From: Methanococcoides orientis
GTDB lineage: Archaea > Halobacteriota > Methanosarcinia > Methanosarcinales > Methanosarcinaceae
Reading direction: 5' to 3'
Length of the DNA: 64,000 nt
Assembly: GCF_021184045.1 (NCBI RefSeq)
Contig: NZ_CP073710.1
Coordinates: 1,746,685-1,810,684 of the forward strand
Shown here: positions 1 through 64,000 of the stretch, one piece after another
How the letters are laid out: each line of letters starts with the position of its first letter
Position numbering within the stretch: position 1 is the stretch's first letter
Program-made: the position numbers and the translations under genes
Notes under the pieces: generated by a model
Told to the model about the DNA's origin: nothing
Seen by the model: the letters and a program-made list of their open reading frames with translations, nothing else
Database searches by the model: none

Positions 1-542
1 GATTCCCGTTAATTGTAAAAACACTTTCAGGGTCAATGGGAAGTGGCGTATTCCTTTCCGAGAACAAATCCAACTTCATAGACCTGATGGAACTCATACG
101 TTCAACAAGGAGCAACGTTAATTTCATCATTCAGGAATTTGTCAAATCCAGTATGGGACGTGACCTTCGTGTAATCATCATTGGAGGACGTGCCGTTGCC
201 TGTATGGAAAGAGTCGCCCAGGAAGGAGATTTCAAAGCTAACTTCTCAAGAGGAGGAATGGTCAGATCCTTTGAGATGACACCAGAAATTGAATGGTTAG
301 CTACCGAAACTGCAAAGGTCTTTGGTCTTGAGATATCAGGGATAGACCTTCTCTTTGACGGAGAACACTTCAAGGTATGTGAAGCGAACTCATCACCGGG
401 CTTCGAAGGAGTGGAAAGCTGCTGTGATACGGACATAGCACAGGAAATGTACGACTTTATCAGGGTAAGGCTCGGAATGTTCCCGGAAGAAGAAGAAGAA
501 GAAGAAGAAGAAGAACTCAAAAGAAAGAAGAAGAGTCTCTGA
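1..542 (+). CDS. RimK-type ATP-grasp ligase, C-terminal part (5' end outside window)
   Basis: The open frame enters from the left edge (first full codon at base 3) and reads through PLIVKTLSGSMGSGV, so the ATG at 36 is internal. This is the ATP-grasp fold of the RimK family, which forms amide bonds between a carboxylate and an amino acid, often glutamate. Visible are the ATP-binding lysine and glycine loop, the strand VNFIIQEFV, the RVIIIGG segment and the metal site near CEANSSPGFEG. In methanogens this family includes CofF and MptN, which add glutamate to F420 and tetrahydrosarcinapterin; I cannot tell which applies. The C-terminus is odd: ten consecutive GAA codons (bases 486-515) encode a glutamate tract, followed by a basic LKRKKK tail. 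It converges with the lipoprotein gene downstream. Confidence 0.85.
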   Translation, partial: FPLIVKTLSGSMGSGVFLSENKSNFIDLMELIRSTRSNVNFIIQEFVKSSMGRDLRVIIIGGRAVACMERVAQEGDFKANFSRGGMVRSFEMTPEIEWLATETAKVFGLEISGIDLLFDGEHFKVCEANSSPGFEGVESCCDTDIAQEMYDFIRVRLGMFPEEEEEEEEEELKRKKKSL

Positions 543-549
543 AAAAGAA

Positions 550-570
550 TGAGGTTTCCTTAAAACCTCA
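550..570. terminator. Bidirectional hairpin between convergent genes
   Basis: TGAGGTTT (550-557) and AAACCTCA (563-570) form an uninterrupted 8-bp stem with a 5-nt loop. It lies between two convergent genes and includes the stop codon of the leftward one, so it could serve both strands. There is no strong U-run on the plus side. Confidence 0.5.
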
Positions 571-1416
571 CTCCATCACGTTGTCCATAGTGAACTCGAA
601 GGTATCCGTCACACCGTTCACATCCACCGTATAGACACCTGCTTCAAGACCATACACTTCCAGAGGGATGTTCACCTCAAAGGGCACAAGTGCCTGTGTG
701 CACATGGCATCTGTCGGCCTCTTGGTCTTCAGGGCCACATTGAAGGTGTTCCCATCCCTTGTGACCTCGATGTTTTCCTCATCGATCACAGTGCATCCAT
801 CAGGAAGGTATCCTGTGGCACTCACACTTACCTGCAGTGGGAATGACTCCATCATGAAGATTTCGATGTCATCGACCATAGCATCACGAATGATGTATTC
901 AGTGTCATCAACGTCGGTGATCATATCATCTCCATCAGCATCATCCTCGCCGTCATGTTCACCTGAAGCAAGGACAGTTACGGTCATGCCGAATGTATCT
1001 TCATCACCGGTTGTGTTTTCCCAGGATCTCTTGTAGATCGCAGAGATCTCGTAGGTCCCTTCGTTTTCTGCCTGGAACTTCCACTCATGGATGCCACCTG
1101 CTCCCACCAGATCTTCATCCTCCTGAGCAATTACAAAATCGTCTTCCACCAGTGTCAGACCTTCAGGGACCGTGACCTCCCAGGAATAACCTGTTGTCGG
1201 GTTCTCTTTAAGCTTCAGCACAATGAGATCATTTTGTTCCATTGTGACCTCACTTGCATTTGCATCCTCAGTTAACACCGCCCCCGATTCAACGATCTCT
1301 ACATCATCAGTAAGATCAATAGTTCCATTTTCTGTGCAGCCCATGGAAAAAGCAGCCATTGTAACCGCCACGATGGTTATCAGGACCAGAATGCCCATAC
1401 CTGTATATTTTGACAT
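568..1416 (-). CDS. Secreted lipoprotein with chagasin-type (I42) protease-inhibitor domain
   Basis: 282 residues. The N-terminus is a lipoprotein signal: a hydrophobic stretch at about residues 8-25 ending in SMGC, so Cys27 is the likely lipidation site on the outer face of the membrane. Residues about 50-150 carry the three loops of chagasin-family inhibitors of papain-like cysteine proteases: NPTTGYSW, the glycine loop VGAGG, and the R-x-W-like KRSW. After an acidic linker (GEHDGEDDADGDD) comes a second beta-rich domain of about 115 residues that I do not recognise. GGAGATA upstream fits a ribosome binding site. Its likely job is to inhibit a cell-surface or foreign cysteine protease; the target is unknown. 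Confidence 0.8.
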   Translation of the reverse strand: MSKYTGMGILVLITIVAVTMAAFSMGCTENGTIDLTDDVEIVESGAVLTEDANASEVTMEQNDLIVLKLKENPTTGYSWEVTVPEGLTLVEDDFVIAQEDEDLVGAGGIHEWKFQAENEGTYEISAIYKRSWENTTGDEDTFGMTVTVLASGEHDGEDDADGDDMITDVDDTEYIIRDAMVDDIEIFMMESFPLQVSVSATGYLPDGCTVIDEENIEVTRDGNTFNVALKTKRPTDAMCTQALVPFEVNIPLEVYGLEAGVYTVDVNGVTDTFEFTMDNVME

Positions 1417-1536
1417 GATAATTTATCTCCTGTATCTATGCAAATGAATAACTCGTAGCTATATAGCCATTACTTAAGCTACGAATCGATTTGAAGTCAT
1501 CCAATAACGATTATACAGTAAGTAGAACACAAAACC

Positions 1537-2244
<708 letters not shown>

Positions 2245-2334
2245 GTTTTTAGTTTTTCACATAATACATTGTATGTATGCTTCTTAAATATTATTAGAGG
2301 ATACTTTTTTATTAAGTAAAAAGGGGAAAACGAC

Positions 2335-3444
2335 ATGAAAGGTGGAATAAGCAAACTGGTTATCTTTGCTCTGATAATACTGTTCGCAACAACAGTCCTT
2401 GCATCAGCGAACACCGGGAATGATGCTGATACAATGATCGAGATCGAAGAGATATACAGCAGCATTGATTCCTGTGATATAACACTTTCATCTTCTTCAG
2501 CATTAGAAAACCTCATCCTTGAAGTACAGCTTGTGCGTGAAGAGAGGATCATCGATATTGCCACCATACCTATTGACAGTATCAGCGTGAATTCCAGGGT
2601 CATAAAAGTTGTCCATTGGGAAACAAAGACTGCCGAAGATGGTGCATATGAAGTACGTGCACAGGTCCTTAACGATAAAAAGGAGCTAAATTCTACCGAA
2701 TATGAGTTTGTTCACGGAAGGCAGGTGATCCCGGAAGTCGTAATAGAAGGCACTATTGCCAATTCCGAAGGGGTGACTGCAGTCATAAGACCAGTTGATG
2801 CAAGCCTCGTAGATATAGAATACATGCTTGTGGACGGTTTTGATGTCATCTACCGTGCAAAGGATGAGAAGGTGTCCGTGCATACAACTCCCCTTACAGT
2901 CCATAAGAGATGGAACACACTTCTATTGAACAATAAGGAATACACCGGACTTGTCAAGGTCAGGCCATCCAATGAAAAAAGCGCTATTGTGGTAACAGAC
3001 AGTTTCACTTCAATGGACGATGCAAAGATCACCGATGTGTACAAGGATGAGATCGGTGCAAGTGCTACCATTGCAGGAAATTCACAGGTGCCTTTTGACG
3101 GGTATGTCCAGTTCACAGTTTATGATGAGAACGGAGAGAATGTCGTCGAATCCGCGATCATGAGATCACCCATACTGCTCACAGATGATGACGAAACAGT
3201 AGAGACCATCTGGGATAACAGGCTCCGGGAAGGAAAGTACAAACTTGTTATCGAGATCATAGGTAATGATGGAGACGGTCTCGACATTCAGGAAACCATT
3301 ATCGACGTGGAAGAAAGTGTGACCATATCAAATAATATTCCTGAAGAAGCGGAAGAGGATAACAGCATACCATCATTTCTGGTCACAGAAGCTGCTTTTG
3401 TTCTTGCCACTGTGGCATTTGTGTTCCGCAGAAGACATGCATAA
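2335..3444 (+). CDS. Secreted, membrane-anchored protein of unknown function
   Basis: 369 residues. An N-terminal signal sequence (about residues 7-25, ending near LASA) is followed by a long beta-rich extracellular region. A single C-terminal membrane helix (about 347-364) ends in RRRHA, so the protein should be anchored with its body outside the cell. I recognise no catalytic motif; the body resembles tandem Ig-like domains with alternating VxV strands. The FtsX-type permease follows 15 bases downstream and is probably co-transcribed. The first 18 coding bases are largely complementary to the tandem small RNAs at 4.75 and 4.96 kb (see findings). GGGG lies 10 bases before the ATG. Confidence 0.7.
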   Translation: MKGGISKLVIFALIILFATTVLASANTGNDADTMIEIEEIYSSIDSCDITLSSSSALENLILEVQLVREERIIDIATIPIDSISVNSRVIKVVHWETKTAEDGAYEVRAQVLNDKKELNSTEYEFVHGRQVIPEVVIEGTIANSEGVTAVIRPVDASLVDIEYMLVDGFDVIYRAKDEKVSVHTTPLTVHKRWNTLLLNNKEYTGLVKVRPSNEKSAIVVTDSFTSMDDAKITDVYKDEIGASATIAGNSQVPFDGYVQFTVYDENGENVVESAIMRSPILLTDDDETVETIWDNRLREGKYKLVIEIIGNDGDGLDIQETIIDVEESVTISNNIPEEAEEDNSIPSFLVTEAAFVLATVAFVFRRRHA

Positions 3445-3459
3445 TAGAAGGTAATTCAA

Positions 3460-4617
3460 ATGCCATATGAGCTGTTCATTGCCCTCAGACATCTCAAAAG
3501 CAGGCGTCGTCAGTCACTCATATCCATAAGTGCCATTGGGATCGCGGTCACAATACTCGTGATCTCGAACGCTTTTATGGCAGGATTCACAGAAGAGATC
3601 TATGATGTGACCGTCGAGAACCTCCCACATGTGGTGGTTACCCCTGCTGAGGAAGAGGAATACATCCATTTTTACAATAGCATCATACCCCGCATAGAAA
3701 GGATCGAGGGGGTGGTGGGAACCTCGCCTGCCCTGGATGGAGAAGCTAGTCTTCGATACAAGGAGAAAACACTCAACATCTTAATGAGAGGAATAGAGCC
3801 TGAAAAAGAAGATTCCGTATCCCACATCTCAGAGGACATGATAGAAGGGGATCTCTACAAGCTTATCCACTCCAAGAATACAATTGTGGTAGGTGACAGC
3901 CTTGCAGAGGACCTTGAAGTGAACATCGGCGATGAGATATCCGTGAACTTCCCCACAGCAACACCGGCATCCTATGAAATAGTAGGGATCTTTGACACAG
4001 GAACACCTGCCGATGATGTACTTACATACACATCCCTGAAGACAGCACAGGAATTCTATGATAGTGGTGATGCCATCAATGTGATAAATATCCGTCTGGC
4101 AGACTACAATGAAGACAAGAAGGTCGCAAAAGAGATCGAAGCTCTCGGTTACGAAGCATCTGGCTGGACAGAGACAAATCCGGAGATACTCCAGACCATC
4201 ACCATTGAAACAACATCCAACAACATAATACTCGCACTCATACTCCTGATAGCATCGTTCGGAGTGGTCAGCACACTGAACATGGTGGTAATGGAGAAGG
4301 TAAAGGAAATAGGAGTCCTGATGGCTATGGGAGCACCTGCTTCCGTCATACGCAGGATATTCATACTGGAAAGCGGCATCCTGGGGTTGATCGGTGCTCT
4401 CACAGGCTGCCTGCTTGGAACTGCCATTGCCCTGGCGATCGGAAGCTATCCGGTTCCTGCTGATTTTTATGGCATCGAGAAGATACCGGTTATCATCAAC
4501 ATTTCAGATATACTTATAACTGTTTTAGTCGTGTTTTTGCTCAACCTGATCGCAGGCGTTTACCCTGCCCAGCGCGCAGCCGGGCTGGATCCATTAGAGG
4601 CAATTTCAACACATTGA
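3460..4617 (+). CDS. FtsX/MacB-type ABC transporter permease
   Basis: 385 residues with FtsX-family layout: an N-terminal cytoplasmic stretch ending SRRRQS, a first membrane helix (about 21-43), a large extracellular MacB-like domain (about 45-260), then three C-terminal helices (about 262-285, 310-335, 355-375) with the conserved EKVKEIGVLMAMGA segment that contacts the ATPase. Such permeases act in lipoprotein or peptide extrusion or mechanotransmission, not classical import. No ATP-binding subunit lies on either side, so the partner must be encoded elsewhere. The secreted protein just upstream is a likely functional partner. Confidence 0.85.
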   Translation: MPYELFIALRHLKSRRRQSLISISAIGIAVTILVISNAFMAGFTEEIYDVTVENLPHVVVTPAEEEEYIHFYNSIIPRIERIEGVVGTSPALDGEASLRYKEKTLNILMRGIEPEKEDSVSHISEDMIEGDLYKLIHSKNTIVVGDSLAEDLEVNIGDEISVNFPTATPASYEIVGIFDTGTPADDVLTYTSLKTAQEFYDSGDAINVINIRLADYNEDKKVAKEIEALGYEASGWTETNPEILQTITIETTSNNIILALILLIASFGVVSTLNMVVMEKVKEIGVLMAMGAPASVIRRIFILESGILGLIGALTGCLLGTAIALAIGSYPVPADFYGIEKIPVIINISDILITVLVVFLLNLIAGVYPAQRAAGLDPLEAISTH

Positions 4618-4706
4618 AAATAAACAAATTGGTTTCAGTAGTAACGCCGTTACTTCATTATAATATTAAGAATTGTATAGTAAATAAATATCCAAATAAC
4701 CTGTTC

Positions 4707-4818
4707 TGCCGTCAAGTGTATATACAATTAGGAAATAGTCCAAATTGTGTAATGAGCGGGACCCTAATTTCTTTTCAAGTACCCCCACTCCCCAACCCGC
4801 TCATGCCACCTTTCATCA
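4707..4818 (+). ncRNA. Small-RNA candidate unit, copy 1 of a tandem pair (alternative: leaderless small ORF 4752-4859)
   Basis: First copy of a 112-bp unit repeated 209 bp downstream; the 74-base core 4745-4818 is identical in both. A TATA element (GTATATAC, about 4718-4726) lies about 30 bases before ATG 4752, so transcription should start just before the stem. ATGAGCGGG (4752-4760) pairs perfectly with CCCGCTCAT (4796-4804) around a 35-nt C-rich loop containing ACCCCCACTCCCCAA. A CCACCTTTCATCA tail and a T-run (TTTTTT, ending near 4825) follow, as in a small RNA with a terminator. The same start also opens a 35-codon ORF (MSGTLISFQVPPLPNPLMPP...). Perfect core conservation does not separate the two readings. 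Confidence 0.6.
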
Positions 4819-4915
4819 ATTTTTTACCGAATAAACTGTTTTTTTGTAGATGTTCCTGAAAATACTGTAACAAATTATTGTATATTAGATTTGTATATTA
4901 TACGAAGGTATAATT

Positions 4916-5027
4916 TGCCGTAAAGTGTATATACAATTACCAAATAGTATTCTTTGTGTAATGAGCGGGACCCTAATTTCTTTTCAAGTACCCCCACTCC
5001 CCAACCCGCTCATGCCACCTTTCATCA
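4916..5027 (+). ncRNA. Small-RNA candidate unit, copy 2 (alternative: leaderless small ORF 4961-5044)
   Basis: Second copy of the unit, with the same TATA spacing (TATA about 4927-4934, ATG at 4961), the same 9-bp stem (4961-4969 with 5005-5013) and C-rich loop, and a GTTTTT run about 20 bases after the core. Flanks outside the core have diverged, so the core is under selection or recently duplicated. The alternative 27-residue ORF shares its first 22 residues with copy 1 and then differs. It converges on cofD. Confidence 0.6.
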
Positions 5028-5107
5028 GCATAGTACTCAAATGACTGTTTTTAGAGATGATGTCAATACACTAATGCGGTACTGTATATTACACAATAAT
5101 ATAATTT

Positions 5108-6028
5108 TTAGATATTATTAAAAATATCAATTATCTTTTCTGAAAGATCTTTGCTAATTCCCACCGACCTCATCATAGTATCCGTAAAGAAGACATCGAT
5201 CCCCAGGTCTTTTATGGCATCTCCTGCCGATTCATCCCTTACATCAAGGACCATTGCATCAAGGAGACCATTGTAGCACTCTGCAACCCCTACGGAAGAA
5301 ACATCGAAGCCACAGGCACTCATCAATTTTCCTGCAGGCCCGCTTATTGGTTCTTTTCCTATGATAGGACTTACTGCAACCACTTTCTTCCCTTTGAGGA
5401 TGTCACGCATACCAGGTAGGTTAATGATCGGACCAATACTTGTGATGGGATTACTGGGACCTATCAGGACATCATCCTCCTTTTCAAGAGCTTCAATTAC
5501 ACCCGGAGATATGGATGCGTCCTCAATGCCATCCTGTGAAACCTCTAAGACCTCAGGACCACCATGCTGTTTTACCCAGAAATCCTGAAAATGGATCCTG
5601 CCGGATGGCGTTGTTATCATTGTGGACACAGGATCATCCGACATTGGCAATATACGGGATTTGATCCCAAATGAAGAAGCCATTTTCTGCATAGCTTCCG
5701 TAAGGGAAAGGTCCTGCCTTAGCAGTTCAGACCGCATGATGTGCGTAGCCCTGTCAAGATCCCCGATCATCATCCCTTCGTCATGACCGGCAAGCTTCAT
5801 CGCCTCATGGGTACTGAATGTATCATCCCTGACACCCCACCATTTTCCCTTATCGATCCTGTCAGAAAGCAAATAGAGCACAGTATCAATATCAGGTGTG
5901 ATCAGATTTCCTGAGACCCACAGGTCTTCAGCTGTGTTCACAACCACGGTGACATCACCTTCAGGAAGGACATGTCTTAAGCCATCGATCAATTTGGGAG
6001 TTCCTGTTCCACCGGACAATACGATCAT
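5108..6028 (-). CDS. cofD: 2-phospho-L-lactate transferase CofD (coenzyme F420 biosynthesis)
   Basis: 306 residues, full length. CofD transfers the lactyl-phosphate group from LPPG (or the PEP-derived analogue) to the deazaflavin Fo, giving F420-0 (or its dehydro form). Family signatures are MIVLSGGTGTPKLIDGL at the start (the nucleotide-binding loop), NTAEDLWVSGNLITPDIDTVLYLL, LGDRDRAT-like GDLDRATHI, and the GPSNPITSIGPI loop near residue 190. It is divergent from the HD hydrolase gene, with 64 bases between the starts. F420 is the hydride carrier of methanogenesis in this lineage. Confidence 0.95.
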   Translation of the reverse strand: MIVLSGGTGTPKLIDGLRHVLPEGDVTVVVNTAEDLWVSGNLITPDIDTVLYLLSDRIDKGKWWGVRDDTFSTHEAMKLAGHDEGMMIGDLDRATHIMRSELLRQDLSLTEAMQKMASSFGIKSRILPMSDDPVSTMITTPSGRIHFQDFWVKQHGGPEVLEVSQDGIEDASISPGVIEALEKEDDVLIGPSNPITSIGPIINLPGMRDILKGKKVVAVSPIIGKEPISGPAGKLMSACGFDVSSVGVAECYNGLLDAMVLDVRDESAGDAIKDLGIDVFFTDTMMRSVGISKDLSEKIIDIFNNI

Positions 6029-6092
6029 AAAACAACCTCTGTTTCCATCAAATAACGGAACAGCATTATACCATGAAGACTATTTAAACCAT

Positions 6093-7289
6093 ATGAAAGT
6101 CATTCGGGATCCGGTACACGGGTACATAGAACTGGACCAGCTTGTATTATCATTGATAGATACACCCCAAATGCAGCGTTTGAGGAGAATTCAGCAGTTG
6201 GGTCTGTCCAATCTTGTATATCCCGGAGCAAACCATACTCGTTTTGAACATTCCCTTGGAGTAATGCACCTTGCAACTACCCTGACATCACAGCTAAACT
6301 CTATCGAGAAAGATGAAAAGGATGAGATCCGTGCAGCTGCACTTCTCCATGACGTCGGCCACGGGCCACTCTCACATGTCACAGAGAGTATCATAAAACA
6401 ATATACACGCCAGAGACATGAAGATGTGAAACCAATCCTCAAAAAAGGCGAGATCGCAGAGATACTGGACGAACACGGACTTGATCCTGTGACCATTGCA
6501 GACCACATAAAGGGTGAAACTTCACTGGGAAAGATAGTTAATAGCGAAATCGATGTGGACCGTATGGACTACCTGGTCAGGGATGCACATTATACAGGTG
6601 TTGCATTCGGACTTGTGGACCATGCACGCCTGATACATGAGATGCAGTTCTACGAGGACAATCTGGTTGTCGGCCTGGGAGGTCTGAAGGCTGCAGAATC
6701 GCTTCTTGTTTCACGTTTTCTTATGCACCCCTCGGTCTATTACCACCACGTATCCAGGATAGCCGAAACGATGTTCACGAGGGCGGTCCAGGACCTCATC
6801 AACAAGAAAACACTCGACCCGTTCAAACTGCGCCAGATGGAAGATGCAAGGTTGTTCGAGATGATCAGGGCAGACGAGGGATATGCAGGCGAACTTGGAA
6901 AACGACTTGATGAAAGAAGGCTTTACAAACGTGCCCTTCATGTTGGCATTGATGTTGTTGGTGAGAACGTCCTTCGTTACAGGGGAAAGGTAGACCGAGT
7001 AGAAAATGAGATCGCAGAGATGGTTGGCATCGACAGCAGCGAGATCCTGATTGACATCCCAAAGCGACCCGAGATAGCAGAAATGAAGGCATTGATCAAG
7101 GTCGACGGGAAGATGCTGAGACTTGATGAAGCATCCAATATCGTGGCTACAATAGAGAATGCCCACCAGGATAACTGGAGAATGGGAGTATACACGATCA
7201 AGGAACACAGAGAATCTGTCAGGAAGGCTGCACAGGAATTCTTTGACACAAAGAAGGGAACAAAGCAGTTCAGACTTACAGACCTATGA
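6093..7289 (+). CDS. HD-domain phosphohydrolase (dNTPase/SAMHD1-like family)
   Basis: 398 residues from ATG 6093. The open frame continues upstream across cofD on the other strand, but the family N-terminus is MKVIRDPVHGYIELD, which fixes this start. HD metal ligands are visible: FEHSLGV (His about 53), LLHDVGHGPLSH (His-Asp about 87-88) and the later DVDRMDYLVRDAHYTG. That order matches the SAMHD1/dGTPase-like group, which hydrolyses dNTPs or related nucleotides. The C-terminal 120 residues are a helical extension common in archaeal members. The next two genes follow closely and may be co-transcribed. The substrate is unproven. Confidence 0.85.
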   Translation: MKVIRDPVHGYIELDQLVLSLIDTPQMQRLRRIQQLGLSNLVYPGANHTRFEHSLGVMHLATTLTSQLNSIEKDEKDEIRAAALLHDVGHGPLSHVTESIIKQYTRQRHEDVKPILKKGEIAEILDEHGLDPVTIADHIKGETSLGKIVNSEIDVDRMDYLVRDAHYTGVAFGLVDHARLIHEMQFYEDNLVVGLGGLKAAESLLVSRFLMHPSVYYHHVSRIAETMFTRAVQDLINKKTLDPFKLRQMEDARLFEMIRADEGYAGELGKRLDERRLYKRALHVGIDVVGENVLRYRGKVDRVENEIAEMVGIDSSEILIDIPKRPEIAEMKALIKVDGKMLRLDEASNIVATIENAHQDNWRMGVYTIKEHRESVRKAAQEFFDTKKGTKQFRLTDL

Positions 7290-7298
7290 GGTGATACT

Positions 7299-7658
7299 TT
7301 GCAGGAAATGAGAACACAGACAAGCAGAGGAGAACTTTTACTTGAACACCGACTCATCGGCGAAGACCTTGTGATAACACTTACAGGTGGCAGAGGACAT
7401 ATTGGAGCTGTAGCCGTGGGCTACTATGACAGAATACCCGGACATGCATCCTCATCGGTGATAACCCTGCCATCCCACAGGGATGACGCCATAGCTCTTG
7501 ATGCTGCAAGACGTATAAGTTCGGCCACACATAGCACAACAGTTGTTACCGTAGGAATAAATTTTGAGAATATTACACTTGAAGAGATCGAAGAAGTGCT
7601 GTCCGCTTCGAACGAACTGATCAATGAATTCATAGGATCAATGAAGGAGAAACAATAA
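7299..7658 (+). CDS. LpdD-like prenylated-flavin chaperone family protein
   Basis: 119 residues starting at TTG 7299, where GAGGTGAT sits at normal spacing; the ATG at 7308 is the alternative. Features such as ITLTGGRGHIGAVAVGYYD, a TLPSHRDDAIALDAARR segment and TVVTVGINFENIT fit the LpdD-type small proteins encoded beside UbiX/UbiD genes and thought to help load prenylated FMN. Its last base overlaps the ubiX ATG, so the pair is translationally coupled. Assigned from resemblance and neighbourhood. Confidence 0.65.
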   Translation: MQEMRTQTSRGELLLEHRLIGEDLVITLTGGRGHIGAVAVGYYDRIPGHASSSVITLPSHRDDAIALDAARRISSATHSTTVVTVGINFENITLEEIEEVLSASNELINEFIGSMKEKQ

Positions 7659-8227
7659 TGGAGAGGGAGAGGAAGAAGGAGATAGTTATCGGGATAAGCG
7701 GAGCCTCCGGCGTACAGTATGGTGTCCGGTTGCTTGAGATCCTGGCAGATATGAATATAGACACCCACCTGATACTCACAAAGGCTGCAGAGAAGATCAT
7801 CGAAGTAGAGACCGACCTGACAGTGGAAGGTATAAAAGAACTGGCAACATCGGTCCATGATGAGAATGACTTCACCGCACCCATAGCAAGCGGATCCCAC
7901 CCCTTCGCAGGTATGATAGTGGCACCTTGCAGCATGAAAACACTCGCTTCAGTGGCAAACGGGACCTCAGACAACCTCATTGCACGCACAGCTGATGTGT
8001 GCCTTAAGGAAAGGAGAAAGCTCATCCTGATGGCCAGGGAAACCCCACTCAGCGGCATCCATATTGAGAATATGCTAAAAGCACATAATGCCGGAGCGAT
8101 CCTGCTACCTGCATCTCCTGCATATTACAACCGACCGGAGTCCATAGACGACCTAATCAATTTCATGGCAGGACGGGCACTTGACCTCATAGGTGTCGAC
8201 AATGATGCCTACAAACGCTGGGAGTGA
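7658..8227 (+). CDS. ubiX: Flavin prenyltransferase UbiX
   Basis: 189 residues. UbiX joins a dimethylallyl group to reduced FMN to make prenylated FMN, the cofactor of UbiD-type decarboxylases. The N-terminal IVIGISGASGVQYGVRLLEIL is the FMN-binding signature; VAPCSMKTLASVANGTSDNLIARTADV and LILMARETPLSGIH follow in the expected order. It is coupled to the LpdD-like gene. Its obvious client in this window is the UbiD-family gene at the right edge, the likely anhydromevalonate phosphate decarboxylase, so it should be essential for isoprenoid lipid synthesis here. Confidence 0.93.
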   Translation: MERERKKEIVIGISGASGVQYGVRLLEILADMNIDTHLILTKAAEKIIEVETDLTVEGIKELATSVHDENDFTAPIASGSHPFAGMIVAPCSMKTLASVANGTSDNLIARTADVCLKERRKLILMARETPLSGIHIENMLKAHNAGAILLPASPAYYNRPESIDDLINFMAGRALDLIGVDNDAYKRWE

Positions 8228-8273
8228 GATGCCACCACTCCCCGCAATCCAGAGGAAAAAATCGAGGATTTCT

Positions 8274-8297
8274 GACCGCATATACAAAATTGCGGTC
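8274..8297. promoter_or_regulatory. Inverted repeat enclosing a TATA-like core
   Basis: GACCGCA (8274-8280) and TGCGGTC (8291-8297) form a perfect 7-bp inverted repeat around TATACAAAAT. It lies 47 bases after ubiX. It could be a terminator hairpin, although no T-run follows, or an operator around a weak promoter pointing at the tRNA region. Confidence 0.35.
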
Positions 8298-8390
8298 AAA
8301 CTGAATATAAAGAAACAATAATTGGCAGTAATTTTTGTACAAAGACCATTGAGATTTGCCAATAAAATGCCAAATATGCGAAACCTGATA

Positions 8391-8477
8391 GTTAAGTATA
8401 TCTACTATGACTTCTATTTAGGGAATCGTGCCTCCGAAGGCATGCGTGCGAGGTCTTTTGCATGCAATGAACACGAT
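8391..8477 (+). promoter_or_regulatory. Promoter and structured leader upstream of tRNA-Pro
   Basis: A TATA element (about 8395-8402, AGTATATC) predicts a transcript start near 8421-8425, about 55 bases before the tRNA, which is long for an archaeal tRNA. The leader folds on itself: ATCGTG (8425-8430) pairs with CACGAT (8472-8477), the last base of which touches tRNA position 1. Inside are CCT-CCGA-AGG (8431-8440) and GCATGC (8440-8445) pairing with GCATGC (8460-8465). This may be a processed small RNA of unknown type or only a processing signal. Confidence 0.5.
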
Positions 8478-8555
8478 GGGATAGTAGGGTAGCCTGGTCG
8501 ATCCTCGAGCGTTTGGGACGCTTGGACTGCGGTTCAAATCCGCGCTATCCCACCA
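8478..8555 (+). tRNA. tRNA-Pro (anticodon TGG), CCA encoded
   Basis: The acceptor stem GGGATAG (8478-8484) pairs with CTATCCC (8545-8551), then A73 and an encoded CCA (8553-8555). The anticodon arm GAGCG-TTTGGGA-CGCTT shows anticodon TGG, reading CCA proline codons. The T-arm loop is TTCAAAT. No intron. Confidence 0.95.
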
Positions 8556-8681
8556 AAATTCAACTTTTTTAATTAACTTATAATTGACAACTTACTATTG
8601 ACATTTACAATATACTACTGAAAAGTAATTTTAGACGTATTTGGATTAGTTTTATTTAATATGCAGTAGTCAGAAATTCTC

Positions 8682-8966
8682 ATGGTTATGGCAAAAATAA
8701 AGTTATTTGCAAATCTCAGGGAATCAGCAGGAGAGTCTGAAATGGAGATGCAAGGAGAGAACATACAAGAGATCCTTGGCGGTCTGCTCACAAGATACCC
8801 ACAACTTCAGGAACTGATATTCAATGATGTCGAAGGGAAAAAGGAACTTCGAAGTTACATCAACATACTCATAAATGGGAACAATATCCTGCACCTTGAA
8901 GGACTGGATACCATTGTCAATGATGACGATGAGATCGCAATATTCCCACCTGTATCGGGTGGCTGA
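8682..8966 (+). CDS. MoaD/ThiS-family ubiquitin-like sulfur carrier (SAMP-like)
   Basis: 94 residues with the beta-grasp pattern of MoaD: IKLFANLRESAGESE, a central helix, and the C-terminus DDDEIAIFPPVSGG. The terminal Gly-Gly is the site of adenylation and thiocarboxylation by an E1-like enzyme. It may supply sulfur for molybdopterin or tRNA thiolation, or act as a SAMP protein modifier; a moaB gene lies 3 kb away. The start shows no clear ribosome binding site; the second ATG (8688) is possible. Confidence 0.88.
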   Translation: MVMAKIKLFANLRESAGESEMEMQGENIQEILGGLLTRYPQLQELIFNDVEGKKELRSYINILINGNNILHLEGLDTIVNDDDEIAIFPPVSGG

Positions 8967-9007
8967 TCTTTTTAAGACGCTTCCTGCATTGAACTTCAAT
9001 TTCATAA

Positions 9008-9400
9008 ATGACACTCCCGGAACGAACACAGGACCTAGCAAGTATAGCATTCGGAGGATTTTTAGGTGCTGTATCCCGATATGCAGTCTCAGCCAGCACC
9101 ATTTCACCCAATGGAACACTGGTCGTGAATGTGGTTGGAAGCCTTCTTCTGGGAATGATGATGTATGATTATGATTACCTTGGCCACATCAGTCAGAGGA
9201 CACGACTGACATTTGGAACAGGGTTTATGGGAGCCTTTACGACCTTTTCTACTTTCGCCGTTGAAACCTACAACCTCGGAGGGACCTCTGCGATATTTAA
9301 TATCGGAATCAATCTCGCACTGACCATTTTGGCAGTTTTCCTTGGAAGAGCCATTATTATCTACCTGTTCAGGAGGAAAGGAAGTGCCCATGGGAATTGA
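9008..9400 (+). CDS. crcB: Fluoride channel Fluc/CrcB, first subunit
   Basis: 130 residues with four membrane helices. Family marks are GGFLGAVSRY near residue 16, the pore asparagine segment NVVGSLLLG, and GFMGAFTTFSTF with the phenylalanine and threonine residues that line the fluoride path. Fluc proteins export fluoride as antiparallel dimers. The stop overlaps the start of the second subunit by 11 bases, so the two are coupled and probably form a heterodimer. No fluoride riboswitch is recognisable upstream. Confidence 0.92.
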   Translation: MTLPERTQDLASIAFGGFLGAVSRYAVSASTISPNGTLVVNVVGSLLLGMMMYDYDYLGHISQRTRLTFGTGFMGAFTTFSTFAVETYNLGGTSAIFNIGINLALTILAVFLGRAIIIYLFRRKGSAHGN

Positions 9401-9749
9401 AGCAGTACTGCTTGTGGGGCTTGGAGGTTCCATAGGAGCCTGCCTGAGGTATCTTGTTTCGGGGACCGTACCGGTTATGAAAGGACTTCCCACAGGAACC
9501 CTTCTTGTAAATGTTATCGGAAGCACCATACTATCCACACTGACATTTCTCTCAGTACCATACGCCAGCTTTCACCTTATCAACATAGGCATCCTCGGCT
9601 CCTTCACAACATTCTCAACCTTTGCATATGAAAGCTTCAAGCTGCTAGAAGAGGGTCGTACACCACTATTTGCATCCAATATAACACTCAACCTGTTGCT
9701 TTGCCTTTCAGGCGTTTACATCGGGCAGCACATAGCAAGTTTAATCTAA
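9390..9749 (+). CDS. crcB: Fluoride channel Fluc/CrcB, second subunit
   Basis: 119 residues from ATG 9390; the open frame extends upstream but homology begins at MGIEAVLLVGLGGSIGACLRY. It has the same four-helix plan with NVIGSTILS and GILGSFTTFSTFAYESF. It is the partner of the overlapping upstream gene. Paired crcB genes usually encode heterodimeric channels whose subunits have fixed opposite topology. Confidence 0.92.
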   Translation: MGIEAVLLVGLGGSIGACLRYLVSGTVPVMKGLPTGTLLVNVIGSTILSTLTFLSVPYASFHLINIGILGSFTTFSTFAYESFKLLEEGRTPLFASNITLNLLLCLSGVYIGQHIASLI

Positions 9750-9771
9750 TTTGAAAAATAGAGATAAACAT

Positions 9772-10092
9772 ATGACATCAGCTATTCTCAGGATATACCT
9801 TAGTGAGAACGATTCCTGCGATGGAAAACCTGCACATGAGAAGATACTTGAGTTTATGAGGGATTCAAAGATCTCCGGTGCAACCGTTCTTCATGGCATC
9901 GAAGGATATGGAGTTCATAGCAAGATACATACAACAAGCATTCTGAGACTCGGCACAGACCTGCCAATTGTTGTGGAAGCAGTCGATTCCGAAGAAAAGA
10001 TAAGAAAGATTCTCCCTGAACTTTGCAGGATGATCCCAAAAGAACTTATCACCTTGCAAAAAGTTGAGATCATTTCAGGGGAGAATGTCTGA
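9772..10092 (+). CDS. DUF190 family protein associated with CrcB
   Basis: 106 residues from ATG 9772 (a TTG at 9751 is an alternative start). The pattern RIYLSENDxxxGKPAHEKILEFM, then GATVLHGIEGYG, then LPIVVEAVDSEEKI is that of DUF190, a PII-like fold commonly encoded beside crcB. It may modulate the fluoride channel or bind a nucleotide; this is inferred from the fold and the neighbourhood. It is the third gene of the fluoride operon. Confidence 0.85.
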   Translation: MTSAILRIYLSENDSCDGKPAHEKILEFMRDSKISGATVLHGIEGYGVHSKIHTTSILRLGTDLPIVVEAVDSEEKIRKILPELCRMIPKELITLQKVEIISGENV

Positions 10093-10106
10093 AGAAACTC
10101 TGAAAT

Positions 10107-10373
10107 TTAACGGTAAAGTACTACTGAATGTCCCCTTACATCAATGATCGTTGACCTTGTAGCATCTGCAAGCTTTTCAGCAATGCCATCAATTCCATCT
10201 TCTTCTTCGTAAGAAGCACTCTTTAAGACCTTAACTTTGACAAGATGCCGGTCTTTAATGACCTTTTTCAGTTCGATTATCAGCTGGTCAGAAACCCCGC
10301 CTTTGCCTACATTTAGTATAGGCTTTATGTGGGTTGCTTCAGACCTCAGTTTGTACAGCTTTTCTTTATCCAT
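10107..10373 (-). CDS. YhbY/CRM-domain RNA-binding protein
   Basis: 88 residues forming one CRM domain. LRSEATHIKPILNVGKGGVSDQLI contains the GxxG-type RNA-binding loop (GKGG), and the KVKVLKSA strand and DVRGHSVVLYR end are typical. Bacterial YhbY binds pre-50S ribosomes, and archaeal members are thought to act in ribosome assembly. It converges with DUF190, separated by 14 bases. Confidence 0.88.
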   Translation of the reverse strand: MDKEKLYKLRSEATHIKPILNVGKGGVSDQLIIELKKVIKDRHLVKVKVLKSASYEEEDGIDGIAEKLADATRSTIIDVRGHSVVLYR

Positions 10374-10462
10374 ATGAACCTACACAAAATTTATGCCAAT
10401 TATACCTTGCGGCAGTATTTGCATATGATAATGCAAAATAACCAGTTAATTGAAGAAAAGAA

Positions 10463-11164
10463 TTATTCAGGCTTCTCAATAGTTACATTACTGCCGTCGA
10501 CCTCAAACTCATACCAGGGAGTAGGTTTTGGAGTAATGCCCAATATCCTGATAGAATAACCGGCATCATTTTCCCTTATTTCTATCATACCATCAAAAAG
10601 CTGTTTCAGGGTAGCTACGGTCTGTGCATCATGCATTTCATCTTCCACTATGAAGATGCCAAAGGAATTTGATGCTTTAACACGACCTGTGAAAACATGT
10701 AAGAACCTGAACAATGTCTGAAGATTGGAATACATCAGGATAGTAGAAAGGGAATTGATACAGAATCTCAAACCAGGAGCCTTTTTCTGGACAAGGAACT
10801 CCTCGAAATACTGACCGATCCTTACCCCGATACCAGTGAGATCCACAGGACTAGCTGCCCTTTTTATATGATCTTTATCCGATGCAGAGATACCAAGTGT
10901 TTTCGTGACACAATCCACAACACCGAGATCTGCATTGTCAGTATCCAGACCGTTATTTGAGAACCAGTCCAATACACGCTCCCCGGTCTCACGAGTAGAG
11001 ACAATAATGGAAGAATCACCCTGTTTAAGCCCATTGCATATAATAGTATTAACGAGATCATCCTTTCCACTCATAGGAGGACCGATAAGCATCAGGTTGG
11101 TGCCCTCTTTAACACCACCGATCAGATCGTCAAGTTCTTTGATACCAAACAAATATTCAGCCAT
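10463..11164 (-). CDS. RAD55/KaiC-like RecA-superfamily protein with altered Walker A
   Basis: 233 residues in the pattern of archaeal RAD55/GvpD/KaiC-like single-domain ATPases: GIKELDDLIGGVKEGTNLMLIGPPMSGKDD, then SSIIVSTRETGERV, then FCINSLSTILMYSNLQTLFRFLHVFTGRV. The Walker A loop reads GPPMSGKDD, with aspartate where Ser/Thr normally binds magnesium. Nucleotide binding may persist, but ATPase activity may be weak. Such proteins in methanogens are often signalling partners rather than recombinases. A long perfect palindrome lies about 130 bases upstream of the start. Confidence 0.75.
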   Translation of the reverse strand: MAEYLFGIKELDDLIGGVKEGTNLMLIGPPMSGKDDLVNTIICNGLKQGDSSIIVSTRETGERVLDWFSNNGLDTDNADLGVVDCVTKTLGISASDKDHIKRAASPVDLTGIGVRIGQYFEEFLVQKKAPGLRFCINSLSTILMYSNLQTLFRFLHVFTGRVKASNSFGIFIVEDEMHDAQTVATLKQLFDGMIEIRENDAGYSIRILGITPKPTPWYEFEVDGSNVTIEKPE

Positions 11165-11292
11165 GTAAACCTTCCTACAACGGACTTGTCAATGCGAATG
11201 CATGAGATCACCGGATTTGACCTGACTTTGCATTACTTCAGAGTAAATTAAGTGAGATTTGATCCACATTCAAATCGTACCTGTTATATTAT

Positions 11293-11319
11293 ATCCCTTA
11301 TGGATACGTCATAAGGGAT
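11293..11319. promoter_or_regulatory. 27-bp perfect palindrome upstream of the RAD55-like gene
   Basis: ATCCCTTATG (11293-11302) and CATAAGGGAT (11310-11319) are exact inverted repeats around GATACGT. Read leftward, a TATA-like ATATAATATAA follows directly, so the site sits where an archaeal operator or activator site would lie for the leftward RAD55-like gene. Confidence 0.5.
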
Positions 11320-11393
11320 AATCATATTAATAATATATCTTTGCGGGGACTATATAAATATAGATATTATGTGAACTCGCGTACTATAAATAT

Positions 11394-11927
11394 TCACCTT
11401 ATGTGTTTTACAACATGACCTGCTTCCGGAAGGATGATCTCTGAGAGTGCAAGTTCAACTGCACCAGGTGATCCGGGAAGACAGAAGATCGCTTTATCCC
11501 TTATGATCCCGGCAGCAGCGCGGGTCAGTATAACTGCAGAACCTATCTGTTCAATGCTCTTGTATCTGAAAAGTTCCCCGAATCCGGGCATCTGCTTCTC
11601 GAACATCGGCACCAGGGACTCGACGGTAACATCAGTGGGAGTCAGACCGGTGCCACCAGTAGTGACAATAATGTCGGCTTCTTTTTGCAGGGCATCCAGA
11701 ACAGCTTTCTTTATATCCGAGTTCTCATCGGAAACAAGCTCATAACCCAGTACATGATGACCATTCTTTTTCACAAGTTCCACCATCAATTCGCCGGATA
11801 TATCCTCAGCATCTTCGGGAGAGCGTGCTGATCCATATTTGGCAAACCTTGAGGTAGATATTGAGATCAAATAAAAACCAAGACTTTTCCGGGCATCTTT
11901 CCTGTGCTCATGAGTAACAGAGTCCAT
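11394..11927 (-). CDS. moaB: MoaB/MogA-type molybdopterin adenylyltransferase
   Basis: About 177 residues if started at ATG 11927; an ATG at 11945 would add six residues. MoaB activates molybdopterin with AMP before molybdenum or tungsten insertion, needed here for formylmethanofuran dehydrogenase. The signatures are IVTTGGTGLTPTDVTVE, MPGFGELFRYKS, and FCLPGSPGAVELALSE near the end. The N-terminal LGFYLISISTSR and the later DENSDIKKAVLDAL also fit. It is not in an operon with other molybdopterin genes here. Confidence 0.92.
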   Translation of the reverse strand: MDSVTHEHRKDARKSLGFYLISISTSRFAKYGSARSPEDAEDISGELMVELVKKNGHHVLGYELVSDENSDIKKAVLDALQKEADIIVTTGGTGLTPTDVTVESLVPMFEKQMPGFGELFRYKSIEQIGSAVILTRAAAGIIRDKAIFCLPGSPGAVELALSEIILPEAGHVVKHIR

Positions 11928-11945
11928 ATGACAAATTATAGGCAT

Positions 11946-12249
11946 GCAATATATATTGATTTCCAGAAGATACCTTTTTCAATATAAATACTAAAGATGC
12001 TCCCAAAACCTGGATATATAAGATGTAATTTAGTATAGCACGGGAAAAAAGGAAAATACATTTTCTATTGATAAGACTTATAAACCCCTAAGTAGTAGGG
12101 GGATGCATCATTGACACATTTACAACTTAAAGATTTTCAAGACGCGTTGCCAACATATCCAGAACAACGATCTGGCGACCAGATCAAAAAAGCAGGAAAC
12201 CCAATGCGTTCTTAAGATCACACAGATCATATTAAGGAGGTTCAGTCTC
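11946..12249 (+). promoter_or_regulatory. Promoter and structured leader of the L10e gene
   Basis: There is no gene in this stretch. A TATA element (ACTTATAAA, 12076-12084) is followed at once by CCCCTA-AGTAG-TAGGGG (12085-12101), a perfect 6-bp inverted repeat lying between TATA and the expected start (about 12105). The 140-base leader then carries GATCTGG-CGA-CCAGATC (12169-12185), a 7-bp hairpin, and a strong AAGGAGGTT ribosome binding site before ATG 12250. The first repeat could be an operator; the second could regulate translation. Confidence 0.5.
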
Positions 12250-12768
12250 ATGGTAAGAAAACCAGCAAGTATGTACAGAAACGTAAAATCACGCTCAAAC
12301 ACAAGACGAAAATATATGGGCGGTGTTCCAGGCAGTCACGTAATCCACTACGATGATGGAAACAAGACAGCTGAATTCCCGGTGAAGGTCACACTGATCT
12401 CAGATGAAAGATGTCAGATCAGGCACACAGCTCTCGAAGCTGCACGTATCACTGCAAACAGATCAATGACAACAGCAGCAGGTCGAGCAGGCTACCACAT
12501 GAAGCTCAGAGTATACCCACACGAAGTTCTCAGAGAGAACAAGCAGGCTACCGGAGCAGGAGCAGACCGTGTCTCAAGTGGAATGAGAGCAGCATGGGGA
12601 AAGAATGTAGGAACAGCAGCAAGAGTTGCTGCAGGACAGAAAGTATTCACAATATCTGTTAACAAAGAGCACTTCCCAATGGCAAAAGATGCTCTCCGAA
12701 AAGCTGGCCAGAAACTGCCAACCCCTGTAAGGATCGTTGTCGATCAGGGTATGGAACTGGTACAGTAA
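12250..12768 (+). CDS. rpl10e: Large ribosomal subunit protein L10e (uL16)
   Basis: 172 residues beginning [11 protein letters not shown], the archaeal uL16 N-terminus. This protein lies near the peptidyl transferase centre and the A-site tRNA. Recognisable are [50 protein letters not shown], and [15 protein letters not shown]. The start is preceded by AAGGAGG. It is followed by the gene for aIF2-beta, 32 bases downstream. Confidence 0.97.
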
Positions 12769-12800
12769 ACAGAACACTTATCAAAAAAGAGGGTATCAAA

Positions 12801-13412
12801 ATGGATGATTACGAAGCGCTATTGGAAAGGGCAATTGAAAACCTGCCAGATGTGGAAACTACGGATGTTCGTTTCGTAATTCCCGAACCCAGGATATTTG
12901 TGGAAGGTAAGACCACCGTCCTTGAGAACTTTGGGAACATTGCGGACGTACTGAACAGGGATCCGGACCACCTTATGAAATACCTCACAAGGGAAATGGG
13001 AACTGCCGGAAAGCTTGATGGAAACCGTGCAATATTCCAGGGTAAATTCCCAAGAGAGAATATCAAATCAAATATCGACGCCTACGTTGAAGAGTATGTC
13101 ATATGCTCCGAATGTAATCGCCCGGATACCCAGCTTGTCAAATCTGACAGGATAATGATATTAAAGTGCTCAGCTTGTGGTGCACACCGTCCTGTTAAAA
13201 AGAGGAGGACCACAATTGCAACACCCCGCGATGCAGTCGAAGAAGGCGAGGAGTACGAGGTCAGGATCGATGCCGTTGGTTCAAAAGGAGACGGAATCGC
13301 TAAACTTGCCAAGTTCACCATATTTGTCCCAGGCGCTGCAAAAGGCGATGTCGTAAAGATCAAGATCAAGAGGATCAGCGGGAACCTTGCATTTGCAGAA
13401 CGCGCTTCTTAA
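12801..13412 (+). CDS. eif2b: Translation initiation factor aIF2 beta subunit with C-terminal TRAM domain
   Basis: 203 residues. Residues 1-135 are aIF2-beta: an N-terminal helix, the core ([29 protein letters not shown]...) and the zinc ribbon CSECN...CSACG. aIF2 delivers initiator Met-tRNA to the small ribosomal subunit. Residues about 140-203 ([32 protein letters not shown]) form a TRAM RNA-binding domain fused to the end. I believe this fusion also occurs in other Methanosarcinales. GAGGG lies before the ATG. Confidence 0.95.
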
Positions 13413-13461
13413 GCAGCGTTCTTTGATCATAAACATTATTGATCTAGCCCTTTCCAAACTG

Positions 13462-13492
13462 TCTGCCCGGGATAAAACTGTCCAGGGGCAGA
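13462..13492 (+). terminator. Hairpin after aIF2-beta
   Basis: TCTGCCC (13462-13468) pairs with GGGCAGA (13486-13492) around a 17-nt loop, about 50 bases after the aIF2-beta stop. There is no U-run, so it may be a terminator or a leader element of the next small ORF. Confidence 0.4.
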
Positions 13493-13525
13493 TAACAAAG
13501 GAAACAGGATATAAAGAGGGTTTAG

Positions 13526-13762
13526 ATGGACCGGAAACCAATTTCAATACCAGAGTTCGATGGACTTGTTGAAAGCGGTTTTCCAAACAATAATGTTGTA
13601 TTCTTTACAGAGCAGAACGAAACTGGCAAAACCGGTTTCGGAGTTCATTTTTTTGCAAATAACAAATACCAACAATGCCTAACCGATGGTCTATACAAAT
13701 ATAAAAGAAATCTCTTAGAGACCATTATTAATACATATCCAAAAGGCATCCATAGATCATGA
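13526..13762 (+). pseudogene. Fragment of a RAD55/KaiC-like ATPase
   Basis: 78 codons. The first 40 residues (ISIPEFDGLVESGFPNNNVVFFTEQNETGKTGFG) match the start of RAD55/KaiC-like ATPases, including a Walker A-like NETGKT, and then homology stops. The remaining residues (KYQQCLTDGLYKYKR...) look unrelated, and Walker B and the rest of the RecA fold are missing. It is probably a decayed remnant. A short expressed protein cannot be excluded, because the frame opens with ATG 41 bases before the next gene begins. Confidence 0.5.
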
Positions 13763-13802
13763 TGCAAAAGGTTGTAAGACCTGACATAGAGAGGATTTTG
13801 AA

Positions 13803-15014
13803 ATGGCTAACACGGACAGAAAAACAGAAATGGACCAAAGTGAAGAAGACATTACAGTACTTTCACTCCCGGGCCTTACCATTGACCTGAAGCATCAGAA
13901 CGGATTCCTACAACTGGAAGCAAAAGGCCATTTGCGTGGTGTTTGTTCCCCTTTCCTGAAAAAATTCAATTCTACCCTTGAAGCAGAAAAACCAGCCCTT
14001 GTTGAAAAAGACAGGGTCATAGCATCCACATGGTTACCACCAATACCGGGCAAGGTCTTCAATAGGCTCCTCTATGCCGAAACACAGATCGCGCTTGGAA
14101 AGTATATTCCAGAAACGGTGTCCTTTGAGATCACAAGGCAGTGCAGATGTAAATGTGACCATTGCGTGATCAGCGGCGGTGAAGGCGACCTCGATGTCGA
14201 TACGGTAAAACGGACCATCGATGAGGCTCTTGACATGGGAGCCGTGGTCATCACATTTACCGAAGGAGATCCCCTTCTTCGAGAAGATATATTCGAACTT
14301 ATTGATTACGTTGACAAGGACCGTGCCATTGTCAACATGTACACACCTGGCACAGATATGACACCGGAAGTTGCTGAAAGACTAAAGGAGGTCGGACTTC
14401 ACAACCTCCTGGTAAGCATATATTCCACCGTTCCTGAAGAGCACGATGACATCCGAAAGCTGGAAGGTGCTTTTGAAAAAGCGACCAATGCCATTAGATA
14501 TGGACTTGACGCAGGGCTGCTTGTTACAATGTGCACCCACGTTTCCCCGAAGAACATGGAGAAACTGACATCAATGTACCAGTTCGCAAAGGAGCTTGGA
14601 GTGCATGAGTTCTCATTGTGGGAATCCGTACCAAAGAAACCCGAAGACCCTATCATAACAGACGAGGACCGGGAAGTCATAATGGAAATGTACCGTAGGA
14701 TAAATGCTACCGAGGACGGACCCAGAATATTCGCAAACACATACTTTGAAGGCGAGATGTTGGGATGTATGGCTGGCCAGCGCTGGTTACATGTCTGCGT
14801 GGAAGGATCAGTAAAACCCTGCCCATACATACCATTCAGTTTCGGGAACATCAAGACAGATGATCTCAGGACGATCTGGAGCAGGATACGCAAGGTCAGT
14901 GACTTTAAAGGAGAGCGACACTCCTGCCTGATGCAGGAGAAGGACTACCTGAACCTTGTATCGAAGATACCTGAAGATGCCGGAACACCATACGACTTCG
15001 ATCTTATCAGGTAA
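13803..15014 (+). CDS. Radical SAM protein with SPASM-like C-terminus
   Basis: 403 residues. Cys114, Cys118 and Cys121 form the CX3CX2C motif (CRCKCDHC) that binds the 4Fe-4S cluster for S-adenosylmethionine cleavage. FTEGDPLLREDIFELIDYV is the usual GGEPLL-like strand. The C-terminal MLGCMAGQRWLHVCVEGSVKPCPYIPFSFGNI has the cysteines and PCPY motif of SPASM or haem d1-type maturases. An N-terminal domain of about 100 residues precedes the barrel. It lies upstream of trpS with 68 bases between. The substrate is unknown; peptide or tetrapyrrole modification are both compatible. Confidence 0.82.
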   Translation: MANTDRKTEMDQSEEDITVLSLPGLTIDLKHQNGFLQLEAKGHLRGVCSPFLKKFNSTLEAEKPALVEKDRVIASTWLPPIPGKVFNRLLYAETQIALGKYIPETVSFEITRQCRCKCDHCVISGGEGDLDVDTVKRTIDEALDMGAVVITFTEGDPLLREDIFELIDYVDKDRAIVNMYTPGTDMTPEVAERLKEVGLHNLLVSIYSTVPEEHDDIRKLEGAFEKATNAIRYGLDAGLLVTMCTHVSPKNMEKLTSMYQFAKELGVHEFSLWESVPKKPEDPIITDEDREVIMEMYRRINATEDGPRIFANTYFEGEMLGCMAGQRWLHVCVEGSVKPCPYIPFSFGNIKTDDLRTIWSRIRKVSDFKGERHSCLMQEKDYLNLVSKIPEDAGTPYDFDLIR

Positions 15015-15082
15015 CCGATATATACGTTCAGCTATTCAAGGATAATAACAAAATCTTAAGCGGAATTTGACAGAGGCAGCAC

Positions 15083-16381
15083 ATGAATATGAAACTTGAT
15101 CCATGGGGTTCAGTCAATATTGACGATTACTCAAAATTGTTCGATGAATTCGGAATCCTTCCATTCGAGGACATTTGCTCTGAACTCCCTGACCCACACA
15201 GGTACATGCGCAGGAAGATAATCTTCGGCCACAGGAGCTATGACCTGATAACAGATGCAATGAAGAACAAGGACCCTTTTTCGGTCATGAGCGGTTTCAT
15301 GCCCACCGGAGGCGGCCATCTCGGACACAAAATGGTCATGGAAGAGATCATCTGGCACCAGAAAATGGGAGGTGATGCTTTTGTGGGCATCGCAGACAGG
15401 GAAGCCTACTCCGTAAGAGGTGTTTCATGGGAAAAATGCCGTCAAATCGGAATTGAAGATTACATCGTAAGCCTGATAGCCCTTGGTTTCGAGCCAAACG
15501 GCCACATTTACTTCCAGTCAGAATCCGAGAATGTCAAGGAACTTACGTTCGAACTCGGTTCAAAAACGAACTTCTCCGAGCTAAGCGCGATCTATGGATT
15601 TAGTGGAGAGACAAGCGTGTCACACATGACAAGCACCCTTTCCCAGAGTGCGGATATACTCCAGCCACAGCTCTCAGAATATGGTGGTCCAAAACCTACG
15701 GTAATTCCAGTAGGTGCGGACCAGGACCCACACATGCGCCTGACGCGTGGTATCGCACACAAGATGAACATGTTCAGGATCGAAGGCCGCGAGGATAAGA
15801 AAAATAACAAGTACTTCAGTGTTCGTAGCAAGGCTGCTCCTGAAGGCGCACTTGCGGATGTCGCGGAAAGACTGCCATGGGATACAAAACTTTTCGAAGG
15901 ACATGTTGATGTCTTCGGAACTGATGATTATAACAAACTCCTGAATACTGTAAGGGAAGTTGAGATCGAATACGGAGGCTATGCTTTTGTACCGCCATCT
16001 TCCACCTACCACAGATTTATGTCAGGACTGCAGGGAGGTAAAATGTCCAGCAGTGTCCCTGAGAGTATCATTTCACTAAAGGAAGATCCAAAGGCCGCTG
16101 CAAAGAAAGTAAAACGTGCCAAGACCGGCGGCAGGATGACACTTGAGGAACAGAAAAAGCTTGGAGGAGATCCAAATAACTGTTCTGCCTTTGAACTCCT
16201 TATGTTCCACCTCGTAGAAGACGATAAGGAACTTGAAGAAATCTACGATGAATGTGTTTGCGGAAAACGTATGTGTGGCACCTGCAAATCCCTTGCTGCA
16301 GAACTGATGACCGAATTCCTGACAGAACACCAGGAAAAGCGTGAGCTGGCAAAGGACCGGCTGGATGATTACGGACTATAA
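15083..16381 (+). CDS. trpS: Tryptophanyl-tRNA synthetase
   Basis: 432 residues, the length of archaeal TrpRS. Class I signatures are the HIGH-like [11 protein letters not shown] near residue 76 and KMSSSVP near residue 317. [18 protein letters not shown] is the archaeal/eukaryotic tryptophan-site segment. It charges tRNA-Trp. The pheS gene follows 23 bases later, so the two are probably co-transcribed. Confidence 0.96.
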
Positions 16382-16404
16382 ACCCAAAAAGGACCCTGAC
16401 CGAC

Positions 16405-17886
16405 ATGAGCAACTATAAACTTACTACAAATGAAAAAAATGTGCTGCTCGCACTGGATGAACTTGCATCCACAACCCCGGAAGAGCTTGCAGAAAAAGCA
16501 TCCATGAAAGTGGAAACTGCAATGCAATCCGCCTTTTTGCTCTCAGAGAACGGACTGGCAGAAGTGAATGATACAGTTACCGAACTGTACTTACTGACAG
16601 ACGAAGGTCGTACCTATGCAAAAGAGGGACTCCCTGAGAGACAACTGATCAGTGCCCTGTCCGAGCCAACACCTATCGATGACCTAAAGGAAAAGCTTTC
16701 ACCAAAGATGGTGGGAATTGCGACCGGATGGCTACGTAAGAAAGGCTGGGCCAGCATTGAGAACGGAATGATGGTCCCATCAGGCAATGCAGAAGAAACT
16801 GAGGACGAGAAGATACTTGCCAGTTTCACAGAAAAAGCAAGTACTCTTGAAGAACTTGGAACAGACGGTAAGACCATAAAGGACCTGATCAAACGCAAGC
16901 TTGTTTCAAAGGCCGAGGAAAAGGACCGGACAGTCTCCATCACAGATGCAGGAGTCGAACTTGTAAAAGCAGGCATCACCATTGAAGAGGAGATCAACCA
17001 GATCACATCCCAGTTATTGAAGAGCGGGGAATGGAAGAACAAGAATTTCAGGCCTTATAACATCCAGACACCCCCAAGACCGGTCTATGGTGCAAAGGTA
17101 CACCCATACCAGCGTCTTATCGACCAGATGCGCCAGATCTTCCTTGAGATGGGATTCACCGAGATCAAAGGAGATGTCGTACAAAGCTCATTCTGGAACT
17201 TCGATGCACTATTCCAGCCACAGGACCACCCTGCCAGAGAGATGCAGGACACATTCCACCTTTCAAGCCGTTCAGATCTTCCTGAAGACTACACTAAAGG
17301 TATAAAGGACATGCACGAGCATGGCGGTGACCTCCAGTCCACCGGATGGGGAGGAAAGTGGAGTGAGGAGATTGCAAAACGCGATGTATTGAGAACCCAC
17401 ACCACTGCTGTTACCATCAAGTACCTTGCAGACAACCCGAACCCGCCGTTAAAGGCATTCTGTATTGACAGAGCATACCGCCGTGAGACCATCGACCCAA
17501 CACACACACCAGAGTTCGAACAGCTTGAAGGCGTGATCATGGACGAGAACATGTCATTTGCGAACCTTCTTGGATGCCTTGAAGAGTTCTACCACAGGAT
17601 GGGATTCGAGGATGTAAGGTTCAGACCCGGATACTTCCCATACACAGAGCCAAGTGTGGAACCTGAGGTATACATTGACGGCCTCGGCTGGGTAGAGCTC
17701 GGCGGAGCCGGAGTGTTCCGTAAGGAAGTAACAGAACCTCTGGGGATCAAAACTCCTGTACTTGCGTGGGGTCTTGGTGTTAGCCGTGTGGCAATGCTTA
17801 AGCTCGGACTCAAGGACCTGCGTGAGCTCTACCAGTCAGACATCGAATGGCTGCGCAAGAGCCAGGTCTGCCAGTTAAAAGATTAA
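16405..17886 (+). CDS. pheS: Phenylalanyl-tRNA synthetase alpha subunit
   Basis: 493 residues. The first 190 are winged-helix repeats typical of archaeal/eukaryotic PheRS alpha. The class II catalytic core follows: motif 1 near [30 protein letters not shown], motif 2 at [14 protein letters not shown], and motif 3 near [14 protein letters not shown]. It needs the beta subunit, which is not in this window. A clear hairpin terminator follows. Confidence 0.96.
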
Positions 17887-17902
17887 TAGAACACATTACA
17901 TG

Positions 17903-17934
17903 AGCGGCCTCTGTGCCGCTTAAACCTATTTTTC
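17903..17934 (+). terminator. Terminator after pheS
   Basis: AGCGGC (17903-17908) pairs with GCCGCT (17915-17920) around CTCTGT, followed by an AT-rich stretch with TTTTT. It lies between convergent genes. Confidence 0.7.
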
Positions 17935-17956
17935 AATTGATCTTTGCGGATTGGGG

Positions 17957-19099
17957 TTAACCCCGATTTCTGATCTTAAGAAATATCCTGGCAAAGAGCG
18001 AACGCTTCATATCCACAGCATTTGAAGGACAGAGCTCACGGCAGCAGTAACAGAGAATGCATTTTTTGTTGTTGATCTCCAACTTATCACCTTTACGTTC
18101 GATAGCATGTGGAGAACAGTTCAAAACACATGTCCCACATAAGGTGCATCTTGAAGTGTTGATGGAAGGCTTGATTATGAAAAGCTTGCCAAGTCTCTTG
18201 AGGAGAAATGGAGGCACTCTTCGAAGATGGGTTGTGGCTGACAGCCTGAACTTCATGCGCACATCGTCAAGAGGAACTCCCAGCACTTCCGGGTCCTGAG
18301 TTCCGTATCCCCTACCAATTGCTGCTTTGTTGGTAGGGACTTCCATAGGATCAAGTCCTATAACCTGTGAACCTACAATATCAAGAGACACGCAGTCATA
18401 ACTTGCCATCACTACACCAACATTCACAGGCGTCCCGCTTGAAGGACCATTGCCTTCCATCCCAACTACAGCATCCATTAATGTTAGGTCGGGAACCCTG
18501 GCAGAATAGATGTCCACTACAGCCTCAGAGAATAGGTCCACTTTGCCAAGAAGATGGGCCTCTTTCCTTAACTTTAAGGGGATAGCACCGAACATGTTCT
18601 TGACAGAACCTGTATAAAGGGTCAGTTCATGGGTCTTGAGCTTTGAAAGCGAGATCACAACGTCGGCATCAACCACCGGTTTAGCAAGATAAATCTGATG
18701 GAAATGCGAAGGATTGGCAACATCTACTATCTCATACCCAGAGGTCTCAAAGCTCAAAACTTCAGCAGCGCCTGCTTTGAGGGCAGCTTCCCTTATACCG
18801 GACATATCCAGGGCTTCATCAGTTATCCCCGGGTGAGTTATGCCTGAACCATCGCCTACTATGGGAATGCCCCCTGCATCCACAACAAGCTCACACATTG
18901 CAGACACAATTGAAGGATGTGTGGTGACCGCTTTCTCAGGAAGTGCTGCAGCAAGAAGGTTGGGTTTCAGAAGTACCCGGGCACCGGGGAAGACAATTTC
19001 ACCAAGTCCGCCTATCAGATCGATCGCTTCACTAACGGCTTTTTTGGTATTTGAATAATCTTCACAGCGCACTATGGATACCTGAGCTCCCGATCTCAT
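17957..19099 (-). CDS. DUF362 protein with C-terminal 2[4Fe-4S] ferredoxin domain
   Basis: About 380 residues from ATG 19099, which has AAAGGA just upstream and avoids overlap with the preceding gene; a TTG at 19126 is also open. Residues 1-300 are DUF362 (LLKPNLL, HPSIVSAMCELVVDAG, VVISLSKLKTHELTLYTGSVKNMFG, DAVVGMEGNGPSSG). The end carries two ferredoxin motifs, CTLCGTCVLNCSP and CILCYCCRELCPS. It is probably a redox or iron-sulfur handling protein; the reaction is unknown. It is the last gene of a leftward operon with larE. Confidence 0.88.
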   Translation of the reverse strand: MRSGAQVSIVRCEDYSNTKKAVSEAIDLIGGLGEIVFPGARVLLKPNLLAAALPEKAVTTHPSIVSAMCELVVDAGGIPIVGDGSGITHPGITDEALDMSGIREAALKAGAAEVLSFETSGYEIVDVANPSHFHQIYLAKPVVDADVVISLSKLKTHELTLYTGSVKNMFGAIPLKLRKEAHLLGKVDLFSEAVVDIYSARVPDLTLMDAVVGMEGNGPSSGTPVNVGVVMASYDCVSLDIVGSQVIGLDPMEVPTNKAAIGRGYGTQDPEVLGVPLDDVRMKFRLSATTHLRRVPPFLLKRLGKLFIIKPSINTSRCTLCGTCVLNCSPHAIERKGDKLEINNKKCILCYCCRELCPSNAVDMKRSLFARIFLKIRNRG

Positions 19100-19104
19100 G
19101 TCCT

Positions 19105-19665
19105 TTAATAACCCCTTTCCCTGCAAGTATCTTTTAGTTTCTTTCTGGTATTAACTATTCCCATGATATAGGAGGGAATGGTACCGATAGCAGTGCATGT
19201 CTCTAGAGAGATCCCTTCACACGTAATGTCAAGATGGTGATCCGAAAAGGAGAACAATTTTTTGGGCAGACCTTTCCTGCCAAGTCCTACAAGAAGAAGA
19301 TAGGACTGATTGTGCTCCACCCCATCCGCAATCTCTTCAGGAGTTACAGCATATTTTTCCTCCGGTTTTGAACTGGTTATCACAGCAGTTCCGAACTGGG
19401 ACTGGAAGCCCTTCTTCGGCAGGTCGAAGACGAACAGGCGGTTGCTTTCATGAAGCAATTTCAGGTATTTACCTGACTCACCGATGGTCGTCTTGTCCAT
19501 TACATATTCCACAAGTTCTTCCGGAGTCATCTTGAAAGGGAAATCAAAAAGACAAAGGGTAAAACCATAAGCATAACAAATTGGTGCAGCCCTTGCAATT
19601 GCACGGTAATGGGCATCCAGCACCTTAATTTTATCATAAGTATTCACAATACCAAGCGTTAACAC
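19105..19665 (-). CDS. DUF531 family archaeal protein
   Basis: 186 residues, matching the archaeal DUF531 family by its start (MLTLGIVNTYDKIKVLDAHYRAIARAAPICYAYG) and end (ICEGISLETCTAIGTIPSYIMGIVNTRKK-like). The alternating strand-helix pattern and the late glycine-rich LLLVGLGRKGLPKKL resemble a SPOUT-type RNA methyltransferase fold, but this is only a resemblance. It is packed in an operon, 3 bases after the GNAT gene and 5 before DUF362. Confidence 0.7.
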   Translation of the reverse strand: MLTLGIVNTYDKIKVLDAHYRAIARAAPICYAYGFTLCLFDFPFKMTPEELVEYVMDKTTIGESGKYLKLLHESNRLFVFDLPKKGFQSQFGTAVITSSKPEEKYAVTPEEIADGVEHNQSYLLLVGLGRKGLPKKLFSFSDHHLDITCEGISLETCTAIGTIPSYIMGIVNTRKKLKDTCRERGY

Positions 19666-19668
19666 AAT

Positions 19669-20103
19669 TCAGACCTCATCCGTTTGAATGCACATAACGT
19701 GCTGTTTACATCTATCAAATCTATCACATTCCCTACAATCATCCCATAAATTAACTTTCTCGGACATCGGAAGCTCAATAAAACCTAATTTCCTGAAAAA
19801 GATAGGTGAAGTGGTCCTGACGTAGATCCTTTCTTTATTTACACTTTCAAAAATGGAGGAAACCATCTTCGAACCGATCCCGTTACCACGATAATTGGGA
19901 TGAACTGCTATAGAATGGATCTCACAGCAGCCCCTGTCCGCTAAAGCTGCAACACCCACGATCTTGCCATTGGCCTCTGCAACAATAAAATCATCGATAG
20001 GGACTTCATCCATATCAAGGAAATATGTTGAAAGAAGACACTCCACCGACTCACCGTCCTTTTCACCGGCTTCCCTGATAGCCACGTCAATATATTCAGA
20101 CAT
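19669..20103 (-). CDS. GNAT acetyltransferase with cysteine-rich tail
   Basis: 144 residues of GNAT fold. The acetyl-CoA loop is IHSIAVHPNYRGNGIGSKMV, followed by IYVRTTSPIFFRKLGFIELP. The C-terminal DDCRECDRFDRCKQHVMC has four closely spaced cysteines that could bind a metal. Its closest functional analogues are ArgA-like N-acetyltransferases. It is encoded 2 bases after larE in the same operon. The substrate is unknown. Confidence 0.8.
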   Translation of the reverse strand: MSEYIDVAIREAGEKDGESVECLLSTYFLDMDEVPIDDFIVAEANGKIVGVAALADRGCCEIHSIAVHPNYRGNGIGSKMVSSIFESVNKERIYVRTTSPIFFRKLGFIELPMSEKVNLWDDCRECDRFDRCKQHVMCIQTDEV

Positions 20104-20105
20104 TC

Positions 20106-20927
20106 TTATAATACCTCGTCCATGCTGCCACTTCTGAAACCTTCCATGTCAAGCGTAACATAGGAATAGCCCAGTTCTTTGAAACGAGATAACAATTCGT
20201 CCCTTTTTTCATGAACAACAGGGAAATCAGCAGGTAATACCTCAATACGTGCAATGCCATCATGTTCGCGAACCCTGACATGCGTGATCCCAAGAGACAG
20301 AAGGAAGTCTTCTGCACTTTCAATTCTCCTGAGAGATGCATTTGTTACTTCTGCACCATAAGGCAGTCTTGACAGCAGGCATGCATTAGATACCTTATCA
20401 GCAACTTCAAGTCCCAGATGGCGTGCTATCTGACGCACTTCTTTTTTAGTAACGTCAAACTCCGTATAAGGAGTTAAGACCAGGTCTCCTGCCTCATTTA
20501 TTGCAGCCCAGCCCGGTCTGCGACCGGTGATCTCGGAGGCATTGGTCCCTTCGACCAGCACATTCAGACCTTCCCGGTCCATCACATCTTTCAATGTTTT
20601 CATGACGAGCTTCTTACAATAATAACATCTATCCTGATCATTCTGCCTGATCATTTCATCGGAAAGCATGTCATGTTCCAGTACAGTATGACGTATACCG
20701 ATCTGTTTGGCAGTCCTTTTTGCATCCTCCAGCTCACTTTGGGGTATCGCACAGGAATCAAGGGTTACTGCAAGAACATTGTCCCCCAGAACTTCAAAAG
20801 CAAGGGCTGCCAGAGTTGTACTGTCCACACCTCCGGAGAATGCGACCAGTACTTTTTCTTTTTCAGCTATCGCCCCTTTGATCCTTTCGATCTTTTCGGA
20901 AAGGGATGATCCTTCAGGTATGCTCAT
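20106..20927 (-). CDS. larE: LarE-type sulfur transferase (three-cysteine form)
   Basis: 273 residues. The PP-loop SGGVDS (31-36) activates a substrate carboxylate with ATP. LarE inserts sulfur into pyridinium dicarboxylate during synthesis of the nickel-pincer nucleotide. Cys101, Cys104 (CYYC) and Cys183 (NACLLSR) match the three-cysteine subclass that holds a 4Fe-4S cluster and transfers cluster-bound sulfide catalytically, rather than sacrificing its own cysteine. GTNASEITGRRPG and LSRLPYGAEVT also fit. larB and larC are not in the window, so a nickel-pincer product is not proved. Confidence 0.88.
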   Translation of the reverse strand: MSIPEGSSLSEKIERIKGAIAEKEKVLVAFSGGVDSTTLAALAFEVLGDNVLAVTLDSCAIPQSELEDAKRTAKQIGIRHTVLEHDMLSDEMIRQNDQDRCYYCKKLVMKTLKDVMDREGLNVLVEGTNASEITGRRPGWAAINEAGDLVLTPYTEFDVTKKEVRQIARHLGLEVADKVSNACLLSRLPYGAEVTNASLRRIESAEDFLLSLGITHVRVREHDGIARIEVLPADFPVVHEKRDELLSRFKELGYSYVTLDMEGFRSGSMDEVL

Positions 20928-21044
20928 GACAATTCCAAAGGTCCATATGGATAAATAAGTAGTGCAAGCTGCAAAATAGAGCAGTATACAGATAAAGTTT
21001 TATTAATTCAAACATATAAATGAAGTGACTTACTTATTATTATA

Positions 21045-21503
21045 ATGAGGACTCTGGGGATGAGACCTCATTTACAAACAAGAGAGAAAGGTGAAAAAGT
21101 GGAAAATGAATGGCAGATCGACTTGAAATTACCGGATATCGGAGCCATGGCCACACTTATGGCAACCTCCATATGCTCTGCAATACTGGGTGCTGCAGAG
21201 ATCGCATACACCATGATGTGGATTACCGCCGCTTATGAGCGCCACGGAAAGAGCTTCTTCATAGACCTGATAAACGCAAATGACCTTACATGGACCGCCG
21301 AATTCATAGTTGTGGCAGGATCATTATTGCTACTTTCATCAATGGTCTTCCTGATAACCATGTTCTATTCCCTGATAGAACTAAATGCATTGAACAAACC
21401 GGAAAAGACGGTCAGGATGAAGATCGTGTTCATACTGTTCAGCATTGGCATAGTACTGCTGTTCCTGGCACTTACTTCTGCCCTGATCCTGAGATACATG
21501 TGA
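21045..21503 (+). CDS. Small membrane protein, unknown, upstream of chelatase genes
   Basis: Up to 152 residues; the true start may be the GTG near 21100 (VENEW), which has GAAAGGTG before it. There are three predicted membrane helices, with [24 protein letters not shown] first and two after residue 85. I recognise no family. It lies 43 bases before the BchI-like gene in the same direction, so it may be part of that operon. Confidence 0.55.
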
Positions 21504-21546
21504 ACAGAAGAAAACAGGTGCTAAAAAATCACAGGATGGAAATATC

Positions 21547-22671
21547 ATGAGCTTTACCAATATCACAGGCAGCATAAAGGAAGTCCCAAAACCTAAAGAA
21601 GAGAAGAGGACAAGGTTTGAGGACATACAGAAAACAGCGACCAAAACAAAGAGGGTGATGTACCCGATCTCTGCCATTGTAGGGCAGGAGATGATGCTTC
21701 GGGCACTCATCCTGAACGCCATTAACCCTTCAATTGGCGGAGTGCTGATAAGAGGACAGAAGGGAACCGCAAAATCAACCGCTGTAAGAGGACTGGCGGA
21801 GATCCTTCCGGAGATAGAGATCATTGAAGGATGTAAGTACAACTGCGACCCCCTCGACCCTGAAAAGTTCTGCTGGGAATGCAACGATAAGCAGAAGAAA
21901 GGAATGATCAAGATCGAAAAATCACCCATGAAGGTAGTGGATCTGCCGGTAGGTGCCACAGAGGACAGGGTAGTAGGCAGTCTTGACATCGAAAAGGCGG
22001 TCAAGGAAGGAGTGCAGGCCTTTGAACCAGGCATCTTGGCAAATGCCAACAGGAACCTCCTGTATGTGGATGAGATCAACCTGCTGGATGACTTCGTGGT
22101 GGATGCTTTACTGGATGCCGCTGCTATGGGTGTGAACACCGTTGAGAGAGAAGGTGTAAGTGTCAGCCATCCTGCCAACTTCATCATCGTTGGAAGCATG
22201 AACCCTGAAGAAGGGGAACTTCGACCACAGCTCCTGGACAGGATAGCCCTGCAGGTGGAAGTTGAAGGTATTGCTGATATCGAGCAGCGCATAGAGATCA
22301 TTGAAAGAAGGAACCAGTTCAACAAGGACCCACAGCAGTTCAGAAGGGATTTTGAGAACGAACAGGAGAAGCTGCGTACAAAGATAATCAAGGCAAAGCA
22401 GTTGCTCGGAAGGATCACTACCACACGTGAGAACCTCAGGACGATCGCACAGATATGCGTAGCATTCAATGTTGATGGTCACAGGGCCGACATTATGATC
22501 GAGCGCACTGCACGCACAAATGCTGCTTACGAGAACCGTGAAAGGATCACAAATGACGATATTATCGAAGCCGCTGAGATGGTTCTCCCCCACAGGATGC
22601 GAAAGAAACCTTTCGAAGAAGAGGAGTTCAGTGCAGAACAACTTCGTGCTGTGGTAAATGGAAATATCTGA
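21547..22671 (+). CDS. Magnesium/cobalt chelatase ATPase subunit (BchI/ChlI-like)
   Basis: 374 residues of AAA+ ATPase. Walker A is GQKGTAKST (near 76), Walker B is [12 protein letters not shown], followed by the BchI insert [26 protein letters not shown]. The insert GCKYNCDP...FCWEC with four cysteines is typical of archaeal members. It forms a ring with a ChlD-like partner, here the next gene, and powers metal insertion by a large CobN/BchH subunit encoded elsewhere. In methanogens this could serve cobalamin synthesis or another complex. Confidence 0.9.
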
Positions 22672-22684
22672 TAAGGGATAACGG

Positions 22685-24280
22685 ATGAAGGATAAATCTG
22701 CTGCTATCCGTATGCGAAAAGAACTTGACCGGGATTATGATATAAAGGTCTTCAATCCCGGAAGGCCTGTTCTCAGCATAAGGTTGCCACTGGAGGAACT
22801 CTCACAGATCAGCGGAGAGAATACATTAGCAGTGCATGATGAATTGCTTTCCAAGACTGAAACATTTCATCCGGAAGATATAGAAGACGTTTTTATTATT
22901 TCGGACAATGACCATGTTGTTGTAGACCCCATATCTTTTTTCAGTTCAATTAATGAGGAGGTCAGCGCTTCGAAAGCTCCTGCTGAAGAACTAAAAGACG
23001 AAACTGATTCCCTACCCATTGCTGACCCGATCGAAATTATGAACATCGAGGTTACCGAAGAGATCGAAGAATGCAGTAATGAAAACATCCAGGTTCATCT
23101 TGTTCCAACAGAATACGAACCATGTGTTGAGAGCGGACCGCGAAGGACAAGGAAAAAGGCTCCGGTACTTGTCAAAAAGACAAACAATAGTAGCAGCAGT
23201 AACGATGAAATAAAGGCCGTGGCAAGGGCTCCCGAGACCGCATTACAAACCGTTTCTAAAGACACTATGCTGACCGAGGTCCAGCAGCCGGAAGAGAAAC
23301 AAAAGGATGAGAAAGTACAGGCTGATCCGGATGCAAGCAGGTCAGAAGCAAAAACCCCTTCATTAAAAGAAAAAACTGCAAACGACGAGAAGAAAGATCC
23401 TTTAGAGGATGAGAAGGTCGTTAGCAAGATACTCACCGATTTTGCTAGGAACAAACAAAAGAAGAAGGTCGTTTCGGGAAGGCTAAAATCCGGCAGGCGT
23501 GCGGAAGTGCTCACCAAAAGCAAGCGTGGCAGATATGTAAGATACAGGATGCCGGGTGACAAGATCACGGATATTGCTATTGCTCCCACAATCCGTGCAG
23601 CAGCACATCATGCTGTGGACGGGAAGATCGTCGTTAAAAAGAGCGATATCCGGGAGAAGATCAGGCGAAGGAGAATATCCACGCTCATTAACATCGTCTT
23701 TGATACGTCCGGCTCCATGGATGAGAGCGAGAAGATAAAGATCACAACAGATGTTGTCCTTGCATTGCTGAAAGATGCATACCAGAGAAGGGACCGTGTC
23801 TCACTGGTCACCTACAGCGGAAGGTCAGCAGAACTTGTGCTGCCTTTCACATCGTCGGTGGAAGCTGCAAAGAGGTATCTGGAAATGGTCCCGTTCGGAG
23901 GCACGACCCCAATGGCATCAGGAATGCTTACCGGGCTTGAGACACTGCTTCAGGAGGTTAAGCGAGAACCTGCTGCAGTTCCTATTATGATACTTGTCAC
24001 AGATGGTACGGCAAACGTCCCGATGCACCTTGGAGGCAACATCAAACGGGAACTTATGCAGGTGTGCAGGCGGGTCGCAGACCACAAGGTCAACATGCTG
24101 GTAGTTGATATCAGCAATAGTGGCAGCGTACTTGCCGAAGGTCTGGCAGAGGTTGCCGGTGGCAGGTATTACCATCCAGTACTTTTAAGTAAGGAAACAC
24201 TTTATTCTGCAATAAAAGAGGAACGTGACGATCTGACGGATATTGCATCTTCTGCTTCGCCTGAAGTGATGAGAACATGA
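22685..24280 (+). CDS. VWA-domain chelatase subunit (BchD/ChlD-like)
   Basis: 531 residues. An N-terminal region (1-90) is followed by a long charged, low-complexity linker (about 90-270, rich in E, K and D), then the ChlD-specific segment RYRMPGDKITDIAIAPTIRAA and a von Willebrand A domain. The metal site is DTSGSMD with a later TDGTANVP. Unlike bacterial BchD there is no AAA domain at the start, so ATPase function rests on the upstream BchI partner 13 bases away. The linker could be a flexible tether to the large subunit. Confidence 0.87.
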   Translation: MKDKSAAIRMRKELDRDYDIKVFNPGRPVLSIRLPLEELSQISGENTLAVHDELLSKTETFHPEDIEDVFIISDNDHVVVDPISFFSSINEEVSASKAPAEELKDETDSLPIADPIEIMNIEVTEEIEECSNENIQVHLVPTEYEPCVESGPRRTRKKAPVLVKKTNNSSSSNDEIKAVARAPETALQTVSKDTMLTEVQQPEEKQKDEKVQADPDASRSEAKTPSLKEKTANDEKKDPLEDEKVVSKILTDFARNKQKKKVVSGRLKSGRRAEVLTKSKRGRYVRYRMPGDKITDIAIAPTIRAAAHHAVDGKIVVKKSDIREKIRRRRISTLINIVFDTSGSMDESEKIKITTDVVLALLKDAYQRRDRVSLVTYSGRSAELVLPFTSSVEAAKRYLEMVPFGGTTPMASGMLTGLETLLQEVKREPAAVPIMILVTDGTANVPMHLGGNIKRELMQVCRRVADHKVNMLVVDISNSGSVLAEGLAEVAGGRYYHPVLLSKETLYSAIKEERDDLTDIASSASPEVMRT

Positions 24281-24336
24281 TCGTAACGGACCAGGGCTGT
24301 TAATTGGCCTGACCTAAATTTAAAGGGCACGATAAT

Positions 24337-24909
24337 ATGTTAGAAGTTCTTCAGGAATCACTCCGGAAAGCACCTATTGTGAACAGAGGCGAATACCCTT
24401 ATTTTATTCACCCGATATCAGACGGCGTACCATCACTCGAGCCCGAACTGCTCGATGAGATCGCTGAACACATGATCAGCATCGCAGGTACCGATTACGA
24501 CAGGATAGTCTCTATCGAGGCAATGGGAATTCCCCTTGCAACTACCCTGTCCCTGAAGACCGGCATCCCGTTATCGATCATAAGGAAGAGGCAATACGGC
24601 CTCGAAGGAGAGGTTATCCTTTCCCAGAGCACCGGCTACTCAAAGGGAGAGCTTTACATCAATGGTGTGAACAAGGGCGAAAAGGTGCTTGTGGTCGATG
24701 ATGTGATCAGCACCGGAGGTACATTAAAAGCACTTCTGCCGGCCCTTGAGAAGATGGGAGCACAGATCACAAACGTGATCGTTGTTATCAGCAGGGGCGA
24801 TGGTGCCATTCAGATGCGTGATATGGGCTATGAGATCAACACCCTGGTCAAGATAGATGTTGACCAGAACGGGGTCTCAATTCTGGAGGTGGCTGGTGAG
24901 CAGCAGTGA
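24337..24909 (+). CDS. hpt: Hypoxanthine phosphoribosyltransferase
   Basis: 190 residues of the archaeal Hpt family. The PRPP-binding loop is [13 protein letters not shown] near 124-136; [31 protein letters not shown] precedes it. It salvages hypoxanthine (and possibly guanine) to the monophosphate. The dph2 gene begins inside its last 14 bases, indicating translational coupling. Confidence 0.93.
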
Positions 24910-25891
24910 GCCCTTCGACTTTCAGATCGAACATATTATTGATATTATAAGGGATGTACAGCCTGCAATTATCGGATTGCAGTTCCCAGAGGGATTTAAA
25001 AGACGTGCACCTGCAATTGCATCACAGATAAGTGAAGCTACAGGTGTTGACATACTGATATCTGCAAACCCCTGTTACGGGGCATGCGATCTTGATGTTG
25101 CCATCCTTGACAATGTTGACCTTTTGTTCCATTTCGGCCATGCTCAGCTGGATGATAACAAATACAGTGAGAAGGTCATTTTTATCGAAACACGCTCTGA
25201 TACAGACGTGACGGAAGTCGTCAGGAAAGCTGTTCCTGAACTAACCGGAAAACGTGTCGGAGTGCTTACCACAGTGCAGCATATACAGAAGCTTCCGGAT
25301 GTTTGCGACATCCTTGAATCCGAAGGAAAGGAATGCCTGATAGGGAGAGGAGATAGTAAGATAGCCTATGCAGGGCAGGTTCTCGGATGTAATTTCTCAG
25401 TTGCTGACGGGCTTGACTGTGACGAGTTCCTTTACATCGGTACCGGACAGTTTCACCCCCTTGGCGTTTCACTTGCTACCGGTAAAAGGGTATTGATCGC
25501 AGATCCTTTCTCAAATGAGGTGCGTGAGGTAGACCCAAGAAAAATACTGAAGCAGCGCAGTGCGGTCATTGCCAATTCACTGGATGCGGAAACCTTCGGG
25601 ATACTTGTGTCAACAAAACCCGGGCAGGACAGGATGCCACTTGCCAGGCAATTGAAAGAGCTTGCTGAGAAGAAAGGCAAGACAGCTTACATACTTACAA
25701 TGGACCTGATAACACCTGACCAGATGCTGCAGTTCAAGGTGGATGCTTTTGTGAGCACCGCCTGTCCAAGACTTGCAATTGACGAGGTTGGCAGGTTCTC
25801 TGCGCCTATGCTCACCCCGCAGGAGTTCGAGATCGTGGTCGGAGAGCGCGAGTGGGAAAATATGGCTTTTGATGAGATAAGGGGAGAGTAA
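24896..25891 (+). CDS. dph2: Diphthamide synthase Dph2
   Basis: 331 residues from GTG 24896, which has GGAGGTG four bases before it; the open frame starts earlier but that part overlaps hpt. Archaeal Dph2 is a non-canonical radical SAM enzyme that transfers the 3-amino-3-carboxypropyl group to a histidine of elongation factor 2. The three scattered cysteines of the cluster are visible in [24 protein letters not shown] and [23 protein letters not shown] and HFGHAQLD are also conserved. Confidence 0.93.
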
Positions 25892-25898
25892 AGCAGCA

Positions 25899-26504
25899 AT
25901 GAAACAACGCAAGCTGGAGATACTTCTTGAGAAGGTAAGAAGTTTTGACTCCCCGGATGTCACACTTGAACAATATTCAACTCCATCCGTACTTGCTGCG
26001 GAACTTCTTCATTTCGCATTCATGAAAGGCGACCTTGATGACACTGTCTACGACCTGGGCTGCGGCACAGGGATGCTGGCAATTGGTGCTAAGCTCCTTG
26101 GTGCAAAAAGGGTCGTCGGCTTTGATTCCGATCCTGCTGCCCTTGATATTGCAAGGGAGAACGCAGAAAAGCTCGGAGTCGAGGTGGAATTTGAATGTCT
26201 TGATGTAAGACAGGTCAGGGGACATGCACATACCGTTGTGATGAACCCGCCATTCGGAGCACAGGTCAAGGGAAGCGACAGGCCGTTCCTTTCAACTGCC
26301 ATGAAGGTAGGAGATGTTACGTATTCCATACATAATAGTGGAAGTCTGGCCTTTGTCAAAAAATTTATAGAACCTGCTATAATAACAGAATGGTATAATA
26401 CAGGGTTTCCAATAAAACGAACCTTTAAATTCCATAAAAAAGATGTAGAAAGAATTGAGGTAGAAATATACAGGATAACAAAGGTAAGTGACCAGGACAG
26501 TTGA
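25899..26504 (+). CDS. METTL5-like RNA adenine N6-methyltransferase
   Basis: 201 residues. The SAM-binding motif is YDLGCGTGMLAIGAKLLGA and the catalytic motif is NPPFGAQ, the mark of N6-adenine methylases of the METTL5/Trm112-associated type. LEQYSTPSVLAAELLHFA at the start is shared with METTL5, which methylates small-subunit rRNA. It sits 7 bases after dph2 in a translation-linked gene run. Confidence 0.88.
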   Translation: MKQRKLEILLEKVRSFDSPDVTLEQYSTPSVLAAELLHFAFMKGDLDDTVYDLGCGTGMLAIGAKLLGAKRVVGFDSDPAALDIARENAEKLGVEVEFECLDVRQVRGHAHTVVMNPPFGAQVKGSDRPFLSTAMKVGDVTYSIHNSGSLAFVKKFIEPAIITEWYNTGFPIKRTFKFHKKDVERIEVEIYRITKVSDQDS

Positions 26505-26653
26505 GCAAAATAACCTGGCATATCTAATCTACAAGAGGGATTCCTATTAGAATAAGAAACCGTAAGAAAACGACCAGAAGGAACATCAAATCTTCAAACG
26601 AAGAGACAAAGGTCGAAGAAGAAACAGTAAAAGCTGCCAGCGAAAAGGTAGAA

Positions 26654-27445
26654 GTGGCAGAGAAAAAGACCGGGGAGAGGGAACAGAGCAGGGCTCCTAA
26701 GAGAGAAAGCGCGCCCCGTAAAGACAGCAGAGATTCCAGAAGGGATAACAGAGATTCCAAAAGGGACAGCAGAGGACCCAGGAAGGATAACAGAGACTCC
26801 AGGAAAGACAACAGGGGGAGATCCAGACCTAAACAGGAACCAGAGCCTGAACCTGAAGTTGAGGAGCTTGAACACATATCTGCTGAAGAGAAGACCTTTG
26901 TACTGCCAGGAGACCTTATCGGCACTACAGAAGAGTTCGAAGGCGGAGACAACACATTTACAGTCAGGGGAGATATCCACTCACTAGCTACCGGACATGT
27001 AATGGTCAACAAGAAACGCAGGAAGATCACTGTCAAACCAACCACAAGCGTACCTCCAACTATTGGAAGAGGAGATGTTGTCGTTGGAACGATCATGAAC
27101 GTGCGCGATTCCATGGCACTTGTGCAGATCGGCGCTATCAAAGGAAACGATGACCGTGAGTTCATCAATCCGGGTATCGCAGCTATCCACGTGTCCAATG
27201 TGAAGGAATCATACGTCAAGGAAATGTCACAGGAGTTCGCGGTTTCAGATGTTGTAAAGGCAAAGATCATCAACACTGACAACATGAGGATGACAACTGC
27301 CGGCGATGACCTTGGAGTTATGACCGCAACATGTTCAAATTGTGGCACCACACTTAATCTCGATGGCGAAAAACTGAAATGCCCTGAGTGCGGACATATT
27401 GAATCACGCAAGTTGTCTTCAGGCTACGGCACAGGTATAATTTGA
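26654..27445 (+). CDS. csl4: Exosome RNA-binding subunit Csl4
   Basis: 263 residues from GTG 26654. The core has the N-terminal domain (VLPGDLIGTTEEFEGGDNTF), an S1 domain (GDVVVGTIMNVRDSMALVQIG) and the zinc ribbon CSNCGTTL...CPECGHIESR. Csl4 caps the archaeal exosome and brings in RNA and DnaG. Before the core is a low-complexity stretch of about 75 residues with repeated KDSRDSRRDNRD motifs. The same frame stays open for 42 more codons upstream to a TAA at 26525 with no ATG, GTG or TTG, so the start could be earlier at a non-standard codon (see findings). Confidence 0.9.
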   Translation: MAEKKTGEREQSRAPKRESAPRKDSRDSRRDNRDSKRDSRGPRKDNRDSRKDNRGRSRPKQEPEPEPEVEELEHISAEEKTFVLPGDLIGTTEEFEGGDNTFTVRGDIHSLATGHVMVNKKRRKITVKPTTSVPPTIGRGDVVVGTIMNVRDSMALVQIGAIKGNDDREFINPGIAAIHVSNVKESYVKEMSQEFAVSDVVKAKIINTDNMRMTTAGDDLGVMTATCSNCGTTLNLDGEKLKCPECGHIESRKLSSGYGTGII

Positions 27446-27478
27446 CCAGATCACATAATCATTGCAGGAGATCATTCA

Positions 27479-27754
27479 ATGGAACTTAAGATCTTAGAGA
27501 AATCAGAAGATGAAATGAAACTTGAGATAGCAGGAGAAAGCCATACCCTCCTGAATATGCTCAAGATCATTCTTCTTGAGGACGATCGTGTCCATACGGC
27601 ATCATATGACATGAAACACGTTACGATCAGTGACCCGGTCCTATTCGTCAAGACCGAGAATGCTGATCCTATAGATGTTGTCAAGGATGCTGTTGCAACA
27701 CTTATCACAGAGTGCGACGAGTTCATCTCAGTCTTTAACAAGGCTGTTGCATGA
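27479..27754 (+). CDS. rpoL: RNA polymerase subunit L (Rpo11)
   Basis: 91 residues. SHTLLNMLKIILLEDDRVHTASYDMKHV is the archaeal/eukaryotic Rpo11 dimerisation segment, which pairs with Rpo3 in polymerase assembly. Full length. It lies 33 bases after csl4. A pyrimidine-rich stretch just after the stop may terminate transcription. Confidence 0.95.
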   Translation: MELKILEKSEDEMKLEIAGESHTLLNMLKIILLEDDRVHTASYDMKHVTISDPVLFVKTENADPIDVVKDAVATLITECDEFISVFNKAVA

Positions 27755-27832
27755 ACCTTTTTTCTTTTTGCAACTTACAGCAATAGTTGAAACTTTACAA
27801 AAAATACGGCTGAATTAACAGCCCGACCCTGA

Positions 27833-29020
<1,188 letters not shown>

Positions 29021-29126
29021 TTCTTTCTGTTTTCACTTAAGTGCTAGTTGCAACACCCCACAAACCGCCAACAGCAAACCAAAACAGCTATAATCTAAAA
29101 AGAATAAAAGAAGAAAGTACAAGTGT

Positions 29127-29198
29127 GCGGCTGTGGTTTAGAGGCTATGACCTGAGCTTCCCAAGCTTGGAACCCGGGTTCGATTCCCGGCAGTCGCA
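29127..29198 (+). tRNA. tRNA-Gly (anticodon CCC)
   Basis: GCGGCTG (29127-29133) pairs with CAGTCGC (29191-29197), with one G-U pair. The anticodon arm TGAGC-TTCCCAA-GCTTG gives anticodon CCC. The T-arm is CCGGG-TTCGATT-CCCGG. CCA is not encoded, unlike the tRNA-Pro above. It forms the left border of an AT-rich patch and is a plausible old integration site. Confidence 0.95.
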
Positions 29199-29404
29199 TG
29201 AGTTTCTGATAGTGATTTTATTTGTTGTTCTAGTGCGGAGACTCTTTTTTCGAGGTCGGAATTGGTGGGAAGTTGTACAACTTGCAGGTCAGCATCGAAG
29301 TTTTCGTCTAGAGAGATTACGAATAAAGGCTTCCCGTTGTGTTCTGTTTCAAAAATGCGACATCTTTTTGAAAATTTGATAGAAGCTATAAGAGAGCTTA
29401 GTTC
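29199..29404 (-). pseudogene. Leftward reading-frame remnant abutting tRNA-Gly
   Basis: On the minus strand an open frame runs from a TAA near 29405 into the tRNA. It encodes ELSSLIASIKF..., then GKPLFVISLDENFDADLQ and the coiled-coil-like SDLEKRVSALEQQIKSLSE. There is no start codon and it reads into the tRNA, so it looks like the 3' part of a decayed gene. I do not recognise the family. From 29405 to 29570 there is only AT-rich sequence in which I see nothing. Confidence 0.4.
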
Positions 29405-29579
29405 TTAAATTTAAGTGACCTAGCTTTCTCCAATCACCATCGTTAAATCAATTCATACTATTGCAATATTTAATACCGTTAATTAATGTCTGTTTCATTG
29501 TAAGTAATTCATCATAATTTTAATGATCTAATATACTTTATCAAAACACGAGCATCATAAAATAATTGACCCTATGTAT

Positions 29580-29602
29580 AAAGTTTATATGATATAAACT
29601 TT
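29580..29602 (+). promoter_or_regulatory. 23-bp palindrome over the promoter of the TPR gene
   Basis: AAAGTTTATAT (29580-29590) and ATATAAACTTT (29592-29602) are exact inverted repeats around one G and contain the TATA-like core, 26 bases before the ATG at 29628. A TTGGGGG ribosome binding site lies between. The arrangement suggests an operator that competes with TBP. Confidence 0.55.
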
Positions 29603-29627
29603 AATTGTAATTTGGGGGTTTCTAATT

Positions 29628-31595
29628 ATGATTGATGTATTTTCTATTTATTCAACGTTGTCCTTAACATTATCTTCGATATTGCCTCAAGTTATTTTTG
29701 TTATTTTGACAATCTCTGGACCAATCTATCTAAAAATATGGATTGATAATAAAAATTTTAAACATAAGATAAACAATCAACTAAAACAAGACTTATCTGT
29801 TGACGATTTGAAGAAGATACTTTCAGAAGTCCCAGAAAAAAAATATCCTTACGGATATGCAAAAGCTCAGCAAATTCTTGGAAATAAATATCGCGATATT
29901 CCCAACATTGACTATAAAGAAAATAATCTTAAACTAACCATACAGGCATACAATGATAGCCTGAGAATTTTTAGGCCCACCATATATAGATATGGTATAT
30001 TAAAGTCTACTAAATACAAATATGATTATGCAACTACTCAATTTAATCTTGGTCTTGCATATTTCTATTTATCTAAAATCCGAGATCAGAAAAAAAATAT
30101 TAAGATGAGCATCAAAGCTTATACAGAAGCTCAAAAAGCCTTTGAAATTGAGAAATATCAGCTTGATTATACAAATACTCAAAGCAATCTTGGAATAGCA
30201 TATATAAAACTATCTGAAATAGAAGATTCAAGTGGAAATAATGAAAAAGCTATGGATGCTTTCGAGGAATGTCTAGATACTTTTGATCAATATCTAAAAG
30301 AACATAATTCCAACAATCATGATTACAATGGAATTGAGTATGCGAAAGCTATGGTTAGCTATGGTCGTGCTATCGCTAAGAAGGAAATAACGAAAGAAAA
30401 TCTCAACAAAGCGATTTATTGTTATGAAAAGGCACTAGGCATAATTACATTAGAAACATCTCCAATTCATTATGCATTTATTCAAATGCATCTTGGAGAT
30501 GCATATGTTTCTTATTCTGATATTGAAGATAAAGAAAATAAACTCAAAATAGGCATTGAAACATACAATAATTCTTTAGATATATTCAATATAGATAACT
30601 TTCCAATACAATATGCAAAGATCCAACTACTCTTAGGAAATGCATACATATATTTATCTCAAATTCAAAATCGAGAATCTAATCTCAAAATAGCAATCAA
30701 TAATTACAAACAAGTTTTAAATATATTTCAAGTTGCAAATTACCCAATACAATATGCAAAAGTCCTAAACAACCTTGGATATGCTTTTATTCATTTATCT
30801 GAAGTTCGGGACAAAGAAGATAATCTTAAAAATGCAACCAATGCATACAGAAATGTACTAAGTGTATTCACAAAGAGTAGATATCCAATACAATACGCCA
30901 CAGCTCAAATCAACGAGGGTTTAACATATATTCATTTATCTAAAATTCGTAACAAAAAAGAGAATCTTAAAAAAGCCCTTTAGATTCTACAAGAGGATGA
31001 TGGAAAGAATTTTTTAAAATCAGAAAATATATTACACTATTCCGAAGCAAAAAACTATATTGGAATTGTTTATAACGACTTAGCTAACATACAAGATGAA
31101 AAACAAGATAAGAAGAAATATCTTAATTTGGCCATCAGGACTTATAAAGATCTTCTTACAAATATTGGGGAAAAATACAGAAGTTGTTGTTTGGAAACCT
31201 ACAAAAACCTTGGAATTGTATATCACGACTTAGCTAATATACAAGATAAAAATCAAGATAAGAAGAAATATCTTAATTTGGCCATCAAGACTTATGAAGA
31301 TGCCTTAGAAAATGCAGATGATGAAGAATATCCAATCGAATGTGCAATGACTCTAAAAAATCTTGGAATTGCATATCATGACTTAGCTGACATAAAAGAT
31401 TATGAATACCACATTGAAAAAGCTATCGACGCCTACAAAAAATACACATGTGTTTGTAGAAAAAATGGATATATAAGTGACGATTACTTACTGATTGTAG
31501 GCAGAATTGGAGATGCACTTCATAAATTAGATGAGATTCGAAACAAAACTAATATTGCACAACCTAAACAAACCAATTCGTCATATTTGCATTAA
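29628..31595 (+). CDS. Membrane-anchored TPR-repeat protein crossed by in-frame TAG (codon 452)
   Basis: Read straight through, this is 655 residues. An N-terminal membrane helix (about residues 17-36) is followed by about ten 45-50-residue TPR-like units with recurring YPIQYAK, LGNAYIYLS and NLKIAINNY segments. The only stop is TAG at 30981-30983; the same frame continues at once with repeats of the same type (YSEAKNYIGIVYNDLANIQD...) for another 203 codons. No frameshift is needed, so this is either pyrrolysine read-through or a single amber mutation. The region is much more AT-rich than its neighbours, suggesting transfer. TPR proteins are scaffolds; the partner is unknown. Confidence 0.75.
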
Positions 31596-31654
31596 TTATT
31601 CCCGCAATGTTAACTCCCAAAGAATAATATAATAATTAAGGTAAATTATATTGC

Positions 31655-32917
31655 ATGGGGGAAATTATAACTGAAGATTTAGCTGAAAACTTGCATGATT
31701 ATAAGGTAATCGATATCAGACCTATTGATGCCTATAATGGATGGAAGGAGCGGGGAGAGACAAGAGGCGGGCACATAAAGGGTGCGAAAACGCTGCCTTA
31801 CAAATGGTTACACTATATCGACTGGATAGAGATCGTCATGAACAAGGGGATCATGCCGGAGGATCATCTGGTCATCTATGGGTATGATCCACAGAAGGCA
31901 GAAGAGGTGGCAAGGCAATTTGGGAAAGCCGGCTACCCTGATGTGACCGTTTACAACTCATTTTTTGAATGGGCGGAAAAGGATCTGCCAATGGAGCATC
32001 TTGCAAGATATCGTCAGCTGGTCTCGGCGGATTGGCTCGATCAGTTGATCACTACAAATGATGCACCGGAATATGACAATAATAAGTTCGTGTTATGTCA
32101 TTCTCACTACAGGAACCCTGAGGATTATGAGATCGGTCACATTCCGGGAGCAATAGCCATTGACACCAATTCCCTTGAATCCGAGGTGACATGGAATCGG
32201 CGATCTCCGGAAGAGCTGAAGGAAACACTGGAGAATGCAGGGATCACGCATGACACCACGGTCATCCTCTATGGAAGATTCTCTGCACCAAGTTATGATG
32301 ATCCGTTTCCGGGGAGCAGCGCGGGGCATCTGGGTGCAATGAGATGCGCATTCATCATGCTTTACGCCGGTGTAAAGGATGTTCGCATACTGAACGGTGG
32401 ACTTCAGTCATGGCTTGATTCAGGTTATGATATCACCAAGGAGCCTGCCAGGAATGACAGAGTATCCTTTGGAATTGAAATTCCTCATAAACCGGAAATT
32501 ATGGTTGATCTTGAAGAAGCAAAAGAGATCCTTGCATCTCCTGACAGGAACCTGGTGTGCATCAGAAGCTGGTGGGAATACATCGGGGAAGTAAGCGGTT
32601 ATCACTATATCGAAGCGAAAGGAAGGATACCGGGAGCGGTATACGGGGATTGTGGGACAGATGCTTACCACATGGAAAACTACAGGAATCTCGATCACAC
32701 CATCCGAGAAGCCCAGGAAACTGCAGAGATCTGGGAGAAGATCGGAATTAGCCCTGAAAAGCGCAATGCATTCTACTGTGGTACGGGCTGGAGGGGCAGT
32801 GAAGCCTTCTTTAACGCATGGCTCATGGGCTGGGACAAAGCAGCAGTCTATGATGGCGGATGGTTTGAATGGAGCAACAACGACCTTCCTTTTGAGACAG
32901 GGGTACCCGAACAATGA
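31655..32917 (+). CDS. eanB: Triple-rhodanese sulfurtransferase, EanB-like (hercynine to ergothioneine)
   Basis: 420 residues in three rhodanese-like domains (about 1-120, 125-262, 268-420). Only the third keeps a catalytic-loop cysteine, Cys375 in YCGTGWRGSE; the first two have YGYD and YGRF there. This plan matches EanB of Chlorobium, which inserts persulfide sulfur into the imidazole of hercynine without oxygen. From memory the Chlorobium catalytic pair is Tyr353/Cys412, 59 apart; here Tyr316 lies exactly 59 before Cys375. The gene overlaps the EgtD-like methyltransferase by ATGA, and SufS/SufE follow, so substrate and sulfur supply are both at hand. The alternative is a generic thiosulfate sulfurtransferase. 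Confidence 0.78.
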   Translation: MGEIITEDLAENLHDYKVIDIRPIDAYNGWKERGETRGGHIKGAKTLPYKWLHYIDWIEIVMNKGIMPEDHLVIYGYDPQKAEEVARQFGKAGYPDVTVYNSFFEWAEKDLPMEHLARYRQLVSADWLDQLITTNDAPEYDNNKFVLCHSHYRNPEDYEIGHIPGAIAIDTNSLESEVTWNRRSPEELKETLENAGITHDTTVILYGRFSAPSYDDPFPGSSAGHLGAMRCAFIMLYAGVKDVRILNGGLQSWLDSGYDITKEPARNDRVSFGIEIPHKPEIMVDLEEAKEILASPDRNLVCIRSWWEYIGEVSGYHYIEAKGRIPGAVYGDCGTDAYHMENYRNLDHTIREAQETAEIWEKIGISPEKRNAFYCGTGWRGSEAFFNAWLMGWDKAAVYDGGWFEWSNNDLPFETGVPEQ

Positions 32918-33876
32918 TCATCGAAGATTTCATGCCACAGGTGGGGGACAGTTCCACCAGGGAAAAACTGGCAGCCTACCTGAGAGCAGACCCTAAAACA
33001 ATTCCTTCAATGTTCTTCTACGACCATCATGGATCCGAATTGTATGAGAAGATCACTAAATTAGAAGAATACTATCCTCCAAAGATCGAGATCCCATTGC
33101 TCAGGTCAACTGCCCGGAAATTGAAACAACAGCTGAAAGACTGCGATCTTGTAGAACTTGGAAGCGGGGACTGTTCAAAGATCTCTGTACTTCTTGATGA
33201 GGTCCCGGAAGACATCCGTCAGACCATCGTGTATTACCCGGTTGACGTCAGCAAAAAGGCCATAGAGAAATCTGCCTGCAATCTTCAGGATTAGTACCCT
33301 GAAATTGAGATTCACGGGATCACCGCTGATTTCCTTGAGCATATTGAGAAGATCCCGGGGAAAAGAAAACGGTTCTTCTGCTTCTTCGGAAGTACCATCG
33401 GCAATTTTACCGAGGCAAGGGCAATGGAATTCATGGCAGATCTCGGAAAGGCCATGAATGAGAACGACAGGCTTCTCCTTGGAGTGGATATGGTAAAAGA
33501 CATTGACATCATCGAGAGGGCCTACAATGACAGCCAGGGGATCACTGCAGAATTCAATAAGAACATACTGAAGGTCACAAATGACCACCTTGGGACCGAT
33601 TTCGATCCGGAGGATTTTGAGCACGTTGCATTCTTCAACAGGGAACATTCCAGGATCGAGATGCACCTGAAAGCAAAGGATGATCTGGAGGTAGCAAGCC
33701 CAATTCTGGATGAGAAGATAATCTTCAAAAAAGGTGAGACGATCCACACCGAGAACTCTCACAAATACACTGTAGAGGGCATCAAAAGAATGGCAGAGGC
33801 TGCCGGACTTTCCGTAGAGAACATCTTTAGCGATGATAAAAAGTGGTTCTCACTTGTTGAAATGGTGAAAAGATGA
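32914..33876 (+). CDS. eanA: EgtD/EanA-like histidine N-methyltransferase crossed by in-frame TAG (codon 127)
   Basis: Read through TAG at 33292-33294, this is 320 residues, the normal EgtD length. EgtD/EanA trimethylates the histidine amino group to hercynine using SAM. Visible are FFYDHHGSELYEKITKLEEYY at the start, the SAM motif LVELGSGDCSK (79-89), PVDVSKKAIEKS, then after the TAG YPEIEIHGITADF, FFGSTIGNF, RLLLGVDMVKD, SRIEMHL and IHTENSHKY. The TAG sits at a helix end directly before YP, a variable position, and nothing is missing around it. Four-base overlaps link it to both neighbours. Pyrrolysine at 127 is the simplest reading; a pseudogene is the alternative. Confidence 0.82.
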
Positions 33877-35054
33877 CCGATTTTGCAAAAGATTTCCCGA
33901 TACTTTCACAGAAGGTGTACGGTAAAAGGCTTGTCTATCTTGATAACGCGGCAACGACCCAGAAACCGGACTCTGTGATCGACACGATGTCTGATTTCTA
34001 CAAGACGGAATACAGTAACATCCACAGGGGCCTGCATTACCTGAGCGAAGTCTCAAGTGAGAAGTATGAGGAAGCTCGGAAAAAAGTAAGCGACTTCATC
34101 GGTGCCCGCGACCCCAGTGAGGTGACATTCACTTCCGGAACAACCGGCTCCATTAATCAGGTCGCACGGTCGCTTGAACCTTCCTTAAGGGGAAACGAAG
34201 TTCTGGTAACCGGAGTGGAACACCACTCGAATATCGTACCGTGGCAGCTTGCAGGAGCAAAAGTAAAAGCAATTCCCATGGATGAAGATTGCAAATCGCT
34301 GCTTGACTCAATGGAGATCACGAACAAAACAAAATTGATAGCCATCGCACATGTCTCAAATGTTCTTGGTTCTGTAAATGAGATCAAAGAGATCACTGAA
34401 ATTGCAGAGGATCACGACATCCCGGTACTGGTGGATGCAGCCCAGTCAATACAGCATCTGCCTATTGATGTGAAAGACATCGACTGCGACTTTCTGGCAT
34501 TCTCAGGCCATAAGATGTATGCATCCACCGGAGTCGGAGTGCTTTATACAAGCAATCGCTTCAGTGACATCATGCCGGCAATAGGCGGAGGAGGCATGAT
34601 CGATAAGGTAACCTTTGAAGAAACAACATACCTGGCCCCCCCTTTGAGATTTGAAGCCGGCACTCCGGACATCGCCGGAGCAATAAGTATCGGTGCAGCA
34701 ATTGATCACATGCAAAAAATAGGCATGAACAAAATAAAAGATCATGAGCATGAGGTCTATTCTTACGCAAGGGACAAACTGCTGGAAATGGATAATGTGA
34801 CAGTTTATGGAAATACTAGCCAGATGTGCGGAGCTGTTTCATTCAACCTGGACAACATTCACCATTATGATACAGGATTGATACTGGACAAGATGGGGGT
34901 TGCCGTCAGGACCGGGCATCATTGCGCTCAGCCATTGATGAGATCACTCGGTATCGAAGGCACGGTCAGAGCAAGTTTTGCATTGTACAACACAAAAGAA
35001 GATGTTGACATGCTGATCGAAGGGATAAACAAAGTAGAGATGATGTACAAGTGA
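33873..35054 (+). CDS. sufS: SufS-type cysteine desulfurase
   Basis: 393 residues, PLP fold-type I, class II desulfurase. FPILSQKVYGKRLVYLDNAATTQKP is the family start; VLVDAAQSIQHLPIDV and FLAFSGHKMYASTGVGVLY hold the PLP lysine; RTGHHCAQPLM carries the persulfide cysteine. It removes sulfur from cysteine as an enzyme-bound persulfide. The gene is coupled by ATGA to the methyltransferase and by GTGA to sufE. Context suggests it supplies the EanB-like enzyme rather than, or as well as, Fe-S cluster assembly; no sufBC genes are adjacent. Confidence 0.93.
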   Translation: MTDFAKDFPILSQKVYGKRLVYLDNAATTQKPDSVIDTMSDFYKTEYSNIHRGLHYLSEVSSEKYEEARKKVSDFIGARDPSEVTFTSGTTGSINQVARSLEPSLRGNEVLVTGVEHHSNIVPWQLAGAKVKAIPMDEDCKSLLDSMEITNKTKLIAIAHVSNVLGSVNEIKEITEIAEDHDIPVLVDAAQSIQHLPIDVKDIDCDFLAFSGHKMYASTGVGVLYTSNRFSDIMPAIGGGGMIDKVTFEETTYLAPPLRFEAGTPDIAGAISIGAAIDHMQKIGMNKIKDHEHEVYSYARDKLLEMDNVTVYGNTSQMCGAVSFNLDNIHHYDTGLILDKMGVAVRTGHHCAQPLMRSLGIEGTVRASFALYNTKEDVDMLIEGINKVEMMYK

Positions 35055-35467
35055 ACGATGCTATCCAGGATGAGATCATAGAACAATTTGAAGGCCTTGA
35101 ATGGTTTGACAAATATGGGCTCCTCATCTCTTTTGCCAAAGAGCTCGAACCCATGAGTGAAGAATTTAAGACCGAAGACAATGCGATAAGCGGATGCCAG
35201 TCCAAGGTCTGGATCAGAAGCCATACTGAAGATGGCAAATTGATCTTTGATCTCGATAGCGATGCGATGATAACGAAAGGGATCATTTCCCTTGTAGCTA
35301 AAGTGGTGAACAATCGCCCTCCTCAGGAGATATTGAATGCTGACCTGTATTTCATTGATAAGATCGGATTAAAGTCAAACCTCTCACCTGCGAGATCGAA
35401 CGGACTGGAGTCGATCATCACCAGAATAAAAGAGGTAGCTAAAGAAGAGGCTGATTCGAACACTTAA
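35051..35467 (+). CDS. sufE: SufE-family sulfur acceptor
   Basis: 138 residues starting at GTG 35051 inside the sufS stop. The acceptor cysteine is Cys49 in ISGCQSKVWI. IISLVAKVVNNRPPQEILNADLYFIDKIGL is the conserved helix. SufE takes persulfide from SufS and relays it. As the last gene of the four-gene unit it completes a cysteine-to-EanB sulfur route. Confidence 0.92.
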   Translation: MNDAIQDEIIEQFEGLEWFDKYGLLISFAKELEPMSEEFKTEDNAISGCQSKVWIRSHTEDGKLIFDLDSDAMITKGIISLVAKVVNNRPPQEILNADLYFIDKIGLKSNLSPARSNGLESIITRIKEVAKEEADSNT

Positions 35468-36090
35468 AAAGAGTGGAATGATTCCAGAGCATATGGCCCT
35501 GTAGACATCCTTATTTTCCAAAGAATAACAAACCAATTTGGTGAGATCTTCACAGCGAGGTTTTACCCGAAACCGCTGTATTTGAACTCAATTCAATCCC
35601 TCATTTTCCTAATTGTTACTGAAAATGTACTTTTTAAAAGACGCTATTGCTGATTGATTATTACATACCAACCCAATCCTGTTGTCACACTTTAAGAGTT
35701 TAATAGAAGAAATTAATGGAAATTAAAGTTCTCAAAAACAGAGGTATGGGGGAAGACATTTACAGCCCTCCCGATTAATTTTGAGGGGATGGAGAGGAAC
35801 TAAAAATGCCTTCCATGATAAAAAAATAGAGCTACTACCACCACCACCACGACTTTTTCTTTGAAATTGTACCCCCGTACCCCAAAGTCATGAATTGCAA
35901 ATAGCTCTTAATATATAACACTAAATTAATAGCATATGAACTTTATGAATGAATTTCGTATGTGCGCATACTCATAATTATGACATTGTGAACGTTATTC
36001 GGATTTTTTGAAATGTGCCCCTAATAATTATTTTTAGGACAAACAGGCATCTCAGATAAATTTATACTCTCAGGTGTTCTATCTATTATT
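35468..36090. other. 623-base intergenic region with C-rich motif
   Basis: There is no convincing gene. CCCTC...GAGGG near 35767-35790 can form a weak hairpin. There is a CCA trinucleotide run near 35836-35851. ACCCCCGTACCCCAA (35871-35885), preceded by CTTTTTCTTTG, resembles the C-rich loop of the tandem RNA units at 4.7-5.0 kb (12 of 15 bases). The last 60 bases are AT-rich and probably carry the promoter of the next gene. Confidence 0.4.
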
Positions 36091-36675
36091 ATGCCATATC
36101 CAGTTGCGCATGTTATGTTCTTCGTATTCTGTATCTGTGCAATAGCAGTCTATACTACCCTTGTGGCGCTCCTTCGCAGAGATATCTCATACCGAGAAAT
36201 AGGCCATATACTGTTACTGCTACTGACCGGAGGATTCTTTGCACTGTACCCGGACATAATGGCTGTATACAATCTCATTGTAAATGGTACTCTGGCACAC
36301 TGCTATATTGGAGCGATACCAACTCACTCCCTACTGTTCAGCTCCTCTGCGATCCTTATTGGAGCAATTATTGGATATGTGCTATATCGGAAACCGGGCA
36401 AGGCATTGTATACGGGCCTTTTTGCATTTTCTGCATCCCTCTCACATCTGTTACTAGATGATCTTGAAGGAACTGGGATACATTATTTATATCCAATATC
36501 CAGTCGGGAGATTAATTTGTTCTCATACATTGGCATAGGATTCACAAGGGACGATCTCGTTCATTCCCTGCTTGCAGCCCATGCACCGATCGTCTTTATC
36601 TTTGTTGTGATGATGCTGGCATTGCTTGCTTTGAGTCACCTTGGCTTTGAGTTCAGGTATCACTTCAAAAAGTGA
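36091..36675 (+). CDS. YdjM-like (DUF457) membrane-bound metal-dependent hydrolase
   Basis: 194 residues with about five membrane helices. Histidine and acidic residues recur at membrane edges in the family pattern: MPYPVAHVMFF, AIPTHSLLFSS, SLSHLLLDDLEG and DDLVHSLLAAH. The YdjM/DUF457 group is related to phospholipase C-type zinc hydrolases. Function in archaea is unknown. It converges with the PsiE-like gene. Confidence 0.78.
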   Translation: MPYPVAHVMFFVFCICAIAVYTTLVALLRRDISYREIGHILLLLLTGGFFALYPDIMAVYNLIVNGTLAHCYIGAIPTHSLLFSSSAILIGAIIGYVLYRKPGKALYTGLFAFSASLSHLLLDDLEGTGIHYLYPISSREINLFSYIGIGFTRDDLVHSLLAAHAPIVFIFVVMMLALLALSHLGFEFRYHFKK

Positions 36676-36716
36676 GATTACACCTGCATATAGAAACATT
36701 CCTGTTGTCTTGATCC

Positions 36717-37178
36717 TCATTTATTTCCTGTTTCTTTTTGCTTCCCGGTCATAAATGACGGTACAATATCATGCATGTCCTCAGGAGAATATCTGATGGC
36801 AAGCACACGCACGATCCCCAGTACCATTATAAGAGCTGCAAGGGCAAAGATGAATCCGGCTTCGAACTCCTTTGCATACATCCCCACAGCGATCTCACGC
36901 ATCACGATCAGGATGGTGGCATCAGTAACGTATGTCAGTTTGATGCGCTCATGCTCGTGGTAATCTACAAAGGTGTTGAACAGGTCGATCAGTATGAAGA
37001 TCGTGAGCACGCTGGAGACCATGTGATTGAAACCAACATCCAGGGATGTAAAAACGGTGAACCTCAAGTCCAACAGGGTCTTTGCCATTCCGACGACCAA
37101 CGTCAGGAGAAGAAGATACAGGACGATGGTCGTTATTGAATCGATTATTTTTCTGAATACTTTTGTATTGTCTATCAT
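36717..37178 (-). CDS. PsiE-like membrane protein
   Basis: 153 residues from ATG 37178 (MIDNTKVFRKIIDS); an ATG at 37205 would add nine residues with no membrane role. There are four membrane helices, with VDYHEHERIKLTYVTDATILIVMREI as the family signature. PsiE is phosphate-starvation-inducible in E. coli; its role is not known. Confidence 0.82.
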   Translation of the reverse strand: MIDNTKVFRKIIDSITTIVLYLLLLTLVVGMAKTLLDLRFTVFTSLDVGFNHMVSSVLTIFILIDLFNTFVDYHEHERIKLTYVTDATILIVMREIAVGMYAKEFEAGFIFALAALIMVLGIVRVLAIRYSPEDMHDIVPSFMTGKQKETGNK

Positions 37179-37407
37179 AATTTCGCCTGAAGGAGGAGAA
37201 GTCATTTGACATGAACCTCAGGCGTTGAATAGACACAAATACATATAGAATATGTCTGGATAGAATATAGACGGGTAAATTAAATATATATAATATATAC
37301 TGAATTCACACTCGCTTTGGAAGATGTTGTTAGTCATTTATTAGTAAAACATAGTATAATGAAATACTATCTAAATATTATCAAAGCCAGAACAGGAAAC
37401 ATAGTAT

Positions 37408-38088
37408 ATGGCCAATACAACACAATTCATACCGGAAGAGTATGAAAAAAAGGTTCGCAGAACCATTCCATACTATCAGAATTTCCAGAAAGAAACCATC
37501 GATCTGCTCAGGACTGTAAAACCTGACTGCAATAACTGGCTTGACACTGGTTGTGGAACAGGTTCATTGGCTGAACTTGCAATAGACACATTTGATAATT
37601 GCACATTTCACCTGAACGACCCTTCCGAAAACATGATCAATTACGTGAAAAAGAGGCTGGAAGGCAACTATACCAGAAGAATGTTTTTTCATAACTTTAC
37701 TACCCTGGATCTTCCGGTTTCCAATATTCCGGAATTTGAGGTCATCACTGCGATCCAGTCGCACCACTACATGAACAGGGAAGAAAGAGCCGCTGCAACA
37801 GCAAAATGCTTTGGGATGCTAAAAGAAGGTGGCATCTACGTAACCTTCGAGAACATAATACCAGGATCAGAAAAAGCAACTGATATCGCTCTCAACAGAT
37901 GGAAAAGGTATCAACTGAAAAATGGAAAAGAGGATATCGTTGTTGAAGAGCATCTGAAGAGATTCAACACAGCATATTTCCCGATCACCATAGAAGAGCA
38001 CCTTGAGCTGTTAAGAGAAACAGGCTTCAGCACATATGAACTGTTCTGGACCTCTTACATGCAGGCGGGATTCTATGCTATTAAATGA
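37408..38088 (+). CDS. Class I SAM-dependent methyltransferase
   Basis: 226 residues. The SAM-binding glycine loop is WLDTGCGTGSLAELA near residue 45, acidic residue at FHLNDPSENM, and the fourth strand EFEVITAIQSHHYM. The spacing resembles small-molecule or CmoA-like methyltransferases. There are no neighbours in the same direction, so no pathway can be inferred. Confidence 0.8.
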   Translation: MANTTQFIPEEYEKKVRRTIPYYQNFQKETIDLLRTVKPDCNNWLDTGCGTGSLAELAIDTFDNCTFHLNDPSENMINYVKKRLEGNYTRRMFFHNFTTLDLPVSNIPEFEVITAIQSHHYMNREERAAATAKCFGMLKEGGIYVTFENIIPGSEKATDIALNRWKRYQLKNGKEDIVVEEHLKRFNTAYFPITIEEHLELLRETGFSTYELFWTSYMQAGFYAIK

Positions 38089-38149
38089 CCATCAATGCCC
38101 GAAATGACGTCGCGGATTTATTTTTCACCAAAATACCAATATAAAATGA

Positions 38150-38665
38150 TCAGACCTCACTGAACTCCTCGGGATATTCCACAACACCCCTGACATTATC
38201 CAGTGCACCATCAACAAGCTCCATTGCCATGAATGCCTCATCCGGCACGTCCTCAAAGGGAGCCCTGATATCCCACTGCGATGCAGGTCTGAAACCAAAG
38301 CGTGGATAATATTCAGCATGACCCAGAACGATCACCGACTCATATCCAAGGTTCTCCGCCACGGTAAGCCCTTCCTTTACAAGAGCACTGCCAATACCCT
38401 GCTTCTGGAACTTCGGGAGAACGGACATTGGTGCCAGTGAAAGGGAATCAAATTCCTTGCCATCGTCAACGACCTTGATCGGGAAGAACAGGATATGTCC
38501 TACAACCTTGCCATCTACCTCGGCAACTAGTGAAAGCTCAGGAACAAAATCGGAGTGCATCCTCAAATTCACAACAAGCTGCCCCTCGTTCACCTGGCCA
38601 AAAGCGTGATCATTCACTTCTGTGATCGCGATGTAATCGGTATCTTCTTCTTTTCTGATCTGCAT
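38150..38665 (-). CDS. YhbS-like GNAT acetyltransferase
   Basis: 171 residues from ATG 38665 (MQIRKEEDTDYIAI); the frame is open 23 codons further but homology starts here. The acetyl-CoA loop is LAPMSVLPKFQKQGIGSALVKEGL, followed by VIVLGHAEYYPRFGFRPAS. The family acts on small molecules or proteins; the substrate is unknown. Confidence 0.87.
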   Translation of the reverse strand: MQIRKEEDTDYIAITEVNDHAFGQVNEGQLVVNLRMHSDFVPELSLVAEVDGKVVGHILFFPIKVVDDGKEFDSLSLAPMSVLPKFQKQGIGSALVKEGLTVAENLGYESVIVLGHAEYYPRFGFRPASQWDIRAPFEDVPDEAFMAMELVDGALDNVRGVVEYPEEFSEV

Positions 38666-38726
38666 ACATGATCCCCAAAAAAAAGATAGATCACCTGAAA
38701 TAAATAGTTTACTTGCAAGAGGGAGA

Positions 38727-39329
38727 TCAACCATTAATATATGCCACAGTAGCCCTGTTCCGGGTCAGGTCTGTGACCTTTGAGATAAGATCTTCCTCAG
38801 TGCCTTTTCTAACTTCAACAGACAGTTCCACGATGTCGGTGTAATTCTCATCCACCAGGTGGCCATATTCTTCGATCAGCTTCTTCACCGGTTGGATGTC
38901 GGAATAGGTGACCTTCAATTTCAGGGCTGTCATTTCATGCACTTCAATTATCCCGGCTTCCTCGATGGCTGCAACCGCTGCTTCCCTGTAAGCTCTGGAA
39001 AGACCCCCGAATCCCAGTTTTACGCCACCAAAATAACGGGTTACCACCACTGCAACATTGCTCAGCTCCTTAAGCTCCAGCACCTTGAATACCGGCTTTC
39101 CGGAGCTGCCTGCAGGCTCGCCGTCATCGTCATACTTTGCCACAAGGGTGCTGCCGTTCTTGATAAGGTAAGCAGAGACATTGTGATTGGCATCACCGTA
39201 TCGCTCCTTGACGGCAAGCACAAAGGCCTTCGCTTCTGCTTCATTTTTTATGGGAGCAGCATGGCCTATGAAGACCGAATTCTTGAACTCCTTCTGGGCA
39301 ACACCATCAGACCTGACCGTTCGATACAA
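38727..39329 (-). CDS. YigZ/IMPACT family protein
   Basis: 200 residues. The signature is DDDGEPAGSSGKPVFKVLE followed by NVAVVVTRYFGGVKLGFGGLSRAY, which defines the IMPACT/YigZ family. The C-terminal ferredoxin-like domain (LKLKVTYSDIQPVKKLIEEYG) is also present. Eukaryotic IMPACT acts in translation-stress signalling; the prokaryotic role is unclear. Confidence 0.92.
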   Translation of the reverse strand: MYRTVRSDGVAQKEFKNSVFIGHAAPIKNEAEAKAFVLAVKERYGDANHNVSAYLIKNGSTLVAKYDDDGEPAGSSGKPVFKVLELKELSNVAVVVTRYFGGVKLGFGGLSRAYREAAVAAIEEAGIIEVHEMTALKLKVTYSDIQPVKKLIEEYGHLVDENYTDIVELSVEVRKGTEEDLISKVTDLTRNRATVAYING

Positions 39330-39457
39330 AGGATCACCAGCACAACGATTGAATATTAATAACGGTAAACATCTATCATTAGATCAGTAGAAGAAATCCG
39401 ATGCAATACCGTGCAAGCTCAAGAGATAGCTGATGATACATAAAATAGAGGGATGAG

Positions 39458-40591
39458 ATGTTATACCGCAAATTTGGAAGAACAGGAGAGAACGTTTCAG
39501 TACTTGGTTTCGGGTGCATGAGATTTCCTGTGATCGATGGAAAAGATGACCAGATCGATGAAGAGCAGGCAACCCGGATGATCGAATACGCCATCGAACA
39601 GGGTGTGAACTATTTTGACACAGCTTATCCATACCACGAAGGAAAAAGCGAACCATTTGTGGGTAAAGTGCTGAGCAAGGGCTATCGTGAAAAGGTCTAT
39701 CTTGCAACAAAATTGCCGCTATGGCTGGTGGAAACAAGAGATGATATGGACCGCTACCTTAATGATCAGCTCCGCAGGCTTCAGACAGAATACATCGATT
39801 TCTACCTCATGCACGGCTTCACAAAAGGTCACTGGGAAAAGATGAAAGAACTGGGAATGTTCGATTTTATTGAAAGTGCAATATCAGCCGGCAAGATCAA
39901 ATATATAGGATTCTCCTTCCACGACGATCTAGAGGTATTCAAAGAGATCGTGGACGGCTATAACTGGGATTTCTGTATGATACAGTACAACTTCATGGAT
40001 GAGAACTACCAGGCAGGAAAGGAAGGTCTCCACTACGCTGCAGATAAAGGTCTTGGTGTTGCCATCATGGAGCCACTGCGCGGCGGAAGCCTTGTCCGGA
40101 TACCGGATGAAGTGCAGCAGATATGGGACAGTGCAGATGTTAAACGCACACCTGCCAACTGGTGTCTGCAATATCTCTGGGACCAGCCACAGATCAGTAT
40201 CGTCCTGAGCGGTATGAGTAATTTCGAGCAATTGGAAGAAAATATCGCCTATGCAGAAGAAGGAGTTGCAGGATCGCTTTCTGAGAAAGAGCATGAGCTC
40301 ATCGGGAAAGTTAAAGACGTATATCTTGAAAAGATCGAAGTGAATTGCACTGACTGCAAATACTGCCTGCCATGTCCTTCCGGAGTTAATATACCGGCTG
40401 CATTTACCTACTTTAACAGTGCTTCCATGTACGGAAATCTTGAAAAAGCACGTCTTCATTATGACCTGTTCGTGCCAGCTGAGGAAAGGGCATCCAGATG
40501 TATTGAATGTGGAATTTGTGAACAGAAATGCCCGCAGCACATTTCAATCCAAAAAATGTTAAAATGTGCGTCAAATGTTTTAGAGTATTGA
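39458..40591 (+). CDS. Aldo/keto reductase with C-terminal 4Fe-4S domain
   Basis: 377 residues. The N-terminal 280 are an aldo/keto reductase barrel: VLGFGCMRFP, YFDTAYPYHEGKSE with the catalytic tyrosine, and the later YIDFYLMHGF with the catalytic histidine. The C-terminus has NCTDCKYCLPCPSGVNIP and CIECGICEQKCPQHI for Fe-S clusters. Such proteins are common in methanogens and clostridia; the substrate is unknown. Confidence 0.92.
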   Translation: MLYRKFGRTGENVSVLGFGCMRFPVIDGKDDQIDEEQATRMIEYAIEQGVNYFDTAYPYHEGKSEPFVGKVLSKGYREKVYLATKLPLWLVETRDDMDRYLNDQLRRLQTEYIDFYLMHGFTKGHWEKMKELGMFDFIESAISAGKIKYIGFSFHDDLEVFKEIVDGYNWDFCMIQYNFMDENYQAGKEGLHYAADKGLGVAIMEPLRGGSLVRIPDEVQQIWDSADVKRTPANWCLQYLWDQPQISIVLSGMSNFEQLEENIAYAEEGVAGSLSEKEHELIGKVKDVYLEKIEVNCTDCKYCLPCPSGVNIPAAFTYFNSASMYGNLEKARLHYDLFVPAEERASRCIECGICEQKCPQHISIQKMLKCASNVLEY

Positions 40592-40678
40592 GGAAATACA
40601 TATATACATAAAATAATCATATAGATTAAAGTACTCATGGTCATGAGTATAATGTATTCCATTGGGAGGCACTCCCTA

Positions 40679-42676
40679 ATGACAGCTCATATAGAAAGCG
40701 GAATAATGCATAATGCATTGAATGTAGAAGAGAACAGATGCAGCATCCTCATAGAGAACATAGCTGACATATCCTACATATTAGATCCGGAAGGAATTAT
40801 AGATTATATCAGCCCTCAGATAAGGAAATTTGGACTGGACTCCCATAAGATGCATGGCACTTCTTTTTTGAAATACATCAATTCATCAGACCGTGAAGAT
40901 CTGGAATTCGAATTCCGGAAGATGCTGACTGACAGTACTCCTTTTGACAACTTGCTCAGGGTTCTCGACCAGGATGGCAAAGAACACTGCCTTGAGAACC
41001 ATGCCGAATTCCAGAGAGGAAGAAATGGGAAGCCATCCAGGATCATCGGCATCATGAAAGATGTCACAAAAAACATCGCAATGCAAAAAGAGCTGCAGAG
41101 ATATCGCGATAAATTTGATGAAAGCCTGGAAATTCGAAATTCTGAACTGGCAAGTTCCAATGAAACACTTAAACAGGAAATAAAGGACCTGAAAGAAACA
41201 GAAGAAAGAATCAGCAGCCTGAGCCAGTTCCAGCAAACCGTTATTGAGAACGCGGACATCTGGCTTGATGTGCTTAACAGAGACGTTGAAGTCGTAATAT
41301 GGAACAATGCTGCAGAAAGGATAAGCGGTTATACAAGGGATGAAGTTGTCGGCAGCACGAAGATATGGGACCAGCTATACCCGGAAAAAGAGTATCGCGA
41401 TGAGATATTCTCAACAATTACCAGGATCATAGAAGAAGGGACGAAAGTATCAGATCTGGAAACTATCATCACAAGAAAAGATGGGGAAAAACGAGTCATT
41501 TTATGGAACTACAAGAAACTCCTTAATTCAAAAGGAGAGAACATCGGAACGATAGGCATCGGTAATGATATTACCAAAAGAAAAGAAGCAGAAGAGATAC
41601 AGATAAAGCATGTTCATTTCATGCAGGAACTTATTGATGCCATACCTGCGCCTATATGTTACAAAGATAAAGAAGGAATATATCTTGGATGCAACAAGGC
41701 ATTTGAGGACTTTTCCGGTATCAAAAAAGAAGAGATAATTAGAAAAAATATCTCTGAACTACAGATTGATATCCAGATCGCTGAATCACATTGCACGGAC
41801 ACGGAACTGATCAAGACAGGAGGATCAAGGACCTATGAAAAAGAAGTGATCTACGCCAGCGATCAGAAAAAACACAATATTATGATCAATAAGTCTGTTT
41901 TTACTGACATAAAAGGGGATGTCCTCGGAGTGATAGGCGTAATTATTGATATCACGGACCGTGTCAGGTCTGAGATTATCCTGAAAGAGTATGCCGAACA
42001 ACTTGAGCGTTCCAATGAACTTAAAGATATCTTCACAGACATCATGCGCCATGATCTTCTCAACCATGCAAATGTGATCAATGGATTTGCATACATGCTC
42101 TTGCAAATGGAAAAGGATGAGAAAAAGATAAAGAACCTTGAGAATATCGAGGTCAGTAACCGTAAGCTTATGGAGCTTATCGAATCAGCGGCATCTTTTG
42201 CAAAGTTCGAAACTATCGATGACATCAATTTTGAGACAATAGAACTTGCAGGAATGTTAAAAGATATCATAAAACATTTCCAATATCATGCCAAACAAAA
42301 GAACGTCGTCATCGAACTTCCGGTACATCGGGAATACAATGCGTTGGCCAATCCTATGATAGAAGAAGTATTTGCAAATCTGATATCAAATGCTATCAAG
42401 TATGGCCCTGAAAATTCAAAGGTCATTGTAGATATCATCGATAAAGATACAGATTGGAAGGTCACAGTCACCGATTTCGGAGATGGAATCCCGGATAATG
42501 AAAAGTCACTGATATTCGACCGTTTCAAACGTGTTGACAAGAAAGGAGTGAAAGGTACCGGACTCGGGCTCGCCATTGTTAAAAGGATAGTTGACCTGCA
42601 TGGAGGGGATCTCAGTGTGGAGGACAATCTCGGAAACAGTGGAACCGTTTTTGGAGTAACTTTTACGAAGGTATGA
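40679..42676 (+). CDS. PAS-domain sensor histidine kinase
   Basis: 665 residues from ATG 40679, which has GGGAGG nine bases before it; an ATG at 40637 is open but lacks this site. There are three PAS domains (about 15-135, 190-305, 320-440) with a coiled coil after the first, a HisKA-like helix with the phospho-acceptor in MRHDLLNHANVING, and the HATPase domain (NLISNAIKYGP, FGDGIPDNEK, GTGLGLAIVKRI). No transmembrane segment is visible, so it should sense a cytoplasmic signal. It is paralogous to the next gene. No response regulator lies nearby. Confidence 0.9.
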   Translation: MTAHIESGIMHNALNVEENRCSILIENIADISYILDPEGIIDYISPQIRKFGLDSHKMHGTSFLKYINSSDREDLEFEFRKMLTDSTPFDNLLRVLDQDGKEHCLENHAEFQRGRNGKPSRIIGIMKDVTKNIAMQKELQRYRDKFDESLEIRNSELASSNETLKQEIKDLKETEERISSLSQFQQTVIENADIWLDVLNRDVEVVIWNNAAERISGYTRDEVVGSTKIWDQLYPEKEYRDEIFSTITRIIEEGTKVSDLETIITRKDGEKRVILWNYKKLLNSKGENIGTIGIGNDITKRKEAEEIQIKHVHFMQELIDAIPAPICYKDKEGIYLGCNKAFEDFSGIKKEEIIRKNISELQIDIQIAESHCTDTELIKTGGSRTYEKEVIYASDQKKHNIMINKSVFTDIKGDVLGVIGVIIDITDRVRSEIILKEYAEQLERSNELKDIFTDIMRHDLLNHANVINGFAYMLLQMEKDEKKIKNLENIEVSNRKLMELIESAASFAKFETIDDINFETIELAGMLKDIIKHFQYHAKQKNVVIELPVHREYNALANPMIEEVFANLISNAIKYGPENSKVIVDIIDKDTDWKVTVTDFGDGIPDNEKSLIFDRFKRVDKKGVKGTGLGLAIVKRIVDLHGGDLSVEDNLGNSGTVFGVTFTKV

Positions 42677-42917
42677 AATATCTTTAATGATCAAATTGAT
42701 CAAAAATAGCTGTACGGTCACAGATCAGACACTAATAATTTTACAGTTTTGATCTTCAACTTTGCAGTTCACAGATTATACATTAGCAGAGACACTTTGC
42801 AAACATTATTGTGTCGATGAACATCGCTTTTTTAGACCAGACAAGTATATTTATATACTCCATCAGAACATAATAATATTCTGTTTTGTTTTTTCATTAC
42901 CCGGGAGGGGGTAGACT

Positions 42918-45668
42918 ATAAAGACAGATACCATCGACTATGTTTCCATAAAGGATCTCTTAAACAAAGGGGAGGAAAAATATCGATACCTGATCGAGAA
43001 TACTAAGGATATAATCTACATCACAAATGAGAGAGGTATCATTCTTTACATAAGTCCCCAGATCAAACCATATGGATTTGATCCTGAAAGTATGGAAAAC
43101 ACCTCTTTTGCAGATTACATTCATCCGGAAGACCGTGAAAAACTAGTCGCAGATTTCCGAAAAGCAATGATGGAAAAAAATGCACCAAAAAGTGAGTTCA
43201 GATTATTAGACAGTGAAGGAAATATTCACTGGATCGAGAACTACCCTCACTTCCAGAGCGATCAGGATGGTAACTCCCGAGGGTTGATTGGTGTGCTTCG
43301 GGATGTAACCGAGCACAAGGATGTAGAAGATGAACTCAAAAAGTATCGTAACCATCTCGAAGAGCTTGTAGAGATAAGAACATCCGAACTTAAAAAGGCC
43401 AATGAACAGCTCAAAGAGGAGATAAGTGAAAAAAAGCGTGCTGAGGAAACATTAAAACAGAAAGAACAGCACATAAGCACCCTTTTTGCTGTTGCCCCCA
43501 TAGGGATCGGACTTACCTGTAATAGAAAGATGCTGGATGCCAATGAGGAAGCTTACAACATACTTGGATACTCAAAAGAAGAGATCTTCGAAAAAGACAC
43601 TCGCATCTTCTATCCATCTGATGAACATTACAGGCTTGTCGGTGAAGAACTAGAAGCTGTCATTAAAGAAAGACGGACGAGAACTACAGAAACTCAATTC
43701 GTGCACAAAGATGGAAGGATCATTGATATTTCCATGAAACTTGCACTTCTGGATCCTGAAGATCCTTCCAGAGGGATCATATACACATTGCAGGACATTA
43801 CAGAGATAAAAGATTACGAGAAAACTATCAGGGAAAAGGAAGCAAAGATCAGAAGTGTATTCCGTGCAACACCGATAGGAATTGGAGTAGTCTGGGAAAG
43901 GGAGTTTAGAGATGTTAATGACAGTATGTGCGAGCTGGTAGGATATTCAAGAGAGGAAATTGTAGGATTTAATACAAGATTCCTTTATCCGGATGAAGAA
44001 GAGTACTACAGGGTCGGAAATATATTGAAAGGTTTTGGAGAGGAGAAAGGTCCGATCCAGGCACAGGGTAAATGGATACGCAAGGATGGAAAGGAAATTG
44101 ACATTGCATTTACTTTTGCCCTTATAGATCCAAATAACCCACCATCAGGAATTACTTTTACAGTAGAGGACATAACTGAAAAATTACTGGCTGATGAAAA
44201 GATATGCAACCTCACGCAGTTCCAGCAGACAGTTATTGAAAATGCAGATATATGGCTTAACGTTCTCAACAAAGATGCGGAGGTTGTTATATGGAACAAT
44301 GCTGCAGAAAAAATAAGTGGATATACCAGAGAAGAGATCATAGGCAGTACTAAGGTCTGGGATCTGCTATATCCGGATGAAAAATATCGTAATGAGGTAT
44401 TTGCAGAAGCTAAAGCCATTTTAGAACAAGGGAAGCGAGTAGCCGGATTTGAGACCATCATCACAAGAAAAGATGGTGAAGAGCGCATAATATCATGGAA
44501 CTCTAGAAACCTTGTCAATGAAAATAGAGAAGTCATCGGGTCGATAGCTATTGGAAATGATATTACGCAACTCAAAGAGGTTGAAAAGGTCCAGATAACA
44601 TATTTCCATTTCCTGCAGGAACTTATAGATGCTATCCCATTACCTGTGTTCTACAAAAATAAAGATGGAATATATCTTGGATGCAACAAGGCATTTGAGG
44701 ATTTTATAGGAATAAAAAGAGAAGAACTGGTTGGAAGAACTGTTTTTGAAATATCTCCTGAGGACCTTGCAATAAGTTATTATGAGAAAGATAACGAACT
44801 TTTCGAAAAAGGTGGAATACAGGTATATGAATCACAATGTGAATCACTAGATGGTTCAAGACGCAGAGTTGTATTCAATAAATCATTGTTCACAGACCTG
44901 AACGGAGATAAAGCCGGACTTGTCGGAGCAATTTTTGATGTGACCGAGATAAAGGAAACTGAGGAAATGCTCAGGAAATACGCAAAGCAACTTGAGAACT
45001 CAAATGAGCTAAAAGACATATTTACAGATGTTCTTAGTCATGATCTCCTCAACCATGCAACTGTCATAGATGGATATACTCATCTTTTGCTTATCGAGGA
45101 AGATGATGAAAATAAGTTACAGAAACTTGACAAAATTGATAACACAAATCAAAAGCTCATCGAAATTATCGAATCTGTGGCAGCTTTTGCCAAATTGGAA
45201 TCGACGGAGGAGATCGATTTTGAACCTATGGACATTACAAAGATCCTGAATTACTGCAAATCTCATTTTGAATATCAGGCAGCTCAGAAGGATATAAACA
45301 TCGTGCTAGGAACAAAAGACAGGCATGATGCACTTGTAAACCCGATGATCGAGGAAGTTTTTGCAAATCTTATATCAAATGCTGTAAAATACGGTCCTGA
45401 AAATGAAAATATCAAAATTGATGTTAAAGATCAGGATGAATACTGGAAGGTCACAGTAACTGATTCAGGAAAAGGTATTGCAGATGAGGACAAAGACCTG
45501 ATATTCGATCGTTTCAAACGAGCAACAGGAAATTGCAAAATAAAAGGAAGTGGGATTGGTCTTGCAATTGTCAAGAGGATAGCTGAACTCCATGGAGGAA
45601 AAGTTGGAGTAGAAGATAATCCGGATGGACCGGGCAGCGAATTCTGGGTAACTTTAAAGAAAGCGTAA
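42918..45668 (+). CDS. PAS-domain sensor histidine kinase with probable non-AUG start
   Basis: 916 residues if started at ATA 42918, six bases after the very strong GGGAGGGGG. The first ATG (43092) would cut the first PAS domain in half. The upstream part (EEKYRYLIENTKDIIYITNERG) is clearly PAS and aligns with the paralog just upstream, while an in-frame TAG at 42912-42914 blocks any earlier start. Four to five PAS domains follow, then a HisKA-like helix (LSHDLLNHATVIDGY) and the HATPase (NLISNAVKYGP, GKGIADEDK, GSGIGLAIVKRI). It has two more PAS modules than its neighbour. A TATA element lies near 42846. Confidence 0.82.
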   Translation: MKTDTIDYVSIKDLLNKGEEKYRYLIENTKDIIYITNERGIILYISPQIKPYGFDPESMENTSFADYIHPEDREKLVADFRKAMMEKNAPKSEFRLLDSEGNIHWIENYPHFQSDQDGNSRGLIGVLRDVTEHKDVEDELKKYRNHLEELVEIRTSELKKANEQLKEEISEKKRAEETLKQKEQHISTLFAVAPIGIGLTCNRKMLDANEEAYNILGYSKEEIFEKDTRIFYPSDEHYRLVGEELEAVIKERRTRTTETQFVHKDGRIIDISMKLALLDPEDPSRGIIYTLQDITEIKDYEKTIREKEAKIRSVFRATPIGIGVVWEREFRDVNDSMCELVGYSREEIVGFNTRFLYPDEEEYYRVGNILKGFGEEKGPIQAQGKWIRKDGKEIDIAFTFALIDPNNPPSGITFTVEDITEKLLADEKICNLTQFQQTVIENADIWLNVLNKDAEVVIWNNAAEKISGYTREEIIGSTKVWDLLYPDEKYRNEVFAEAKAILEQGKRVAGFETIITRKDGEERIISWNSRNLVNENREVIGSIAIGNDITQLKEVEKVQITYFHFLQELIDAIPLPVFYKNKDGIYLGCNKAFEDFIGIKREELVGRTVFEISPEDLAISYYEKDNELFEKGGIQVYESQCESLDGSRRRVVFNKSLFTDLNGDKAGLVGAIFDVTEIKETEEMLRKYAKQLENSNELKDIFTDVLSHDLLNHATVIDGYTHLLLIEEDDENKLQKLDKIDNTNQKLIEIIESVAAFAKLESTEEIDFEPMDITKILNYCKSHFEYQAAQKDINIVLGTKDRHDALVNPMIEEVFANLISNAVKYGPENENIKIDVKDQDEYWKVTVTDSGKGIADEDKDLIFDRFKRATGNCKIKGSGIGLAIVKRIAELHGGKVGVEDNPDGPGSEFWVTLKKA

Positions 45669-45714
45669 ATCATTATTAACACAAGGATAATATATTGACA
45701 CGGAGGTTATTAAA

Positions 45715-45948
45715 GTGGAAGAATTTACAAAAGAAGAACTTTCAAAGTACACTGGTAAGGACGGTTCAAAATGCTACATAGCATATCAGGGAAAGGTCTA
45801 CGACGTAACTGACAGCATGCTATGGGATGACGGAGATCATCAGGGAATGCATGAAGGCGGTATGGACCTTACCGAAGAGATGGATGACTCCCCACATGAT
45901 GATGACGTCATGGAAGAGGTTCCTGTTATTGGAACATTGATAGATTGA
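45715..45948 (+). CDS. Cytochrome b5-like heme-binding domain protein
   Basis: 77 residues from GTG 45715, preceded by GGAGGT. The pattern FTKEELSKYTGKDGSKCYIAYQGKVYDVTDSMLWDDGDHQGMH...DLTEEMDDSPHDDDVM matches the small archaeal cytochrome b5-like family, with the two histidines at the usual positions for heme or a related ligand. Function is unknown. Confidence 0.85.
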   Translation: MEEFTKEELSKYTGKDGSKCYIAYQGKVYDVTDSMLWDDGDHQGMHEGGMDLTEEMDDSPHDDDVMEEVPVIGTLID

Positions 45949-45982
45949 AATATCTTTTTTGGAGATAATTTATCCCATTTAG

Positions 45983-46002
45983 GGGCATGGCTGAAAATGC
46001 CC
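45983..46002. terminator. Hairpin upstream of cysteate synthase
   Basis: GGGCAT (45983-45988) pairs with ATGCCC (45997-46002) around GGCTGAAA, followed by AT-rich sequence. It probably ends the cytochrome b5-like transcript. Confidence 0.45.
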
Positions 46003-46133
46003 ATAAATATTTATTTTACACTTTTTGCAGAGAGATTTCCCCAAAGTCCACATTAAGTGCCATAGAAACCCAAATCGGCAATTTTTGCCTTTTTAATGGA
46101 AAAATATATAAGTAGATTCTCCGACTTGACCCC

Positions 46134-47378
46134 ATGAACAAGTATGTCGTGAAATGTCCGGAGTGCGGACAAGTCAGGGACCCATATGCATTACATTGCC
46201 CTAATGATGATGCATTGCTGCGTACAGAGTATTCTAAGAAACAGATAGAACCGACAGACATGCCGGGCATCTGGAGATATTACGACTGGCTCCCGGTAAA
46301 CGGTATCATAGAGGAAGGTTCCGGCAGACCTGTGACATACAAAAGTGAGGAGTTTGCAAAAGAGCTCGGACTTAACGACCTGAATATCACTTTCAATGGC
46401 TATTGGCCTGAAAAAGAGGCTTTCATAAGAACATGCAGCTTCAAGGACCTTGAGTCATTCCCCACAATGCAGCGACTGATAGAGAATAATGAAGAGCGTA
46501 TAATGGTGGTCGCATCTGCCGGTAATACTGCCAGGGCCTTTGCACATGTGGCATCCATAACAGGACAGAAATTGCTGCTGATCGTACCAAAGAACAGCGC
46601 CCATCGGCTCTGGACAGCAGATGAGGACTCCTCTTCCATCTGCACGGTGACCGTTGATGGAGACTACTACCAGGCCATTGCACTGGCAGAAAAGATAGCA
46701 TCAAGAGATGATTTTGTAAGCGAAGGCGGTGCCCGCAACGTTGCCAGAAGGGATGGTATGGGAACCGTGATGCTGGATGCGGTACTTACCACCAAAAGCC
46801 TGCCACAACATTATTTCCAGGCAGTTGGCAGCGGAACAGGCGGAATTTCAGCATGGGAAGCATCCATGAGGCTTCTTGAGGACGGTCGTTTCGGCAACAA
46901 CATGCCACGACTTCATCTTGCACAGAACCTGCCATGCGCACCCCTCTACTCATTATGGACAGGCATTGAGCTCACAGGCCGCTGTCCTGAAGAAATGCAT
47001 GATGATGTGCTCTACAACAGGAAGCCGCCATACTCAGCGATAGGCGGTGTGAAAGATGCACTGGATGATACAGACGGGGCCATCTACGGGATCACTAACA
47101 AGGAAGCTGAAGCTGCACAGAAGCTCTTCGAAGAAAGCGAAGGGATCGACATATTGCCAGCCCCTGCTGTTGCCTGTGCTGCACTGATAAAGGCACTGGA
47201 TGCAGGCGAGGTCAAACCCGATGAGCAGATCGTCCTGAACATAACCGGCGGAGGACAAAAACGATTAGAAGAAGCATTTTCGACACAACTACTGGAGATC
47301 GAACTTGCCTTATCCCCAACAGACCCGGATGCGGAGAAAAAGATACTGGAAAAGGTATCTGAGTTTTTCGGGAAATGA
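46134..47378 (+). CDS. Cysteate synthase (coenzyme M biosynthesis)
   Basis: 414 residues. It is a PLP enzyme related to threonine synthase that converts phosphoserine and sulfite to cysteate in Methanosarcinales. It has an N-terminal zinc ribbon (CPECGQ...HCPND), the substrate-loop segment near NGYWPEKEAFIRTCSFKDLES, and VVASAGNTARAFAHV and AVGSGTGGISAWEA for phosphate binding. The comD and comE genes that follow confirm the pathway: cysteate is transaminated to sulfopyruvate, then decarboxylated by ComDE. Confidence 0.93.
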   Translation: MNKYVVKCPECGQVRDPYALHCPNDDALLRTEYSKKQIEPTDMPGIWRYYDWLPVNGIIEEGSGRPVTYKSEEFAKELGLNDLNITFNGYWPEKEAFIRTCSFKDLESFPTMQRLIENNEERIMVVASAGNTARAFAHVASITGQKLLLIVPKNSAHRLWTADEDSSSICTVTVDGDYYQAIALAEKIASRDDFVSEGGARNVARRDGMGTVMLDAVLTTKSLPQHYFQAVGSGTGGISAWEASMRLLEDGRFGNNMPRLHLAQNLPCAPLYSLWTGIELTGRCPEEMHDDVLYNRKPPYSAIGGVKDALDDTDGAIYGITNKEAEAAQKLFEESEGIDILPAPAVACAALIKALDAGEVKPDEQIVLNITGGGQKRLEEAFSTQLLEIELALSPTDPDAEKKILEKVSEFFGK

Positions 47379-47427
47379 GGTTGCTTAAAATGAGCAATGC
47401 TATCAAGCTGAAAGTGTGGTGAGAAAA

Positions 47428-47925
47428 ATGGACCCAAGCATATCAGTATTCAATGGTATGAGAATGACAGGCATCGACCTTGTTGTCAGTGTACCCTGTA
47501 TCAACCTGAAGGACATACTTCCGATGATAGATGATGACCCTTCCATGATCCATGTGCCTGTGACCCGTGAAGAAGAAGGCGTGGGCATCTGTGCCGGTGC
47601 TTACATGGGAGGAAAGATACCTGCAATGCTCATGCAGAATTCAGGACTCGGAAATTCCATCAACGCACTTGCATCCCTTAACAAGCTGTTCCACATCCCC
47701 CTACTACTGATCATGAGCCACAGGGGTGTGGAAGGTGAAACTATCTGTGCCCAGGTACCTATGGGTCAGCTTACAACATCTTTGCTTGATACACTTGACA
47801 TACCATATGTCGTGCCTACCATAGACAATGTGGAAGAAACGATACTTCATGCGTGGGCGATCGCATCGGAGAAAGGGCGACCGGTTGCAGTCCTTCTTGA
47901 GATAGGATTCTGGGAGGCAGAATGA
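47428..47925 (+). CDS. comD: Sulfopyruvate decarboxylase alpha subunit ComD
   Basis: 165 residues from ATG 47428, which has GGTGA at the right distance; a GTG at 47416 would add four residues. It is the pyrimidine half of a split TPP enzyme: VTREEEGVGICAGAYMGGKIPAMLMQNSGLGNSINALASL carries the conserved glutamate. With ComE it turns sulfopyruvate into sulfoacetaldehyde. It overlaps comE by ATGA. Confidence 0.94.
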   Translation: MDPSISVFNGMRMTGIDLVVSVPCINLKDILPMIDDDPSMIHVPVTREEEGVGICAGAYMGGKIPAMLMQNSGLGNSINALASLNKLFHIPLLLIMSHRGVEGETICAQVPMGQLTTSLLDTLDIPYVVPTIDNVEETILHAWAIASEKGRPVAVLLEIGFWEAE

Positions 47926-48485
47926 AACGCATAGACGCAATATCCATGATAGCTAGAAAAGCGGAAGAGAAGAACTCACTCATAGTGTGCAACATTGGAT
48001 TACCCTCAAAGGAACTGCACCATGTGAAAGACAGAGCCGGGAACTTCTACATGCTTGGATCCATGGGACTTTCATCTTCCATTGGCCTGGGGCTTTCCCT
48101 CTCCGTTCCAAAGCGACATGTTATCGCAATTGACGGCGATGGTTCTGTCCTCATGAACATGGGCAGTCTGGCAACTATTGCACATCAGAGACCCGAGAAC
48201 TACCTTCTTGTTGTGATAGACAACGGTACATACGGATCAACCGGGGACCAGCCTACAGCAACGTCCCTTGGAACTGACCTTGGTGCTGTTGCAAAAGGAG
48301 CAGGGATACAGGACGTTTACACTACAAATAATGAAAAGGAACTTGAGCAGACACTTAAAAAAGTTGACAGGGGAGTTGTGATCGCACGCGTGGGTGCAGG
48401 AAATGCATCCGTACCTATCATTGGCCTGTCCCCTGAAGAGATAATCGAACGGTTCATGACTGAATGTGCTCGACCATCTGAGTAA
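47922..48485 (+). CDS. comE: Sulfopyruvate decarboxylase beta subunit ComE
   Basis: 187 residues, the TPP-pyrophosphate-binding half. The motif IAIDGDGSVLMNMGSLATIAHQRPENYLLVVIDNGTYGSTG is complete. Its 3' end overlaps that of the convergent DUF39 gene by 32 bases, so the two coenzyme M steps are read from opposite strands and could interfere. Confidence 0.95.
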   Translation: MKRIDAISMIARKAEEKNSLIVCNIGLPSKELHHVKDRAGNFYMLGSMGLSSSIGLGLSLSVPKRHVIAIDGDGSVLMNMGSLATIAHQRPENYLLVVIDNGTYGSTGDQPTATSLGTDLGAVAKGAGIQDVYTTNNEKELEQTLKKVDRGVVIARVGAGNASVPIIGLSPEEIIERFMTECARPSE

Positions 48486-49731
48486 GTTTGAAAGAACCTT
48501 CGAGGATCTTCTCTTTTAATTTTTCTGAAAGCTCCAGAGCCCTTTTCTTGTCAGACTGTCGCAGGACGATCGGAACGTTCGCCGAATGGTCACCGAGCTC
48601 GAAATTGATGGAACCCATGTTTCCGGTGAACACATCCCCCACACACAGAGTTGTGCACAGGCCACAGTTAAAGCATGCATACCTGTCAAGTTTCACTTTG
48701 TCCCCATCAAAGCTTATAGCAGCCATGGGACAGTTCTCCTGAGGTTCGCATAAGGCGCAATTGATACATTCTTTCGGATCGAACGTTACTTCCAGGTCCA
48801 CGTCTTCCCATACGTCACCATAAGTGGAATAACCCACACAAGCCCTTTTATCCACAGCCATTACTGACATCTTGATCTGCCTGTCACGCTCTGCTATCGC
48901 ATCCACTACCGAAGGGTCGGTCACAGCTATGGGCACTGCCCATGAAACGATACATTCCGGACCTGCTGATGTGAAAAAGCCACCCATGTATTCAGGGTCC
49001 ATACCGTGCATATCTGCAAAAGCCGTAAGGTTTGGTTTTTCCTTGGCGCTACGGGTACCGGAACCAAGTATGAAACCTTCTGAGCCGTTCATAAGGATGC
49101 GTGTTCCAATACCGATGGACTTCAGCAGAGGGTCGTTCTTTACAGGATTGATCTGACCGCACCCGGAGATCGTGGCCTCTGTTAGCCTTGGTCCGAAGTC
49201 GATGGCATGGAATATGGAAGATACGGTATCATCAGAGGTGTTAACAAAAGCTGAATAGTTCTTGAAAGCGTGACGTGTACCATACATCATGGCATACGGC
49301 ATATCTTCAAGTGTAACTTGTGTCGTGAAGGTAACATCATTGTCAGTTACCACCCTGACATCCACCGGGTTTCCTGCTGCAAGGTCACGGAAGAGATGGC
49401 CGGCACCATAGTGGTGGTCATCCAAGCTGTGATCTGTACCAAAAAGCATCAGGTCAAGGATACCCAACCTTTCGTTGGGACAGGGACCCACATGAGCAGG
49501 AACCCCGTTCATGTAGACTTCCTTCGCACGCAGGAAACTGCAGGGTGCATCCACAGGGAAAGAGAGGATCACATAGGTCCCGCTCATGATAGCACGTGTT
49601 GCTGCTGTCACAACATCCACTTTTTCGACATCTTCACCACGGTCTGCAAGTTCACAGACCTCCTGTGCAGTAAGCACAACAGCTTCACCTTTACCAATGC
49701 TTTCGTTTATACTTTCAATGCTACGTTCCAT
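48454..49731 (-). CDS. comF: DUF39 protein with ferredoxin tail, probable ComF (sulfoacetaldehyde to coenzyme M)
   Basis: 425 residues. Residues 1-340 are DUF39, the family of sulfur-inserting enzymes that includes aspartate-semialdehyde sulfurtransferase. Here the DUF39 and two ferredoxin motifs (CINCALCEPQENCP, CFNCGLCTTLC) are in one chain. Conserved features are the CSFLRAKEVYMNGVPAHVGPCPNERLG region and SGCGQINP. From memory, a DUF39 protein of methanogens has been assigned to the last coenzyme M step. Placement next to comDE supports that; the homocysteine role is the alternative. Confidence 0.75.
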   Translation of the reverse strand: MERSIESINESIGKGEAVVLTAQEVCELADRGEDVEKVDVVTAATRAIMSGTYVILSFPVDAPCSFLRAKEVYMNGVPAHVGPCPNERLGILDLMLFGTDHSLDDHHYGAGHLFRDLAAGNPVDVRVVTDNDVTFTTQVTLEDMPYAMMYGTRHAFKNYSAFVNTSDDTVSSIFHAIDFGPRLTEATISGCGQINPVKNDPLLKSIGIGTRILMNGSEGFILGSGTRSAKEKPNLTAFADMHGMDPEYMGGFFTSAGPECIVSWAVPIAVTDPSVVDAIAERDRQIKMSVMAVDKRACVGYSTYGDVWEDVDLEVTFDPKECINCALCEPQENCPMAAISFDGDKVKLDRYACFNCGLCTTLCVGDVFTGNMGSINFELGDHSANVPIVLRQSDKKRALELSEKLKEKILEGSFKLTQMVEHIQS

Positions 49732-49748
49732 ATAACCCCTCCATTTCC

Positions 49749-51752
49749 TTAATCGATATTCCCGCCTGCAAATAGCGGATCTACTTTTGAGATCATTTCC
49801 GGCGTGCCCATCAGTACGACCACGTCACCCGACATCAGTGAGAGATCAGCATCCGGACTTGCAAGAATTTCCGAGTCTCTGCGGATCGCAAGTATTGTAA
49901 CACCATATTTTTTCCTCAGGCCAAGCTGAGTAAGTGTTTTCCCAACTACATAGGAAGATGACCTTACCCTTACATTCGTAATGTTCATTTCCGGAATATC
50001 AACTTCCATGTCATAGATGTTCATTGTACCGGACAACGTTCTGAACATCTCATAACCATCCGAACGTATCTCTGAGACCAATTTATCGATCTCATCCTTT
50101 GGAATAAGATATCTCTTCATCAGCCTTACGAATATCTCGATGGATGTCTCGAACTCCTCAGGAATAACCTCATTTGCACCCAGTGCATACAGAGGTTCCA
50201 TTTCCTGGAGATATTGTGTACGTGTAATAATGTGTAGATTCGGATTTAATTTACGTGAAAGTGAAACAGTTCTCCGTGTTCCCGCCGGATCGGATATGCA
50301 GACCACCAGAACCCTTGCATTCTTGATGTCCGCATGTTCAAGCACGCCTTTCTGGGAAGAATCACCATAATAGACAAGCTCCCCCTTTAACTGTTCTTTC
50401 CTAACGGTTTCCGGGTTGGTATCGAGTATGAGATAGGGAATTCCTGCTACCGTTGCTGCCTTTGCAACAGTATGGCCATTGAAACCGAAACCTGCGATGA
50501 CAAGATGGTCCTTAAGATGTGTCTTTTTGTCAAGAATATCCTCCATAGCCCCGGGATGGAAGCCACATTTGAACTTTGATGGCAGAGGCAGATTCACGAC
50601 CCGGTCCGCGACCCTGGGTGAAATTGACATTACAGATGAGGTTACTCCCATTGTAATGATGGAGACCACAAGGAACAGTTGGTACACGTTCTGATCAAGG
50701 ATACCAAATTCCAGCCCGAACCTGGAAAGAACGAATGAGAACTCACCAACCTGTGCAAGTGCAAGTCCCCCCAGGATCGCCGTACGCAGGGGGAAGCCAA
50801 GCAGGTATGAGGCCAGGCCGGCTAGTAATGATTTTAACAGAAGTACCCCGGCAGCCACAAGTATGAACAGCACAGGGTTCTCAAAGAAGTGTCCGATATC
50901 AAGCAGCATCCCTATGGAAATGAAGAAGAAACTCATGAAAATATCACGGAAAGGAATGAGGTTACTAAGTGCCTGATGGCTGTATTCGGATTCAGAGATG
51001 ATCAGACCTGCGAGAAAAGCACCCAATGCAAGAGATAGTCCCATGCTGGATGTAAGCCAGGCGACCGAAAGGCAGACAACAATGATGCTCAGGAAGAAGA
51101 GCTCGGAATCCCGGGTCTTCGTTATCTGATAGAGAACGTTCGGGACGATCCACTTAGCACTGGCCATGACCAGAACGATCAGGCCGATGCCTTTTCCAAT
51201 TATGGGAAGCAGTGCTGCATCTCCGGTGGAACCCACCCCTGCCAAAAATGGTGTCACCAGTATCATGGGAACTACAATGACATCCTGGTAAAGCAGAATT
51301 GCAAGGGACAGACGTCCATGCGGAGCATGCAGTTCACCCCTCTTCTGCAAAAGCTTGAGCACGATAGCCGTACTACTCAGGGAGAATAAAAAACCAATAA
51401 AAACGGATTCTGCAAAACCGTATCCGACCCAGGAAGATATGAAATAGACAACTGCTATTGTAAACAGTACCTGTATGGAACCGCCAATAAGGACAGCCCG
51501 TTTCATGCTCCAGAGATCCTTTAAAGATAACTCAACGCCGATCGTGAAAAGCAGCAGCACTATGCCGATCTCAGCAAGCACTTCTACTTCTTCAATGGCA
51601 TCTATCAGACCATAACCATGAGGTCCTAATAACATACCCGTAAAAAGAAATCCGACAATTATGGGTATATGAAGACGGTGGCAGAAATAAAGAATGGCGA
51701 TGGACAAACCGAAAATTATGGTAAGATTATTTATTATGAAAGATTCCATCAA
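49749..51752 (-). CDS. KefB-type monovalent cation/proton antiporter
   Basis: 667 residues. The N-terminal CPA2 antiporter domain has about 12 membrane helices (LSLALGAFLAGLIISESEYSHQ; SLSSTAIVLKLLQKRGEL). A TrkA-N domain follows near residue 410 (HLVIAGFGFNGHTVAKAA) and a TrkA-C domain at the end (SYVVGKTLTQLGLRKKYGVTILAIRR). It exchanges potassium or sodium for protons, gated by a nucleotide at the TrkA-N domain. It is leftward, 17 bases after the DUF39 gene in the same direction. Confidence 0.92.
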   Translation of the reverse strand: MMESFIINNLTIIFGLSIAILYFCHRLHIPIIVGFLFTGMLLGPHGYGLIDAIEEVEVLAEIGIVLLLFTIGVELSLKDLWSMKRAVLIGGSIQVLFTIAVVYFISSWVGYGFAESVFIGFLFSLSSTAIVLKLLQKRGELHAPHGRLSLAILLYQDVIVVPMILVTPFLAGVGSTGDAALLPIIGKGIGLIVLVMASAKWIVPNVLYQITKTRDSELFFLSIIVVCLSVAWLTSSMGLSLALGAFLAGLIISESEYSHQALSNLIPFRDIFMSFFFISIGMLLDIGHFFENPVLFILVAAGVLLLKSLLAGLASYLLGFPLRTAILGGLALAQVGEFSFVLSRFGLEFGILDQNVYQLFLVVSIITMGVTSSVMSISPRVADRVVNLPLPSKFKCGFHPGAMEDILDKKTHLKDHLVIAGFGFNGHTVAKAATVAGIPYLILDTNPETVRKEQLKGELVYYGDSSQKGVLEHADIKNARVLVVCISDPAGTRRTVSLSRKLNPNLHIITRTQYLQEMEPLYALGANEVIPEEFETSIEIFVRLMKRYLIPKDEIDKLVSEIRSDGYEMFRTLSGTMNIYDMEVDIPEMNITNVRVRSSSYVVGKTLTQLGLRKKYGVTILAIRRDSEILASPDADLSLMSGDVVVLMGTPEMISKVDPLFAGGNID

Positions 51753-51885
51753 GCCTTCCCCCGAATAAATACCAGAAATATACTAATGTTAATCTCTGTT
51801 TCAGGTAATATATAAGATAATAAGATAATGCGATCGATAAAAAGATAGGCCATATTAAAAATATGACTATCCGGGTCTTAAAAGA

Positions 51886-53022
51886 TCAGGAGTTCTCCAC
51901 ACCAAGAAGACTTGCGAGTTCCAGGCCTTCACTACCAAACTCAGAAAGCTGGTCGAACAATTCGGCCTTGCTGACATATTTCTCGGTACGTGTTCCATCA
52001 GTCTGCTCGATCTTTATTGTGATCTCGCCATCAGAATACCCTCTGTCAATGCATTCGTTGATGATATCCGTGAACTGCTCAGCGATCAGTTTCAGGCAAT
52101 CGAATGTCTGGTTGTTACGAATAGCATCCTCACCATCGAGCATAAGCTTGACAAGGGTCTTCCTCTTAACATGGGACCGGATATAGTCCCTAAGGGCATC
52201 CAGCATTGATCTTACATTCTCTTCTTTGACAGAGTTCATGAGTGCAGGATCTGCTGTGGTCTCATTGCCATCATAATAGATCACAAGGGAATCACCGCTC
52301 ATATCGACCTTTAACCGCTTGGTAGCTTTCTTGTTAACGAACATTGCACTAATTTGATGATCGTCAAAATCCAGGGTTGAAAGACGGAAATCGGACACAT
52401 CTTCCAGCTTCACTTTATCTTCCTTGTATATGATACCGGACCTTGTCCAGGTCGGTAAAAAGAGAGTGCCGAAGAATCCTCTTATTGTTGTAGAACTATC
52501 GGTAAAGGTAAGTTCGGACTCATATTCCATTCCGGAAACCGTTGAAGTAAGCTTACCCCGCAGAACATTCCGGTCCATGGAAGCAAAATACTTTTCTGTT
52601 GTGCCATAAACACCACCTTCAAAGAAGGGATCGAGTATTGAAAGGATCTGCCTTTCCACATCATCCAGACCTTTGTCTATATTCTTGTTAATGCTCTCTA
52701 TCTCAGAAAGCATGGCACCTGAACTCTTGTTGAAAGAAGACTCGCATGCATCAAGAATAGAATTTCTGTAATCAAGGAGATCTTTTAATTCAAACTCTCC
52801 GGTAATGTTGTCAATGAAATCCAGGATCTTACTATTACTGGACTCCAGTTCTTCGGACCCCTTTTCCAGAGATGTTCGCCTGCCTATCAGATCATCATTA
52901 TTCTCAATGGAAGCATTTTCAATAGGAAGAACTTTGCTGGAGGTATAAACAAAATCCTGAAGATCCTGTATAACATCCCTCTGAATAGATAATTCATTAG
53001 AATCTTGAAATGTATATTTCAT
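51886..53022 (-). CDS. Unknown coiled-coil protein
   Basis: 378 residues from ATG 53022, which has GGGGAA upstream; a TTG at 53034 is also open. The N-terminal 150 residues are charged and heptad-rich (LEKGSEELESSNSKILDFIDNITGEFELKDLL), then a beta-rich middle (YESELTFTDSSTTIRGFFGTLF) and a helical end. There is no membrane helix or catalytic motif, and I do not recognise the family. It is downstream of tyrS and separated from it by a hairpin. Confidence 0.6.
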   Translation of the reverse strand: MKYTFQDSNELSIQRDVIQDLQDFVYTSSKVLPIENASIENNDDLIGRRTSLEKGSEELESSNSKILDFIDNITGEFELKDLLDYRNSILDACESSFNKSSGAMLSEIESINKNIDKGLDDVERQILSILDPFFEGGVYGTTEKYFASMDRNVLRGKLTSTVSGMEYESELTFTDSSTTIRGFFGTLFLPTWTRSGIIYKEDKVKLEDVSDFRLSTLDFDDHQISAMFVNKKATKRLKVDMSGDSLVIYYDGNETTADPALMNSVKEENVRSMLDALRDYIRSHVKRKTLVKLMLDGEDAIRNNQTFDCLKLIAEQFTDIINECIDRGYSDGEITIKIEQTDGTRTEKYVSKAELFDQLSEFGSEGLELASLLGVENS

Positions 53023-53091
53023 GCGGTTCCCCAATTCGACTAATTCTTATTGAGTTAATTCTTATAGTGCAAACGTTAAATAGATTACGTA

Positions 53092-53112
53092 GACAGCAGA
53101 AATTCTGCTGTC
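53092..53112 (-). terminator. Terminator hairpin after tyrS
   Basis: GACAGCAGA (53092-53100) and TCTGCTGTC (53104-53112) form a perfect 9-bp stem with a 3-nt loop, ten bases after the tyrS stop on the minus strand. Confidence 0.6.
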
Positions 53113-53121
53113 TCTATCAGA

Positions 53122-54075
53122 TTATCCAAGAACTGACCTTACAGGGTCAAGTATCTCATTGATGTACTTACCGGCACCGTTCTTCAGGTCCATTGGATGA
53201 AGACTTCCGTCTGCAAATACTGTCTCAAGTTCTGCATAGCTCTTGCACACAAGGTCGCCGCCAAACTTCTCCGGCCTTTCGAAGACGATCTCATCGTAGC
53301 GAGGCATTATGTGATACTTGAATAGCTCAAGCATCGGATTATCTTCAATAACACCTGCAGGACAGAATGCTTTCTTAAGCTTTTTATTAATGGATGCTGC
53401 ATCATCGTCCACTGAAATATAGTTCTCGTTGGATGATGACATCTTGGTACCATCCAATCCGAGAAGTATCGGAGTGTGGATGCAGAGCGGAGCTTTGAAG
53501 CCAAGGCCTGGAAGCCCTTCCCTTGCAAGCATGTGGATCTTCCTCTGGTCGATACCACCTACTGCGACATCCACTCCGAGAAGTGCGATATCAATAGCCT
53601 GCATGATGGGGTAGACCATCTGGGAAACCTTAGGGTCTTCCATTTTCCTTCCAACCTCATCCATGCTTCTCTTTGCCCGGTTCAGTGAAGTTGACTGGGT
53701 GAGCTTGAGCACATTAAGCATGTATTCAGGAGAAAGCTGGAAATCAGAGCCATATACAAAATTAGTCTTTTCCGGATCAAGTCCAAGTGCAAGGAAACAT
53801 TCCTTGTTGTAGTCCGCGGTCTTGCGTACTTCTTCCATCGTACCTTTCTGGTTCAGGTATGCATGGACATCCGCAAGAAGGACAGTGATCTCAAATCCTG
53901 CTTTCTGAAGGTCCATTAACTTGTTCACAGTAAGAACGTGGCCCATGTGGATCTTCCCACTAGGTTCGTAGCCGGTATATGCTGAAGGGTTTTCCTTGGT
54001 CTCCAGCAATGTTGTAAGCTCCGCTTCTGTGACAATCTCCTGCACGTTTCTTTTTATAAGATCGATCTTTTCCAT
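53122..54075 (-). CDS. tyrS: Tyrosyl-tRNA synthetase
   Basis: 317 residues, the compact archaeal form. The HIGH-like motif is HMGHVLTV near residue 42 and KMSSS is in LLGLDGTKMSSSNENYI near 210. YTGYEPSGKIHMGH and VAVGGIDQRKIHMLARE bind tyrosine. It charges tRNA-Tyr. Two imperfect 26-base direct repeats lie upstream (54151-54176 and 54178-54203). Confidence 0.96.
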   Translation of the reverse strand: MEKIDLIKRNVQEIVTEAELTTLLETKENPSAYTGYEPSGKIHMGHVLTVNKLMDLQKAGFEITVLLADVHAYLNQKGTMEEVRKTADYNKECFLALGLDPEKTNFVYGSDFQLSPEYMLNVLKLTQSTSLNRAKRSMDEVGRKMEDPKVSQMVYPIMQAIDIALLGVDVAVGGIDQRKIHMLAREGLPGLGFKAPLCIHTPILLGLDGTKMSSSNENYISVDDDAASINKKLKKAFCPAGVIEDNPMLELFKYHIMPRYDEIVFERPEKFGGDLVCKSYAELETVFADGSLHPMDLKNGAGKYINEILDPVRSVLG

Positions 54076-54150
54076 GAATTCACCTTCAATATCATAGTAG
54101 AATTAAACTGATCACTATGAATGATGGGACTTTAAAGTCAAGTCATCACC

Positions 54151-54204
54151 ATATAGATTACGGTACATTAGTAACCAATATAGAGTACTGTACATCAGTG
54201 ACCC
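54151..54204. repeat. Two imperfect direct repeats between thg1 and tyrS
   Basis: ATATAGATTACGGTACATTA... (54151) and ATATAGAGTACTGTACATCA... (54178) match at 22 of 26 positions with a 27-base period. The second runs into the 3' end of thg1. They may be promoter or regulator half-sites for tyrS or a short duplication. Confidence 0.45.
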
Positions 54205-54926
54205 ATAATATATTTTTTCAAAAAATCAGTCCCATCATCGGATGAGAACATGGGAATATCCCAATCCTGGACCACTTTAGACCTTTTGCTCCGGGTCCTT
54301 TCATTTTTCACGGGGTCAAAACCGGTCTTATGATACTCGGTCTTGTGTATTACAACACCCCTTTTTTGCCATGATGGAACCTTATCAAGGTTTATTCCAC
54401 GCTGGAACAACATCTCATGTATATCCTGAGCCTTCTTACCCTTGATAGCAGCTGCAGCTTCCTTTTCGCTCAGGCCCTCTGAACGCAGCGTGTAATATCC
54501 ATATGAACTTACACAGTTCCTCCAGGCCTCGTTCTGGCGCCAGACCAGATACTCAGGAACCTGACCTTTTTCGATAGGGATGATCCTTGAATCAAAGGAC
54601 ACAGGCTCATCGAGACCCATCTTAATAGTAAAAGCACTGCTAAGGTAGCTGGCGACCACAGAATCAAGTTTCTCGACCCGGCCATCAAAGGGCAGGTCAA
54701 AGAAAAGAATGCTCGCCTCGTCAGAAAAAGTATATGCTAGCGCTGCATTCATTCCGCTTTTTTTGAAGAAAAGTTCCAGAGAATCCGCCATAGCAGATGC
54801 AAACCTTTCATCATACGGCTTTTCGCAACCAAGCCGTGAAAGCGTATTTTTGAACGTCCTGCCATCAACGCGTATGATCACAGGAGCAATGCAGCGCAGA
54901 TCTGAATAGATCTCCCGCTGTTTCAT
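54195..54926 (-). CDS. thg1: tRNA-His guanylyltransferase (Thg1-like)
   Basis: 243 residues. Thg1 adds G to the 5' end of tRNA-His or repairs tRNA 5' ends by 3'-5' polymerisation. APVIIRVDGRTFKNTLSRL has the first metal aspartate; FSDEASILFFDLPFDGRVEKLDSVVASYLSS carries the second acidic pair. The frame is continuous. In some Methanosarcina, thg1 carries an in-frame UAG decoded as pyrrolysine; this gene has none, so its amber use differs from theirs. Confidence 0.92.
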   Translation of the reverse strand: MKQREIYSDLRCIAPVIIRVDGRTFKNTLSRLGCEKPYDERFASAMADSLELFFKKSGMNAALAYTFSDEASILFFDLPFDGRVEKLDSVVASYLSSAFTIKMGLDEPVSFDSRIIPIEKGQVPEYLVWRQNEAWRNCVSSYGYYTLRSEGLSEKEAAAAIKGKKAQDIHEMLFQRGINLDKVPSWQKRGVVIHKTEYHKTGFDPVKNERTRSKRSKVVQDWDIPMFSSDDGTDFLKKYIMGH

Positions 54927-54934
54927 GAGAAGGA

Positions 54935-55207
54935 TCAGTCTTCTTTTTCTTCCTCTTTTGCAGGTTTCTTGAACCTTTTAACGATATCACGTATGAGGAC
55001 AATGTCCCCGGTAGTTACAACCCATCTATATGGAAGGATGACCCCCCTGGTCGCAACATCAAAGATATCACGGTTGATGTCTGAAAGAGCAAGGCCTGAA
55101 ACGACCCTCTCATCCACATCAAAAACGAGATCGTTCACTTTTCCCACATACGTACCCTGATTCGTATACACATTTAATCCAAACAGTGATGTTATATCTG
55201 CGCGCAT
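54935..55207 (-). CDS. PRC-barrel domain protein
   Basis: 90 residues. The PRC-barrel pattern is ITSLFGLNVYTNQGTYVGKVNDLVFDVDERVVSGLALSD, then GVILPYRWVVTTGDIVLI. The family binds RNA or proteins; archaeal members include ribosome-associated and CdvA-like proteins. It lies 8 bases upstream of thg1 in the same direction. Confidence 0.85.
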   Translation of the reverse strand: MRADITSLFGLNVYTNQGTYVGKVNDLVFDVDERVVSGLALSDINRDIFDVATRGVILPYRWVVTTGDIVLIRDIVKRFKKPAKEEEKED

Positions 55208-55397
55208 GATAGCCCCTGTTGTCTTGATCTATTAAAATTATAAATATGATTTACATGTTGATAATATATATAAAATGCGTATTGATGTGCCTTAAAGGCT
55301 TCCAAATACCTTACATTAACAACATATCATCCAACATATCATAACGCACCATCATTAAATAGAAGTATAGCTGAAAAGTCCAGAGGGGCAAAAAAAC

Positions 55398-56159
55398 ATG
55401 CTTACAAGCACCTACATACATATTCCCGGCATAGGGAAAACAATTGAAAAACGGATATGGGAGAGCGGGCACTGCCAGTGGGACGAATACCTGGAACACC
55501 AGGACTGCATTTCAATACCTGCAACGAGGAAAGAAAGGATCGAAAAAGGGATTATCGAATCCAAAGATCACCTTGCAATGAGAGATTTCGAATACTTCGC
55601 CAACTGCCTCCCGGGTGCAGAACACTGGAGAGCATTTGAGCATTTCTCGGATTCTGTCGCTTATGTAGATATTGAGACCACCGGCCTCTCTGCTAATAGT
55701 TCCTGCATTACTGTTGTAGGGATCTACGACGGGAAAGATGCAAAAACGTATGTCAAAGGAATTGACCTTGATGACATCGTAGAAGAGCTGGAAAAATACG
55801 AGCTTCTGGTATCCTTCAACGGGGCACGCTTCGACCTGCCGTTCATCAAGCACGAATTCCCGGAAATAAATTTCAACCAGCTCCATGTGGACCTTATGTA
55901 CCCTCTGCGTCGCATTGGACTCACGGGAGGGCTTAAGGCCATCGAGAAAAAGCTGGGGATACAGAGAACTGATGATACGGTCGACATTACCGGGTTCGAT
56001 GCAGTCCGGCTCTGGCACGAGTACGAGCGCGGAAATGAGGAATCGCTGGACCTTCTTCTTGAATACAACCGGGAAGATATCGTCAACCTGGAAACTATCA
56101 TCAATAAAACATACACGCAGTTCAGCGAAAGGACATTCGAGAAGACCCTCGGAAAATGA
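55398..56159 (+). CDS. YprB-like RNase H-fold exonuclease
   Basis: 253 residues. An HhH-like N-terminus (YIHIPGIGKTIEKRIWESG) is followed by a DEDD exonuclease core: VAYVDIETTGLSA (first Asp-Glu), VSFNGARFDLPFIKHEFP and YNREDIVNLETI. It likely trims RNA or DNA; the target is unknown. The uvrC gene starts 49 bases downstream. Confidence 0.85.
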   Translation: MLTSTYIHIPGIGKTIEKRIWESGHCQWDEYLEHQDCISIPATRKERIEKGIIESKDHLAMRDFEYFANCLPGAEHWRAFEHFSDSVAYVDIETTGLSANSSCITVVGIYDGKDAKTYVKGIDLDDIVEELEKYELLVSFNGARFDLPFIKHEFPEINFNQLHVDLMYPLRRIGLTGGLKAIEKKLGIQRTDDTVDITGFDAVRLWHEYERGNEESLDLLLEYNREDIVNLETIINKTYTQFSERTFEKTLGK

Positions 56160-56208
56160 GACAAAGCGTCGTTCTTTTCCTTCAATATAAAGAGGATGAC
56201 AGAATATA

Positions 56209-58014
56209 ATGAAGCCGGACATATCCAATATCCCTGACCTGCCGGGCGTCTACCTGATGAAAGATGGCTCCGACAACATTATTTACATAGGAAAGGCAAA
56301 ATCCCTGAAGAAGAGGGTCAGCCAATACTTCCAGTCCGGAAAGAACCATTCTTCAAAGACCAAGGCAATGGTCAGGAAGATCGAGGACATCGACTACATT
56401 GTTACGGATTCTGAGGTAGGGGCACTGATACTTGAGGCAAATCTTGTAAAGAAGAACAGGCCCCATTACAACATCGACCTGAAGGATGACAAACGATATC
56501 CTTACGTGAAGGTCACGGTCAATAAGAAGTTCCCGAGAATATTCATAACACGCAAGAGGCTCATGGACGGAGCCCTTTATTTCGGACCCTATACCAACGT
56601 CAAGCCTGTACGCCGTACACTTGACATGATATCGCAGGTATTCAGGATCAAAAGTTGCAACCGGAAGGTCGACGGGAAGAGAACACGACCATGCCTCAAT
56701 TATCACATCGACCGCTGTTACGCGCCCTGCAACGGTTCCATTTCCAAAGAAGAATATCGTAAGAACGTCATGGAAGCTGTGAAGTTCTTCAAAGGTGACA
56801 CCGCAGGAATCATCAGTTCCCTACAGGAAAAAATGCAGGAGCATGCAAAAGCACAGGAGTTCGAAGCTGCTGCTGCGGTGCGTGACCAGATCGCAGCCCT
56901 CAAAAGCCTGTCCGAGCAGCAAACAGCCACAGCAGGGAACGATGACAGTGACCTCATAGCCACGGCAGCCGATGAGGAAACAATTTTCGTGCAGATATTC
57001 TATATCCGTGACGGGAACATGGTAGGCAAGGCCGATTTTTCACTTTCATGGGGAGATGCAGCAGGAGATATCACCAAAATTGTCGCGGAGTTCATCAAGC
57101 AATATTATCAGGATGCACCGGTTCCTCCGGAGATCCTTGTGCAGTACCAGATACCTGAAAAGGAACTTATCACAAAATGGCTGTCTGAAAAAGCATCCAG
57201 AAGTGTCAGCATACAGGTGCCTGCAAGAGGAGATAAGAAAAAGCTACTTGACATGGCTGCAAGGAATGCGGTCATGACAATGGAACAATCGCATATAAAG
57301 AAAAGTGACCAGGAGACTGCACTACAGGCACTGGTACAACTTCGTGATGAGCTCTCACTCCCTACCCTGCCGGTACAAATAGAGGGCTTTGACATCTCCA
57401 ACATATCAGGGACTGATGCCGTAGGATCACTCGTGGTTTTCAACAACGGAATGCCTGCAAAGGACAAGTACAGGCATTTCAATATCAAGACCGTAAAAGG
57501 CATCGATGACTTTGCCATGATGGCAGAAGTGGTCAAGCGCCGGTACAAAAAACAGAAAACTGAGGATAACAAAATGCCTGACCTGATACTCATCGACGGT
57601 GGCCCGGGACAGGTCGGTGCTGCAATGGGATCACTTAAGGAACTGGGACTTGACATTCCCCTGGTCGGTCTGGCAAAACGGTTCGAGCATATCATCGTCC
57701 CGAAGGAAGGACAGGACGAGGTTGTCATACTTCCACATACATCCGATGCGCTCAGGATGCTCATGCAGGTGAGGGATGAATCACATCGCTTTGCAGTCTC
57801 TTCACATCGAAGAAGACGTACTGCAAGGTTGTCCCATTCTGAACTGGATTCAATACCAGGAATCGGCTCATCCAGAAAGAAAGCCCTTCTGAACAATTTC
57901 GGGTCCATCGATAAGATTGGGCGCGCTTCTATAGAGGAACTTGCGGAAGTGGAAGGTATCAGCAGAGGACTTGCTGAGAAGATCGCAGATCATTTCAAGA
58001 GCAAACAGGATTGA
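56209..58014 (+). CDS. uvrC: Excinuclease ABC subunit C
   Basis: 601 residues with full UvrC layout: GIY-YIG nuclease (LPGVYLMKDGSDNIIYIGKAKSLKKRVSQYF), a cysteine segment (CNRKVDGKRTRPCLNYHIDRCYAPC), the UVR helix (AKAQEFEAAAAVRDQIAAL), the RNase H-like second nuclease (EGFDISNISGTDAVGSLVVFNNG; LIDGGPGQVGAA) and tandem HhH (LDSIPGIGSSRKKALLNNFGS). It cuts both sides of a lesion. uvrA and uvrB are not in the window. Confidence 0.97.
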   Translation: MKPDISNIPDLPGVYLMKDGSDNIIYIGKAKSLKKRVSQYFQSGKNHSSKTKAMVRKIEDIDYIVTDSEVGALILEANLVKKNRPHYNIDLKDDKRYPYVKVTVNKKFPRIFITRKRLMDGALYFGPYTNVKPVRRTLDMISQVFRIKSCNRKVDGKRTRPCLNYHIDRCYAPCNGSISKEEYRKNVMEAVKFFKGDTAGIISSLQEKMQEHAKAQEFEAAAAVRDQIAALKSLSEQQTATAGNDDSDLIATAADEETIFVQIFYIRDGNMVGKADFSLSWGDAAGDITKIVAEFIKQYYQDAPVPPEILVQYQIPEKELITKWLSEKASRSVSIQVPARGDKKKLLDMAARNAVMTMEQSHIKKSDQETALQALVQLRDELSLPTLPVQIEGFDISNISGTDAVGSLVVFNNGMPAKDKYRHFNIKTVKGIDDFAMMAEVVKRRYKKQKTEDNKMPDLILIDGGPGQVGAAMGSLKELGLDIPLVGLAKRFEHIIVPKEGQDEVVILPHTSDALRMLMQVRDESHRFAVSSHRRRRTARLSHSELDSIPGIGSSRKKALLNNFGSIDKIGRASIEELAEVEGISRGLAEKIADHFKSKQD

Positions 58015-58205
58015 ACATGGCCAGTCCCCAACCCCGGGACCAATATAGCATCATACTGACTCCCGGATAGATATAAAGAAGGAAGGATGAAAAAGAGATA
58101 AACTGAAGTCAGGCTTTGAAGTTGAGATAGTATTTTATTGGCAAAGTATCTTAATATCGGGTATCTTAATGTTGAAACAGGATATCGCATAAAGAACGAT
58201 AAAAG

Positions 58206-58910
58206 GTGATGGAAGTTAATTCTATAGACGAACAGATCGAGGATACAAAGAAGGAACTTGAGGAAATGCTTGCATATCCTGATGAGAAACTGATCGACAT
58301 CATCAAGGAAGTGGGGTTTGAATGCGACATGTGTGCCAAGTGCTGTACCAAAGAGTTCAACGACCATGTGTTCCTGCTCGACAAAGATACAGAGTTCATT
58401 AAAAGCATTGATCCAAACCTTATCAAACCTGCACCTTATTACGAGTTCTGCGACCAGAACGGGCGATTCTATGTTTCAGGTTATGCACTAAGAACAAAGG
58501 AGGATGGAAGTTGTGTCATGCTTGAGAACAAAAGATGTACCATGTATGACAGAAGGCTCACCATCTGTCGGCTTTACCCTTACATGCTCCACAGGGAAAC
58601 GGATGATGAAGGAAACCTTGACTGGAGACAGATATCCGGACTTAACGAGCACGGGTGCTACCACTCCGAAATATCGGACAGTGAAGCTGAAAAAATAGCT
58701 GCAGACACAAAGGCTTATGAGGAAGCATACCTTCGCCAGCAGATAAGGTTCCTCGGGAAGGTCAGGGATCACTTCAAAAAGAACGGGCTTCGCCACGTAA
58801 AATCGATCTATGACAGGAAGATGCGTTCTTTTTCCAAAGGCGAAGAGATCGAAGTTTACGTATATTACAAGGACGAACTCGAACTTTCACGAGCATCCGT
58901 TGATGACTGA
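58206..58910 (+). CDS. YkgJ-type zinc/iron-cluster-binding protein
   Basis: 234 residues. CDMCAKCCTKEFNDHVFL and the later CTMYDRRLTICRLYPYML with LNEHGCYHSE match the YkgJ/CxxCxxCC family, which holds an Fe-S cluster or zinc. An N-terminal coiled coil precedes it. Function is unknown. It converges with the radical SAM gene 7 bases on. Confidence 0.85.
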   Translation: MMEVNSIDEQIEDTKKELEEMLAYPDEKLIDIIKEVGFECDMCAKCCTKEFNDHVFLLDKDTEFIKSIDPNLIKPAPYYEFCDQNGRFYVSGYALRTKEDGSCVMLENKRCTMYDRRLTICRLYPYMLHRETDDEGNLDWRQISGLNEHGCYHSEISDSEAEKIAADTKAYEEAYLRQQIRFLGKVRDHFKKNGLRHVKSIYDRKMRSFSKGEEIEVYVYYKDELELSRASVDD

Positions 58911-58916
58911 ATAACT

Positions 58917-60032
58917 TCATTTATCCCAGTTGCCGTTGAGCTTGCCGTCCCTTGCCATTCTTCCCAAGACCTTGTGAACCGGGTCACTGATGGGCGACGG
59001 AACTATGTTCTCATAAGGAGTTGATGGCAGCGGGGTCAGGTAATGTGCCCTTACTTTTCCACCTTTGCGGCATATCCATTTGATCTGTTCAAGTGTGCTT
59101 TGCTGATCCTCTTCACGCTCATCCGGGAAACCAAAGATGAAATCCACGATCGGGATTATTTCATGCTCAAAGCAGCGTTCAATTGCAACCGTGACATCAT
59201 CGGAAGTATGACCGCGGAGCATTTCTTTCAATATCCTGTCACTTCCGGATTGTGCACCCATGCTGATCGTTCTGTTGGTGCAGTATTTGTCTATCAGGTC
59301 CAGACCTTCATGAGTTGTGAATTCCGGTCGGATCTCAGAGGGAAAGGTACCGAAATATATATTTTTATCTTCCATTGAATGTAGCTGTGACAGAAGTTTC
59401 TCCACCTTATCAAAACGCGGATGGACTCCATCACCTCCATAAGCAAAAGCATTCGATGAAGTAAAACGCAGGTCACTGTAGTGTTTTGCGAACTTCAATA
59501 TGGAATCAATACTCCTATGCCTCATTCGGTTGCCAAATAAACGGGGCGTCTGGCAGTATTTGCATTTCCAGGGGCATCCCCTGCTGATCTCGATAGGAGC
59601 ACGTATGCCTTCCGGGTCAAAACATGGATAAGCATCAAGGTTAACAGGTTCACGTTTTTCAGTATACACCACGTTACCGTTCTTCCGATATGCGATCCCC
59701 TTTACATCAGAAGGACTATTTCCGCTGAGAAGTGTCCTTACAAGTTCCGGAAGCGTTTCCTCTCCTTCACCGATAACAACATAATCGAAATGCTCAAGGG
59801 TATCCTCCACAGAACCAGATGGATGAGGACCTCCTGCAATGTAAATGGAATCGGTGGAAGAATCGTCGACCTCTGCAAAGATATCTTCTTTCTGTTTTGT
59901 GGCAAAGCTGTATATCATGATGCCATCATGAGGTTGTTTCACAACCATGTTCCCTGGAACAAGAGGTAAAAGTGATGCAAGGCTGTAAGTGTTCTTCTGC
60001 ATCCACCTAAAACAAATATCCATACATCTCAC
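58917..60032 (-). CDS. B12-binding/radical SAM protein (MJ1487-like family)
   Basis: 371 residues. The N-terminal cobalamin-binding-like domain (IYIAGGPHPSGSVEDTLEHFDYVVIGEGEETLPELV) is followed by the radical SAM motif GCPWKCKYCQTPRLFG (CX3CX2C). Later the family motifs SMGAQSGSDRILKEMLRGH and DFIFGFPDEREED appear. This matches an archaeal family of unknown substrate. It lies 1 base from the protease gene in one leftward transcription unit. Confidence 0.88.
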   Translation of the reverse strand: MRCMDICFRWMQKNTYSLASLLPLVPGNMVVKQPHDGIMIYSFATKQKEDIFAEVDDSSTDSIYIAGGPHPSGSVEDTLEHFDYVVIGEGEETLPELVRTLLSGNSPSDVKGIAYRKNGNVVYTEKREPVNLDAYPCFDPEGIRAPIEISRGCPWKCKYCQTPRLFGNRMRHRSIDSILKFAKHYSDLRFTSSNAFAYGGDGVHPRFDKVEKLLSQLHSMEDKNIYFGTFPSEIRPEFTTHEGLDLIDKYCTNRTISMGAQSGSDRILKEMLRGHTSDDVTVAIERCFEHEIIPIVDFIFGFPDEREEDQQSTLEQIKWICRKGGKVRAHYLTPLPSTPYENIVPSPISDPVHKVLGRMARDGKLNGNWDK

Positions 60033-60033
60033 C

Positions 60034-61152
60034 TCAATTCATAACTAGAGTTAACGGCACCAATGTGAAACACAGGATCCCCAGTATAAAAGTGAGAACT
60101 CCAAGTGCCATCCTTTTGTTGTCAAGTATTATTTCATCATTTAAGGGTTTTGGATGACCAGCCATTGCAAAGAGCAGAAGGAAGAATGACCAGAACAACC
60201 AGATACCTCCATTTTGCTCAAGAACGAAGATCACATACAATGCAAGAGCGCCCAATACCATCGGCATCATGAGAGATACTTTCCTGGCACGCTCACCCAG
60301 CATGGCGCGCATGATATGACCACCATCAAGCTGTCCTGATGGTAACAGGTTAAGCACAGTTACCAGCATACCCACCCATCCTGCAAATGCAACCGGATGC
60401 ATCATTTCTGAAGTACTGCCCATGACCCGGGTTATCGCATCAAAAAGTATCGGAGTCTGAATATCGATCATGATCATCCCGGGATCAGAAGGAAACTCCA
60501 CCGGCGGCAGTGAAAGACCTATGAAGGTCACGATCACAGATGCCACAATACCTACAAGCGGACCTGCAACTGCTACATCGAACAATGCTCTGCGGTTAGG
60601 GATGATACCTCTGTGCTTTATAACGGCACCCATGGTTCCGATAAAAGTGGGAAAAGGAATGAAATACGGAAGTGAGGTTCGCATACCATGCATCTTTGCA
60701 GCCATGTAGTGCCCCATCTCATGAGACCCCAACACGAACATTATTGCGAGGGTAAAAGGCAGGCCTTTTATGAAACCTGAAGGTTCGCTGAATATATCCA
60801 CACCGAACATTGCTGCACCGGCGAACATGGTTGTAAATACAGTAGCTATTGCCAGCACCACATTGACCCAGATACGTTCGGGAACTTCATGAATAGGAGA
60901 TGCGATCAGCACATCCTCACCAAGCTCGGACACCAGAGCAAAGCGATATCCTTTTGCTCCAAACTTGCCCCATAAGCTATGGGTAATGGTTTGCTTATCC
61001 GTGGTTGGAACGCCATAGAAGTATATGTCCCCATCAACATATCCAACTTCATATACCTTAAAAAAAGGATGGACATCACCATAGAGGTTCATGACCAAAG
61101 CTTCTATTTGCTGATCGTCCAGATGTCCGGAATTAGAGTCTTTCTTTGCCAT
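60034..61152 (-). CDS. Site-2 (M50) membrane metalloprotease
   Basis: 372 residues. The zinc-binding helix is GSHEMGHYMAAKMHG, with the third ligand in NLLPSGQLDGGHIMRAML. About six to eight membrane helices are visible. An N-terminal cytoplasmic region of about 100 residues precedes them. It cuts membrane-embedded regulators; the substrate is unknown. It belongs to the same leftward unit as the mevalonate genes. Confidence 0.92.
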   Translation of the reverse strand: MAKKDSNSGHLDDQQIEALVMNLYGDVHPFFKVYEVGYVDGDIYFYGVPTTDKQTITHSLWGKFGAKGYRFALVSELGEDVLIASPIHEVPERIWVNVVLAIATVFTTMFAGAAMFGVDIFSEPSGFIKGLPFTLAIMFVLGSHEMGHYMAAKMHGMRTSLPYFIPFPTFIGTMGAVIKHRGIIPNRRALFDVAVAGPLVGIVASVIVTFIGLSLPPVEFPSDPGMIMIDIQTPILFDAITRVMGSTSEMMHPVAFAGWVGMLVTVLNLLPSGQLDGGHIMRAMLGERARKVSLMMPMVLGALALYVIFVLEQNGGIWLFWSFFLLLFAMAGHPKPLNDEIILDNKRMALGVLTFILGILCFTLVPLTLVMN

Positions 61153-61170
61153 TATGTCACACTAATGATC

Positions 61171-61584
61171 TCATTTTTCAGGGATCTCGATATATCCGTT
61201 GCTGCTGTCGACCTTTACATGATCGCCATCAGAAAGAACCTCGTAAGGGTCCTCTTCAAGTCTGTCAACCAGAGGGATATCCGAAATAATGGCACCAACT
61301 GCCACTATGGGCTCGGAATCGATGTTGATCATGCCTGCCGGAGCAACATTGTTCTTTTTCAGCTGGTAAATAACATAGGAACCAACAGTAGAGCCTTTCC
61401 CATGAGGGAACACCAGGATCTTATCCTTGATGCACTGCCCGTAAATGGCATGAGAAGGGTCAACAACCACGCCGGTCTTTGGATCCACATTGCCTAAAAA
61501 TGAGAGTGCATCGGTCGATAGGAGGACTTCACCTTCTGCAACACCCCTTGCGATAGTACGACATTTGATCTTAATTGTCACCAC
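61171..61584 (-). CDS. Phosphomevalonate dehydratase small subunit
   Basis: 137 residues of the aconitase X small-subunit (DUF126) family: GEVLLSTDALSFLGNVDPKTGVVVDPSHAIYGQ, VFPHGKGSTVGSYVIYQL and DIPLVDRL. With the large subunit it dehydrates mevalonate-5-phosphate to trans-anhydromevalonate phosphate, a step of the archaeal mevalonate pathway. It overlaps the large-subunit gene by 14 bases. Confidence 0.93.
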   Translation of the reverse strand: MVTIKIKCRTIARGVAEGEVLLSTDALSFLGNVDPKTGVVVDPSHAIYGQCIKDKILVFPHGKGSTVGSYVIYQLKKNNVAPAGMINIDSEPIVAVGAIISDIPLVDRLEEDPYEVLSDGDHVKVDSSNGYIEIPEK

Positions 61585-62758
61585 CTACCTTTTTGATACA
61601 TTCTTCAAGACTGCCGATCTTTGCGGCAACCTTGCACATTCCAGGAACATATGCAAGTGCTTTTCCTGAGTTCACCATCATACAATTATGACCTTCCGTA
61701 GCAGGAGACACGACCATACATGTGTCGCAGAGCACTTTTGCCCCACTCTGCTCGATCTGCTTAACAAGTTCAGCGTTCTTCTCGGCAACTTCCCTTGAAG
61801 TACATACCCACAGTTCCTTGTCAATTCCTTTTCCTTCCAGAAGCCGGGCAATATTCTCCAGCTCATCTGCTGAACAATGCGGGCAGCCAACTGCCGCAAT
61901 ATCGCACTCCAGATCATCAGTACCTCCGATGACTTCTTCGTAGACCTCATCTATCTGGCTGCGTTCGATAATGATCCTATCTTCGGGGTTTGCAAAACTT
62001 ACCTTTTGTGCTTCAGGAGTTATGTCCTCAACGTGATACAATGCGACTGCCCCTGATGCTGCCATTGCTGCACCCAGTGCTTTAAGGTTGTCAGATGTAG
62101 GGGTTGAGGCCATGTAGAAAATAGGAACCCTGTTACCCACATATTTTCCTGCAAGATATCCCAGTGCACCGTAATCAGAACCTGATAGTTCACATTCCAC
62201 GGTCACGGAAACTGTAGGAACACGATTCTCATCAAGATGATATCCATAGTTCGCAGTCTTGCCCACAAGTGCCGCTGAAAGTGCGGAAGGACCGCCTTCA
62301 CGGTTTGTGCGTGCTCCTATCACTGAATTTGCATAGGAAACAGCAGATGATTCACTCCATGCCAAATGGTCACCATAAGTAGCTGAAAAGCCCTCAAGAT
62401 AATATGGAGTGCATGTGCACATAGAACGGATACCAAGGCTCTCGTATGCCTTGATGACCTCTACCTGCTTCTCGGCAAAATCCGGCTCGATGCCCATATC
62501 CTTCCAGCGCTGCATGTCCATGCCCGCCGGATTCAGGATGGAAGGTACTTTCACCTTGCCATTGAGGTCAGAGATCCATTCAAGTCCTGCATCCCCTATG
62601 GTCTTGTAGGAAACTCCTGCTATCTGTGCGCTCTTGACAGGGATCAAAGTGTCCGCACCATAGATGTCACCAAGTGCGACGAGGATCTCCATTGCTTTCT
62701 GCAGGGTTTCCCCGTCCTCGCCGTTCAGGGTCCTCTCTTCTTCTTTTGTAAGATGCAT
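61571..62758 (-). CDS. Phosphomevalonate dehydratase large subunit (aconitase X)
   Basis: 395 residues. The aconitase X (DUF521) pattern is GDIYGADTLIPVKSAQIAGVSYKTIGDAGLEW, CTCTPYY, AWSESSAVSYANSVIGARTNREGG and AVGCPHCSADEL, with cysteines for the Fe-S cluster. It forms the enzyme with the overlapping small subunit. The UbiD-type decarboxylase that takes the product next lies 24 bases upstream, so the pathway order and operon agree. Confidence 0.94.
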   Translation of the reverse strand: MHLTKEEERTLNGEDGETLQKAMEILVALGDIYGADTLIPVKSAQIAGVSYKTIGDAGLEWISDLNGKVKVPSILNPAGMDMQRWKDMGIEPDFAEKQVEVIKAYESLGIRSMCTCTPYYLEGFSATYGDHLAWSESSAVSYANSVIGARTNREGGPSALSAALVGKTANYGYHLDENRVPTVSVTVECELSGSDYGALGYLAGKYVGNRVPIFYMASTPTSDNLKALGAAMAASGAVALYHVEDITPEAQKVSFANPEDRIIIERSQIDEVYEEVIGGTDDLECDIAAVGCPHCSADELENIARLLEGKGIDKELWVCTSREVAEKNAELVKQIEQSGAKVLCDTCMVVSPATEGHNCMMVNSGKALAYVPGMCKVAAKIGSLEECIKKVGGDN

Positions 62759-62782
62759 GTTATTTTCCGCTTAGTTTAAGAT

Positions 62783-64000
62783 TTATTCAGGCATCTTGGC
62801 ACGTTCAAAGTTCTCTTTTTCTGCAAGCACTTTAGTGGCATCGATACCGACCTTGGTGGTCGTACCGTCAGGTGCACCTCTCGGGTCAAGTGAACTGCCG
62901 CGAACGTTCGGGATGATCATCATATCAGAATCCCCTTTCACGCGTGTCGCAATGGCAAATTCCACATCCTGCATATCGAAGATGTCAATATCCTCGTCCA
63001 CAATTACAACATGCTTGAGACTTGTGTGCGCTGCAAATGCCGCCATAATAGCATTTTTGGCATCACCTTCGGTCTGCTTCTCGATCTGCACAACAGCATG
63101 CAGGTAGCAGCAGCCACCTTCGGTGAGCACGACGTTCTTTACAGTAGTTACTTCTGAAACAGCATTGTAGATCTTTGGCTCGTAAGGCACGCCCATCATG
63201 AGAAGGTGTTCCGGCCCTGCAGGCAGGATGCCGTGATAGATAGGGTCACGCCTGTGCATGATCTTTGTGATGTGGATCACCGGCTCCTTGCGCACAAGGT
63301 CGTATGTTCCTGTAATGTCCACGAAAGGACCTTCATCCACTCTTTCCACAGGATCGACGTAGCCTTCGAGTATTATCTCTGCATGTGGCACTTTGACGCC
63401 GTTCTCACATTCGAACAGTTCCACAGGAGCACCGCGAAGAGCTGCTGCATATTCGAATTCCTTTCCGGCAGGCACACGGGTGGTGGACGCAAAAGTAATG
63501 ACAGGATCTGCACCAAGTACTATTGCCACTGGCAGCGGTTCGTTGTTCTCGCATGCCTTCTTGTGCAGGACAAAGCTATGACGCGGAGGAACAAGGCGTG
63601 CAGCCAGTTTGTCCTTTCCAACGACCATGAGCCTGTGGATAGATGCATTCATCATCCCGTCGTACTCAGAAACAACAACACCTGCAGTGATGTAAGGTCC
63701 GCCGTCCTTTTCAAAATGTGTCATAAGAGGCAGTTTTGTAAGGTCAACCTCATCAGTTATGACCTCCTGTGTCGGGGATGAGTCGACGATCTTAACTTCC
63801 CCATCCGGACGAACTTCAGAAAGCCTCTGGATGATACCATCCTTTGGCACACCGAACATGTCAGCAAGCTCGTCCCTTGAACCAAGAAGGTTCATGATCG
63901 ATTTCTGCCCGTCAATGTCATGAAAAAGTATCGGCCCATTGCTCTTCTTTGCAAGTCTTGGTGCTTCGAAGACCTTCGAAACAGGATCTGTGACCTCAAC
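62783..64000 (-). CDS. UbiD-family decarboxylase, likely anhydromevalonate phosphate decarboxylase (5' end outside window)
   Basis: The frame stays open to the right edge: the 35 codons after MNLLGSRDELADMFG extend to VEVTDPVSKVFEAPRLAKKSNGPILF, so the gene starts beyond 64000. It is a prenylated-FMN-dependent UbiD enzyme (GGPYITAGVVVSEYDGMMNASIHR, VDEGPFVDITGTYD, RVKGDSDMMIIPNVRGSSLDPR). In archaea this family decarboxylates trans-anhydromevalonate phosphate to isopentenyl phosphate. Position directly upstream of both phosphomevalonate dehydratase genes supports that. UbiX at 7.7 kb would supply the cofactor. Confidence 0.9.
   Translation of the reverse strand, partial: VEVTDPVSKVFEAPRLAKKSNGPILFHDIDGQKSIMNLLGSRDELADMFGVPKDGIIQRLSEVRPDGEVKIVDSSPTQEVITDEVDLTKLPLMTHFEKDGGPYITAGVVVSEYDGMMNASIHRLMVVGKDKLAARLVPPRHSFVLHKKACENNEPLPVAIVLGADPVITFASTTRVPAGKEFEYAAALRGAPVELFECENGVKVPHAEIILEGYVDPVERVDEGPFVDITGTYDLVRKEPVIHITKIMHRRDPIYHGILPAGPEHLLMMGVPYEPKIYNAVSEVTTVKNVVLTEGGCCYLHAVVQIEKQTEGDAKNAIMAAFAAHTSLKHVVIVDEDIDIFDMQDVEFAIATRVKGDSDMMIIPNVRGSSLDPRGAPDGTTTKVGIDATKVLAEKENFERAKMPE

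Follow-up and report, generated by a model that had tools for sequence, protein, structure and literature searches.

Small RNAs that invite comparison with the element studied here have been described in Methanosarcina mazei and Methanolobus psychrophilus. The M. mazei sRNA162 is a 191 nt RNA of three stem-loops that acts by pairing at ribosome binding sites; its homologues are found in Methanosarcina only and its unpaired linker is the most variable part (PMC3510493). From the same species, sRNA154 is reportedly conserved in Methanosarcinales (PMC9765008) and also acts by pairing at ribosome binding sites (PMC5867862); it has two loops and is reported to be induced by nitrogen limitation and to carry a leaderless sORF (PMC5867862, PMC11456600). 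A third M. mazei RNA, sRNA41, is trans-acting; in polycistronic mRNAs it reportedly covers the ribosome binding sites, for which its C-rich loop is needed (PMC5867862). Nine conserved cold-induced sRNAs are reported for Methanolobus psychrophilus R15 (PMC5378194).

The element described here is a single hairpin, present in two tandem copies in the window, i.e. the whole stretch of 64,000 nucleotides that was analysed from the genome of Methanococcoides orientis (2,494,162 bp, one contig). It resembles sRNA162 in being an intergenic archaeal RNA with a putative unpaired recognition stretch and a paralogue, but identity with sRNA162 was ruled out by the single hairpin and the class-wide range. 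A putative recognition loop is a feature shared with sRNA154, which differs by its two loops, its nitrogen control and its leaderless sORF. An NrpR-type operator belongs to sRNA154, and no such operator (GGTA-N5-7-TACC) was found upstream of any of 201 elements. Compared by description only, sRNA41 and the R15 sRNAs come from the same family of archaea, and the latter, as described, are likewise multi-copy, conserved and intergenic.

Among bacterial RNAs, Yfr1 of the cyanobacteria, whose targets are known, is also lineage-wide and has an ultraconserved C-rich unpaired motif, but that motif, ACUCCUCACAC, lies between two stem-loops. The cuckoo RNAs and CcsR of alphaproteobacteria and RsaE and the csRNAs of Firmicutes are, like the present element, multi-copy and often tandem hairpins with C-rich loops; theirs carry CCUCC-like anti-Shine-Dalgarno (anti-SD) words, whereas the loop here is no general anti-SD mimic. 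CsrB, RsmY and RsmZ similarly repeat a short motif in hairpin loops, but their motif is GGA and their partner CsrA, unlike the motif here, of which there are few per RNA. The family as such seems undescribed in the searchable literature, and a search of papers for the exact text of the motif gave no relevant match. Rfam 15 gave no match at the window element at the gathering threshold or at E <= 5, nor were Rfam matches obtained at the elements of ten relatives.

The direct repeat occupies positions 4707-4843 and 4916-5052 (137 nt, 87% identity, 209 bp from start to start). An earlier note on this DNA had given the unit as 112 bp; the tandem repeat is real, but the likeness runs on to about 137 nt. 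The two copies 209 bp apart with a 74-base identical core, which the note had also reported, gave the same values when measured again, the longest run of identity being exactly 74 nt (4745-4818 and 4954-5027). In each copy a TATA box, TATATACA (4719-4726 and 4928-4935), stands at the same distance from the 5′ arm of the stem, ATGAGCGGG (4752-4760 and 4961-4969), in agreement with the fixed spacing noted before. The perfect 9-bp stem around a C-rich loop of 35 nt was likewise recovered in both copies, its 3′ arm being CCCGCTCAT (4796-4804 and 5005-5013), and both arms are backed by folding and covariation. A U-rich tract, TTTCTTTT in copy 1, is located in the loop at 4768-4775 and 4977-4984, followed by the near-invariant motif ACCCCCACTCCCC at 4781-4793 and 4990-5002, identified by sequence searches and alignment and in copy 1 also by model matches. 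All these features lie on the plus strand. The hairpin alone folded with z = -3.5, and longer transcripts with z = -2.8 and -2.0. The T-runs said to follow the stem are found after both copies, but unequally: copy 1 has T6 at 4820 and T6-7 at 4839, within a T-rich stretch that may be a terminator (4820-4846, +), and copy 2 has just T5 at 5048.

When 112 genomes of the taxonomic family were searched at the DNA level, the C-rich core was matched in all 14 genera, and a pattern search with at most three mismatches matched 91 genomes, with an almost empty control. The 80 loci that were read had a common architecture: behind a TATA box the stem starts with (A/G)TGAGCGGG and leads into a variable stretch, after which come a U-tract, ACCCCCACTCCCC in one to three copies and the complementary arm. 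With a two-gap pattern the same hairpin was detected on GTDB contigs in Methanosarcina, Methanolobus, Methanohalophilus, Methanomethylovorans, Methanothrix, Methanoperedens and ANME-2 records. A covariance model, R1, for which the family was defined by a covarying stem closing a loop of U-tract and ACCCCCACUCCCC, found members in 175 of 186 genomes of the order (117 of the 118 good ones) and in 225 of 238 genomes of the class Methanosarcinia (150 of the 151 good ones). In a sample of the phylum, all 84 class members were positive and none of 309 others (E <= 1e-4). Both window copies, which stood in the training set of R1 as one sequence, scored 59.7 bits (E = 6.5e-13) and hence belong to the family as defined. 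The hairpin repeat is far beyond chance, because the same hairpin is found again in most Methanosarcinia genomes.

No R1 match was obtained in g6 and g7, whose genomes measure 1.3-1.8 Mb, or in f39, nor in individual incomplete genomes from g12, g13 and g145. Most genomes have one to seven copies, and up to about 20 occur in genus g16 of family f3, which judging from named records is presumably Methanoperedens. Seven R1 matches, four of them sharing one GAGGTGTG stem, were found in the genome that we take to be Methanolobus psychrophilus R15 (G043); taxon names given to genomes with such a G handle are presumptive. Single members of the family may be listed as anonymous sRNAs in published lists, such as that of the M. 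psychrophilus cold-induced sRNAs. The four G043 paralogues, which besides the GAGGTGTG(TG) stem have in common a AACGCCGTTAAC-like sequence close to the promoter, are candidates for the cold-induced sRNAs of PMC5378194. A perfect archaeal element was also present in MAXT01000059.1, binned as Desulfuromonadales, which is probably archaeal DNA that was placed in a bacterial bin.

In M. orientis the repeat sits between a gene for an FtsX/MacB-type permease on the same strand (3460-4617, +) and the convergent cofD, encoding 2-phospho-L-lactate transferase (5108-6028, -), both assigned by Pfam. These neighbours are common to Methanococcoides and Methanohalophilus. The Methanococcoides locus holds one, two or three copies depending on the genome, and the spacing between the element and the end of cofD is constant. 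A third M. orientis copy was located by R1 at C1:2088644-2088707 (-), with E = 1.8e-9. A possible, doubtful fourth copy at C1:892764-892815 (-; E = 0.06) has the same loop, the unrelated stem CCTGCCA/TGGCAGG and no clear TATA box. Elsewhere in the window ARAGORN called a tRNA-Pro (tgg) at 8478-8555 (+), absent from the Rfam output at the gathering score.

Beyond these two genera the flanking genes differ and are frequently on the opposite strand. By reading of their sequences, as distinct from family searches, the neighbours there look like replication factor C large subunit, a YrdC-type protein, an Mnh-type antiporter subunit, a membrane pyrophosphatase and an MFS transporter. The elements are always intergenic, which together with the fixed distance to cofD in Methanococcoides would fit an attenuator, riboswitch or terminator acting in cis on the adjacent genes; we hold this to be very improbable, given a TATA box belonging to the element itself and neighbours that have no relation to one another from genus to genus and in many cases run convergently or divergently. 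Since the neighbouring genes differ between genera, the element probably encodes an independent, trans-acting RNA.

The position of the promoter agrees with such independence. Of 176 distinct elements, 171 had a best match to TTTATATA of at least 6 of 8 positions in the upstream slot where it was expected; under the same criterion the mirrored slot of the opposite strand gave 29 of 176. The distance between the TATA box and the inner end of the 5′ arm is mostly 34-43 nt, and the usual archaeal spacing from TATA box to start places the predicted transcript start at or just before the base of the stem. Judged from sequence, the element has the promoter of its own and the status as a separate gene that are expected for a trans-acting sRNA, and it is very probably transcribed. 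Covariation, promoter position and distribution give strong support, as far as structure and promoter are concerned, to the proposal in the earlier note that the units are duplicates of a structured small RNA equipped with a promoter of its own.

Covariation among relatives had been suggested as a check, and the stem covaries strongly. In an alignment of 44 diverse elements, found through GAGCGGG and C-rich patterns so that conservation within those words is partly an artefact of selection, 10 of the 14 pairs had changed on both sides. Paired cells amounted to 81% in this alignment, compared with 25-53% when one arm was slid by one to three columns, and none of 500 shuffles reached any of the observed pairing measures. 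Examples of compensated stems are GAACGGG/CCCGTTC, GCGGATGGG/CCCATTCGC, GCGCGGG/CCCGCGC and CGAGCGGG/CCCGCTCG. The weaker R1 matches have wholly different stems (GAGGTGTGTG/CACACACCTC; GTGGTCGGAAATGT; GGGCAGG) with the U-tract and the C-rich motif retained, although these distant matches relax the pattern bias only partly, because R1 itself rewards the motif. The hairpin structure is under selection, and that the elements make up a structured RNA family is virtually certain. As the stems vary freely while U-tract and C-rich motif persist, constancy resides in the loop, which the stem appears to hold in place.

The loop is nearly free of G (1.8%) and follows one plan, a U-tract and then one to three copies of ACCCCCACUCCCC. 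A run of T4 or longer was present in 174 of 179 loops; the motif occurred once in 118 loops, twice in 56 and three times in one. In some weak-scoring matches of the Methanoperedens type the loop has CACCACCTCCT, which is similar to the 16S tail; they may represent a separate anti-SD branch. Weak R1 matches in a Methanoperedens-like genome (G478) carry CACCACCTAATCC or CACCACCTCCTATCC in the loop, likewise similar to the 16S 3′ tail, and possibly form such a branch.

The earlier note had also read the unit as a leaderless small protein gene or a dual-function RNA. Such a reading could appeal to the ATG at the start of the stem in Methanococcoides and to the proposed dual function of M. mazei sRNA154 (PMC11456600), but the start codon and frame that it requires are not kept across the family. 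In 171 elements the codon at the ATG position was GTG in 65, ATG in 54, ACG in 16, GCG in 8 and others, including many non-starts, in the rest. The phase from this position to the C-rich motif was spread over all three values (79/47/41), and even within one genus the loops differ in length by single bases through indels in the C-tract. As for synonymous against non-synonymous change, which the note had raised for the small ORF, the changes in the stem are compensatory and not synonymous. A protein product is accordingly scarcely credible, and the proline-rich peptide arises incidentally when CCC CCA CTC CCC is read as codons.

The element is multi-copy and tandem, its copy number varies within a genus, and one copy adjoins an integrase in a viral contig, all of which might be expected of a mobile or selfish repeat without function. 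Loop and pairing are nevertheless conserved over the whole class and flanks are not, synteny is common to two genera, and covariation together with near-universal presence in good genomes refutes a functionless repeat in practice, so that we give it hardly any credence. The viral or proviral contig in question, IMGVR_UViG_3300037264_009246, holds a canonical element at 2050-2109 (+; 40.5 bits) with a TATA box at the right distance, adjoined by a weak phage-integrase match at 2121-3512 (-). The RNA gene may there mark a provirus boundary or an integration site.

For the function of the family, our preferred reading, at about even confidence, is a regulatory sRNA with a loop that base-pairs with the mRNAs it recognises, rather than one that binds a protein, and M. 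mazei sRNA162 and sRNA154 offer precedents for pairing within the same family of archaea; action in trans through the loop, whatever the partner, is likely. Each unit would make a short RNA beginning at the base of the stem, the stem would merely keep the loop open, and the C-rich loop would use a short seed to pair with G-rich segments in several mRNAs, altering their translation or stability. The U-tract is a possible Lsm (SmAP) site; a G-poor loop with T4 or longer is typical of sRNAs that pair and have a U-rich chaperone site.

None of the target searches was positive. The M. orientis genome contained 65 near-complements of the 12-nt motif against 60 in the control, i.e. no excess. The start regions of 408 genes, from about 464 kb of genome with simple start prediction, showed no special complementarity to the loop (difference -0.15, compared with -0.03 +/- 0.27 when loops were shuffled); in the same test the real anti-SD did show a preference for start regions. 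An anti-SD sRNA of the cuckoo or csRNA type was rejected, as the loop shows no preference for start regions over gene interiors. At the ribosome binding sites of the cdh (ACDS) operons of five genera the loop matched no better than shuffled loops, so that the ACDS targets reported for sRNA41 show no special match to it. The complementary site GGGGAGTGG next to start codons did not recur between genera in 20 genomes; some matches were the antisense of the element itself, the only recurring orthologue was between two species of genus g9, and the excess over the backward control is not informative, that control lacking the ATG context. Known RNAs carrying the complement were absent from 20 of the near-match loci. 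The results speak against the loop being a general anti-SD mimic and against a single long target that is conserved, and are compatible with several targets read by 6-8 nt.

With four target searches negative, a protein-titrating decoy is a close rival to the pairing sRNA. The loop would then be the site of a single-strand RNA-binding protein specific for C-rich RNA (C4-ACU-C4), and copy number would set the amount sequestered, as CsrB and RsmZ do for CsrA. Near-invariance of the motif over the whole class, its repetition in some loops, the amplification to about 20 gene copies in some genomes and the failure of every target search speak for a decoy; the candidate protein is hypothetical, most loops have a single motif, and pairing sRNAs such as the cyanobacterial Yfr1 can have ultraconserved seeds too. 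We regard the decoy as a real but clearly less than even prospect. More tentatively still, this class-wide archaeal family, which may be conserved more widely than any other regulatory RNA of methanogens and of the related ANME-2 and Methanoperedens, could offer in its loop a docking site that titrates a global regulator binding C-rich RNA.

Archaeal regulatory RNAs are mostly known species by species, sRNA162 being restricted to Methanosarcina, whereas the RNA gene described here is found in nearly every good genome of a class that spans acetate- and methyl-using methanogens and the methane oxidisers of ANME-2 and Methanoperedens. The covariance model makes every copy locatable in existing RNA-seq and Ribo-seq data. 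Because the loop is so constant, a shared partner is very likely, and a partner found in one tractable Methanosarcina would therefore inform the whole class.
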